Below are positions 1 to 41,430 of a DNA stretch of 41,430 bases, piece after piece (position 1 is the first letter of the stretch; each line of letters begins with the position of its first letter). A program made the translations under genes and the position numbers. The notes beneath the pieces are model-generated. The model saw only the letters and a list, made by a program, of their open reading frames with translations, had not been told where the DNA came from and did no database searches. Origin of the DNA: Candidatus Moraniibacteriota bacterium (lineage in GTDB: Bacteria; Patescibacteriota; Minisyncoccia; Moranbacterales; UBA2206); contig JAUXSI010000027.1 of the NCBI GenBank assembly GCA_030679985.1, positions 1 to 41,430 on the forward strand, read 5' to 3'.

Positions 1-133
1 TTTAAAAATTCAAAACCCAAAATAACAAATCCCAGATAAATTACAATTACCGAAATCCAAAATATAAAAACAGTTTTGAATTTTGAAATTTATAATTTAT
101 TTGAATTTTTAAATTTGGAATTTGTGATTTAAT
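1..133. repeat. AT-rich dispersed repeat, intergenic copy A (AAATCCCA/GAAATCCAAAAT words followed by complementary TTTGGAATTTG-type words)
   Basis: CAAAACCCAAAATAA (11-25), ACAAATCCCA (25-34) and GAAATCCAAAAT (52-63) recur inside pheS and/or pheT; the 3' half has the opposite-strand pattern. Confidence 0.65.
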
Positions 134-679
134 ATGATGGATCAAGAAAAATTAAAATCGGCCATCGAGAGTATCCTGTTTGTCAGCGGTGAACCGGTAA
201 GCATGGCTAAAATCGCCAAAGTGACCGGAGCTTCGCTTGAGGATATCGGGCGGTCCGTCGCGATTTTGCAGGAGGAATATTCCGCGGCAAAAAGAGGAAT
301 GATTATCATCAGGAAAGAGAATGAATTCCAGATGGCGACCAGCCCGGAGAACGCGTCCATCGCGGACCAGTTGGTGAAAAGCGAAATCCAGGAAAATTTG
401 AGCAAGGCCGGTCTGGAAGTGCTGGCGATAATCGCCTACCGCGGGCCGATTACGAGAATCGAAGTCGAAGCGATCCGGGGAGTCAATTGCAGTTTTACCG
501 TCCGTTCCCTGCTGATGCGCGGGCTTTTGGAGCGGATTGAGAATCCCAAGGATAATCGTGGGTATTTATACAAGATTTCCTTCGATTTTCTGAAGAAATT
601 AGGGATCGACAGTATCGAAAAATTGCCGGACTATGAAACATTGTCCAAGGATGATAGAATTGACAGTATAATAGCATAA
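134..679 (+). CDS. scpB: Segregation and condensation protein B
   Basis: ORF; ScpB-like sequence (KSAIESILFVSGEPVSMAKIAKV..., EVLAIIAYRGPITRIEVEAIRGVN). Confidence 0.93.
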   Translation: MMDQEKLKSAIESILFVSGEPVSMAKIAKVTGASLEDIGRSVAILQEEYSAAKRGMIIIRKENEFQMATSPENASIADQLVKSEIQENLSKAGLEVLAIIAYRGPITRIEVEAIRGVNCSFTVRSLLMRGLLERIENPKDNRGYLYKISFDFLKKLGIDSIEKLPDYETLSKDDRIDSIIA

Positions 680-697
680 GTCGATAAGGAGTTTCCT

Positions 698-1756
698 ATG
701 ATGAACCTGATTGCCACATTTTTAATAATGCCTTTCGCCCCATTGTGGTTTTACGGGGATATGGCGGGCGGTATGCGGGGCGTGGAGGTGTCGATGCCTA
801 GCGTTTCTTGCCAAGCGGAAGCGGATGTTTGCGGTTTGCCGGCGGCGGGCGAAGAGAGTGTTTTTGACGCCTTTGAGGCAAAGGAAACCGAAAAGCACAG
901 TATCTTCCCGGTGGATCCGGTAATGGCCTCCGGGCTTGTACCGACACGCAAGCAAGGCGTGCCGGATCTCAAAATTTGGGCCGGCTCGTCCGTGGCTATC
1001 GATGCTGATAGCGGCACGATCATCCATTATGACAACGGACGCAAACGGACCCAGATCGCCTCACTGACAAAGATGATGACGGCGATTTTGGCTATGGAAA
1101 AGATAGAAAATTTGGACGAAGAGGTTCTTATCACCAAAGAAGCCTTGCGAGTGGACGGGACTGTCGTGGGTTGCCCGACCAGCGTTTTTTGCAACGGTAA
1201 CCAGATGTTTACCGGAGAAAAAGTCCGCGCCAAAGATCTTATGAAAGTGATGTTGATGAACAGTGCGAATGATTCAGCCACGGCGCTCGGCATACATATT
1301 GCCGGATCGGAAGATAAATTCGTGGATATGATGAATAAAAAAGCCAAGGATATGGGGCTCAAGGACACGCATTTCTGCACCCCTTCGGGCTTGGAGATCG
1401 ATGGCCAGGAGGACCAATGCTATTCGACGGCCTATGACATTGCCCGCATTGCCGCATATTCCCTGAAATACGAAACCATCTGGGATATTATGATGATTCC
1501 CGACGGAAGATTCTATTCTGCGGACGGGAAATATATGCACGAACTCAAAAATACCGATATGCTCTTGGCGACGATGCCGAACTGCATCGGCGGCAAGACC
1601 GGTTTCACGCCGCTGGCGGGAAAATCGCTGATGCTGGGCGCCGAAGATCCGGCCGGCAAGCATCGGATAATCGCGGTCCTCTTGAATGACGAGCAACGCT
1701 GGGAAGATATGAAGGTGCTGGTGGACTGGGTTTTTAATAATCACACTTGGCAATAA
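698..1756 (+). CDS. D-alanyl-D-alanine carboxypeptidase (penicillin-binding protein, peptidase S11)
   Basis: SLTKMM (SxxK), SAN (SxN) and GGKTGFT (KTG) motifs; hydrophobic N-terminus. Confidence 0.92.
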   Translation: MMNLIATFLIMPFAPLWFYGDMAGGMRGVEVSMPSVSCQAEADVCGLPAAGEESVFDAFEAKETEKHSIFPVDPVMASGLVPTRKQGVPDLKIWAGSSVAIDADSGTIIHYDNGRKRTQIASLTKMMTAILAMEKIENLDEEVLITKEALRVDGTVVGCPTSVFCNGNQMFTGEKVRAKDLMKVMLMNSANDSATALGIHIAGSEDKFVDMMNKKAKDMGLKDTHFCTPSGLEIDGQEDQCYSTAYDIARIAAYSLKYETIWDIMMIPDGRFYSADGKYMHELKNTDMLLATMPNCIGGKTGFTPLAGKSLMLGAEDPAGKHRIIAVLLNDEQRWEDMKVLVDWVFNNHTWQ

Positions 1757-1757
1757 T

Positions 1758-2867
1758 ATGGGTTTGGCGCAGATACAAAACATCCCGCTGGTCGTGAATG
1801 TCATTAAAGTTTTTTCGACGGGCTTCATCGCCTTCGGGCTGGCTTTCCTGTTTACGCCGCTTCTGACCAATTTTTTGTACAAAAAACGGATCGGCATAAA
1901 AATCAAACAGAATTCCGTCGATGGGGAAAAACTTACCTATGTCAACCAGTTGCATAAAGACAAGAGTGGAACCCCGACGATGGGCGGGATCCTGGTTTGG
2001 GCGACCGTGCTGGTCCTGATTTTCGCTTCGCACTATATTTTCCCCTTGCTGGCTGAGCTGTTCAATATCAATTTCATAGCGCGGATGGATTTTTTGAGCC
2101 GTTCGCAGACCTGGCTGTTGCTTTTTGCCTTGGTTTCCGCCGGCATTTTAGGCTTGTTTGACGATTGGATGAGCGTGCGGGGCATCGGCAAGAACAAAGG
2201 CGGCGGTATGCGTTTCGCGATGCGTTTCGGCTGGCTGATTTTGATCGCGATGGCCGGGGCCTGGTGGTTTTATTATAAATTGGAGATAGACAGCATCCAT
2301 ATTCCGGCGATGGGCAATTTCGAAATCGGACTGTGGTATATCCCGCTTTTCATCTTCGTCATCCTGTTCACCGCCATCTCGTCGAATGAAACCGACGGAT
2401 TGGACGGATTGAACGGCGGCATATTGTTGATCGCTTTCAGCTCTTTCGCGCTCATTTCCTTTTTCCATAACAAAATGGATATCGCGGCTTTCTGCGCGGC
2501 CATCGCCGGGGCGCTGCTGGCTTTTCTGTGGTTCAATATCTATCCCGCCCGGTTTTTTATGGGCGATACCGGCGCAGTGGCTTTGGGCACGACTTTGGGC
2601 GTGGTGGCGATGCTCACCAATTCCGTCATCGCTCTGTTCATTATCGTCTTTATTTATGTCATCGAATCTGGTTCGGTCTGTATCCAGCTGACCTCCAAAA
2701 AACTGTTCAAGCGCAAAGTCTTTTTGGCGGCGCCGATCCACCATCATTTCGAAGCCAAGGGCTGGCCGGAAACCAAAGTGACGATGCGCGCTTGGATCTT
2801 CACTTTGGTGACGGCGATGATCGGGGTGATCGTGGCGGTGCTGGGGATGGGGCGGGGTAATTTTTAA
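1758..2867 (+). CDS. mraY: Phospho-N-acetylmuramoyl-pentapeptide transferase
   Basis: Multi-TM; GTPTMGG, NETDGLDGLNGG, FFMGDTGAVALG, PIHHHFEAKGWPETKV. Confidence 0.95.
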   Translation: MGLAQIQNIPLVVNVIKVFSTGFIAFGLAFLFTPLLTNFLYKKRIGIKIKQNSVDGEKLTYVNQLHKDKSGTPTMGGILVWATVLVLIFASHYIFPLLAELFNINFIARMDFLSRSQTWLLLFALVSAGILGLFDDWMSVRGIGKNKGGGMRFAMRFGWLILIAMAGAWWFYYKLEIDSIHIPAMGNFEIGLWYIPLFIFVILFTAISSNETDGLDGLNGGILLIAFSSFALISFFHNKMDIAAFCAAIAGALLAFLWFNIYPARFFMGDTGAVALGTTLGVVAMLTNSVIALFIIVFIYVIESGSVCIQLTSKKLFKRKVFLAAPIHHHFEAKGWPETKVTMRAWIFTLVTAMIGVIVAVLGMGRGNF

Positions 2868-2884
2868 TCTTTTCATTTTTTATT

Positions 2885-3922
2885 ATGGATATCAGAAGAA
2901 TCCAAGATACGGACTTGGAAAACAAAAAAGTTTTGCTCAGGGTGGATTTCAACGTGGCGGTGGAAAACGGCAAGGTCAAGGAATCTTTCAAAATCGCGGC
3001 GGCCAAAGAAACATTGGACTATCTATTAAACAAAAATTGCAAAGTGGCGATGATTTCCCATTTGGGGCGGCCGGACGGCCAGGTTGATCCGGAATTTTCA
3101 CTGGGACAAATCGTCAGCGACGCACAGGAAATTTTGGCGACCCATCTGGAATTTGTGCCGGATTGCGTGGGTGGGAAAGTGGCCGAGGCCGTGGAGAATA
3201 TGCAGGGTGGCGCTTTGCTCTTGGAAAACGTACGTTTTTACGCGGGCGATGAAGCCAATGATGCTGAATTTGCGAAACAGCTGGCGGAAAATTTCGATGT
3301 GTTCGTGCAGGACGCTTTCAGTGTCAGCCATCGCGACCAGGCTTCGGTGACGGGCGTGGCCAAAGTCTTGCCAAGCTGCGCCGGATTCAGATTGCTGGAA
3401 GAAATCCATGAGATGACCATCATCAAGGATCATCCAATCCACCCGGCCGTGGCTATCATCGGCGGAGCGAAAATTGAAACTAAATTGCCGGTCATCAAGT
3501 TTTTTGAAGAAAAGTATGATCATATTTTGGTCGGCGGCAAAATCGCCAACGAAGCCCTGGACCAAAATATCGAATTTTCCGACAAAGTGGTTTTGCCGAT
3601 TGATTTCGTGGATGACCGTTTGGATATCGGGCCGGAAACCGTGGCCAAATTCAAAGAGATCATCGCGACGGCCAAAACGATTGCCTGGAACGGTCCGACC
3701 GGTAAGTTTGAAGATGAAAAATATGCCCAGAGTTCCAATGAGATCCTGACGGCGGTCATCGCGAGCGGTGCTTTCGTTTTGGTAGGCGGCGGCGAAACCC
3801 TGGAAATCTTGGAAAAAAACAATGCAATGCATGAAATTTCCTTTGTTTCAACTGGCGGCGGAGCGATGCTGGACTATCTGGCTGGCAACCGGATGCCGGG
3901 CATCGAAGCCTTGAAAGATTAG
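2885..3922 (+). CDS. pgk: Phosphoglycerate kinase
   Basis: LRVDFNVAVENG, SHLGRPDG, GGAKIETKLPVI, AWNGPTGKFE, VGGGETLE, STGGGAMLDYLAG. Confidence 0.96.
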   Translation: MDIRRIQDTDLENKKVLLRVDFNVAVENGKVKESFKIAAAKETLDYLLNKNCKVAMISHLGRPDGQVDPEFSLGQIVSDAQEILATHLEFVPDCVGGKVAEAVENMQGGALLLENVRFYAGDEANDAEFAKQLAENFDVFVQDAFSVSHRDQASVTGVAKVLPSCAGFRLLEEIHEMTIIKDHPIHPAVAIIGGAKIETKLPVIKFFEEKYDHILVGGKIANEALDQNIEFSDKVVLPIDFVDDRLDIGPETVAKFKEIIATAKTIAWNGPTGKFEDEKYAQSSNEILTAVIASGAFVLVGGGETLEILEKNNAMHEISFVSTGGGAMLDYLAGNRMPGIEALKD

Positions 3923-3931
3923 CTGAATCGA

Positions 3932-3959
3932 AGCGGGGGCGATCCCCGCTTTTCTTTTT
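3932..3959 (+). terminator. Rho-independent terminator after pgk
   Basis: AGCGGGG-GCGAT-CCCCGCT followed by TTTCTTTTT. Confidence 0.85.
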
Positions 3960-4029
3960 GCCAAGCGGACATTTTAGGGTGAAATGTATTTAAAAAATCC
4001 CATAATTAAGAGATTTTTTGGAGGACGCT

Positions 4030-4059
4030 ATGTTGGGAGTGATAGTGGCTCACCTATGA
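4030..4059 (+). other. Possible 9-codon leader/remnant ORF (MLGVIVAHL) upstream of the hsd promoter
   Basis: GGAGG 5-6 nt before ATG; stop TGA at 4057-4059. Confidence 0.25.
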
Positions 4060-4068
4060 AATCATAGG
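4053..4068. promoter_or_regulatory. Inverted repeat CCTATGA-AA-TCATAGG, candidate operator upstream of hsd promoter
   Basis: Perfect 7-bp arms separated by 2 nt, ending 15 nt before the -35 box. Confidence 0.45.
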
Positions 4069-4083
4069 AATTTTTGATTAAAG

Positions 4084-4112
4084 TTGACAGGATATGGGTG
4101 ATATGCTAAGAT
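4084..4112 (+). promoter_or_regulatory. Sigma70-type promoter of the hsd locus
   Basis: TTGACA (4084-4089), 17-nt spacer, TAAGAT (4107-4112). Confidence 0.8.
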
Positions 4113-4145
4113 TGCAATAGTTGAATAAAAAACTAAACTTAGCAT
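4103..4145. promoter_or_regulatory. Inverted repeat ATGCTAAG ... CTTAGCAT overlapping the -10 and the leader
   Basis: ATGCTAAG 4103-4110 and CTTAGCAT 4138-4145, exact reverse complements. Confidence 0.5.
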
Positions 4146-4152
4146 TGTAAAT

Positions 4153-5859
4153 ATGGATAAAAAACCACAAAAAAACCTATTGTCTATTGGTGAAGTATCT
4201 AAAATATTCGGGATTCACAAGGACACTCTTCGCAATTGGGAAGAAAAAGGAATCATATCTCCGCTTCGAGTCGGTCCTCGCGGGGATAGAAAATATAAAC
4301 AAGAAGATATAGAAAAAATTTCCAATGACAAAAGCATTGTTAAGGATCTTGGCGCTTCAAAGACAGACGAGGAAGGAAAGATGAATCTGACTCAGCTCAA
4401 ACAATTTCTTTGGAGGAGTGCGGACATTTTGCGCGGGAAAATTGATAGTTCTGATTATAAAAAGTATATTTTTGGATTGCTTTTCTATAAGCGCATCAGT
4501 GATTCATGGGATGAAGAATATAAAAAAGTTCTGGAAGAATACCATGACACCGAAATCGCGCGGGCTGACCACAATCATCGTTTTCAAGTTCCCAAGGGTT
4601 GCCGCTGGGAGATTATACAAAAACAAGCCGAAGGCATCGGTCAGAAACTAAATGAGATTTTTGATAAACTAACCAACGCCAATAGTCCAAAATTGGACAA
4701 GATTTTTGACGATCTTGATTTTGCCAACAAGGACAAATTTCCTAATGAAACTTTGCAGAAATTGATTAATCATTTTTCTCAGCATAATTTTGGAGACAAT
4801 TATATCAGCTCAGATCTTCTTGGTGATGCCTATGAATATCTGATTGAACAGTTTGCAGCTGATGCGGGGAAAAAGGGAGGGGAGTTTTATAGTCCACGCG
4901 AAACCGAGCGAGTTATTATTCAAATCCTCAAACCTCATGAAAAAGATCATATCTACGACATGACCGTCGGCTCAGGTGGCTTTCTATTGGAGGCCTATCA
5001 TCATCTCAAAGAGAAAGAAGGAGAAAAGAAAGCCCGCTCGCTATATTTATACGGACAGGAAATAAATCTCGGAACTTATGCCATTGCCAAGATCAATATG
5101 TTTTTACATGGTCTGGACAGTGCTGACATCCAACGCGGGGACACTTTAGCTGATCCGAAATTTTTGAATCCGGACGGTTCGCTCAAGACATTCGACATCT
5201 GCGTAGCAAATCCTCCCTATTCGATCAAGTCTTGGTCAGATGAAATTTTCAGGGCGAACAAATATGGAAGACTAGATGGCTATGAGATGCCACCAACCAA
5301 AAAGGCTGATTACGCTTTCGTGCTCCACATGGTGAAATCAATGAATGAAAATGGGCGCGCTGGAATTTTGCTTCCGCATGGCGTGCTTTTTCGTGGTGGA
5401 GCGGAAGGCAGGATTCGGGAGGAATTGATCAAAAACGATTTGATTGAAGCGATCATCGCTCTTCCGGCCAAGCTTTTCTATGGCACCGGCATTCCGGTGG
5501 CAATTGTGATTTTCAACAAAAACAAACCGGTTGCGCACAAAAACAAAATTCTCATCATCGATGCGGAGAAGGATTTCGAGGAAGGAAAAAACCAAAATCG
5601 TTTGCGTAAGAAAGATATTGAGAAAATCGTTTCCGCATATGAAAACTATCGCGACATTGAAAAATATGCGCGCGTGGTTGATTTGAAAGAAATTGAAGAA
5701 AACGAATTCAATCTGAATGTCAGGCGGTATGTGGAAAATGGGGATGAGGAGGAAGTTGTGGATGTGAAAACTGTTTGGCAGGAACTCAAGGAAATTGAAA
5801 AAGAAAAAAAGGTGATTGACGGGAAAGTAGAAAAATATTTGAAAGAATTAAAATATTAA
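4153..5859 (+). CDS. hsdM: Type I restriction-modification DNA methyltransferase (HsdM) with N-terminal MerR-like HTH
   Basis: N-term LLSIGEVSKIFGIHKDTLRNWEEKGIISPLRVGPRGDRKYKQEDIEKI; then HsdM N-terminal domain, GGEFYSPRETERVII, DMTVGSGGFLLEA, NPPYS. Confidence 0.95.
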   Translation: MDKKPQKNLLSIGEVSKIFGIHKDTLRNWEEKGIISPLRVGPRGDRKYKQEDIEKISNDKSIVKDLGASKTDEEGKMNLTQLKQFLWRSADILRGKIDSSDYKKYIFGLLFYKRISDSWDEEYKKVLEEYHDTEIARADHNHRFQVPKGCRWEIIQKQAEGIGQKLNEIFDKLTNANSPKLDKIFDDLDFANKDKFPNETLQKLINHFSQHNFGDNYISSDLLGDAYEYLIEQFAADAGKKGGEFYSPRETERVIIQILKPHEKDHIYDMTVGSGGFLLEAYHHLKEKEGEKKARSLYLYGQEINLGTYAIAKINMFLHGLDSADIQRGDTLADPKFLNPDGSLKTFDICVANPPYSIKSWSDEIFRANKYGRLDGYEMPPTKKADYAFVLHMVKSMNENGRAGILLPHGVLFRGGAEGRIREELIKNDLIEAIIALPAKLFYGTGIPVAIVIFNKNKPVAHKNKILIIDAEKDFEEGKNQNRLRKKDIEKIVSAYENYRDIEKYARVVDLKEIEENEFNLNVRRYVENGDEEEVVDVKTVWQELKEIEKEKKVIDGKVEKYLKELKY

Positions 5860-5864
5860 AAAGT

Positions 5865-6803
5865 ATGGCAAAGGAATTGAACAATAAAATAATTATCTAT
5901 AGCACCGAAGATGGAAAAACGGAAATAGAGGTAAATTTGGAAAATGAAACGGCTTGGCTTTCGCAAGCTCAAATGGCGGAATTATTCCAAAAAGATGTAC
6001 GGACAATTTCTGAGCATATTAAGAATATTTATGAGGAGGGTGAGTTGACTGAAGAATCGAGCATTCAAGCCAAATCCGGAAATTCCGGAATTGGCTTGTC
6101 TAAGCCAACAAGATATTATAATCTCGATGTTATTATCTCTGTTGGTTATCGGGTAAAATCCTTGCGCGGCACGCAATTCCGCATCTGGGCGACGCAAAAA
6201 CTTAGGGAATATATGGTAAAAGGGTTTGTGATGGATGACGAGCGATTGGCGGATGGCGGAGTGAAGAAAGGATTTTTCGAAGAATGGTTGGAAAGGGTTA
6301 GAAAAATTAGGGCTTCAGAGAGAAATCTCTATGAAAAAGTGAAAGACATTTTTGCGACCAGCGTGGACTATGATCCAAGAACTGATTTCACTAAGGAATT
6401 TTACGCGACGATGCAAAACAAATTCCACTATGCAATCACCGGAAGCACGGCGGCAGAATTGGTGGTCAACCGTATTAGCGGGAAAAAAGAAAATCTGGGA
6501 ATGACAAATTGGAAAGGCGCGACTCCGACCAGAAAGGAAGCGGAAGTAGCGAAAAATTATATGTTGGAAACGGAATTGCGACAATTGTATTTGCTAGTGG
6601 AACAATTTTTGTCTTTCGCCGAATTTCAAATTGAGAGGAAAAATATTATGCATATGAAAGACTGGGTGGCGTATCTGCATGAAATGCTCAAAGCCAATAA
6701 ACTGGAAGTGCTTTCCGGCAAAGGAAAAATTTCGCATGAGAAAATGGAAAAAATTGTGAAAGAAGAATTGAAAAGATTTATTGATCAGAAAAGTTTGAAA
6801 TAA
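5865..6803 (+). CDS. RhuM family protein
   Basis: IIIYSTEDGKTEIEVNLENETAWLSQAQMAELFQKDVRTISEHIKNIYEEGEL is typical of RhuM proteins that accompany Type I R-M loci. Confidence 0.88.
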   Translation: MAKELNNKIIIYSTEDGKTEIEVNLENETAWLSQAQMAELFQKDVRTISEHIKNIYEEGELTEESSIQAKSGNSGIGLSKPTRYYNLDVIISVGYRVKSLRGTQFRIWATQKLREYMVKGFVMDDERLADGGVKKGFFEEWLERVRKIRASERNLYEKVKDIFATSVDYDPRTDFTKEFYATMQNKFHYAITGSTAAELVVNRISGKKENLGMTNWKGATPTRKEAEVAKNYMLETELRQLYLLVEQFLSFAEFQIERKNIMHMKDWVAYLHEMLKANKLEVLSGKGKISHEKMEKIVKEELKRFIDQKSLK

Positions 6804-6846
6804 TCCATCGCCAAATTTGGCGAAGGTCAAAAAAGTTTGAAATTAT
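6789..6846. repeat. 16-bp palindrome TCGCCAAATTTGGCGA flanked by near-identical 16-nt direct repeats
   Basis: AAAAGTTTGAAATAAT (6789-6804) and AAAAGTTTGAAATTAT (6831-6846) flank the palindrome at 6808-6823. Confidence 0.6.
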
Positions 6847-6868
6847 TTAAATGAATTAAAATAGTAAT

Positions 6869-7660
6869 ATGTGGCAAAAAATTATTGATTGTAGATTAGT
6901 TAAAAAATGGGGGAAAGTTATTGCACTTGTGTTTAGTCCTGGATTTTTGAGTGCGGTTATTATAACTGGCGTCGCTCTCTATCTTTCCGTTTATTACAAA
7001 GCCAATATTCCTTTTTCTAATACAATGGCAATTTTCGGCAGCATTTTCGGTGGTATCGCCGGTGCATTTTTCAAGGATGAGTATGATCGAATATCTAATA
7101 AAAACATTCTTGAAAAGAAAGGGAGATCAGCTGTCCGCAATATTGAGGGAATTAGATCGCAAATTAGGAACATAGAAGCGTGGATTATTGAGTTTTCAAA
7201 GCGTCCACAGAAATTGGAGAACAAGAGAACTCTTGAGGAGGTTAATCGACATATTGCCACGATAGATTTGAATATAGTCGCAGGACTTGCTGATTGGGTT
7301 GACATTGTTCCGGAATTAAAACAAAAGGAGGAATTACAGAGAGCTCAAAAAGACACCATACAATCCTATATTGATGAAATATTGAAGAACAAAAAAACAC
7401 TTTTGCACGCAAGCAAACAAGACGGAGAGGCTATTAAGAAAAAAATTGAAGACCTTGAAAAAGAAGTGCGAGAAATTAAAAATGATTCGGGGCTGGTTCT
7501 CGGTAATTTAAGTCCAGATTCCTATGTCTCAAGTGCTTCTATGTTTGGGCAGGGCTCAATTAATAATCATGGATTAAATCCTTTCCGCATTCAGACTGAA
7601 GATGCCATTCTTGGCTCAGAGCTGATAGGTGGATATAAGGAAAAAAATGGAAAGAAATAA
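6869..7660 (+). CDS. Hypothetical protein with N-terminal TM segments and a coiled coil, embedded in the R-M locus
   Basis: ORF; hydrophobic N-terminus (VIALVFSPGFLSAVIITGVALYLSVYY, AIFGSIFGGIAGAFF), then long heptad-like charged region; overlaps hsdS start by 14 nt. Confidence 0.75.
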   Translation: MWQKIIDCRLVKKWGKVIALVFSPGFLSAVIITGVALYLSVYYKANIPFSNTMAIFGSIFGGIAGAFFKDEYDRISNKNILEKKGRSAVRNIEGIRSQIRNIEAWIIEFSKRPQKLENKRTLEEVNRHIATIDLNIVAGLADWVDIVPELKQKEELQRAQKDTIQSYIDEILKNKKTLLHASKQDGEAIKKKIEDLEKEVREIKNDSGLVLGNLSPDSYVSSASMFGQGSINNHGLNPFRIQTEDAILGSELIGGYKEKNGKK

Positions 7661-8861
7661 ATCACAAAAAAATATTCCGCAGGGGTGGACACTCAAAAGA
7701 TTGGGCGATGTTTTGGATTATGAGAGGCCGGATAATTATATAGTTAAAAGCACAAGTTATGCGGACGATAGAAAAATCCCGGTATTGACGGCAAATAAAT
7801 CTTTCATTCTTGGATATACGGATGAGGATTTTGGAATCTATAGAAATTTGCCATGCGTTATTTTTGATGATTTTACCACTGATAGCAAGTTTGTAGATTT
7901 TCCATTTAAAGTTAAATCGTCTGCGATAAAAATTTTGAAAAGTAAGGATGAAAATGTTGATTTGAAATTTGTGCATGAAAGAATGAAGTTGATTAGATTC
8001 CCCTTGGGTAATCACAAGCGATATTACATTTCCCAATATCAAGATATCGAAATTTTAATACCAAAATCAAAAACCGAGCAACGAAAGATTGCGGAGATTT
8101 TTTGGGCGGTGGATGAGGATATTGCGAAGACGCAGGGGGTGATTGAGGCTACGGAGAAATTGAAGAAAGGATTGATGCAGCAACTTTTCACGCGCGGAAT
8201 TGGCCACACTAAATTCAAAAAAACAAAACTTGGCGAAATTCCGGAGGAATGGGAAGTTATTAAAATAAAAAATTCTTCAATAGAACTTATTGATGGTGAC
8301 AGGGGCAGTAACTATCCAAATCAAAAAGATTTTTCTCCAGATGGCCATTGCTTATTTTTAAACACTAAAAATGTTAGCAAAAATGGATTTGTGTTTAAAG
8401 AGCTAAGTTTTATTTCTCAGAAAAAAGATAGTGAGCTACGGAAAGGAAAGTTGCAGCGAGGAGATATTATCTTAACCTCTAGAGGCACAGTTGGAAATGT
8501 TGCATATTATGACAATGAGATTCCATTTGAAAATGTTCGCATTAATTCCGGGATGCTAATTGTGAGACATGGAAAACAATTTAACCCAGTCTTTCTATAT
8601 AAATACTTTTCTAGTCCGCAAATGAAAGCCAAATATTTAATCATGGGATCTGGTTCAGCACAGCCCCAGCTTCCAGTTGGAAGTTTTGAATTGACCGAAA
8701 TTCCTTTATTTTTGATTCCAGAGCAACAGAAAATTGCGGAAATTATAAATGCTATTGATGAAAAAATTTCAATTAATAAAAAGCTAAAAAATAAACTCAT
8801 ACTTCTCAAAAAAGGCCTGATGCAGGATCTTTTGAGTGGGAAGGTACGAATAAATAATTAA
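7647..8861 (+). CDS. hsdS: Type I restriction-modification specificity subunit
   Basis: Two target-recognition regions, each followed by repeats TEQRKIAEIFWAVDEDIAK.../IPEQQKIAEIINAIDEKIS... and LKKGLMQ(Q/D)L; ATG at 7647 preferred over GTG at 7629. Confidence 0.93.
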   Translation: MERNKSQKNIPQGWTLKRLGDVLDYERPDNYIVKSTSYADDRKIPVLTANKSFILGYTDEDFGIYRNLPCVIFDDFTTDSKFVDFPFKVKSSAIKILKSKDENVDLKFVHERMKLIRFPLGNHKRYYISQYQDIEILIPKSKTEQRKIAEIFWAVDEDIAKTQGVIEATEKLKKGLMQQLFTRGIGHTKFKKTKLGEIPEEWEVIKIKNSSIELIDGDRGSNYPNQKDFSPDGHCLFLNTKNVSKNGFVFKELSFISQKKDSELRKGKLQRGDIILTSRGTVGNVAYYDNEIPFENVRINSGMLIVRHGKQFNPVFLYKYFSSPQMKAKYLIMGSGSAQPQLPVGSFELTEIPLFLIPEQQKIAEIINAIDEKISINKKLKNKLILLKKGLMQDLLSGKVRINN

Positions 8862-8866
8862 AATTC

Positions 8867-10216
8867 ATGGAGTGGTTTTTGAAGAAAGCGCATCTAATAG
8901 CGATTAAGCACTTCCATAGATGGTATGGATTTTTTGCTAGCGCATTTATATTATTAATAGCCACTCTTGTTGTTTATGGTCTTATTCCTGATGGAAGAAT
9001 TAGGTTTTTGTGGTACGCGTATGGAATAATATCTTTGGAAATATTTTTACTCATATGCTGGATTGTGTATGCTTTTTGGATTCCAAAGAATAATCGCAAA
9101 AAGCATACAGGCTTGGTTTTGTGCATATACGCAGATTCAGAAGATGCTGAACAGGCATTGAAAAAAGATTTCGTTGCTACGGTTAAGAGGGGGGTTCAAA
9201 ATGGAGAAATAGGGGAGGTTTTTAATGTTATTTTGATTAAAAATCATCTTGCCTCAAAATACAATAACCGTAATGATATTTATAAATTAGATAAAAAAGC
9301 CAATGGGCATATTTATATCTTTGGAGAAACTAAAAAAAGAAAACATGGAGTTGATCAATATTTCTTATCACTTGATGGTTTAGTTTTGCATAGACCGATC
9401 TCACATCAAGCAAGCCAGGAATTGGCAAATGATTTTTTAGCCACGCTGCCCAAAGGAATTAATTTTAAGGATGAATTTGCCTTTGCAGGGTTTCAAGTTT
9501 CGGCCGATATTGTTGTTAGATGTGTTGAATATATTGTTGGAATTGCAGCGTTTATATCTGGCAATCCATTTTTAGCTACAAAATTACACACTGATTTAAA
9601 AAATAAAATTTTATCGTCACAGCAAAAACTCCCTGGAGATAAGGTTATACTTAGTAAGATAGATAATCTTTTATCAAACGAGTTTGCTCTTATTGGGTCT
9701 TATTATTTAAGAAAAAATGAGCGTGAAAATGCGAATAAAAATATAGAATCATCTTTAAATTTAAATAAGAACTGTTACAATGCTCTAGTCACTAAATCAG
9801 TAATCGCCTTTAGTTGGGAGAATGATCCTAAAAAAGCACTTTCTATTTGTAAAGAGTGTCATGGTTTTAATGAGCCAACATGGCGTTATAATGAAGCCTT
9901 TTTGCATTTTTGGTTAGGAAATTATCCTACTGCTTGGAAGCAGTGCGAAAAAATAAAAAGACAAAACTATCCTAGCGAGGTTATTATTTCTCAAGAGATA
10001 ACTCAGTTTAATGAAAGTCTGGTGTCTAAAGTTGAAAAGCCAGTTTTGTATTTCTGGTTAGGATTTAATTATTACTACAAACAAGGAAATCTTCCACTGG
10101 CGTTTAAAAATTTTGAAATTTTCTTGCAAAAAGCTGATGATGCTGGAATGAATAATTTAAAACAAAAAGCGTCAGGCTGGACTGCTGAAATTAAAAAGAA
10201 ATGCAATTGGAAATAA
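8867..10216 (+). CDS. Membrane protein with two N-terminal TMs, an uncharacterised alpha/beta-looking domain and C-terminal TPR-like repeats
   Basis: TMs FFASAFILLIATLVVYGLI and LEIFLLICWIVYAFWI; conserved-looking VLCIYADSEDAEQALKKDF...HIYIFGETKKRK; C-terminal helical repeats. Confidence 0.75.
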   Translation: MEWFLKKAHLIAIKHFHRWYGFFASAFILLIATLVVYGLIPDGRIRFLWYAYGIISLEIFLLICWIVYAFWIPKNNRKKHTGLVLCIYADSEDAEQALKKDFVATVKRGVQNGEIGEVFNVILIKNHLASKYNNRNDIYKLDKKANGHIYIFGETKKRKHGVDQYFLSLDGLVLHRPISHQASQELANDFLATLPKGINFKDEFAFAGFQVSADIVVRCVEYIVGIAAFISGNPFLATKLHTDLKNKILSSQQKLPGDKVILSKIDNLLSNEFALIGSYYLRKNERENANKNIESSLNLNKNCYNALVTKSVIAFSWENDPKKALSICKECHGFNEPTWRYNEAFLHFWLGNYPTAWKQCEKIKRQNYPSEVIISQEITQFNESLVSKVEKPVLYFWLGFNYYYKQGNLPLAFKNFEIFLQKADDAGMNNLKQKASGWTAEIKKKCNWK

Positions 10217-10239
10217 TTTTTTGTAATTTATAAAATAAT

Positions 10240-13182
10240 ATGAAATTCAACGAACAATACACAGTCGAAAAATACATTATCAAGTTTATAAAAGATAAGC
10301 TTGGCTATGATTATATAAAGCCCGAGGAATTTTCCAAGCTTCGCGATCTTGAGAGTGAATATATTATCACGCCTCATCTTTTGGAGGCGGTGAAAAAAAT
10401 AAATAATGTCGATGAAGAAACGGCGCAGAATGTTGTGTGGGAAGTGAAAAAGATTGATACGAATGAGGAATTCTTGCGAGTGATGCGAGAGGGAGTAAAT
10501 TTGAAAGATCCGAAAACAGGAAAAAAGAGAGATTATTATGTTATTGATTTTTCCGCCCAAGGCGGATCCGCCTCTGGCGGAGAAAATCCGGATAACAATC
10601 ATTTCGTTGTCACCAATCAATTCTATTTCGAAGGCGACACTGAAAACATCCGTCCGGACATTATGCTTTTCGTGAATGGAATGCCATTGGTGGACATTGA
10701 AGCCAAAAGTCCGACTGCTTCGGAAGGCGTGAGTTTTGAGAATGGGATTGATCAATTGAAGCGCTATGAAAAAGTAGCTAGAAAATTATTCATTCCCAAC
10801 TGTTTCAATATTTCCACTGACGGTTTGAAAACAGTCTATGGGGCAACTGGCGCGCCGAAGCAATATTTTTTGCAATGGAGAGATGAAGACCTGGAGAAGG
10901 AGCTTGGCGGCGAATTGGAAATGACACTTTTTGCCTTGCTTGCAAAGCCGAATTTTTTGGATATCGCGCAGAACTTTATTTTGTTTGAAAAAGAAAAAGA
11001 AAGATTAGTCAAAAAAATCGCGCGCTATCAGCAATTGCGGGCGACCAACAAAATTGTGGATCGGGTGGTGAGCAAGGAAAAGCATCAGGGCTTGATTTGG
11101 CACACTCAAGGATCCGGCAAGACCTTGACGATGTTTTTCACGGCTTGGAAATTGCGATTCAATAAACGATTGGATAATCCGAAAATTTTTATTTTAGTTG
11201 ACCGGGTGGATTTGGATCAGCAAATTTTTGATACTTTCACCAATGCCGGAGGAAAAAACATCATTCGCGTGACTTCTCGAAAAGATTTGGAAAAAATGAT
11301 TCAATCGCCGGAGCGGGGAATTTTTATCACGACGATTCAAAAATTTTCCGAACTTGGCGCGGAAGTGGAAAATTTGGATGAGAATGTGATCATTCTTTCT
11401 GATGAGGCGCACCGGGGCGATGAGGGAGTGTCGGGAATTAATATGCGCAGTGCTTTCAAAAAAGCATTCTTTTTTGGATTCACGGGAACGCCGGTGGACA
11501 AGACTCACACTAACACTTTCCGAAATTATGAAGGCGAAGGCAAAAGATATTTGGATTATTATTCCATCCAACAAGCAATCGATGACGGCGCGACGATTCC
11601 CGTGACCTATGAAGCGCGACTTTCCAAATTTTCCATTGATGAAGAAAAATTGGATCAACAATTTGAGGAAATCGCCGGGGATCTTTCCGACAAACAAAAA
11701 ACAGAATTGGTGAAAAAATATGGAAAAAAAGCGGCCTTGGTGAAATTGGAAAAGCGAATGGAGGCGGTAGTGCGCGATATTGTGGAACATTATAAGCTTT
11801 ATGTTCAGCCGAACGGATTCAAGGCGCAGATTGTGGCCTATGATCGTGAGGCGGTGGCGAATTACAAAAAACTGTTGGACAAGCTCGTGCCGGCCGAATG
11901 GTCGGAAGTGGTATATTCACCCGGAGATCCGAATAGCGATGCGGATGATTTGAAAATATATAACACTAGCAAAAAAGAGCGGGAACAAGTGATTGAAAAA
12001 TTCAAAGACCCAAATTCATCACTACGATTTCTTTTGGTGTGCGATATGCTTTTGACTGGATTTGATGCGCCGATCGAGCAGGTGATGTATTTGGACAAAC
12101 CGCTCAGGGATCATAATCTTTTGCAGGCGATTGCTAGAACTAATCGGGTGTATAAAAATAAGGAGGCAGGAAAAATCATTGATTATTATGGCATCACGCG
12201 CAATCTCTATGATGCCTTGGATTTTGATGAGAATGTGGTGGACAGCGCTATGGTTGATATAGAACGGGTCAAGGCTAGATTTGTGGATGTCTTGAATGAT
12301 GTGATGAAAATTTTTGTGGGGGTCAATATCGAAGATCCTTCGATGGATAATCTACGCCGATGCCTCAAAATTTTTATCGATAATCAGGACAAGCAAAAAT
12401 ATTTTAATGAAAAATACGCTAAGCTCAGAAGTTTGTTTGAATTTCTTTCGCCTGATCCATTTTTGAAACAATACGTCCGTCCGTTCGAATGGGTGACAAG
12501 TTTCTATTTGGCATTCTTGAAAGAATTCCGTAGCGAGGACGATCGCTATCTTTTAGAAGAATATGGAGAGAAAGTCAGAGAATTGATCCAGAAGAGCGAT
12601 ATTATTGATTATGAAGGAATCACTAAAACTTTTCGTGAGCTTCGTGTCAATGATTTATATACGCTTGAAAGACTCAAGGGAATGGATGAGGAAGAAAAAG
12701 CCTTGAATTTGGAAAAGATGCTCAAACAAGAAATTTCCATCAGTTTGGATGATGATCCGGCCTATCAGAAATTCAGTGAAAGATTGGGCGCGATCCGCCG
12801 TGAGTTTGAGCAAAATCAAATTGACCTGGCGGAGCGCATTCGCCGCTATGAAGAATTGATGAAAGATATTCGGACTAAGGGAGATGAAGCCAAAGAACTC
12901 GGATTAGATTTGAAAGAATATGCGCTGTATGTGATTTCGCAGGAATTTATTTCCAATAATCAGGAGAAAGATATAAAAGAATTTGTGAAAGAATTGCGCA
13001 TCCGGATTGAGGATGATATTGATGCCGGTTGGCAGGAATCATCCAAGCGGGATGTTTTCATCAAGGATATCAAGCAAACTTTGCAGGAGTTGATTTTGCG
13101 GGACTACAAAGACAAATTTGTCGTGAAAGATTTCCCTAAGTTTTTAAATAGGCTGGTGGATATCATTATCAAAAAATTCTAA
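10240..13182 (+). CDS. hsdR: Type I restriction endonuclease subunit R
   Basis: HTQGSGKTLTM (Walker A), DEAHRG (DEAx), GFTGTP, LLTGFDAP; N-term nuclease region with DIEAKSP. Confidence 0.96.
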   Translation: MKFNEQYTVEKYIIKFIKDKLGYDYIKPEEFSKLRDLESEYIITPHLLEAVKKINNVDEETAQNVVWEVKKIDTNEEFLRVMREGVNLKDPKTGKKRDYYVIDFSAQGGSASGGENPDNNHFVVTNQFYFEGDTENIRPDIMLFVNGMPLVDIEAKSPTASEGVSFENGIDQLKRYEKVARKLFIPNCFNISTDGLKTVYGATGAPKQYFLQWRDEDLEKELGGELEMTLFALLAKPNFLDIAQNFILFEKEKERLVKKIARYQQLRATNKIVDRVVSKEKHQGLIWHTQGSGKTLTMFFTAWKLRFNKRLDNPKIFILVDRVDLDQQIFDTFTNAGGKNIIRVTSRKDLEKMIQSPERGIFITTIQKFSELGAEVENLDENVIILSDEAHRGDEGVSGINMRSAFKKAFFFGFTGTPVDKTHTNTFRNYEGEGKRYLDYYSIQQAIDDGATIPVTYEARLSKFSIDEEKLDQQFEEIAGDLSDKQKTELVKKYGKKAALVKLEKRMEAVVRDIVEHYKLYVQPNGFKAQIVAYDREAVANYKKLLDKLVPAEWSEVVYSPGDPNSDADDLKIYNTSKKEREQVIEKFKDPNSSLRFLLVCDMLLTGFDAPIEQVMYLDKPLRDHNLLQAIARTNRVYKNKEAGKIIDYYGITRNLYDALDFDENVVDSAMVDIERVKARFVDVLNDVMKIFVGVNIEDPSMDNLRRCLKIFIDNQDKQKYFNEKYAKLRSLFEFLSPDPFLKQYVRPFEWVTSFYLAFLKEFRSEDDRYLLEEYGEKVRELIQKSDIIDYEGITKTFRELRVNDLYTLERLKGMDEEEKALNLEKMLKQEISISLDDDPAYQKFSERLGAIRREFEQNQIDLAERIRRYEELMKDIRTKGDEAKELGLDLKEYALYVISQEFISNNQEKDIKEFVKELRIRIEDDIDAGWQESSKRDVFIKDIKQTLQELILRDYKDKFVVKDFPKFLNRLVDIIIKKF
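10552..10581. repeat. GC-rich double palindromic element TCCGCC-CAA-GGCGGA-TCCGCC-TCT-GGCGGA inserted in frame in hsdR
   Basis: Exactly 30 nt on codon boundaries, encodes SAQGGSASGG; removal restores VIDF|ENPDNNHF. Confidence 0.8.
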
Positions 13183-13736
13183 TGTTCAAAAACAAAAAAA
13201 TCCCATACAAATTGAAAAGAAGCAGTCGAGCGAAAAGAATGCGCTTGGCTGTCTATTGCGACGGTAGTGTTGTGGTGACAACGCCGTTGGGCGTGCAAGG
13301 TTCTATTGTAGAAAAGTTTTTCGCAGACAAAAAACAATGGGTTGCTGACAAAATAAATTTCTTCAAAAGCGTTGATAGCAAATCAATTCGGACTTTTTCG
13401 GAGGATGATTATTTGAAGTATAAAAACGAAGCTTCGGAGTTGGTTTGTAATCGGGTGAAGTTTTTCAGTAAGAAATATGCTTTTACTTTCAACAAGATAT
13501 TCATCAAAAATCAAAAGACTAGGTGGGGAAGTTGTACGAAGAATAGAAATCTAAATATTAATTACAAGATAATATTTTTACCGAAAAAACAACAAGATTA
13601 TATCATCGTGCATGAGCTTTGTCATTTGAAAGAATTCAACCATTCGCATAAATTCTGGTCATTAGTCGAAAAGTCCTTGCCGGATTATCTTGATATAAAA
13701 AATGAGTTGAGGAATCATGAGTTATTTTATAAATAA
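13182..13736 (+). CDS. YgjP-like (DUF45) zinc metallopeptidase
   Basis: RWGSCTKNRNLNINYK, HELCHLKEFNHSHKFW; TAATG overlap with hsdR stop. Confidence 0.88.
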   Translation: MFKNKKIPYKLKRSSRAKRMRLAVYCDGSVVVTTPLGVQGSIVEKFFADKKQWVADKINFFKSVDSKSIRTFSEDDYLKYKNEASELVCNRVKFFSKKYAFTFNKIFIKNQKTRWGSCTKNRNLNINYKIIFLPKKQQDYIIVHELCHLKEFNHSHKFWSLVEKSLPDYLDIKNELRNHELFYK

Positions 13737-13748
13737 TTTATAACTGCT

Positions 13749-14096
13749 ATGGCGGATGAGGCAATCAAGTCAATGGTTTTTCAATTAATTGTTGTTATCA
13801 AGGAACAACTGATTGCACATTGGCCATACGTGATTATATTTTTTGCTCTTATAATCGCAGGCGTTATTTTGCAAATTTTAATGCTAAGTGGCGGTGGTCA
13901 AAGTAAACTATCGGTAGGCTTCAATAGACTGATCGGGAGCCTGACTTATTCTATATTTTTTATGATAATACTATCAATTAGTTATTGGATATTTGGCGTG
14001 CAAGTTATTGATGATATTTGGTTTGCAATATTTGGAATATTATCTTATCCGGCAACTGGCTATTTTTTACGTGCTATCGGATTTTGGTATTACTAG
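13749..14096 (+). CDS. Small hypothetical membrane protein
   Basis: ORF with about three hydrophobic segments; 12 nt after the preceding gene. Confidence 0.6.
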   Translation: MADEAIKSMVFQLIVVIKEQLIAHWPYVIIFFALIIAGVILQILMLSGGGQSKLSVGFNRLIGSLTYSIFFMIILSISYWIFGVQVIDDIWFAIFGILSYPATGYFLRAIGFWYY

Positions 14097-14112
14097 CTTA
14101 AAGTTTCAAAAT

Positions 14113-14176
14113 CTACCTACTAATCAAATTAGTTCCGAAGGTTTAGCCTTCGGAAATTCAGGAAACTTGAAGGTAG
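14113..14176. repeat. Nested inverted repeat: CTACCT...[TTCCGAAGG-TTTAG-CCTTCGGAA]...AGGTAG
   Basis: Perfect 9-bp inner stem (14133-14141/14147-14155) and 6-bp outer arms (14113-14118/14171-14176), at the right end of the AT-rich block. Confidence 0.6.
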
Positions 14177-14237
14177 GCAAAATTTCCAGCTCGCGAGTCC
14201 GGCTTTTAAAAATTATCCACAATTGGATACTTTGCCG

Positions 14238-14267
14238 GTGATGATAAACGTGTTACGATATCATCAC
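14238..14267. promoter_or_regulatory. Inverted repeat GTGATGAT...ATCATCAC in the leader/promoter region of the zinc-ribbon gene
   Basis: Perfect 8-bp arms with 14-nt loop containing CGTgttACG. Confidence 0.45.
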
Positions 14268-14326
14268 AGTATAAAACAAAAAACTTTTAATTTTATAAAA
14301 CGGCTCGAAAGCCATACGAAAAAAAA

Positions 14327-15508
14327 ATGCATTTGCAAAATGAAAAACAACCTGGGGAAAAGACGGGCAAAGACGAACAAAATTCCTATGAAGAAATAAG
14401 CGAAAAAAGGACTTCGAAATTGGGGTATATCCTTTTGATCATCATGGTGGCTTTCGTGATCGGCGTCGGGGAGACGATCTTTTCGGACTTGGCGGGAATC
14501 CCTGAGAGGCCGGTCGCCCCATCCAGTTGCGTTCTGAGTTCCGTACGCAATCTTGAAAGTTTGACGAAATATTCAACCTGCCAGGACCGCGGGGTTCCGT
14601 TCAATGATATTGATAAAAAATTCGGATTGGATGAAAAATATAATGGCATAAAGCCGCAATTGCAAGAGATAGCGTCGTTGAACGCCAGCATAGGATCGAA
14701 TAACAGCGAAGTCCGGAAATTGGAAAATGATATCCAAAGATTGAACAGGGATTATGATTTGAGTTTGCAAGAGAAAATGGCCGGCGAGAAGGCGATAGCG
14801 GATAAAGAGGATATTAAAAATGAAATCACAAGCGCAAAGGCCAAAATCGGCATTCTTCAGGCGGAAATCAGATCCCTGGAAAGTAAAAAGGGTCCTTTGA
14901 TTTCCCAAATAAGGCCATCCGTGCAATCGATCGAGCGGAGCCACCAAGAAGCAAAGGATTATTTTTTAGGTAAAGCGGCCTGGTTCAGATTCAAAGTGTT
15001 TTTGCTTACACTGGTCTTCATCCTTCCATTTTTCGCATTCTCCGTGTTTTTCTATTTCAAGTTGAAAAGGAAAAACAGTCCCTACACGATCATCTTCACT
15101 GCGACAACGACGGCATTTTCCATCCTGTTTTTGCAGGTGGTCGGTGTTTTCCTGTATGATATTCTGCCGAAAGAATGGCTAGGAAGAATTTTCAAATTCT
15201 TCATGGAAGCGCCATTTCTGAGATATGTGATTTATTACGGCTCCGTTATTCTCGTAATCGGGATTTTTGGCGGAATCGTCTACTATATCCAAAAGAAAGT
15301 GTTCAGTCCCGCAAAGGTTGCGATCAGGAGATTGAAGGACAAGAAATGTCCCGGATGCTCCTTTTCCCTGGATTCGCAGCACGCCTTTTGCCCTAATTGC
15401 GGACTCCGGTTGAAAGAAAAATGCCAGCATTGCGGAGAGCTCAGAATCAAATACCTACCCCATTGCCCTAATTGCGGAACGGACGAAGTTGGAAAAATTA
15501 GCGCTTGA
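14327..15508 (+). CDS. Membrane protein with coiled coil and C-terminal double zinc ribbon
   Basis: N-terminal TM, coiled coil, two or three further TMs, then CPGC..CPNCGLRLKEKCQHCG..CPNCG. Confidence 0.8.
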   Translation: MHLQNEKQPGEKTGKDEQNSYEEISEKRTSKLGYILLIIMVAFVIGVGETIFSDLAGIPERPVAPSSCVLSSVRNLESLTKYSTCQDRGVPFNDIDKKFGLDEKYNGIKPQLQEIASLNASIGSNNSEVRKLENDIQRLNRDYDLSLQEKMAGEKAIADKEDIKNEITSAKAKIGILQAEIRSLESKKGPLISQIRPSVQSIERSHQEAKDYFLGKAAWFRFKVFLLTLVFILPFFAFSVFFYFKLKRKNSPYTIIFTATTTAFSILFLQVVGVFLYDILPKEWLGRIFKFFMEAPFLRYVIYYGSVILVIGIFGGIVYYIQKKVFSPAKVAIRRLKDKKCPGCSFSLDSQHAFCPNCGLRLKEKCQHCGELRIKYLPHCPNCGTDEVGKISA

Positions 15509-15545
15509 GCTATGTTTTTGAAGCCGCTATCGTTGAAAATCCATA

Positions 15546-15580
15546 AAAAACGGGGTGTCAGCCCTGTTTTTGTTTTGTTG
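15546..15580 (+). terminator. Rho-independent terminator
   Basis: AAAAACGGGG-TGTCAG-CCCTGTTTTT (10 bp with one G-U) followed by TGTTTTG. Confidence 0.75.
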
Positions 15581-15589
15581 GGCTTGTGA

Positions 15590-15595
15590 TATAAT
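15590..15595 (+). promoter_or_regulatory. Likely -10 element (TATAAT) of eno
   Basis: Perfect TATAAT just after the terminator; -35 is weak (TTTTTG at 17 nt). Confidence 0.45.
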
Positions 15596-15628
15596 AATGG
15601 AAAGCTTAATTAAATTAACGGAATTTTT

Positions 15629-16888
15629 ATGTCTAAAATAAAGAAAATTTTTGCGCGGGAAATTTTGGATTCACGGGGCAATCCGACGGTAGAGGTGGAT
15701 GTCGAGCTGGAATCGGGAGTGAAAGCGACAGCGGCTGTCCCGTCCGGCGCTTCGACGGGGACTTTCGAGGCCTTGGAATTGCGCGATGGCGACAAGAAAA
15801 GGTTCAACGGCTTGGGAGTTTTGCAGGCGGTAGAAAACGTGAATAAGAAAATCCAGCAAGCGGTGGTCGGGATGGAGGCGGAAGAGCAAATGGAAATCGA
15901 CCGAAAAATGCTGGAATTGGACGGAACGGAAAATAAGACCAATCTGGGGGCTAACGCGATTTTGGGCGTGTCGCTGGCGGTTTGCCGCGCGGCCGCGCTG
16001 GAGCAGGAACTCCCTCTGTACAAATACATCGCCAAAACTTTCAAATTTCCGGCTAAGCTGAAATTGCCGATTCCGATGTTCAATGTGATCAATGGCGGCA
16101 AACACAGCGATTCCGGACTCTCCATCCAGGAATATAAGATCGTGCCGAACGGCATCAAAACTTTCAAGGAACAGTTCCGCGCCGGCAGTGAGATTTTCCA
16201 CAAGTTGAAAGAAATTCTGGCGTCCGAAGGCCAAAGCGTGGCGGTGGGGGACGAGGGCGGGTTCGCTCCGCGCCTGGAAAGCAATTCCAAAGCTTTGGAA
16301 CTGATGAACCGGGCGATTACCGAAGCTGGCTACGCCAAGGGCAAACAAGTCAGTACCGGTATCGATGCGGCTGCCTCTTCATTTTTTGACGAGAAGGAGG
16401 GTCAATATATTTTCAAGCCGGAAAGCAACGGTATAACCCGGGAAATGCTGGTAAATATCTATAACGAATGGATCGCGAAATATAATGTCATCTCAGTGGA
16501 AGACGGCTTGAATGAAAATGATTGGGAGGGTTGGGGCGCGATGGAGAAAAAAATCGGCAAGAAAGTTATGACGATCGGGGATGATTTGCTGGTCACTAAC
16601 GTGAAAAGGCTCAAAATGGCCATCCAGGAAAAATCCTGCAACTCGGTCTTGATCAAAGTCAACCAAATCGGTTCGCTGACGGAAACAGTCGACTGTATCA
16701 AATTGGCCAAGAAAAACAAAATGAAAATCGTCATTTCCCACCGAAGCGGGGAAACCACGGATGATTTCATTTCCGATTTAGCGGTCGGAACCGGCGCGGA
16801 ATATATGAAATCCGGCTCGCTTTCCCGCGGGGAGCGCATTTGCAAATATAACCGGCTGTTGAGGATTGAAGAGGAAATAACGAAATAA
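15629..16888 (+). CDS. eno: Enolase
   Basis: AREILDSRGNPTVEVDV, GANAILGVSLA, PMFNVINGGKHSD, VGDEGGFAP, SHRSGETTDDFISDLAVG. Confidence 0.97.
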   Translation: MSKIKKIFAREILDSRGNPTVEVDVELESGVKATAAVPSGASTGTFEALELRDGDKKRFNGLGVLQAVENVNKKIQQAVVGMEAEEQMEIDRKMLELDGTENKTNLGANAILGVSLAVCRAAALEQELPLYKYIAKTFKFPAKLKLPIPMFNVINGGKHSDSGLSIQEYKIVPNGIKTFKEQFRAGSEIFHKLKEILASEGQSVAVGDEGGFAPRLESNSKALELMNRAITEAGYAKGKQVSTGIDAAASSFFDEKEGQYIFKPESNGITREMLVNIYNEWIAKYNVISVEDGLNENDWEGWGAMEKKIGKKVMTIGDDLLVTNVKRLKMAIQEKSCNSVLIKVNQIGSLTETVDCIKLAKKNKMKIVISHRSGETTDDFISDLAVGTGAEYMKSGSLSRGERICKYNRLLRIEEEITK

Positions 16889-17004
16889 ATTTTCCAATGC
16901 AGGGCCTCGGAATCTTGCAATATCCGACCGCCGTTTAAAAAATAAAAAAACCGCGACCGGAAATTCAGGAACCGGTTTATCCGCGCTAAAAAGAATATCA
17001 AAAT

Positions 17005-18561
17005 ATGAGCAACAAAAAAACACCTACGCTGCTGGTTATCTTGGACGGTTGGGGCATCGCGCCGCCATCCAAGGGCAACGCGATAACGATGGCAAAAAAA
17101 CCGGTCTTGGACCGGCTATATGAAACATATCCCTCGACCGTGCTGGGCGCGACCGGCGAGGATGTCGGTTTGGAGGACCATAAGATGAGCGGATCGGAGG
17201 CTGGCCATATGAATATCGGAGCGGGCCGGATCATTAACCAAGATTCATTATATATTTCCAACAGCATCAAAGACAAGAGTTTTTTCATAAATCCGACCTT
17301 GGTGTGCGCGATGCATCACGCGAAAAAGCACAACAGCAACCTGCATGTGATGGGACTGATGGGCAACTCGGACAGTCCGCATAGCGATCCGGAGCATTTC
17401 CGCGCAATTTTGGAACTGGCGAAGAAAAATAATATCCCGCAAGTGTATTGCCATCTGTTTACGGACGGACGTGATTCCTATCCGCGGAGCGCCCACGAGC
17501 ACCTGAAATATTACCAGAAAATAATGGCGGAGGTCGGTATCGGGAAAATCGCGACTATGAGCGGGCGGTTTTACGCGATGGACCGCGCCAAGAATTGGAA
17601 ACGGCTGACTTTGGCGTATGACGCGATAGTTTTTTTGCGCGGCGAGAAAGCCGACTCTCCCGAGGAGGCGATCGATAGCGCCTACAAAAACGGCTTGACG
17701 GACGAATATCTGCTTCCGACCGTGATCCACGAAAACGGGCGTCCGGTCGTGCGGGTCAGCGAGGATGACGCAGTCATTTTTTTCAACCTGCGGTCTGATC
17801 GGGCCAGGCAGTTCACCAAGCTTTTCGTGGCGATGAGCAAAGAAAGCATCATGGAGGACGATATGCCGATAACGGACAAGATAAAGAATTTGTATTTCGC
17901 GGCTATGACGGATTTCGGTCCGGATTTGGAAATCCACACGGCTTTTCCGGGGCATACCATCTCGGCGACTTTGCCGATGGTTCTGGGCGGCATAAGGCAA
18001 TTGTATATCGCCGAATCGGAAAAATTCGCCCACGTGACCTATTTTTTAAACGGCGGTTATGCCGATCTGGTCGACGGGGAAACGCGGGTCATGATCGAAT
18101 CACCGGTTGTCGATTCATATGCCAAGGTCCCGCAGATGTCCGCCGAACGGATAACCGATACGATCTTGCAGAGCATCCAAGATGACGAATATAACTTCAT
18201 CGCGGTCAATTATGCCAACGCGGATATGGTCGGGCATACCGGGGATATGGAGGCTACGGTGGAAGCGATCGAATTTCTGGATAAACAGATCGGCCGGTTG
18301 GCGAAAAAAATTTCGGCTTGCGGCGGCAATATGATCATTACCGCGGATCATGGCAATGCCGACGACATGGTGGATTTCGACAGCGACCAGCCGAACACTT
18401 TCCACACCAAAAATCCGGTGCCTTTCCTGCTGGTCGGGGAAAAATTCAAAAACAAAAAATTGCGCGACGGCGGCGTTCTGGGGAATATCGCTCCGACTAT
18501 CCTGGATATCCTGGGCATAGAGAAGCCGGAGTTGATGGTCAAGGACTCTTTGCTGAGATAA
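17005..18561 (+). CDS. gpmI: 2,3-bisphosphoglycerate-independent phosphoglycerate mutase
   Basis: LVILDGWGIAP, MSGSEAGHMNIGAGR, HLFTDGRDSYP, NFRSDRARQ-like FNLRSDRARQFT, ITADHGNAD. Confidence 0.96.
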   Translation: MSNKKTPTLLVILDGWGIAPPSKGNAITMAKKPVLDRLYETYPSTVLGATGEDVGLEDHKMSGSEAGHMNIGAGRIINQDSLYISNSIKDKSFFINPTLVCAMHHAKKHNSNLHVMGLMGNSDSPHSDPEHFRAILELAKKNNIPQVYCHLFTDGRDSYPRSAHEHLKYYQKIMAEVGIGKIATMSGRFYAMDRAKNWKRLTLAYDAIVFLRGEKADSPEEAIDSAYKNGLTDEYLLPTVIHENGRPVVRVSEDDAVIFFNLRSDRARQFTKLFVAMSKESIMEDDMPITDKIKNLYFAAMTDFGPDLEIHTAFPGHTISATLPMVLGGIRQLYIAESEKFAHVTYFLNGGYADLVDGETRVMIESPVVDSYAKVPQMSAERITDTILQSIQDDEYNFIAVNYANADMVGHTGDMEATVEAIEFLDKQIGRLAKKISACGGNMIITADHGNADDMVDFDSDQPNTFHTKNPVPFLLVGEKFKNKKLRDGGVLGNIAPTILDILGIEKPELMVKDSLLR

Positions 18562-18582
18562 TTTTTTAACGGATAATTTTTT

Positions 18583-19575
18583 ATGGACAGGATAATTTGC
18601 ATCGGTTCTTCCACTAAGGATGTCATATTTCCGATGAGCGACGGGGCCGTGACGGATACCCCGGAGGATTTGGAATGCCAGAAAAAAATAAGTTTCGAAC
18701 TGGGAGCCAAATACCAGCTTGCCGGCGGACGGCACGAGTCCATCGGTGGGTGCGCGGCCAATGTGGCTTGCGGCCTGGCGCGCCTGGGTATCGGGACTTT
18801 CTGTTGCACCCGGATGGGAAGCGACCAAGCCGGGGAATGGATCAAAGATGGGTTGGAGAAAAACGGCGTCGCGACCGATCTGGTCCAGATGGATGGGAAT
18901 TGCCGGAGCGATCTTTCATTCATCCTGGCCCATATCCCCAGTGAAGACCGGATCATTTTTTCCGACCGCGACGCGAATGAAAAATTGGAAGTGCTTCCGG
19001 ATGAGATAAGGAAGATTCCGGCGGAGTGGTTTTTTGTCAGTTCGCTCAATGGGAATGAGGATGAAAGCTGGGAAATCAAATTAGACAAGATATTGGAATT
19101 GGTCCGGGAAGGCGGCAAAAAAATGGTTTTCAATCCCGGGCAAAAAAACATCAAAAAAAACCCGCAAAAAGTGATCGAGGGAACTAAACAGGCGCAAATA
19201 TTGATAGTCAATAAGGACGAGGCGATTGAAATTGTCGAAAAATCCGGAGATTTTGACAGTGATTCGCTTAATGATGAAAGGTTTTTGGCGGAAAAATTGA
19301 ACGCTTTGGGCGCTCAAATCGTCGCTTTGACGGACGGCGCGCGCGGCGCTTGGGGATTCGATGGTAGGGAATTTTTGCATATCGCGGCAAGGAAAGAAAA
19401 AGTCGCCGATACCTTGGGCGCGGGTGACGCGTTTTCCAGCGGTTTTATCGCCGCCCAAATGAATGGCAGGAGTCTGGAAGATGGTTTGCGCTGGGGTATC
19501 GCTAACAGCAGCAGCGTCGTCAATTTCTACGGCGCTATCGAAGGGCTTTTGGACGAGAAAAAAATATTAGCTTAA
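18583..19575 (+). CDS. PfkB-family carbohydrate kinase
   Basis: GGCAANVACGLARLGI, DTLGAGDAFSSGF. Confidence 0.88.
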   Translation: MDRIICIGSSTKDVIFPMSDGAVTDTPEDLECQKKISFELGAKYQLAGGRHESIGGCAANVACGLARLGIGTFCCTRMGSDQAGEWIKDGLEKNGVATDLVQMDGNCRSDLSFILAHIPSEDRIIFSDRDANEKLEVLPDEIRKIPAEWFFVSSLNGNEDESWEIKLDKILELVREGGKKMVFNPGQKNIKKNPQKVIEGTKQAQILIVNKDEAIEIVEKSGDFDSDSLNDERFLAEKLNALGAQIVALTDGARGAWGFDGREFLHIAARKEKVADTLGAGDAFSSGFIAAQMNGRSLEDGLRWGIANSSSVVNFYGAIEGLLDEKKILA

Positions 19576-19579
19576 AAAT

Positions 19580-21658
19580 ATGTCAAATCTGAAAAAATTA
19601 TTCAATCCCGGATCGATCGCCGTCGTCGGCGCTTCGCAAGAGTCCGGCAAAGTCGGCAATGTCATTACGAAAAACCTGCTTGAGCTGGGGTATACCGGCA
19701 AGGTTTTTTTCGTCAACCCGAAGCATGACAAAATCTATGACCAGCGAAGTTATAAGAGCCTTGGCGAGATCGCGGAAAAGATCGATCTGGCGATTATCGT
19801 TTTGCCGGCCAAGATTGTCGTGCCGGTCATTCGCGAATCCGCCGGGCGTGTAAAGAATTTCGTAGTCATTTCTGCCGGATTTTCCGAAACGGACGAGGAG
19901 GGACGGGAACGGGAAAAGGAGCTGGAGGCTTTGGCAGTGGAAAAAGAACTGAATATCCTCGGGCCGAATTGTTTGGGCTTCATAATCCCCAAGCTGAACC
20001 TGAACGCGTCTTTTGCGGGCGGGATGCCGAAGGCGGGTAATGTTTCTTTTGTGTCCCAATCCGGAGCTTTGGCGGTGGCGATTATGGATATCGCCCGTAA
20101 AGAAAATATCAAATTTTCCAATATAATTTCCGTTGGCAACAAGATGCGGATCGATGAAGCGGAAATTTTGGAATATCTGTCACAGGACGAGGGGACGAAA
20201 GTGATCGGGATGTACTTGGAAGGCATAAAAAACGGACCAAAATTCATCAGGGTGGCGCAAAAGGTTTCCAGGATCAAGCCGATAATCATCATCAAGGCCG
20301 GCAAGACTGAAAAAGCCCAACAAGCGATTTCTTCGCATACCGGCGCTTTGGCCGGCAGTGATGATATTATGGATGCGGTTTTTGAGAAAACGGGGGTTTT
20401 GCGGGCGGAGAACCTGGCGGATCTGTTCGCCTTAATCGAATTGGTTTCAAATACGCAAGCGCCGAAAACCAACCAGGTGGCGGTAGTCACCAACGCGGGC
20501 GGTCCGGGCGTCCTGACTACGGACGCTTTCGGCGGAAAAGAAATAAAACTGGGCGATCCGAATGATGGGATAAAAAATAAGTTACGGGAATTTTTGCCGG
20601 CCGAGTCGTCCGTAGCAAATCCGATCGATCTTCTGGGGGATGCGATGGAGGACAGGTATGCCCAGGCATTGGATGTCCTGGATTCGATGGAAGGGTTGGG
20701 CGCGCTGGTGTGCGTCTTGACTCCGCAAGACCAGACTCCGGTCAGCAAAATCGCGGATAGGATAATCGCTTTCAGGGATAAAACCGACAAATTAGTGGCG
20801 ACTATCTTCATCGGCGGAGAAAGGGTGGAAAGGAGCGTCGCTAAATTAAAGGAAAACGGGATTCCGAATTTTTCTTTTCCGGATCTGGCTGTGAGGGCGA
20901 TTAATGAATATTATGCCTGGAACAGGCGCAGGACCGCGGATCAGTCCGGGGCGGAAAGCGCGGAGCCGATCGTTGTCGATGCCAGTCGGCAGGAAAATAT
21001 TGCGGCGATCATCGGAAAGGCCCGGGAAGAAAAGCGGGGGGCGCTTTCATTTCCGGAAGCTCAAAAAATCATGGCGATGTATGGCATAAAAACTCCGAGC
21101 GTGACGGATATTGGGGCGGGGGATAGCTTGCCGGAAGGAATCGGGTTTCCGGCCGTGATGAAAGTCGACAGTGACAAGGTTTTACACAAGACCGATAAGC
21201 AAGGCGTGATTTTAAATATAAAGAACCGGGAGGAGTTGGAAAAGGCCTATGCGCAGATGGAAGATAATTTTCCGGGCGAGAGGTTCATCATCCAACCGAT
21301 GCTTGCGATAAAGACCGAGCTTATCGCTGGGATAAAGATCGACGGCATCTTCGGTCCGATCGTCGTCTATGGATTGGGCGGAATTTACACGGAAGTTTTC
21401 AAGATGGTCGATTTCCTGGTTTCTCCTGGCAGCATCCAGGAAGTGAAAGCTTCGCTCGCGCAAGGTAAATTAAAATTTTTATTTGAAAAGACGCGCGGCC
21501 AAGCTCCGTATGATATTGAGGGCGTTTCGAAAATCCTATTTGGCTTGTCTTTGTTGGCCCGGGAAGCGGCGGAAATAAAGGAATTGGATATAAATCCGCT
21601 ATTGGTCTATAATGACGGTAAAGAGGCCGTAGCTGTCGACGTGAAAATAATAATTTAA
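19580..21658 (+). CDS. ADP-forming acetate/acyl-CoA ligase (fused alpha-beta)
   Basis: CoA-binding domain (GSIAVVGASQESGKVGNVI), FVSQSGALA, SSHTGALAGSD, C-terminal ATP-grasp domain. Confidence 0.92.
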   Translation: MSNLKKLFNPGSIAVVGASQESGKVGNVITKNLLELGYTGKVFFVNPKHDKIYDQRSYKSLGEIAEKIDLAIIVLPAKIVVPVIRESAGRVKNFVVISAGFSETDEEGREREKELEALAVEKELNILGPNCLGFIIPKLNLNASFAGGMPKAGNVSFVSQSGALAVAIMDIARKENIKFSNIISVGNKMRIDEAEILEYLSQDEGTKVIGMYLEGIKNGPKFIRVAQKVSRIKPIIIIKAGKTEKAQQAISSHTGALAGSDDIMDAVFEKTGVLRAENLADLFALIELVSNTQAPKTNQVAVVTNAGGPGVLTTDAFGGKEIKLGDPNDGIKNKLREFLPAESSVANPIDLLGDAMEDRYAQALDVLDSMEGLGALVCVLTPQDQTPVSKIADRIIAFRDKTDKLVATIFIGGERVERSVAKLKENGIPNFSFPDLAVRAINEYYAWNRRRTADQSGAESAEPIVVDASRQENIAAIIGKAREEKRGALSFPEAQKIMAMYGIKTPSVTDIGAGDSLPEGIGFPAVMKVDSDKVLHKTDKQGVILNIKNREELEKAYAQMEDNFPGERFIIQPMLAIKTELIAGIKIDGIFGPIVVYGLGGIYTEVFKMVDFLVSPGSIQEVKASLAQGKLKFLFEKTRGQAPYDIEGVSKILFGLSLLAREAAEIKELDINPLLVYNDGKEAVAVDVKIII

Positions 21659-21735
21659 AATTCATCCGGTTGAATATCCGTCAGAGGCGAGTTCCGGCCA
21701 GCCGGACAGCGGATTTCAAGCGAGCATAGACAAGT

Positions 21736-22305
21736 ATGAAAAAAACATTGAAAATTTTATTGGTAGATGATGATGAGGCGATAAGGAAAATGTACGCCGA
21801 GATTTTCCATAAGGAGGGTTTCGTTGTTTTTGAAGCGGAAAACGGCGTGGATGGCTTGGATGGCGCGACCAAGAATACGCCTGATGTCATTTTTACGGGA
21901 ATCGTGATGCCTACGATGGACGGTTTTACGATGATGGAGGCTTTGAAGAAGAACGTGATGACAAGCAACATTCCAGTCGTGATTTCTTCCCATTTGGGGC
22001 GTGAAGAAGACCAGCAGCGCGCGCGGGATCTGGGAGCCAAAGCTTTTTTTATCCGGGGCTTCTATACGCCATATGAAATCGTAGAAAAGGTCCGGGCGAT
22101 ATTCGAGCTTCCGGAATACAAGATAAAATTCGCAATCAACGAATTAGATGTTGCCAAGATGGCCCGCGATTTGCGTATCAATATGGATTTCAAATGTCCG
22201 AAATGCGAGGGCGATATGGTTTTGGCTATGAAATTGGTGGATGCCAAGAATCAGGAATTTTCAGCCAAACTCGTATGTGCCGGATGCGGAAGCGGGCGCG
22301 GTTAA
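21736..22305 (+). CDS. Degenerate receiver-domain protein with C-terminal zinc ribbon
   Basis: ILLVDDDEAIRKMYAEIF...PDVIFTGIVMPTMDG; C-terminus CPKCEGDM...CAGCGSG. Confidence 0.85.
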   Translation: MKKTLKILLVDDDEAIRKMYAEIFHKEGFVVFEAENGVDGLDGATKNTPDVIFTGIVMPTMDGFTMMEALKKNVMTSNIPVVISSHLGREEDQQRARDLGAKAFFIRGFYTPYEIVEKVRAIFELPEYKIKFAINELDVAKMARDLRINMDFKCPKCEGDMVLAMKLVDAKNQEFSAKLVCAGCGSGRG

Positions 22306-22404
22306 TGTTCTGGAGTTTTCGGAGCGCTCCGTCCCGGCAAAAGCGCAAATCATAAAAAATAAAAAAAAATTCGCGGAGCTCGTCCGCTCATAACTGGTCG
22401 GGCT

Positions 22405-23757
22405 TTGTTGTTTTGGAAAAGGATGCGGAAGAAATGGGATGTTAAAACAGAATCAGGCGATCCGATCGTCGGCTTGGAAGACAATGGATTCCATCCGGTC
22501 GTTTTGCGGCTCCTGGCTAATAGGGGGATTACTGAGGCGGATGGGATGAGGAAATTTTTCGATTTAAATTATGACTCGGACGTCCATAGTCCGTTCTTGT
22601 TTTCCGATATGGAAAAGGCGATGGCCAGGATGGCACAGGCCAAGGAGAAAAAAGAAAAATTGGCGATTTTCGGCGACTATGACGCTGACGGCGTGACGGC
22701 GACGGCGCTTATGTATGAAACGCTGACAGGCCTTGGATTCACCGATGTCATTCCATATATTCCCGGCCGGCAGACCGAGGGATATGGAATGAACGAGGTT
22801 GCTATCGAATATCTGGCTAAGGAGGGCGTAAGCTTGATTATTACGGTCGATTGCGGCGTGACCAATGTGGCGCAGACCGATAAGGCTAAGAGTTTGGGTG
22901 TTGATGTGATCATAACCGACCATCATTATGTGCCGAAGGAATTGCCGCAGGCCGTAGCGATCATCAATCCGCATATGGAAAATTGCGGCTATCCTTTCGC
23001 GGACTTGGCCGGAGTCGGCGTGGCGTTCAAATTCGCCGAAGCCTTGTATCGGAAATTCGACGCAGGCAGGATCGACCAATTGAAATGGCTCTTAGATCTG
23101 GTGGTGATCGGGACGGTGGCGGATTGCGTGCCGCTGATCGGTGAAAACCGGGTGCTGGCTAAATACGGATTGGTAGTTCTGTCCAAGACCCGGCGAGCCG
23201 GACTTTTGGAGATGTTCAAAGTCGGCCGGATCGCTATTGATGAGAATAACATTCCGGACACGCAGAAAATCGGTTTCCAAATCGCCCCCAGGATAAACGC
23301 CGCCGGACGGATGGATCATGCCAGTATGGCCTATGATTTGCTGATCGAGAAAGATACGGTCAGGGCCCGTGATATGGCTTTGGAAATCGAAGATAAGAAC
23401 AAGGGCCGGCAAAAAATCACCACGGAAATCGTGCGCGAAGTGCGGGCTTTGGCGGAAAATTCCTTCAAGGAACGGAAGCTGATTTTTGCCGCTAACGAGC
23501 ATTGGCAGGTCGGTATCTTGGGTTTGATCGCCGGCCGGGTCGCGGAGGAATTCAACAAACCGACGGCGGTTTTCCAGAAACGGGAAACGGAATTCGTCGG
23601 CTCGTTCCGCAGTATCGATCAGGTCAATATCGTCAAGGTTTTGGAGCAATGTTCGGATTTGCTCATCCGTTTCGGCGGACATTCGCAGGCGGCCGGGGCG
23701 CAGGTGGCGCCTGAAAATATGGATAAATTCTATGAAAAAATGTCCGCGATCATATAA
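22405..23757 (+). CDS. recJ: Single-stranded-DNA-specific exonuclease RecJ, N-terminal/core part (terminated by in-frame TAA)
   Basis: FGDYDADGVTATAL, ITDHHYVPKELP, PRINAAGRMDHA, RFGGHSQAAG; start TTG at 22405 or ATG at 22423. Confidence 0.9.
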   Translation: MLFWKRMRKKWDVKTESGDPIVGLEDNGFHPVVLRLLANRGITEADGMRKFFDLNYDSDVHSPFLFSDMEKAMARMAQAKEKKEKLAIFGDYDADGVTATALMYETLTGLGFTDVIPYIPGRQTEGYGMNEVAIEYLAKEGVSLIITVDCGVTNVAQTDKAKSLGVDVIITDHHYVPKELPQAVAIINPHMENCGYPFADLAGVGVAFKFAEALYRKFDAGRIDQLKWLLDLVVIGTVADCVPLIGENRVLAKYGLVVLSKTRRAGLLEMFKVGRIAIDENNIPDTQKIGFQIAPRINAAGRMDHASMAYDLLIEKDTVRARDMALEIEDKNKGRQKITTEIVREVRALAENSFKERKLIFAANEHWQVGILGLIAGRVAEEFNKPTAVFQKRETEFVGSFRSIDQVNIVKVLEQCSDLLIRFGGHSQAAGAQVAPENMDKFYEKMSAII

Positions 23758-23763
23758 AAACAA

Positions 23764-24138
23764 TTGGAAAACAAAGATATCACGCCGACCATCACGATTG
23801 ATTTAGAAGTCGGACCGCAAGATGTCGATTGGGATTTGGTCGGGGCTATAAATAAATTACAACCCTTCGGCGAGGGCAATGAAGAGCCGGTTTTCCTGAT
23901 GAAAAATTTGGCTGTCGCGGATATGAAAGTCGTCGGCAATGGTAGCAAGCATTTGAAGCTGTCATTGCGCGCGCCGGACGGCCCGAAAGTTTTCGAAGCG
24001 ATCGGTTTCAGATTGGGAGAAAATGAGCTCGGATTGGAAGTCGGCGACCTGGTCGATATCGTTTTCAATTTGCAGGAAGACGAATGGAATGGCAACAAGA
24101 AAATGCAGTTGAATTTGGTGGACGTGCGGAGAAGGTAG
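23764..24138 (+). CDS. recJ: RecJ C-terminal (OB-fold) part in the same frame, downstream of the TAA
   Basis: LVGAINKLQPFGEGNEEPVF continues RecJ homology; same reading frame as 22405-23757. Confidence 0.75.
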   Translation: MENKDITPTITIDLEVGPQDVDWDLVGAINKLQPFGEGNEEPVFLMKNLAVADMKVVGNGSKHLKLSLRAPDGPKVFEAIGFRLGENELGLEVGDLVDIVFNLQEDEWNGNKKMQLNLVDVRRR

Positions 24139-24159
24139 GAATTATTTTCTGAAATTATA

Positions 24160-24199
24160 AAAGGGACCTTGCTGTCGACAAGAGTCCCTTTGTGTTTTT
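24160..24199. terminator. Bidirectional terminator between recJ and pyrD (convergent)
   Basis: AAAGGGAC...GTCCCTTT stem (24160-24167/24184-24191) followed by T-rich GTGTTTTTG. Confidence 0.7.
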
Positions 24200-24221
24200 G
24201 CGTAATTTCGCAAACATTTTT

Positions 24222-25184
24222 TTAATACTCGATCGGATGGAAATTCTTGGCGAATTTCGCAGCTCCGACAAAATCGAATTTGGCTGCGGTGCAGACACTG
24301 AAAGAAAATCCCCGTTTGTCTCCGCGTGATCGCAATGTTTGTTGGTAGGGAAGCGTATCACACCACTCGGATATTCCACCCCCGAATATCAATGATTGCG
24401 TAGTCGCGGGGATTACCGTGGCGGTCGTGTATTTGCAAGCGGCATCCGTGATTATTTTCCCCGAGAATCCTCCTTTGGTTTTTTCCCCGAGCGGGGATTT
24501 TTTATAAGGTGATATCCCAAGTTTTATGGCTATGTCAAACGGAATAGTATTTATGGCGTGAATGATGTCCACACCAGCTTTTTCGAGTTGTGCGTAGAAT
24601 TCTCCTTGATAGACTATGCTGCCTTTGACTATTAGAACCAGATCAGGGTAATTCTGCTTGAGTGCTATACATAGGTCCAGGATGTTGGTTTGATTGCTGT
24701 TTATATCTTCTCCTGAATTTGGGCATGATGGATTTGATTCCAATGCCCAGAAGTGCTTTCCCAGAATTTTTTTGTAAATGTGCATGGCCTCAAGCGTTTC
24801 TTTGAGGCCGATCTCATAACTTCTGGAAAAATCAGTGAAGAAACTCGGGATTACATGGAATCCGAGCATCAAAGCGGTTCGGATCATGATTGCGCAAATG
24901 AAAACCCCAGGATTGGTCAGGCCAAAAGAATTTAGGATGCTCTGCTTGCTTTGTATCCGATGCACGAATTTCCACGTCATCGGATTCCACCATATGAAAT
25001 TTCCATGGCGCCGGTGACGAGTAGCTGATTTGGCGATGACAGTTATGTTATGCCACCAGACCATAAACAGGAAATACCAGAAGGCAGGAAAGAAAAAATA
25101 GGGAAACATCCCAAATCCTCCATGTCCTAAGATAGTCGAAATGATTATATGGGAGATAGCGCCTCTCTTTGTTTGTATCATCAT
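24222..25184 (-). CDS. pyrD: Divergent dihydroorotate dehydrogenase, class 1-like active site, hydrophobic N-terminal region
   Basis: VIAKSATRHRRHGN, ILNSFGLTNPGV, ALESNPSCPN, SPLGEKTKGGFSGKIITDAA, FGGGIS; AAAGGAG RBS before ATG. Confidence 0.72.
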   Translation of the reverse strand: MMIQTKRGAISHIIISTILGHGGFGMFPYFFFPAFWYFLFMVWWHNITVIAKSATRHRRHGNFIWWNPMTWKFVHRIQSKQSILNSFGLTNPGVFICAIMIRTALMLGFHVIPSFFTDFSRSYEIGLKETLEAMHIYKKILGKHFWALESNPSCPNSGEDINSNQTNILDLCIALKQNYPDLVLIVKGSIVYQGEFYAQLEKAGVDIIHAINTIPFDIAIKLGISPYKKSPLGEKTKGGFSGKIITDAACKYTTATVIPATTQSLIFGGGISEWCDTLPYQQTLRSRGDKRGFSFSVCTAAKFDFVGAAKFAKNFHPIEY

Positions 25185-25198
25185 ATGCTCCTTTTGGA

Positions 25199-26293
25199 TT
25201 ATGCCTCAATCGCGGCAGGGAAAAGTAACCTCGAACCATTCCAGGGATTGGTAACAATCCCGTTGTTATAGGCCAGATCGTCGATCTTATCGATGAGCCG
25301 GTAGCGGTTGAATTTTTTAGAGATCCGGATACCTAAGAATCGGCTGGCGTTCCAGGACAACAACTCAACCACCCTGTGGTTGGAAATCTTATATTTTTTT
25401 GCCAGGGTGCAGATGACCGGCACCATTTCCTGGTTGGAGGGCAATCCGCCGAGCTTGCCTTGGATTTTTTCCTGCGTTGGGTGCGGCGCGTTATCAGATC
25501 CGATAATGATCCATGGGTTATCAGTCGGCAGAAGGCTGACAAGGAACTCCCGGTGTTCGCCTCCTCTGAGTGAATTGAAACATTTATAGAACACCGGATC
25601 TAAATCCGGGTTCCAGTTGGTGCCTTCGGAATCAAACCACAGATAATGCGGGCAGAGCTCGATGGTGATCGGAAGCCCCTTCTTCTGGGCTTTCAGGATC
25701 AACTCGGCGCTTTCCCGGCAGGAAATGTGACAGGCGACGACTTTGGCGCCAGGTACTTGCGAGGCCAGAGAAATCATATCCTCGACGTCGGCCACTTCGG
25801 CGTTGATCGTGTGTCCTTCCCGGGCGATGATTCCCGGGTTGTCGCAATGCCGGGCATAAATTTTTCTGTGCTGTCTGACCAAATGCAATCCGGCCAGGCG
25901 GGTCCTTGGGTCAAAAACTCCGATAGTCCCCGTCGTCACGGTCGTTCCATCCGCGCTCAGCGGATAATCTTTGAGGCCGAGGACTTCGCGGAATTTGAGT
26001 GCCGCTTCACACTCGACTAGGTTTCGGTCAGTAAGACCGAAGTGTCCGTACTGCTGATTTTTGAGACATAATTTCTTACGGGCATTCCCGAGTAGCCGTA
26101 ACTGATGCTGTAATATCATGAGATTGGTGATAGCCGGTAACGTATTAGGCATGAAAACTGAAATGGAAATCAAGGCCTCCAATGCTTCCGATAGCGTTTG
26201 TCGGATAGTTGTCTTGTATGCTTGTTTTAGGTCGCGCCCATGGCAATGGGTGTCGATGATCGTTTCGGGCAAACAAATGGTGTTTTTCTGCAT
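25199..26293 (-). CDS. pyrC: Dihydroorotase-like amidohydrolase
   Basis: IDTHCHGRDLKQ, SVFMPNTLPAI, ARHCDN, VVACHIS, IELCPHYLWF, GSDNAPHPT. Confidence 0.85.
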   Translation of the reverse strand: MQKNTICLPETIIDTHCHGRDLKQAYKTTIRQTLSEALEALISISVFMPNTLPAITNLMILQHQLRLLGNARKKLCLKNQQYGHFGLTDRNLVECEAALKFREVLGLKDYPLSADGTTVTTGTIGVFDPRTRLAGLHLVRQHRKIYARHCDNPGIIAREGHTINAEVADVEDMISLASQVPGAKVVACHISCRESAELILKAQKKGLPITIELCPHYLWFDSEGTNWNPDLDPVFYKCFNSLRGGEHREFLVSLLPTDNPWIIIGSDNAPHPTQEKIQGKLGGLPSNQEMVPVICTLAKKYKISNHRVVELLSWNASRFLGIRISKKFNRYRLIDKIDDLAYNNGIVTNPWNGSRLLFPAAIEA

Positions 26294-26360
26294 AATGCAC
26301 CTCTCAATGGTTTGTGGATTTATCTGATAAACGGCATATTTTGTTGTTAAGGTTGCCTTA

Positions 26361-26390
26361 GTTGTAGCAATTTCGGCCGGCTATTGTCAA
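26361..26390 (-). promoter_or_regulatory. Possible pyrC promoter (minus strand TTGACA-N18-TACAAC)
   Basis: Plus-strand TGTCAA 26385-26390 and GTTGTA 26361-26366. Confidence 0.45.
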
Positions 26391-26404
26391 TCAACGGATG
26401 ATTT

Positions 26405-26433
26405 TTGCCACTGGGCGGATATTGGTGTAAAAT
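26405..26433 (+). promoter_or_regulatory. rnhA promoter, apparently leaderless
   Basis: TTGCCA-N17-TAAAAT; -10 ends 7 nt before the ATG at 26440. Confidence 0.6.
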
Positions 26434-26439
26434 AAGGCT

Positions 26440-26862
26440 ATGGATGAAAAAATCGTGATGTATACCGATGGAGGTTCAAGGGGTAATCCCGGACCGGCCG
26501 GCATCGGGGTCTATATCGAAACGCTGGATAAGAGATACGGCGAATGTATCGGGGAAAAAACCAACAACGAAGCGGAGTATGCCGCGTTGATTTTTGGTTT
26601 GAAAAAATTGAAACAGTTGACAGGTAGCAAGGCCAAACAATCGCACATAAGATGCTATTTGGACAGCGAGTTGGTCGTGAAACAATTGAACCACGAGTAT
26701 AAGCTGAAAGATGCCAGGATCCAAGATTTTTTCATTGAAATCTGGAATCTGATGCTGGATTTCAGCAAGGCGGAGTTCATCCATATCCCGCGCGAGAAAA
26801 ACAAGATCGCGGACGCCTTGGTGAATGAGGCGCTGGACGCGCAACAAAATAAATTATTTTAA
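26440..26862 (+). CDS. rnhA: Ribonuclease H-like protein (RNase HI family)
   Basis: MYTDGGSRGNPGPAGIGVYIE, TNNEAEYAALIFGL, CYLDSELVVKQLN, HIPREKNKIADALVNEALD. Confidence 0.92.
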   Translation: MDEKIVMYTDGGSRGNPGPAGIGVYIETLDKRYGECIGEKTNNEAEYAALIFGLKKLKQLTGSKAKQSHIRCYLDSELVVKQLNHEYKLKDARIQDFFIEIWNLMLDFSKAEFIHIPREKNKIADALVNEALDAQQNKLF

Positions 26863-26870
26863 ACAAAACG

Positions 26871-27872
26871 ATGAAGAAAAAAATAATCTGGCTTATCGTG
26901 ATTGTCGCCGCAGTCTTCGGCGGCTATGAATATTTCGCCGGCAAAAAACCGGTCACGACCTATACTACTGAAAATGTGAAGCGCGGAAGTCTGGCGCAGA
27001 CGGTTTCCGAAACCGGCACGATAAATCCGGTGGATCAGCTCGACTTGTCATTCAAGGTCAGCGGGCGGGTCATCAATTTGACGGCGGACGTGGGTGATAC
27101 GGTGAAATCCGGCCAGCTTCTGGCCCAGGTGGATCTGGGGACGCTTGGCGCGGAATGGGCGGGCGCCCGGCAGGAACTGAAGGTCCAGAAAGAAACATTG
27201 GCAAGTATGAAAAAAAATCCCAGCCAGTCCAATTATTCGGATAAGGAGGCGCAAAGGGCCAGGATAAGATCGGCCGAAGCCAGTGTCGATTCGGTGTCGG
27301 CCCGCATCCGGGATACGAAAATGTTTTCTCCGGCGGACGCGACGGTTCTGAAACGCGGAGTAGATTTATATGAAACGACCGTAGCCAACAGTCCGAGTCC
27401 GGTTTTCACGATCGGCAATCCGGATGATCTGGTGATTGAAACCGAGGTGCCGGAATCGGATATCGTGAAAGTGAAATTAGGGCAAAAATCCGAAGTGACT
27501 TTCGATGCTTTGCCGTCCGACCAGATTTTCGAAGCCGAAGTGACGGAAATCGATCCGGCTTCGACCGTCATCCAGGACGTGGTGAGTTATCGCGTGAAAT
27601 TGAAACTGGCCGGCCAGGACGGGCGCATCAAGCCAGGAATGAGCGCCAGCATCGATATCATGACAGCCAAGAAGGACGGCGCACTGATCATCCCGATGCG
27701 GGCGGTGCATACTGAGGGCGCGCAAAAATACGTGGATGTGCTGATGGACGCGCAAAAAAACGTCACGGAACGCCGGAACATCACGACCGGGCTGGAGGGC
27801 GACGAGGGAATGGTCGAGGTGGCGACGGGAGACCTGCGGGAGGGCGAAGCGGTAATCACATTTGTGAAATGA
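26871..27872 (+). CDS. Efflux periplasmic adaptor / membrane fusion protein (HlyD/MacA-like)
   Basis: N-terminal TM, LSFKVSGRVINLTADVGDTVKSGQLLAQVD, coiled coil, beta-barrel region. Confidence 0.9.
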   Translation: MKKKIIWLIVIVAAVFGGYEYFAGKKPVTTYTTENVKRGSLAQTVSETGTINPVDQLDLSFKVSGRVINLTADVGDTVKSGQLLAQVDLGTLGAEWAGARQELKVQKETLASMKKNPSQSNYSDKEAQRARIRSAEASVDSVSARIRDTKMFSPADATVLKRGVDLYETTVANSPSPVFTIGNPDDLVIETEVPESDIVKVKLGQKSEVTFDALPSDQIFEAEVTEIDPASTVIQDVVSYRVKLKLAGQDGRIKPGMSASIDIMTAKKDGALIIPMRAVHTEGAQKYVDVLMDAQKNVTERRNITTGLEGDEGMVEVATGDLREGEAVITFVK

Positions 27873-28600
27873 GTATGGACTTGATCCAAGCTATAAATTT
27901 AAACAAGACTTATGATAACGAAGGTGTCCTGACCCCGGCGGTAAAGGACGTGACTTTCAAGATAGACAAGGGCGAATTCGTGGCGATTATGGGGCCGAGC
28001 GGATCGGGCAAATCGACCTTGATGCAGATGCTGGGTTTTTTAGATCGTCCGACGAAAGGCGAGTATCTTTTTGACGGAAAAAATACGCAGGGCTTTTCCG
28101 ATGACGAACTGGCGCTTATCCGCAATGAAAAAGTCGGCTTCGTGTTCCAGGCCTTCAATCTCCTGCCTAGGACGTCGGTGATGGAAAACGTGGAATTGCC
28201 GCTTCTGTATGATTCCAAGCGCGAGAAAAAAGAGATGATCGGAAAAAAAGTCATAGCCGCACTCAAGGCGGTGAATATGGAACATCGCGCCACGTACCTA
28301 TCCAATCAATTATCCGGCGGAGAAAAACAGCGGGTAGCGGTCGCGCGGGCTTTGGTCAATAATCCGGAAGTCTTGTTCGCGGATGAGCCGACGGGGAATC
28401 TGGATTCCAAATCCGGCATCCAAGTTATGAAAATCCTCCAAAAGCTTAATGACGACGGACACACGATCATTCTCGTCACCCACGAAACTTTCACAGCCGA
28501 GCATGCCAAGCGGATCATTATGATGAAAGACGGCGACATCACGCACGACTTCCCGGTCCAAAACCGCCGGATCGCCCGCGACGGGGAAATATTGAAATAA
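27869..28600 (+). CDS. ABC transporter ATP-binding protein (MacB/LolD-like)
   Basis: GPSGSGKSTLMQ, LSGGEKQRVAVARAL, EVLFADEPTGNLDS; ATGA overlap with upstream gene. Confidence 0.95.
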   Translation: MSMDLIQAINLNKTYDNEGVLTPAVKDVTFKIDKGEFVAIMGPSGSGKSTLMQMLGFLDRPTKGEYLFDGKNTQGFSDDELALIRNEKVGFVFQAFNLLPRTSVMENVELPLLYDSKREKKEMIGKKVIAALKAVNMEHRATYLSNQLSGGEKQRVAVARALVNNPEVLFADEPTGNLDSKSGIQVMKILQKLNDDGHTIILVTHETFTAEHAKRIIMMKDGDITHDFPVQNRRIARDGEILK

Positions 28601-28631
28601 GGGAATAATTTATTTTCTTCGAGAAAATAAT

Positions 28632-29873
28632 ATGCGGCTTTTTGATCCGATTAAAATCTCATACAAAAACATCTTGGCGGCGAAATTCCGTTCGTTTTTG
28701 ACTGTTTTGGGAATTATCATCGGCGTGGCTTCGGTCATCATCGTGATGGCCATCGGCGCAAGCGCGCAAGCCTTGATTTTGGACCAAGTGACCGATATCG
28801 GCTCCAATCTGGTCGGCGTTTTGCCGGGCGGTTCGGAGGAGAAAGGTCCGCCGGCGGCCCTGCTCGGAGCGATTATCACGACGCTCAAATATGACGATTT
28901 GCAAGCGCTCCTTTCCAAGGGTAACGCGCCGGACGTGACGAACGGTTCGGGCTATGTGACCGGCGTGGCGACGGCCAAGCATCAAGACAATAGCTTTTCC
29001 GTCACTTATCAGGGCGTAAGCTCCGACCTGCCGGCAGTGGAAAACGTCAAAGTGGCGGAGGGCCGGTTTTTTATGCCGGAAGAAGAGACCAATCTGGCGC
29101 GCGTTGCCGTTTTAGGCGCGGATCGGGTGGCTGATTTTTTCCCGAATGTCGATCCGATCGGGAAAACGCTTACGATCAAAAACCTTAATTTCACCGTGGT
29201 CGGCGTCCTGGAGAAAAAAGGCGCTTCGGCTTTTTCCAATTCCGACCAGACTATTTTCGTGCCGCTGTTCACGGCGCAAAAACTGCTCCTAGGAATCGAT
29301 TATTTGAACTTTATCCGCGTCAAAACCGATGATCCGCAAAACGTCGCCCGGGCCGTGTCGGATATCAAGACGACGCTCCGCCAAAGGCACGGCATCAAGG
29401 ATCCGGCAGACGATGATTTTACGGTGCGCGACACGGCACAGGCCCTTTCCACCCTGACGAGCGTGACTGATGTTTTGAAATATTTCCTGGCTTCCATCGC
29501 GGCGATTTCGCTGCTGGTGGGCGGCGTGGGCGTGATGAATATAATGCTGGTGGCGGTCAACCAGCGCATCCGCGAAATCGGCCTGCGAAAGGCGGTCGGC
29601 GCGCGCAACCGCCAAATCATCTGGCAGTTTTTGATCGAAGCGGTCTTCATCACGCTGGTCGGCGGGATTCTGGGAATCATAGCCGGCATACTCATCGCGT
29701 ACCTGGCGGCCGTCGTCATCCAGTATCTGGGAAACAACTGGCAATTCATCATCACCGGCCAGTCGATCGCCATCGCGACATCGGTCACCTTCGTCGTCGG
29801 GATCGTTTTCGGGATGTATCCCGCCCGCAAAGCTTCGCAGGTTTCGCCGATGGAAGCGTTGCGGTATGAATAA
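28632..29873 (+). CDS. ABC transporter permease (MacB periplasmic core + FtsX)
   Basis: N-term TM, periplasmic domain, C-term IREIGLRKAVGARNRQIIWQFLIEAV, ArKASQVSPMEALRYE. Confidence 0.93.
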   Translation: MRLFDPIKISYKNILAAKFRSFLTVLGIIIGVASVIIVMAIGASAQALILDQVTDIGSNLVGVLPGGSEEKGPPAALLGAIITTLKYDDLQALLSKGNAPDVTNGSGYVTGVATAKHQDNSFSVTYQGVSSDLPAVENVKVAEGRFFMPEEETNLARVAVLGADRVADFFPNVDPIGKTLTIKNLNFTVVGVLEKKGASAFSNSDQTIFVPLFTAQKLLLGIDYLNFIRVKTDDPQNVARAVSDIKTTLRQRHGIKDPADDDFTVRDTAQALSTLTSVTDVLKYFLASIAAISLLVGGVGVMNIMLVAVNQRIREIGLRKAVGARNRQIIWQFLIEAVFITLVGGILGIIAGILIAYLAAVVIQYLGNNWQFIITGQSIAIATSVTFVVGIVFGMYPARKASQVSPMEALRYE

Positions 29874-29911
29874 GAATATAAAATTATAAAAATGATGGAT
29901 TTTAAGAAGTT

Positions 29912-29975
29912 TTTATTTTTGGAATTTAGGATTTTAAATCCGGTCGTGATCCGTAATTTTGAATTTGTAATTTAA
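29912..29975. repeat. AT-rich dispersed repeat, copy B (opposite orientation) between the two permease genes
   Basis: TTTTTGGAATTTAGGATTTTAAATCC...GTAATTTTGAATTTGTAATTTAA is the complement-type pattern of the AAATCCCAAATTCC words. Confidence 0.5.
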
Positions 29976-29981
29976 GCGATT

Positions 29982-31235
29982 ATGCATGAGTTTTTCATTT
30001 CAATCAAACTAGCGCTCAAAAACCTCCGGGCCAACATCGGACGGACGGTTTTGACGCTGGTCGGAATCGTCATCGGCATCACTTCGGTGATCGTAATAAT
30101 GTCGAGCGGCCAGGGAGTGAAAAATTTCGTAGTGGGCCAAGTCAGCAGTTTCGGGAATGATACGATCCAGGTCGAAGTGAAAGTTCCGGCAACCGGAAAA
30201 ACTTCGGCGCAAAACGCCATCGGCCAGGCGCAAGGGATCCAGATTACGACCCTCAAAGAGAGCGATGCGGATGCGATCGCGAAACTTCCGAACGTAGCCG
30301 GCCTGTACACGGCCAATTATACGCAAGAAGTCGTCAGTTATCAGGATACGAAAAAGCGCACCTTGGTTTTTGGCGCCAGCGCGGGCGTTCCCGATATCGA
30401 TCCGGGAGTCAAGGTGGCGGAAGGCGGTTTTTTTACGGAAAGCGATGATCGCAGCCTGGCGCAGGTCGTGGTCATCGGTCCGGATATCGCGCAGATTTTT
30501 TTCGGGACGGATGGGGCTTTAGGCAAGGAAATAAAAATCCGCAACCGGAATTACAAAGTCATCGGGATATTGGAAAGGCGCGGGACCATCAGTATGGTCA
30601 ATTTCGATGAGCTGGTCTATTTGCCGGTGCGCACCTTGCAGAAAAAAATCCTCGGTATCGATTATTTGCGCAACATCTTCATCAAGGTCAGCGATCAAAA
30701 TCTGCTGGATGTGACGGTGGCGGATCTGAACGACACGATGCGGCGCGAACACAACATAACCGATCCGGACAAAGATGATTTTTCCGTGACTTCCCTCAAG
30801 GAGGCGCAGGAAATCGTGGCGACGGTTTTCAATACGATCAATATCCTGCTTTTGGCGCTGACCTCGATTTCTTTGGTGGTCGGAGGGGTGGGCATTATGA
30901 ACATAATGTATGTCGCGGTAGTGGAGCGGACTTTCGAAATTGGCCTGCGAAAGGCGGTCGGCGCCCGGCCGAGAGATATTTTGCGGCAGTTTTTGTGGGA
31001 AGCGATTTTCATCACGCTGGCCGGCGGAGCCGTCGGTATTTCCTTGGGATTCCTGCTGACCTTCCTGCTGTCGTATGTTTTTTCAACCCTCGGTTTCAAT
31101 CTGGACCTGGCGGTCAGCGCGCAGTCGATTTTGATCGCGGTCGGATTTTCCGCGACAGTCGGCATCATTTTCGGCTATTATCCCGCCCGCAAAGCCTCAC
31201 GCTTGTCCCCGATGGAGGCTTTGAGGCGGGAATAA
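29982..31235 (+). CDS. Second ABC transporter permease (MacB periplasmic core + FtsX)
   Basis: Paralogous to 28632-29873: FEIGLRKAVGARPRDILRQFLWEAIFITLAGG, ArKASRLSPMEALRRE. Confidence 0.93.
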   Translation: MHEFFISIKLALKNLRANIGRTVLTLVGIVIGITSVIVIMSSGQGVKNFVVGQVSSFGNDTIQVEVKVPATGKTSAQNAIGQAQGIQITTLKESDADAIAKLPNVAGLYTANYTQEVVSYQDTKKRTLVFGASAGVPDIDPGVKVAEGGFFTESDDRSLAQVVVIGPDIAQIFFGTDGALGKEIKIRNRNYKVIGILERRGTISMVNFDELVYLPVRTLQKKILGIDYLRNIFIKVSDQNLLDVTVADLNDTMRREHNITDPDKDDFSVTSLKEAQEIVATVFNTINILLLALTSISLVVGGVGIMNIMYVAVVERTFEIGLRKAVGARPRDILRQFLWEAIFITLAGGAVGISLGFLLTFLLSYVFSTLGFNLDLAVSAQSILIAVGFSATVGIIFGYYPARKASRLSPMEALRRE

Positions 31236-31335
31236 CCGGATTATTACGCAATATAAAGCAAAAAGCGCAAGTTGTCGCCTTTTGGCGTTTGTGCTAACCT
31301 TAAGGGGCTAATTTCCTAACGTTTTGTTAAAAAAA

Positions 31336-31701
31336 ATGGATACAGAAAAATCTTCCAATATTGAGGAGGAGAAAATCAAAGAAGCGGAAACAGAACCGGC
31401 CGCAGTTCCGGCGGATCGGCAAGCGGAAGAGGAGCGTCACAGGAAAATGGACGGCTATATCGAATTCGGCCTGATTTTCATCCTGGGTATCCTGATCGGC
31501 ATCGCGGTCAAGACGGAGGCCAACAAGCGTATCACGATCGGTTTTGAAGACTATCAGATGAAATTGGCCAAGCAGGATTTTAATATCAACCAACTGCAGT
31601 TCGAAGTGACCAAGAGGGGCATGGAAGAGTCGGAGGCCGACCGGCAGGAGCCGGTTGAAACGGCAGGCGGGGACGCGGACGGAAACCAAACTGGTAATTA
31701 A
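31336..31701 (+). CDS. Hypothetical single-TM protein
   Basis: ORF (ATG at 31336) with one hydrophobic stretch FGLIFILGILIGIAV, between exporter and dsbA-like gene. Confidence 0.6.
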   Translation: MDTEKSSNIEEEKIKEAETEPAAVPADRQAEEERHRKMDGYIEFGLIFILGILIGIAVKTEANKRITIGFEDYQMKLAKQDFNINQLQFEVTKRGMEESEADRQEPVETAGGDADGNQTGN

Positions 31702-31721
31702 CATATCTAACAATAAACAAT

Positions 31722-32738
31722 ATGGAATCGAAAAAGGATAAAAAGATAAAGAATTTGCTTTCAATCGCGATCCTTTTGGCCGGTCTTTTCGTGGGCAGCT
31801 TGTTCGTGGACGTGGCGCAAATCATCAAGGGGAGCGGATTTTCTTCCAAGAATCTGAACCGGGCGGAAATTTTTGAGGCGAACGGAAAAACCTGGGTGGC
31901 GTATAACGAGCCGGCGGTAGGCGTCAAGGTCGTCAGTGACGACGCTTGCGAGAAGTGCGATCCGTCGGAGGCTCTGGTGTGGTTGCGCCGGGTCTTGCCG
32001 ACGATCAGCGCCGAAAAGGTGGCCTATGACAGCCAGGCCGGCAAAGACCTGATCGGCAAGTTCGGCATATCGACCCTGCCGGCGTTCATCTTTGACGAAG
32101 ATATCACCAAGACCGATTTTTATACCCAGGCCCAGATACTGTTTGATCCGAAAGACGGATCATTCGTTATGAAAACCCAAGAGCTGGGGCTGGAACCGGG
32201 AAAATATCTGAATATTCCGGAAACAAAAGAGGGTGATGCGACCTTTGGCAAGTTGGATTCAGATGTGCGGGTGGTGGTATTTTCAGATTTCCAATGCCCG
32301 TTCTGCAAATCTTTCTGGAATTCGTTGCGCGATACGATGAAAAGCTACGGGGACCGGGTCGCTTTCAGCTATAAGCACCTGCCACTGGGCATCCATCCGC
32401 AAGCCAATAACGCGGCGCTGGCCGCCGATTGCGCGTTGGAGCAGGGTAAATTTTGGGAATATGGCGACAAGCTCTATGCGGCGCAATCCGCCTGGAGCCA
32501 GTCCACCGGCACCCAGGCGTTCAAAAATTATGCCCAGGAGTTGAAATTGGATACGGAGCGGTTCAACCAATGTTTGGATAGTAAAAAATATCAGGACAAA
32601 ATTGATGCGGATAAGAACGAAGCCAATGCTTTCGGAATTTCCGGCACGCCGGCAACTTTCATAAACAACCAATTTAAAAACGGCGTCGTAAGCGCTGAAG
32701 AGTTGCAATCCGCAATTGAAGCGGAGCTGGCGGGATAG
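31722..32738 (+). CDS. DsbA-like thioredoxin-fold protein with extra N-terminal CxxC domain
   Basis: FSDFQCPFCKSFW and FGISGTPATFINN; N-terminal DDACEKCDPSEAL...FGISTLPAFIF. Confidence 0.88.
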   Translation: MESKKDKKIKNLLSIAILLAGLFVGSLFVDVAQIIKGSGFSSKNLNRAEIFEANGKTWVAYNEPAVGVKVVSDDACEKCDPSEALVWLRRVLPTISAEKVAYDSQAGKDLIGKFGISTLPAFIFDEDITKTDFYTQAQILFDPKDGSFVMKTQELGLEPGKYLNIPETKEGDATFGKLDSDVRVVVFSDFQCPFCKSFWNSLRDTMKSYGDRVAFSYKHLPLGIHPQANNAALAADCALEQGKFWEYGDKLYAAQSAWSQSTGTQAFKNYAQELKLDTERFNQCLDSKKYQDKIDADKNEANAFGISGTPATFINNQFKNGVVSAEELQSAIEAELAG

Positions 32739-32797
32739 AGTGATGTCGAAATATCGCGTGATCCGGATGGATCGCGCGGAACCAGGAGCGGGGATTA

Positions 32798-32827
32798 AAA
32801 AAAGCGGCCCAGCGGGGTCGCTTTTTT
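32798..32827. terminator. Bidirectional terminator between dsbA-like gene and minus-strand gene
   Basis: AAAAAAGCGGCCC-AGCG-GGGTCGCTTTTTT (13-bp stem, one G-U). Confidence 0.85.
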
Positions 32828-32842
32828 GCTTCCAACCCTGAT

Positions 32843-33217
32843 TTAGGGTTTCTGAATGTCAGGGCTATCGGGTGGCGGATTTTTTGCGACAAGCAATATC
32901 AGGCTGACAGCCATTATGATCAGCCAGGCTTTGTAGCTTTCGCCGAATATCAATAGCCATATTATGGCTATGATAAACCCGACAAAAAAACCGTCTTCCT
33001 TCACCTTTCGGCTGATTATCATCATGCATAGCCCGGTTAATAATACCCCCATCGAGATTATTTGCCGGGTGGGAATATCCATATAATCGGCAATTAAGGT
33101 GAAGGCCACTCCGACGAAACAAGAGTCGTTTACGACCTTGTTATTTTCCACGATCGGAATGATGATGCAATCAAGGAACTTTTCATACAGTGTATCTTCA
33201 GTGGTTTTGTTGGCCAT
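32843..33217 (-). CDS. Small hypothetical membrane protein
   Basis: ORF with hydrophobic segments; strong RBS (GGGAGGTATATTATG). Confidence 0.65.
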   Translation of the reverse strand: MANKTTEDTLYEKFLDCIIIPIVENNKVVNDSCFVGVAFTLIADYMDIPTRQIISMGVLLTGLCMMIISRKVKEDGFFVGFIIAIIWLLIFGESYKAWLIIMAVSLILLVAKNPPPDSPDIQKP

Positions 33218-33350
33218 AATATACCTCCCGTCTTATGTGAATGTGCAAGGTTTTTTGATGTGGCGGTAGTATAGAAAATAGCGAAAGCAAAGTCAAGCGG
33301 GACTGGGCCGTATCCGCATCCGGCGTGTCCCACACCCCATCCCATTGCGA

Positions 33351-33379
33351 TTTACAAAACCGTTCCGGTCTGGTAATAT
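33351..33379 (+). promoter_or_regulatory. tyrS promoter, apparently leaderless
   Basis: TTTACA-N17-TAATAT; expected TSS about 3 nt before ATG 33389. Confidence 0.55.
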
Positions 33380-33388
33380 GGGAAATGT

Positions 33389-34591
33389 ATGGATGATGAA
33401 ATCGAGCGGAAAATAGAAGAAGTTTTGAACCGCGGGGTTGCGGAGGTCATTGATCGCGCGAATCTCAAAAAGAAGCTTCTTTCCGGCAAGAAATTGCGGA
33501 TCAAGCTTGGTATCGACCCGACCAGTCCGAACTTGCATTTGGGCCGGGCCGTATCCTTGCTCAAATTGCGCGATTTACAGGATTTGGGGCACCAGATAAT
33601 CTTGCTTATTGGCGACTTTACCGGCGTGATCGGCGACACTTCCGACAAAGAAAGCGAGCGGCCGATGCTCCAAGCGGAAGCCGTGAGGGAGAATATGCGG
33701 AACTACCGCGAGCAAGCCGGGAAAATTTTAGATATGGAAAAAGTCGAATACTATTATAATTCAACCGGTCTTTCAAAATTGGGCTACGCGGAAATCGGCG
33801 AGCAAGCCGACCAGTTCTCCTTGGCGGAATTCATCGCGCGGGAGAATATCCGCAAGAGGCTGGACGCGGGGACGCGGATTTCTTTGCGTGAGTTGCTGTA
33901 CCCGTTGATGCAGGGTTATGATAGTGTGGCGTTGCAAGCTGATTTGGAGTTGGGCGGAACCGACCAGCGTTTCAATCTGTTGGCCGGGCGGACGTTGCAG
34001 AAAAAATACGGCCAAGAACCGCAGGATATCCTGATGGTCAACCTGATTGAGGGGACTGACGGTCGGAAGATGAGCTCGAGCTGGGGGAATACGATCAACC
34101 TTCTGGATGACGCGAATGCGATGTTCGGCAAAGTGATGAGTATGGGCGACGGACTGATCGTGAAATATCTTATCCATTGCACCCGGGTGCCGATGGAAGA
34201 AGTGCGCGAAGTGGAGCGGGATTTGGCGGCTGGAAAAATAAATCCGCGTGACGCCAAGCTGGAATTGGCGCGTGAAATCGTGGAAATCTATCATGGCGAA
34301 AAGGAAGCGGAAAAAGCCAAAGATTATTTCATAAAGACCATCTCTAACAAGGAAATCCCGGAAGAAGTAAAGGAAGTAGGGGTTGATAAGGATGAAATAA
34401 AAGTAACGGAATTTTTGGTGTTGGCCGGCTTAGCCAAAAGCAACGGGGAAGCCCGCCGGAAGATTGAGCAAGGCGGTTTGGAAATCAACGGAGGGCGCGA
34501 AAACGATTGGCAGAGGGTTTTGAAAAAGGGCGATGATGGCGCGGTTTTCAAAGTGGGGAAATTCGGATTTGCAAAAATTAAATTTGAATAA
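33389..34591 (+). CDS. tyrS: Tyrosyl-tRNA synthetase
   Basis: GIDPTSPNLHLGRAVSL, LGGTDQRFNLLAGR, KMSSSWGN, C-terminal S4 domain. Confidence 0.95.
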   Translation: MDDEIERKIEEVLNRGVAEVIDRANLKKKLLSGKKLRIKLGIDPTSPNLHLGRAVSLLKLRDLQDLGHQIILLIGDFTGVIGDTSDKESERPMLQAEAVRENMRNYREQAGKILDMEKVEYYYNSTGLSKLGYAEIGEQADQFSLAEFIARENIRKRLDAGTRISLRELLYPLMQGYDSVALQADLELGGTDQRFNLLAGRTLQKKYGQEPQDILMVNLIEGTDGRKMSSSWGNTINLLDDANAMFGKVMSMGDGLIVKYLIHCTRVPMEEVREVERDLAAGKINPRDAKLELAREIVEIYHGEKEAEKAKDYFIKTISNKEIPEEVKEVGVDKDEIKVTEFLVLAGLAKSNGEARRKIEQGGLEINGGRENDWQRVLKKGDDGAVFKVGKFGFAKIKFE

Positions 34592-34647
34592 TAATCGCCC
34601 GGATATGCTTTCCTGAAACTCGGTTTTAGGAAAGTTGAAGACGGGCC

Positions 34648-35724
34648 TTGGATTTCAGTAAAAAAATGTTGGAACAAAAAATACTGGGCATAAAAACCGA
34701 AGCACTGGAGAAAATACGGAGCGTCAAAGACGATGCCGGACTTTTTGAGTTTGAAAAAATGTATTTAGGCCGGAAAAGCGAGTTTACGGGCATCTTGAAG
34801 GGGCTTAAGGATTTGTCGCCGGAAGATAGGAAGAAAATCGGGGAGTTGGCCAATGCTGTTAAGAGGGAGATTTCCGAAGCATCGGAGGCAAAAAGGCGCG
34901 AATTAAAAAACGCTGGTTTTGATTTGGAAAGCGAGCGGATCGATGTGACGATTCCGGGCAAGACAAACGGTTATGGCCATTTGCATATCTTGTCTATCGT
35001 CCAGCGGGAAATCGAGGATATTTTTACCGCGATGGGATTTGAAATCGCCGACGGTCCGGAAGTGGAACGGGAATTCTATAACTTCGACGCGCTCAATGTC
35101 GCCAAGGACCATCCGGCGCGCGATATGCAGGACACATTCTGGCTAAAGCCGGAAATCCAAAATCCGAAATCCAAAACCCAAAATAAATCAGAGCATATCT
35201 TGTTGCGCACGCACACTTCGCCAGTGCAGGTGCGCTATATGGAAAAAAATAAGCCGCCGTTCAGGATTATCGTGCCGGGACGCGCTTTCCGCAACGAAGC
35301 GACGGATGCCACTCATGAGCATACCTTGCATCAATTCGAGGCATTGGTCGTGGGTGATTCGGTGAATGTGGGGAATTTCAAACATATCGCGGAAACTTTC
35401 TTTACGAAATTTTTCGGGAAAAAACTGGAAATCCGTTTGCGGCCGAGCTATTTCCCGTTCGTGGAACCCGGTTTCGAATTCGATATCAGCTGCACGGTCT
35501 GCGGCGGACGGGGATGTCCTTCTTGCAAGCACATCGGCTGGTTGGAAGTCGGCGGCGCCGGCATGGTCAACCAGAACGTTTTCGTTTCGGCGGGCTATAA
35601 AAGGAACGCATACCAGGGTTTCGCCTGGGGATTCGGCTTGGAGCGGCTGGCGATGATGAAGTATAAAATCGATGATATCCGCTTGATCGAAAGCGGGGAT
35701 CTGAGGTTTATCAGGCAATTCTAA
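34648..35724 (+). CDS. pheS: Phenylalanyl-tRNA synthetase alpha subunit
   Basis: LLRTHTSPVQVRYM, GRAFRNEATDATHEHTLHQFE, FRPSYFPFVEPGFE-like, GFAWGFGLERLAMMKY; start TTG 34648 or ATG 34666. Confidence 0.96.
   Translation: MDFSKKMLEQKILGIKTEALEKIRSVKDDAGLFEFEKMYLGRKSEFTGILKGLKDLSPEDRKKIGELANAVKREISEASEAKRRELKNAGFDLESERIDVTIPGKTNGYGHLHILSIVQREIEDIFTAMGFEIADGPEVEREFYNFDALNVAKDHPARDMQDTFWLKPEIQNPKSKTQNKSEHILLRTHTSPVQVRYMEKNKPPFRIIVPGRAFRNEATDATHEHTLHQFEALVVGDSVNVGNFKHIAETFFTKFFGKKLEIRLRPSYFPFVEPGFEFDISCTVCGGRGCPSCKHIGWLEVGGAGMVNQNVFVSAGYKRNAYQGFAWGFGLERLAMMKYKIDDIRLIESGDLRFIRQF
35151..35190. repeat. AT-rich dispersed repeat, copy C, inside pheS coding sequence
   Basis: GGAAATCCAAAATCCGAAATCCAAAACCCAAAATAAATCA; shares 15-mer CAAAACCCAAAATAA with copy A and GAAATCCAAAAT with copies A and D. 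Confidence 0.75.
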
Positions 35725-35772
35725 TTTTTTTACGGATTATTAACCCGATTACGCGCATACTAAGATAACAAT

Positions 35773-38208
35773 ATGAAATATAGCTATAACTGGCTCACGG
35801 AGCTAAGCGGCACGAAATTATCTCCGGAAAAACTGCGGAATCTCTTGATGTTGCGGTCTTTTGAAGTGGAAGGCTTGGAAAAAACTGGTCAAGGTTTAGA
35901 GGGTGTGGTTATCGGAAAAATCCTGGAAATCGCCAAGCACCCGAATGCGGATAAATTGCAATTGACCAAAGTCGATGTCGGAAATGCTGTTTTGGATATA
36001 GTATGTGGAGCGAAAAATATCGAAGTCGGGCAAAAAGTTCCGGTGGCGATGGTGGGCGCGAAATTACCCAACGGCATTGAAATAAAAGCGGCGGAAATCC
36101 GGGGCGAGAAATCCTCCGGGATGTTATGCGCCAAAGACGAGCTGGGGCTGGGCGAAGACCACGCGGGGATTTTCATATTGGACAAGGACGCGAAGATCGG
36201 CATGGCGTTGGCAAAATTTCTGGAATTGGATGATGTGATTTTGGATATCGACATCCTGCCTAATCGGGCGCATGATTGTCTGGGCTATGTCGGCGTGGCG
36301 TATGAAATCACCGCTATAGAAAATAGAGGATTCGATTATGATTATAGCGGTTTGAAATTGCCAAAGGTGAAATCTAAAAAATTGAAGGTCGAAGTGGCTG
36401 ATAAGGAATTATGTCCGCGGTATATCGGGGCGGTGATGGAAAACATCGAGGTGAAAGAATCGCCGCAATGGATGCAGGCGAAATTGTCGGCTTCCGGCAT
36501 CCGTCCGATCAACAATATCGTGGACGCGACGAATTTCGTGATGTTGGAATTGGGGCAGCCGATGCATGCCTTTGATTTTGAGAAAGTTTCAGGCATGAAA
36601 TCCAAAATCCCAAATTACAAATCCCAAATAAATCCAAAATCACAAATTCAAACATGCAATATTATCGTCCGCAGAGCCAAAGAAGGCGAGGAGATAAAAT
36701 TATTGGACGATGAAGTTAAAAAATTAGATAAAGATAACTTGGTTATCGCGAATAATAAGGAAGTTCTAGCAATCGCAGGCGTGATGGGGGGACTTAATTC
36801 AGGCGTCAATCCGGAAACGCAAACCATTATTTTGGAAAGCGCCAGTTTTAATGCAGTTTCCGTCCGCAAGACCCGCGTGGGGCTTGGTTTGAAAACGGAC
36901 GCCTCGGACCGTTTTGAAAAGGATATCGATCCGAACTTGGCGGAAAAAGCCATGGTGCGGGCGGTAGAAATCATCGAGCATATCGCCGGCGGGAAACTGG
37001 AAGGCATCGCGGATATTTATCCCAAAAAGGTGAAACCGTGGAAAATAAAATTGGATTTGGAATACGCGAATAAACTTTTGGGGGAAAATATCCCTTTTAA
37101 AAGATCGATCCAGATATTGAAATCCCTTGGAATGGATATCTCAGGCAAAGATGGGAAATTGACTGTCGGAATTCCGACATACCGCGTCGATATCAAAACC
37201 CAAGAGGATTTGATTGAAGAAATCGGGCGGATTTTCGGATATGAAAACATAAAATCACAGCCGATGGTTGCGCCGCTTGTGCCGGCCAAGGTGAATAAGG
37301 AACGGTTTTTTGAAAGGAACGTTAAAAATACCCTGGCGGGTCTCGGATTCGATGAGGTATATAATTATTCTTTCTACGGCCAAAAAGATGCCAATGACTG
37401 CGCCTTGGGGGAAATAAAACATCTGGAGTTGGCCAATCCGATGAATCCCGGCCAGCAATTGATGCGCGTCAGCCTCATTCCGAATATTTTAAAAAATGTC
37501 CGGGATAATCTGAGGAATTTCAAGAGCTTCAATATTTTTGAAAGCGGGCGGGTCTATTGGCCGGACGGGGAAATCTTGCCGGAAGAAAGGAAAATGGTGG
37601 TGATGGCGGTCGTGCTGGAACATGATAAATCCGCGGAAACTTTTTTTGCGGCCAAAGGCGCGGCCAGCGACCTGTCGGACAAACTTGGCATCAAGAACGT
37701 CTATTTTGATAATTTCGACGCGGCACCGTCCGATTCGCTGCTCGGCTTGTGGCATCCGGGCAGGAGCGCGGAAATCAAAGTTGAAGGTATGGACGGAAAA
37801 ATCGGATATATCGGGGAAATCAATCCGCTCATCTTGCCGCTGTTCAAGATCAACCGGCGTGTGGCGATGGTCGAATTGGATCTGGAAAAATCGATGGAGG
37901 CGGCGGATGTCGAATTGAAATTCGAAGCCATTCGGAAATACCCGACGGTTTTGCGTGATATTTCCATTTTGGTCGGGCGCGAAATCACGGTTGGCGGAAT
38001 AATTAAAAATATAAAAAAATCCGGCGCCGGCTTGGTTGTGGGCGTCGAACTGTTTGATGTCTTCTGCAAAGAAGAAAAAAACAGCTTCGCTTTCCATATC
38101 GAATTGGGTGCGATTGATCATACGCTGGAAAGTTCCGAAATTGACGCGGTAATGGCGAAAATAATATCCGGACTGGAAAAAGAGCTGGGCGCGGAAATTA
38201 GGAAATAA
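35773..38208 (+). CDS. pheT: Phenylalanyl-tRNA synthetase beta subunit
   Basis: tRNA-binding domain (GVVIGKILEIAKHPNADKLQLTKVDVG), B3/B4, B5, FDX-ACB C-terminus. Confidence 0.96.
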   Translation: MKYSYNWLTELSGTKLSPEKLRNLLMLRSFEVEGLEKTGQGLEGVVIGKILEIAKHPNADKLQLTKVDVGNAVLDIVCGAKNIEVGQKVPVAMVGAKLPNGIEIKAAEIRGEKSSGMLCAKDELGLGEDHAGIFILDKDAKIGMALAKFLELDDVILDIDILPNRAHDCLGYVGVAYEITAIENRGFDYDYSGLKLPKVKSKKLKVEVADKELCPRYIGAVMENIEVKESPQWMQAKLSASGIRPINNIVDATNFVMLELGQPMHAFDFEKVSGMKSKIPNYKSQINPKSQIQTCNIIVRRAKEGEEIKLLDDEVKKLDKDNLVIANNKEVLAIAGVMGGLNSGVNPETQTIILESASFNAVSVRKTRVGLGLKTDASDRFEKDIDPNLAEKAMVRAVEIIEHIAGGKLEGIADIYPKKVKPWKIKLDLEYANKLLGENIPFKRSIQILKSLGMDISGKDGKLTVGIPTYRVDIKTQEDLIEEIGRIFGYENIKSQPMVAPLVPAKVNKERFFERNVKNTLAGLGFDEVYNYSFYGQKDANDCALGEIKHLELANPMNPGQQLMRVSLIPNILKNVRDNLRNFKSFNIFESGRVYWPDGEILPEERKMVVMAVVLEHDKSAETFFAAKGAASDLSDKLGIKNVYFDNFDAAPSDSLLGLWHPGRSAEIKVEGMDGKIGYIGEINPLILPLFKINRRVAMVELDLEKSMEAADVELKFEAIRKYPTVLRDISILVGREITVGGIIKNIKKSGAGLVVGVELFDVFCKEEKNSFAFHIELGAIDHTLESSEIDAVMAKIISGLEKELGAEIRK
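36597..36655. repeat. AT-rich dispersed repeat, copy D, inside pheT coding sequence
   Basis: GAAATCCAAAATCCCAAATTACAAATCCCAAATAAATCCAAAATCACAAATTCAAAC encodes KSKIPNYKSQINPKSQIQT between AFDFEKVSG and NIIVRRAKEGE. Confidence 0.8.
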
Positions 38209-38237
38209 TTTCAATTCATAAGAATGTAATATTGGAT

Positions 38238-40802
38238 ATGCGGGAAATTTCCAAACAGTTTGACTTCAAGGAGAGGGAGGGCGCGATATATAAACTCTGG
38301 GAGGAGAGCGGTTTTTTCAATCCGGACAACATCGAATCGGCCAAGCGATATTGCAATATCCTGCCGCCGCCCAACGCGAACGGCGAATTGCATATCGGGC
38401 ATGCCAGCGGCTACACGGTGATGGATATTTTCGGACGCTTCGAACGGATGAACGGTAAAAAAGTTTTGTTGCTGCCCGGCAAGGACCACGCCGGCATCCA
38501 GACCCAGGTGGTTTTCGAGCGCAAACTGAAAGAAGAGCGCGGCATAACCCGGCAGATGCTGGGGCGGGAAAAGTTTTATCAGGAATGCTACGATTTTTGC
38601 ATCAACCGTTCAGATTATATGCGCTCCCAGGAAAAAAGGATCGGCATCAGCGCCGATTGGTCGCGGGAAAAATTCACGCTGGATCCGGACGGGCTGAAAA
38701 CCGCGCTGGAAACTTTCGTAAAAATGTACAAGGACGGCTTGGTATATAAAGGCCATCGGATCATCAATTGGTGTTCGCGTTGCGGCACCGCCCTGAGCGA
38801 TGTCGAGGTGGAACATAAGGAACGGGAAGGCAAGTTGTACCATATCAAATATCCGGTCAAGGACTCGAAAGAATTCGTCGTGGTCGCGACTACGCGCCCG
38901 GAAACGATGCTGGGCGACACAGCGGTCGCGGTCAATCCGAAAGACAAACGGTATCTGGGTTTCATCGGGCAGACTTTGGTGCTGCCGTTGCAGAACAGGG
39001 AGATTCCGGTAATCGCCGACCGGCGGATCGATATGGAATTCGGGACAGGCGCGGTGAAAATCACGCCGGCGCATGATATGCTGGATTGGCAGATCGGCAA
39101 GGACCATAAGCTGCCTGAAATCCAGGTGATCGACGAAAAAGCGGAAATCACTTTGGAAGGCGGAAGTTATGCCGGCTTGGGCGTTTCGGAAGCGCGCGCG
39201 AAAATTATCACGGATCTGGCCGGGCAGGGATTATTGGAAAAAGAAGAAGCATTGGTGAATAATGTCTCGGTCTGCGAGCGGTGTAAGACGGTAATCGAAC
39301 CGCTGGTTTCAAAACAGTGGTTCGTGAAGGTTGACGGTGAAAAGTATTCGCTTAAAAAGAAAACCCTGGAACTGATAAAATCCGGCAAAGTGGAGGTGTA
39401 TCCGGAAAATTTCAAAAAAATCCTCATCCAATGGCTGGGAAATCTGCAGGACTGGTGCATTTCTCGCCAGATCTGGTGGGGTCCGCGATTCCCGGTGTGG
39501 TATCGCGGCGAAGAAACTTATGTCGGGCTGGAAGCGCCCAAAGGTGACGATTGGATCCAGGATGAGAATACCTTCGACACCTGGTTTTCTTCCGGCCAAT
39601 GGCCGTATACGACGCTGGGCTATCCGAATGGGAAGGACTATAAGAATTTCTATCCGACCGATACGATGATAACGGGACGCGATCTGCTGTTTTTCTGGGC
39701 GGCGCGGATGCTGATGCTGGGCCAATACCGCACCGGCAAAACCCCGTTCAGGAATCTGTATTTCACCGGTTTGGTCCGCGACAAGGAGGGACATAAATTT
39801 TCCAAATCCCGCGGCAACGGCATCGACCCCTTGGAAATCATCGAAAAATTCGGAGCGGACGCTTTGCGCTTGAGCTTGGTGATGGATATCTCGCCGGGGC
39901 AGGATTCGCGATTGTTCGAAGAGAAGATTGAAAGTTTCCGGAATTTCGTGACTAAATTATGGAATATCTTTCGCTATTGCGAACAATCGGACGTGGAGTT
40001 CGCTTTGGTGGAAAAAATCAGCAAGCGCGATTTGAAGACCTTGGCGGACAAATGGATCGTCTCTCAGCTTGAAGACGTGGTGAAAAAAGTCAGCGAGCAT
40101 ATGAAAGATAAGAACATCTCCTTGGCGCAGGACGCGTTGCGGAAATTCACTTGGGACAGTTTCGCGGATTGGTATCTGGAGATAAATAAAATGGAAAAGA
40201 ACTCCAAAGTCTTGGGATATGTCCTGGATAGGATTTTGAAATTGTGGCATCCGTTCACGCCGTTCGTGACTGAAGAAATATACGGCATATTAAATTCTGG
40301 CAGTAATGTCTTGATGATGGCCAAATGGCCGAAAAGCGAAAAGAAATTCATCGATGCCAAGGCGCAGACTGATTTTTCCGACTTGCAGGATCTAGTCGCG
40401 AAAATCAGGAATATGCGGGCGAACTATCACATCGATCCGACGGAGCTATTGGAAGGATATGCCAAAGCGGAAATCGAGAAGGAAATTATCGGCAAGTTGG
40501 CGCGGGTCAGGATCGGGACTGGCGGAGTCAAAAAGAAAATGATTCAGGTTTCGACCAGGCTGAGGACCCTGCGCTTGGATATCGCGAAATCGATCGATGT
40601 CGCAAAGGAGACCGCCTCGATCCGCAAGGAAATCGCGAATCTGGAAAATCTGATCGCGAAAAACGAAGGGATGTTGAAGAATAAGAAATTTACGGCAGGG
40701 GCTCCGACAGAAGTGATCCTGTCCGCGAAAAACAGGCTTGAGGAATACAAAGAGAAGGCCAGGGTTCAAAAAGAACTTGAGAAAAATCTAAGCCGTCTAT
40801 AG
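38238..40802 (+). CDS. valS: Valyl-tRNA synthetase
   Basis: PPPNANGELHIGHASGYTVMD, GKDHAGIQTQ, TTRPETMLGDTAVAV, KFSKSRGNGIDP, C-terminal coiled coil. Confidence 0.95.
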   Translation: MREISKQFDFKEREGAIYKLWEESGFFNPDNIESAKRYCNILPPPNANGELHIGHASGYTVMDIFGRFERMNGKKVLLLPGKDHAGIQTQVVFERKLKEERGITRQMLGREKFYQECYDFCINRSDYMRSQEKRIGISADWSREKFTLDPDGLKTALETFVKMYKDGLVYKGHRIINWCSRCGTALSDVEVEHKEREGKLYHIKYPVKDSKEFVVVATTRPETMLGDTAVAVNPKDKRYLGFIGQTLVLPLQNREIPVIADRRIDMEFGTGAVKITPAHDMLDWQIGKDHKLPEIQVIDEKAEITLEGGSYAGLGVSEARAKIITDLAGQGLLEKEEALVNNVSVCERCKTVIEPLVSKQWFVKVDGEKYSLKKKTLELIKSGKVEVYPENFKKILIQWLGNLQDWCISRQIWWGPRFPVWYRGEETYVGLEAPKGDDWIQDENTFDTWFSSGQWPYTTLGYPNGKDYKNFYPTDTMITGRDLLFFWAARMLMLGQYRTGKTPFRNLYFTGLVRDKEGHKFSKSRGNGIDPLEIIEKFGADALRLSLVMDISPGQDSRLFEEKIESFRNFVTKLWNIFRYCEQSDVEFALVEKISKRDLKTLADKWIVSQLEDVVKKVSEHMKDKNISLAQDALRKFTWDSFADWYLEINKMEKNSKVLGYVLDRILKLWHPFTPFVTEEIYGILNSGSNVLMMAKWPKSEKKFIDAKAQTDFSDLQDLVAKIRNMRANYHIDPTELLEGYAKAEIEKEIIGKLARVRIGTGGVKKKMIQVSTRLRTLRLDIAKSIDVAKETASIRKEIANLENLIAKNEGMLKNKKFTAGAPTEVILSAKNRLEEYKEKARVQKELEKNLSRL

Positions 40803-40838
40803 AAATGGCTTTGTTGAGCCATTGAATTGTTTTTATGT

Positions 40839-40867
40839 TTGACAAAACATAAAAAATAAACTATTAT
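40839..40867 (+). promoter_or_regulatory. Consensus sigma70-type promoter of rnpB
   Basis: TTGACA (40839-40844)-N17-TATTAT (40862-40867); -35 overlaps TTTATGTTT-GACA-AAACATAAA inverted repeat. Confidence 0.8.
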
Positions 40868-40895
40868 AAAAAGTGTTTCTACACAATTAAATCTG

Positions 40896-41322
40896 AAATT
40901 TATCAAAGCAAACCGGGCAATTACTCTCGGCCGCTTCGGCGGCTGGGGGAGGACAGTCCGGACATCCAGCCGTGCATGGCGCGAAAAATCCAAGTCCGAT
41001 GGGGGTTTGGAAATTCCGCGCCGTGTGCGGCATCGGCAGCGGGTAATACCCGTCTAGGGCGACCTACGAGGTGCGAGCAGAGACGCCGTAATCCGAAAGG
41101 ATTGCGGGTTCCAGAAATGGAACAATCTTCGAAATAAGTCCAGAGCTTGCTCTGGGCGAAGTCGGAGGGTGAAACGGCTAAATCCTTGCCAGGATGCAAG
41201 GCCGTGTCTTGTTTTACACTAGTAAAAACAAGAAGTGCCGCGCGAGCCGGACGGCGACGTCCGGCCCAGATAAATTATTGTCCAAGACAGAATCCGGCTT
41301 ACAGGTTTGCTTTGATAAATTT
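40896..41322 (+). ncRNA. rnpB: RNase P RNA (bacterial A-type-like)
   Basis: GAGGACAGUCCGGA (CR-I-like), AGCAGAGA, GGCUAAAUCC...GCAAGGCC, and ACAGAAUCCGGCUUACAGG near the 3' end; 5' and 3' ends pair over 19 bp. Confidence 0.92.
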
Positions 41323-41390
41323 TGGGTTTAAAACATATGAAAGCGCCAGTTCGAATGCGGTTTCGTAGATTCGTATTTAATTCGTAGTTT

Positions 41391-41410
41391 CCTGCCTACC
41401 GGCAGGCAGG
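41391..41410. repeat. GC-rich near-palindrome CCTGCCTACCGGCAGGCAGG
   Basis: 20 nt, one mismatch from perfect palindrome, intergenic at the window edge. Confidence 0.6.
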
Positions 41411-41430
41411 CGAATCGGTATATTATGAAG

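Follow-up and report, generated by a model that had tools for sequence, protein, structure and literature searches.

The in-frame insert in the phenylalanyl-tRNA synthetase beta subunit (PheT) of a Candidatus Moraniibacteriota bacterium is, on balance, best read as one tolerated arm of a family of palindromic elements that are built from heptads and linked to S23/IVS-type elements. Three forms are seen: an S23/IVP gene with an inverted heptad arm on either side (form I; one clear case of the pheT word family, in the same-genus genome G001); gene-less two-arm hairpins of 92-135 bp, located in intergenic spacers, in 16S helix 39 and in lspA (form II); and single A-rich in-frame arms in protein genes, e.g. 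pheT, pheS, ligA and the Mur ligase and HypF-like genes (form III). The whole stretch of DNA analysed, referred to here as the window, is 41,430 nucleotides long (assembly GCA_030679985.1, contig JAUXSI010000027.1). Its genome, G000, is a fragmented MAG that is 93% complete, and the census reported below was compiled from searches and fetched stretches.

Table 1. Arms of the repeat family and their host genes in the window.
Feature	Position in window	Strand	Basis or remark
Single A-rich heptad arm, in frame in pheT	36595..36655	+	Repeat search and sequence model; without counterpart in sister species
pheT, phenylalanyl-tRNA synthetase beta subunit	35773..38208	+	B3/4 domain (residues 214-406) contains the insert
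Shorter arm of the pheT repeat family, in frame in pheS	35152..35189	+	Also in same-genus G001
pheS, phenylalanyl-tRNA synthetase alpha subunit	34648..35724	+	ORF and domain identification
Full two-arm hairpin copy, upstream of the first ORF	14..131	.	Arm mapping
Degraded arm between two permease genes	29911..29966	-	Arm mapping

The pheT ORF is uninterrupted and encodes 811 amino acids. The repeat inside it, in the context GGC-ATGAAATCCAAAATCCCAAATTACAAATCCCAAATAAATCCAAAATCACAAATTCAAACATGC-AAT, is read in the PheT frame as MKSKIPNYKSQINPKSQIQT, i.e. ~20 residues at about residues 275-294. PheT of G001, the only same-genus genome found, is 87% identical overall but lacks the insert and reads ARVIG-GRIVVRRAKKGEQ there. 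Likewise, alignment of a solved bacterial PheT with the window PheT reveals a clean 21-residue gap at the insert. In the AlphaFold model, pLDDT falls below 50 over a segment of three or more residues only at residues 277-290, and the insert is predicted to be an unstructured loop. We note that the same PheT loop contains an IPNPKSKIPS insert in G033, a genome of another family, and different 7-base words (e.g. CAAATCG, AACTAAC, and AACAAGG) in other genomes. A stop check of the 61-base element showed that frames +0, +2, and -0 are open and that frames +1, -1, and -2 contain stops. CATG flanks the pheT copy at either end (within GCATG...CATGC), a pattern that is not evident at other sites. The PheT copy is most likely a neutral passenger.

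Within the window, AAATCCAAAATC occurs three times, always on the + strand and confined to the pheS and pheT copies; it was not found on the window's other strand. Because the pheS copy is also present in G001 and the pheT copy is not, the pheS copy must predate the split between G000 and G001, and the two inserts differ in age. As with PheT, neighbouring genomes have other 7-base words at the same PheS loop. As a separate observation, S23 genes are located between pheS and pheT in several relatives, adjoining the genes that bear arms in the window.

With the repeat as query, BLAST returned 22 matches (E<=1e-3) in the G000 genome of 1.07 Mb, and a 55-position sequence model identified 28 arms there at E<=0.001; copies number in the dozens per genome. 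An arm consists of A-rich 7-base words in an array that contains a single 4-base phase step (AAATAAAT): in 37 aligned arms, AAAT or A tracts recur every 7 bases, and this step is conserved. The repeat is present in 23 of the 37 genomes of the order, and the arm model matches 73 of 287 phylum genomes at E<=1e-4, single-contig genomes included, and 0 of 28 AT-rich clostridial genomes. Relatives were sampled densely only at the order level. An assembly artefact was ruled out by the copies in single-contig genomes and by orthologous copies in two assemblies. A search of Rfam found no family for the element; the matches that passed the gathering score were all to rRNA or tRNA.

A sequence-only reading of the window had claimed that an AT-rich dispersed repeat, placed at 36597-36655, is translated within pheT, that both subunits of the synthetase bear it, and that it is free of stops in the given orientation and frame. 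All three claims held, and the PheT alignment, the structure prediction and the genome-wide census supported the reading. The lack of other genomic copies, or absence of the insertion from alignments, would have refuted the claim, and neither was the case. That reading did not include the palindrome-arm nature of the repeat, its full form between genes and in 16S rRNA, the heptad array, the greater age of the pheS copy, or the same architecture flanking S23/IVP genes.

In four genomes (G000, G001, G014, and G033), we identified 51 two-arm inverted elements of the form II size, nearly all of them between genes. A full two-arm element is in frame in lspA in three of the four genomes, and a full palindromic copy is located at the tip of helix 39 in the 16S rRNA gene (G000 C25:43000-46168, stretch positions 2610-2790). 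Hairpins of various words are found at this tip in G000 and 13 relatives, with folding z values of -4.5 to -10.1, and seven others have short loops. The majority of placeable hairpins (35/40) lie between co-directional genes, and elements often span the whole gap from stop codon to start codon. The arms of one element are less alike than arms taken from other elements in the same genome (21.2 vs 24.8, sd 0.7), and a simple symmetrical palindrome model was rejected on this basis. Two arm types can be distinguished, a (..AAATAAATTCAAAATTCCAATTTTCAAAATTC) and b (..AAATAAATTACAATGACCAAAATTCAAAATTTAAAA); the b-arm consensus ATGACCAAAATTCAAAATTTAAAA translates as MTKIQNLK (core ATG ACC AAA ATT CAA AAT TTA AAA). 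Further, at one locus with highly similar flanking genes in G000 and G001 (G001 stretch 1972-2416), an S23 element and a hairpin are seen in the same spacers of both genomes, but their word families differ and the S23 gene has diverged strongly; in a third spacer, the copy is the same in both. This occupation of the same spacers by different words indicates that the elements are replaced or rewritten at fixed sites.

Protein genes, in turn, almost always carry a single arm, the two-armed lspA copies aside. The arms common to G000 and G001 are those in the Mur ligase gene, the HypF-like gene, ligA site 1, an ORF of 145-152 amino acids and pheS; those seen in one genome only are in pheT (G000) and in the U32 peptidase gene and full-length ligA sites 2 and 3 (G001 stretches), and still other genes bear arms. 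In all 31 genic single arms of the four genomes, the A-rich strand is the coding strand, although orthologous pairs are not independent and the 31 copies represent about 26 sites. One forward frame of the arm consensus is interrupted by a stop (AAA TAA). When the codon phase of the AAA(T/C)AAA motif was determined for 25 arms, 15 and 7 were in the two open phases and 3 were in the stop phase; CAA replaces TAA in 3/3 stop-phase arms, and TAA is kept in 18/22 open-phase arms. In form III, the strand that is read is always the A-rich, hydrophilic one, and the arm's one possible stop codon is avoided; this bias in strand and phase fits random arrival followed by purifying selection. In ileS of G000, an arm is in the stop phase with TAA intact, and the ORF is split into 295 and 690 amino acids; the sister G001 ileS is intact and has no arm. 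The split (C14:6600-10700, stretch positions ~2029-2073) could reflect a frameshift, an assembly error or decay. Because the genic single arms are neither clearly a nor clearly b type, they are perhaps not decayed hairpins. We also note a G014 genic arm (stretch 3603-3647) that is followed by an apparent second translated repeat with the peptide CPERSRR.

The link to S23 genes rests on their flanks. The S23/IVP family (PF05635), which resembles the Avd protein of diversity-generating retroelements (PMC10053308), was detected in 30/37 order genomes and 111/192 phylum genomes, and in 0/14 control genomes. Using a fixed scoring scheme and ORF calls made without a gene finder, we obtained a median flanking inverted-repeat score of 17.5 for 71 S23 genes compared with 8.0 for 690 control ORFs of similar length, and a score of at least 15 was reached by 49 of the former and 13 of the latter (p=4e-37). 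When the upstream flank of one S23 gene was paired with the downstream flank of another, the rate fell to 4%. At further loci across the phylum, a strong inverted repeat was found at 15/27 S23 genes vs 1/124 controls (p=1.5e-12). The S23 flanks have period 7 whatever the word, with self-match values of 0.46/0.44 at lag 7 and 0.41/0.39 at lag 14, compared with 0.28 and 0.27 in the control. No strong flanking repeat was seen in about 30% of the 71 S23 genes. We conclude that the heptad repeat architecture is associated with S23 genes.

Strong arms of the pheT word family were found at only one of the S23 genes examined, in G001, and at none in G000, whose S23 genes are flanked by different words or by weak repeats. 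In the G001 gene, whose product matches solved structure 2rld, the ATG lies within the upstream arm. This is a b arm, with 40.7 bits on a b model for whose training gene-less hairpins alone were used; the inverted arm downstream leans slightly to a (20.7 vs 18.2). Because the b arm contains the S23 start, the hairpins look like S23 elements minus the gene body, a view that depends on this one clear case.

How the three forms are related is inferred. We propose that form I would be an IVS-type mobile element, for which no transposition has been observed, and that forms II and III may descend from it, the gene and one arm having been lost. The S23 four-helix-bundle protein, or a partner that it recruits, may bind the heptad arms and promote their spread. 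The pheT copy would be tolerated because the A-rich arm encodes a flexible N/K/S/Q/P/I loop, and selection would remove the other orientations, the T-rich second arm and the stop-containing frames. A consistent target-site duplication was not found at the sites examined.

We considered several other explanations, each of which appears unlikely. First, the repeat could be a MITE or REPIN-like hairpin that is mobilised by a conventional transposase of the Y1 (HUH/RAYT) or another type, with the S23 gene as mere cargo. The elements are indeed palindromic, short, dispersed and gene-less, and Y1_Tnp genes are present in 23/37 order genomes. However, a search for Y1_Tnp, the only transposase family searched, yielded no match in G000 or in G033, both of which are rich in copies, and one weak match in G001; the want of a cognate gene in G000 disfavours mobilisation by RAYT. 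The lack of a consistent target-site duplication at the sites examined, and arms that are 7-base arrays and not REPs of 20-40 bp, also count against this explanation. Second, heptads could have expanded in tandem by slippage, independently and locally in many loops and spacers, as in cyanobacterial STRRs and without mobility. The strong period 7 and the other 7-base words at the same PheT and PheS loops in neighbouring genomes speak for this. However, independent slippage would yield neither a common 55-position consensus with a conserved phase step nor two-arm polarity, and the association with S23 genes also counts against it. Third, a host-functional RNA or DNA signal under selection (a terminator, an RNase III processing site or a spacer insulator), with genic arms as side products, has in its favour the strong folding of the 16S copies and the frequent filling of the stop-to-start space, but is opposed by the co-directional context of most hairpins, which makes for poor terminator sites and disfavours a terminator function, by arms inside ORFs, and by different word families in orthologous spacers of sister species.

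Known palindromic and IVS systems offer partial parallels to the Moranbacteria repeat; no description of the literal repeat, of heptad arms or of the dispersed family was found in the open-licence papers searched. The nearest parallel for in-frame palindromes is provided by the Rickettsia palindromic elements (RPE), dispersed palindromes of ~100-150 bp that occur in frame in unrelated protein genes (PMC10969869). In both systems, extra peptide segments are encoded in unrelated genes (here, the 31 single arms). However, Moranbacteria genic copies are nearly all single arms, pheT included, with only the lspA copies two-armed; full palindromes are found here between genes, in 16S rRNA and in lspA; and the heptad-array arms, the S23 link and the Patescibacteria host also differ.

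In 23S rRNA, intervening sequences that carry an S23 ORF and have terminal inverted repeats are already known; their origin and role are called unclear, and mobility has been proposed (Coxiella IVS, PMC4990558). IVP ORFs in CPR rRNA insertions are called functionally uncharacterised (PMC11270868), and we did not find hairpins, inverted repeats or palindromes mentioned in that paper. Our elements resemble IVSs in the terminal inverted repeats around the S23 ORF at S23-bearing loci (49/71 and 15/27), although the pheT copy contains no separate ORF, and in hairpins at rRNA helix tips (here 16S helix 39; 23S was outside the analysis), although the pheT copy is in a protein gene. They differ in being dispersed genome-wide beyond rRNA, in their gene-less and single-arm forms and in their period-7 word arrays, and RNase III excision has not been shown. 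Cyanobacterial STRR heptamers are dispersed 7-base repeat units, which the tandem 7-base units and the period 7 of arms and S23 flanks recall; to our knowledge, STRRs do not occur as two-arm palindromes with a phase step and are not tied to S23 genes. REPIN/RAYT elements and other MITEs are small dispersed palindromes without their own transposase (PMC3116915, PMC3733652), as are the elements described here; in contrast to these systems, no Y1 transposase was found in G000, the arms exceed the 20-40 bp of REPs, and a consistent target duplication was not seen.

A bolder reading, which we hold only tentatively and consider rather doubtful, is that S23/IVP genes and heptad arms form a phylum-wide class of Patescibacteria mobile elements, in which the S23 protein would recognise the 7-base words and drive both the spread and the word-homogenisation of the gene-bearing, hairpin and single-arm forms. 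If true, there would be a function for the S23 protein of rRNA intervening sequences, and new protein loops would arise repeatedly from translated single arms. The strong phylum-wide association of S23 genes with period-7 inverted arms, together with the gene-less and half forms in rRNA and essential protein genes, allows a direct test of the old proposal that the ORF has a role in mobility, and tiny genomes are seen to turn DNA repeats repeatedly into protein loops under visible reading-frame selection. Lastly, with regard to arm structure, we note that three copies have a GC-rich palindrome (like CCTGCCTGCCGGCAGGCAGG) nested within the T-rich arm, at the same position in each.
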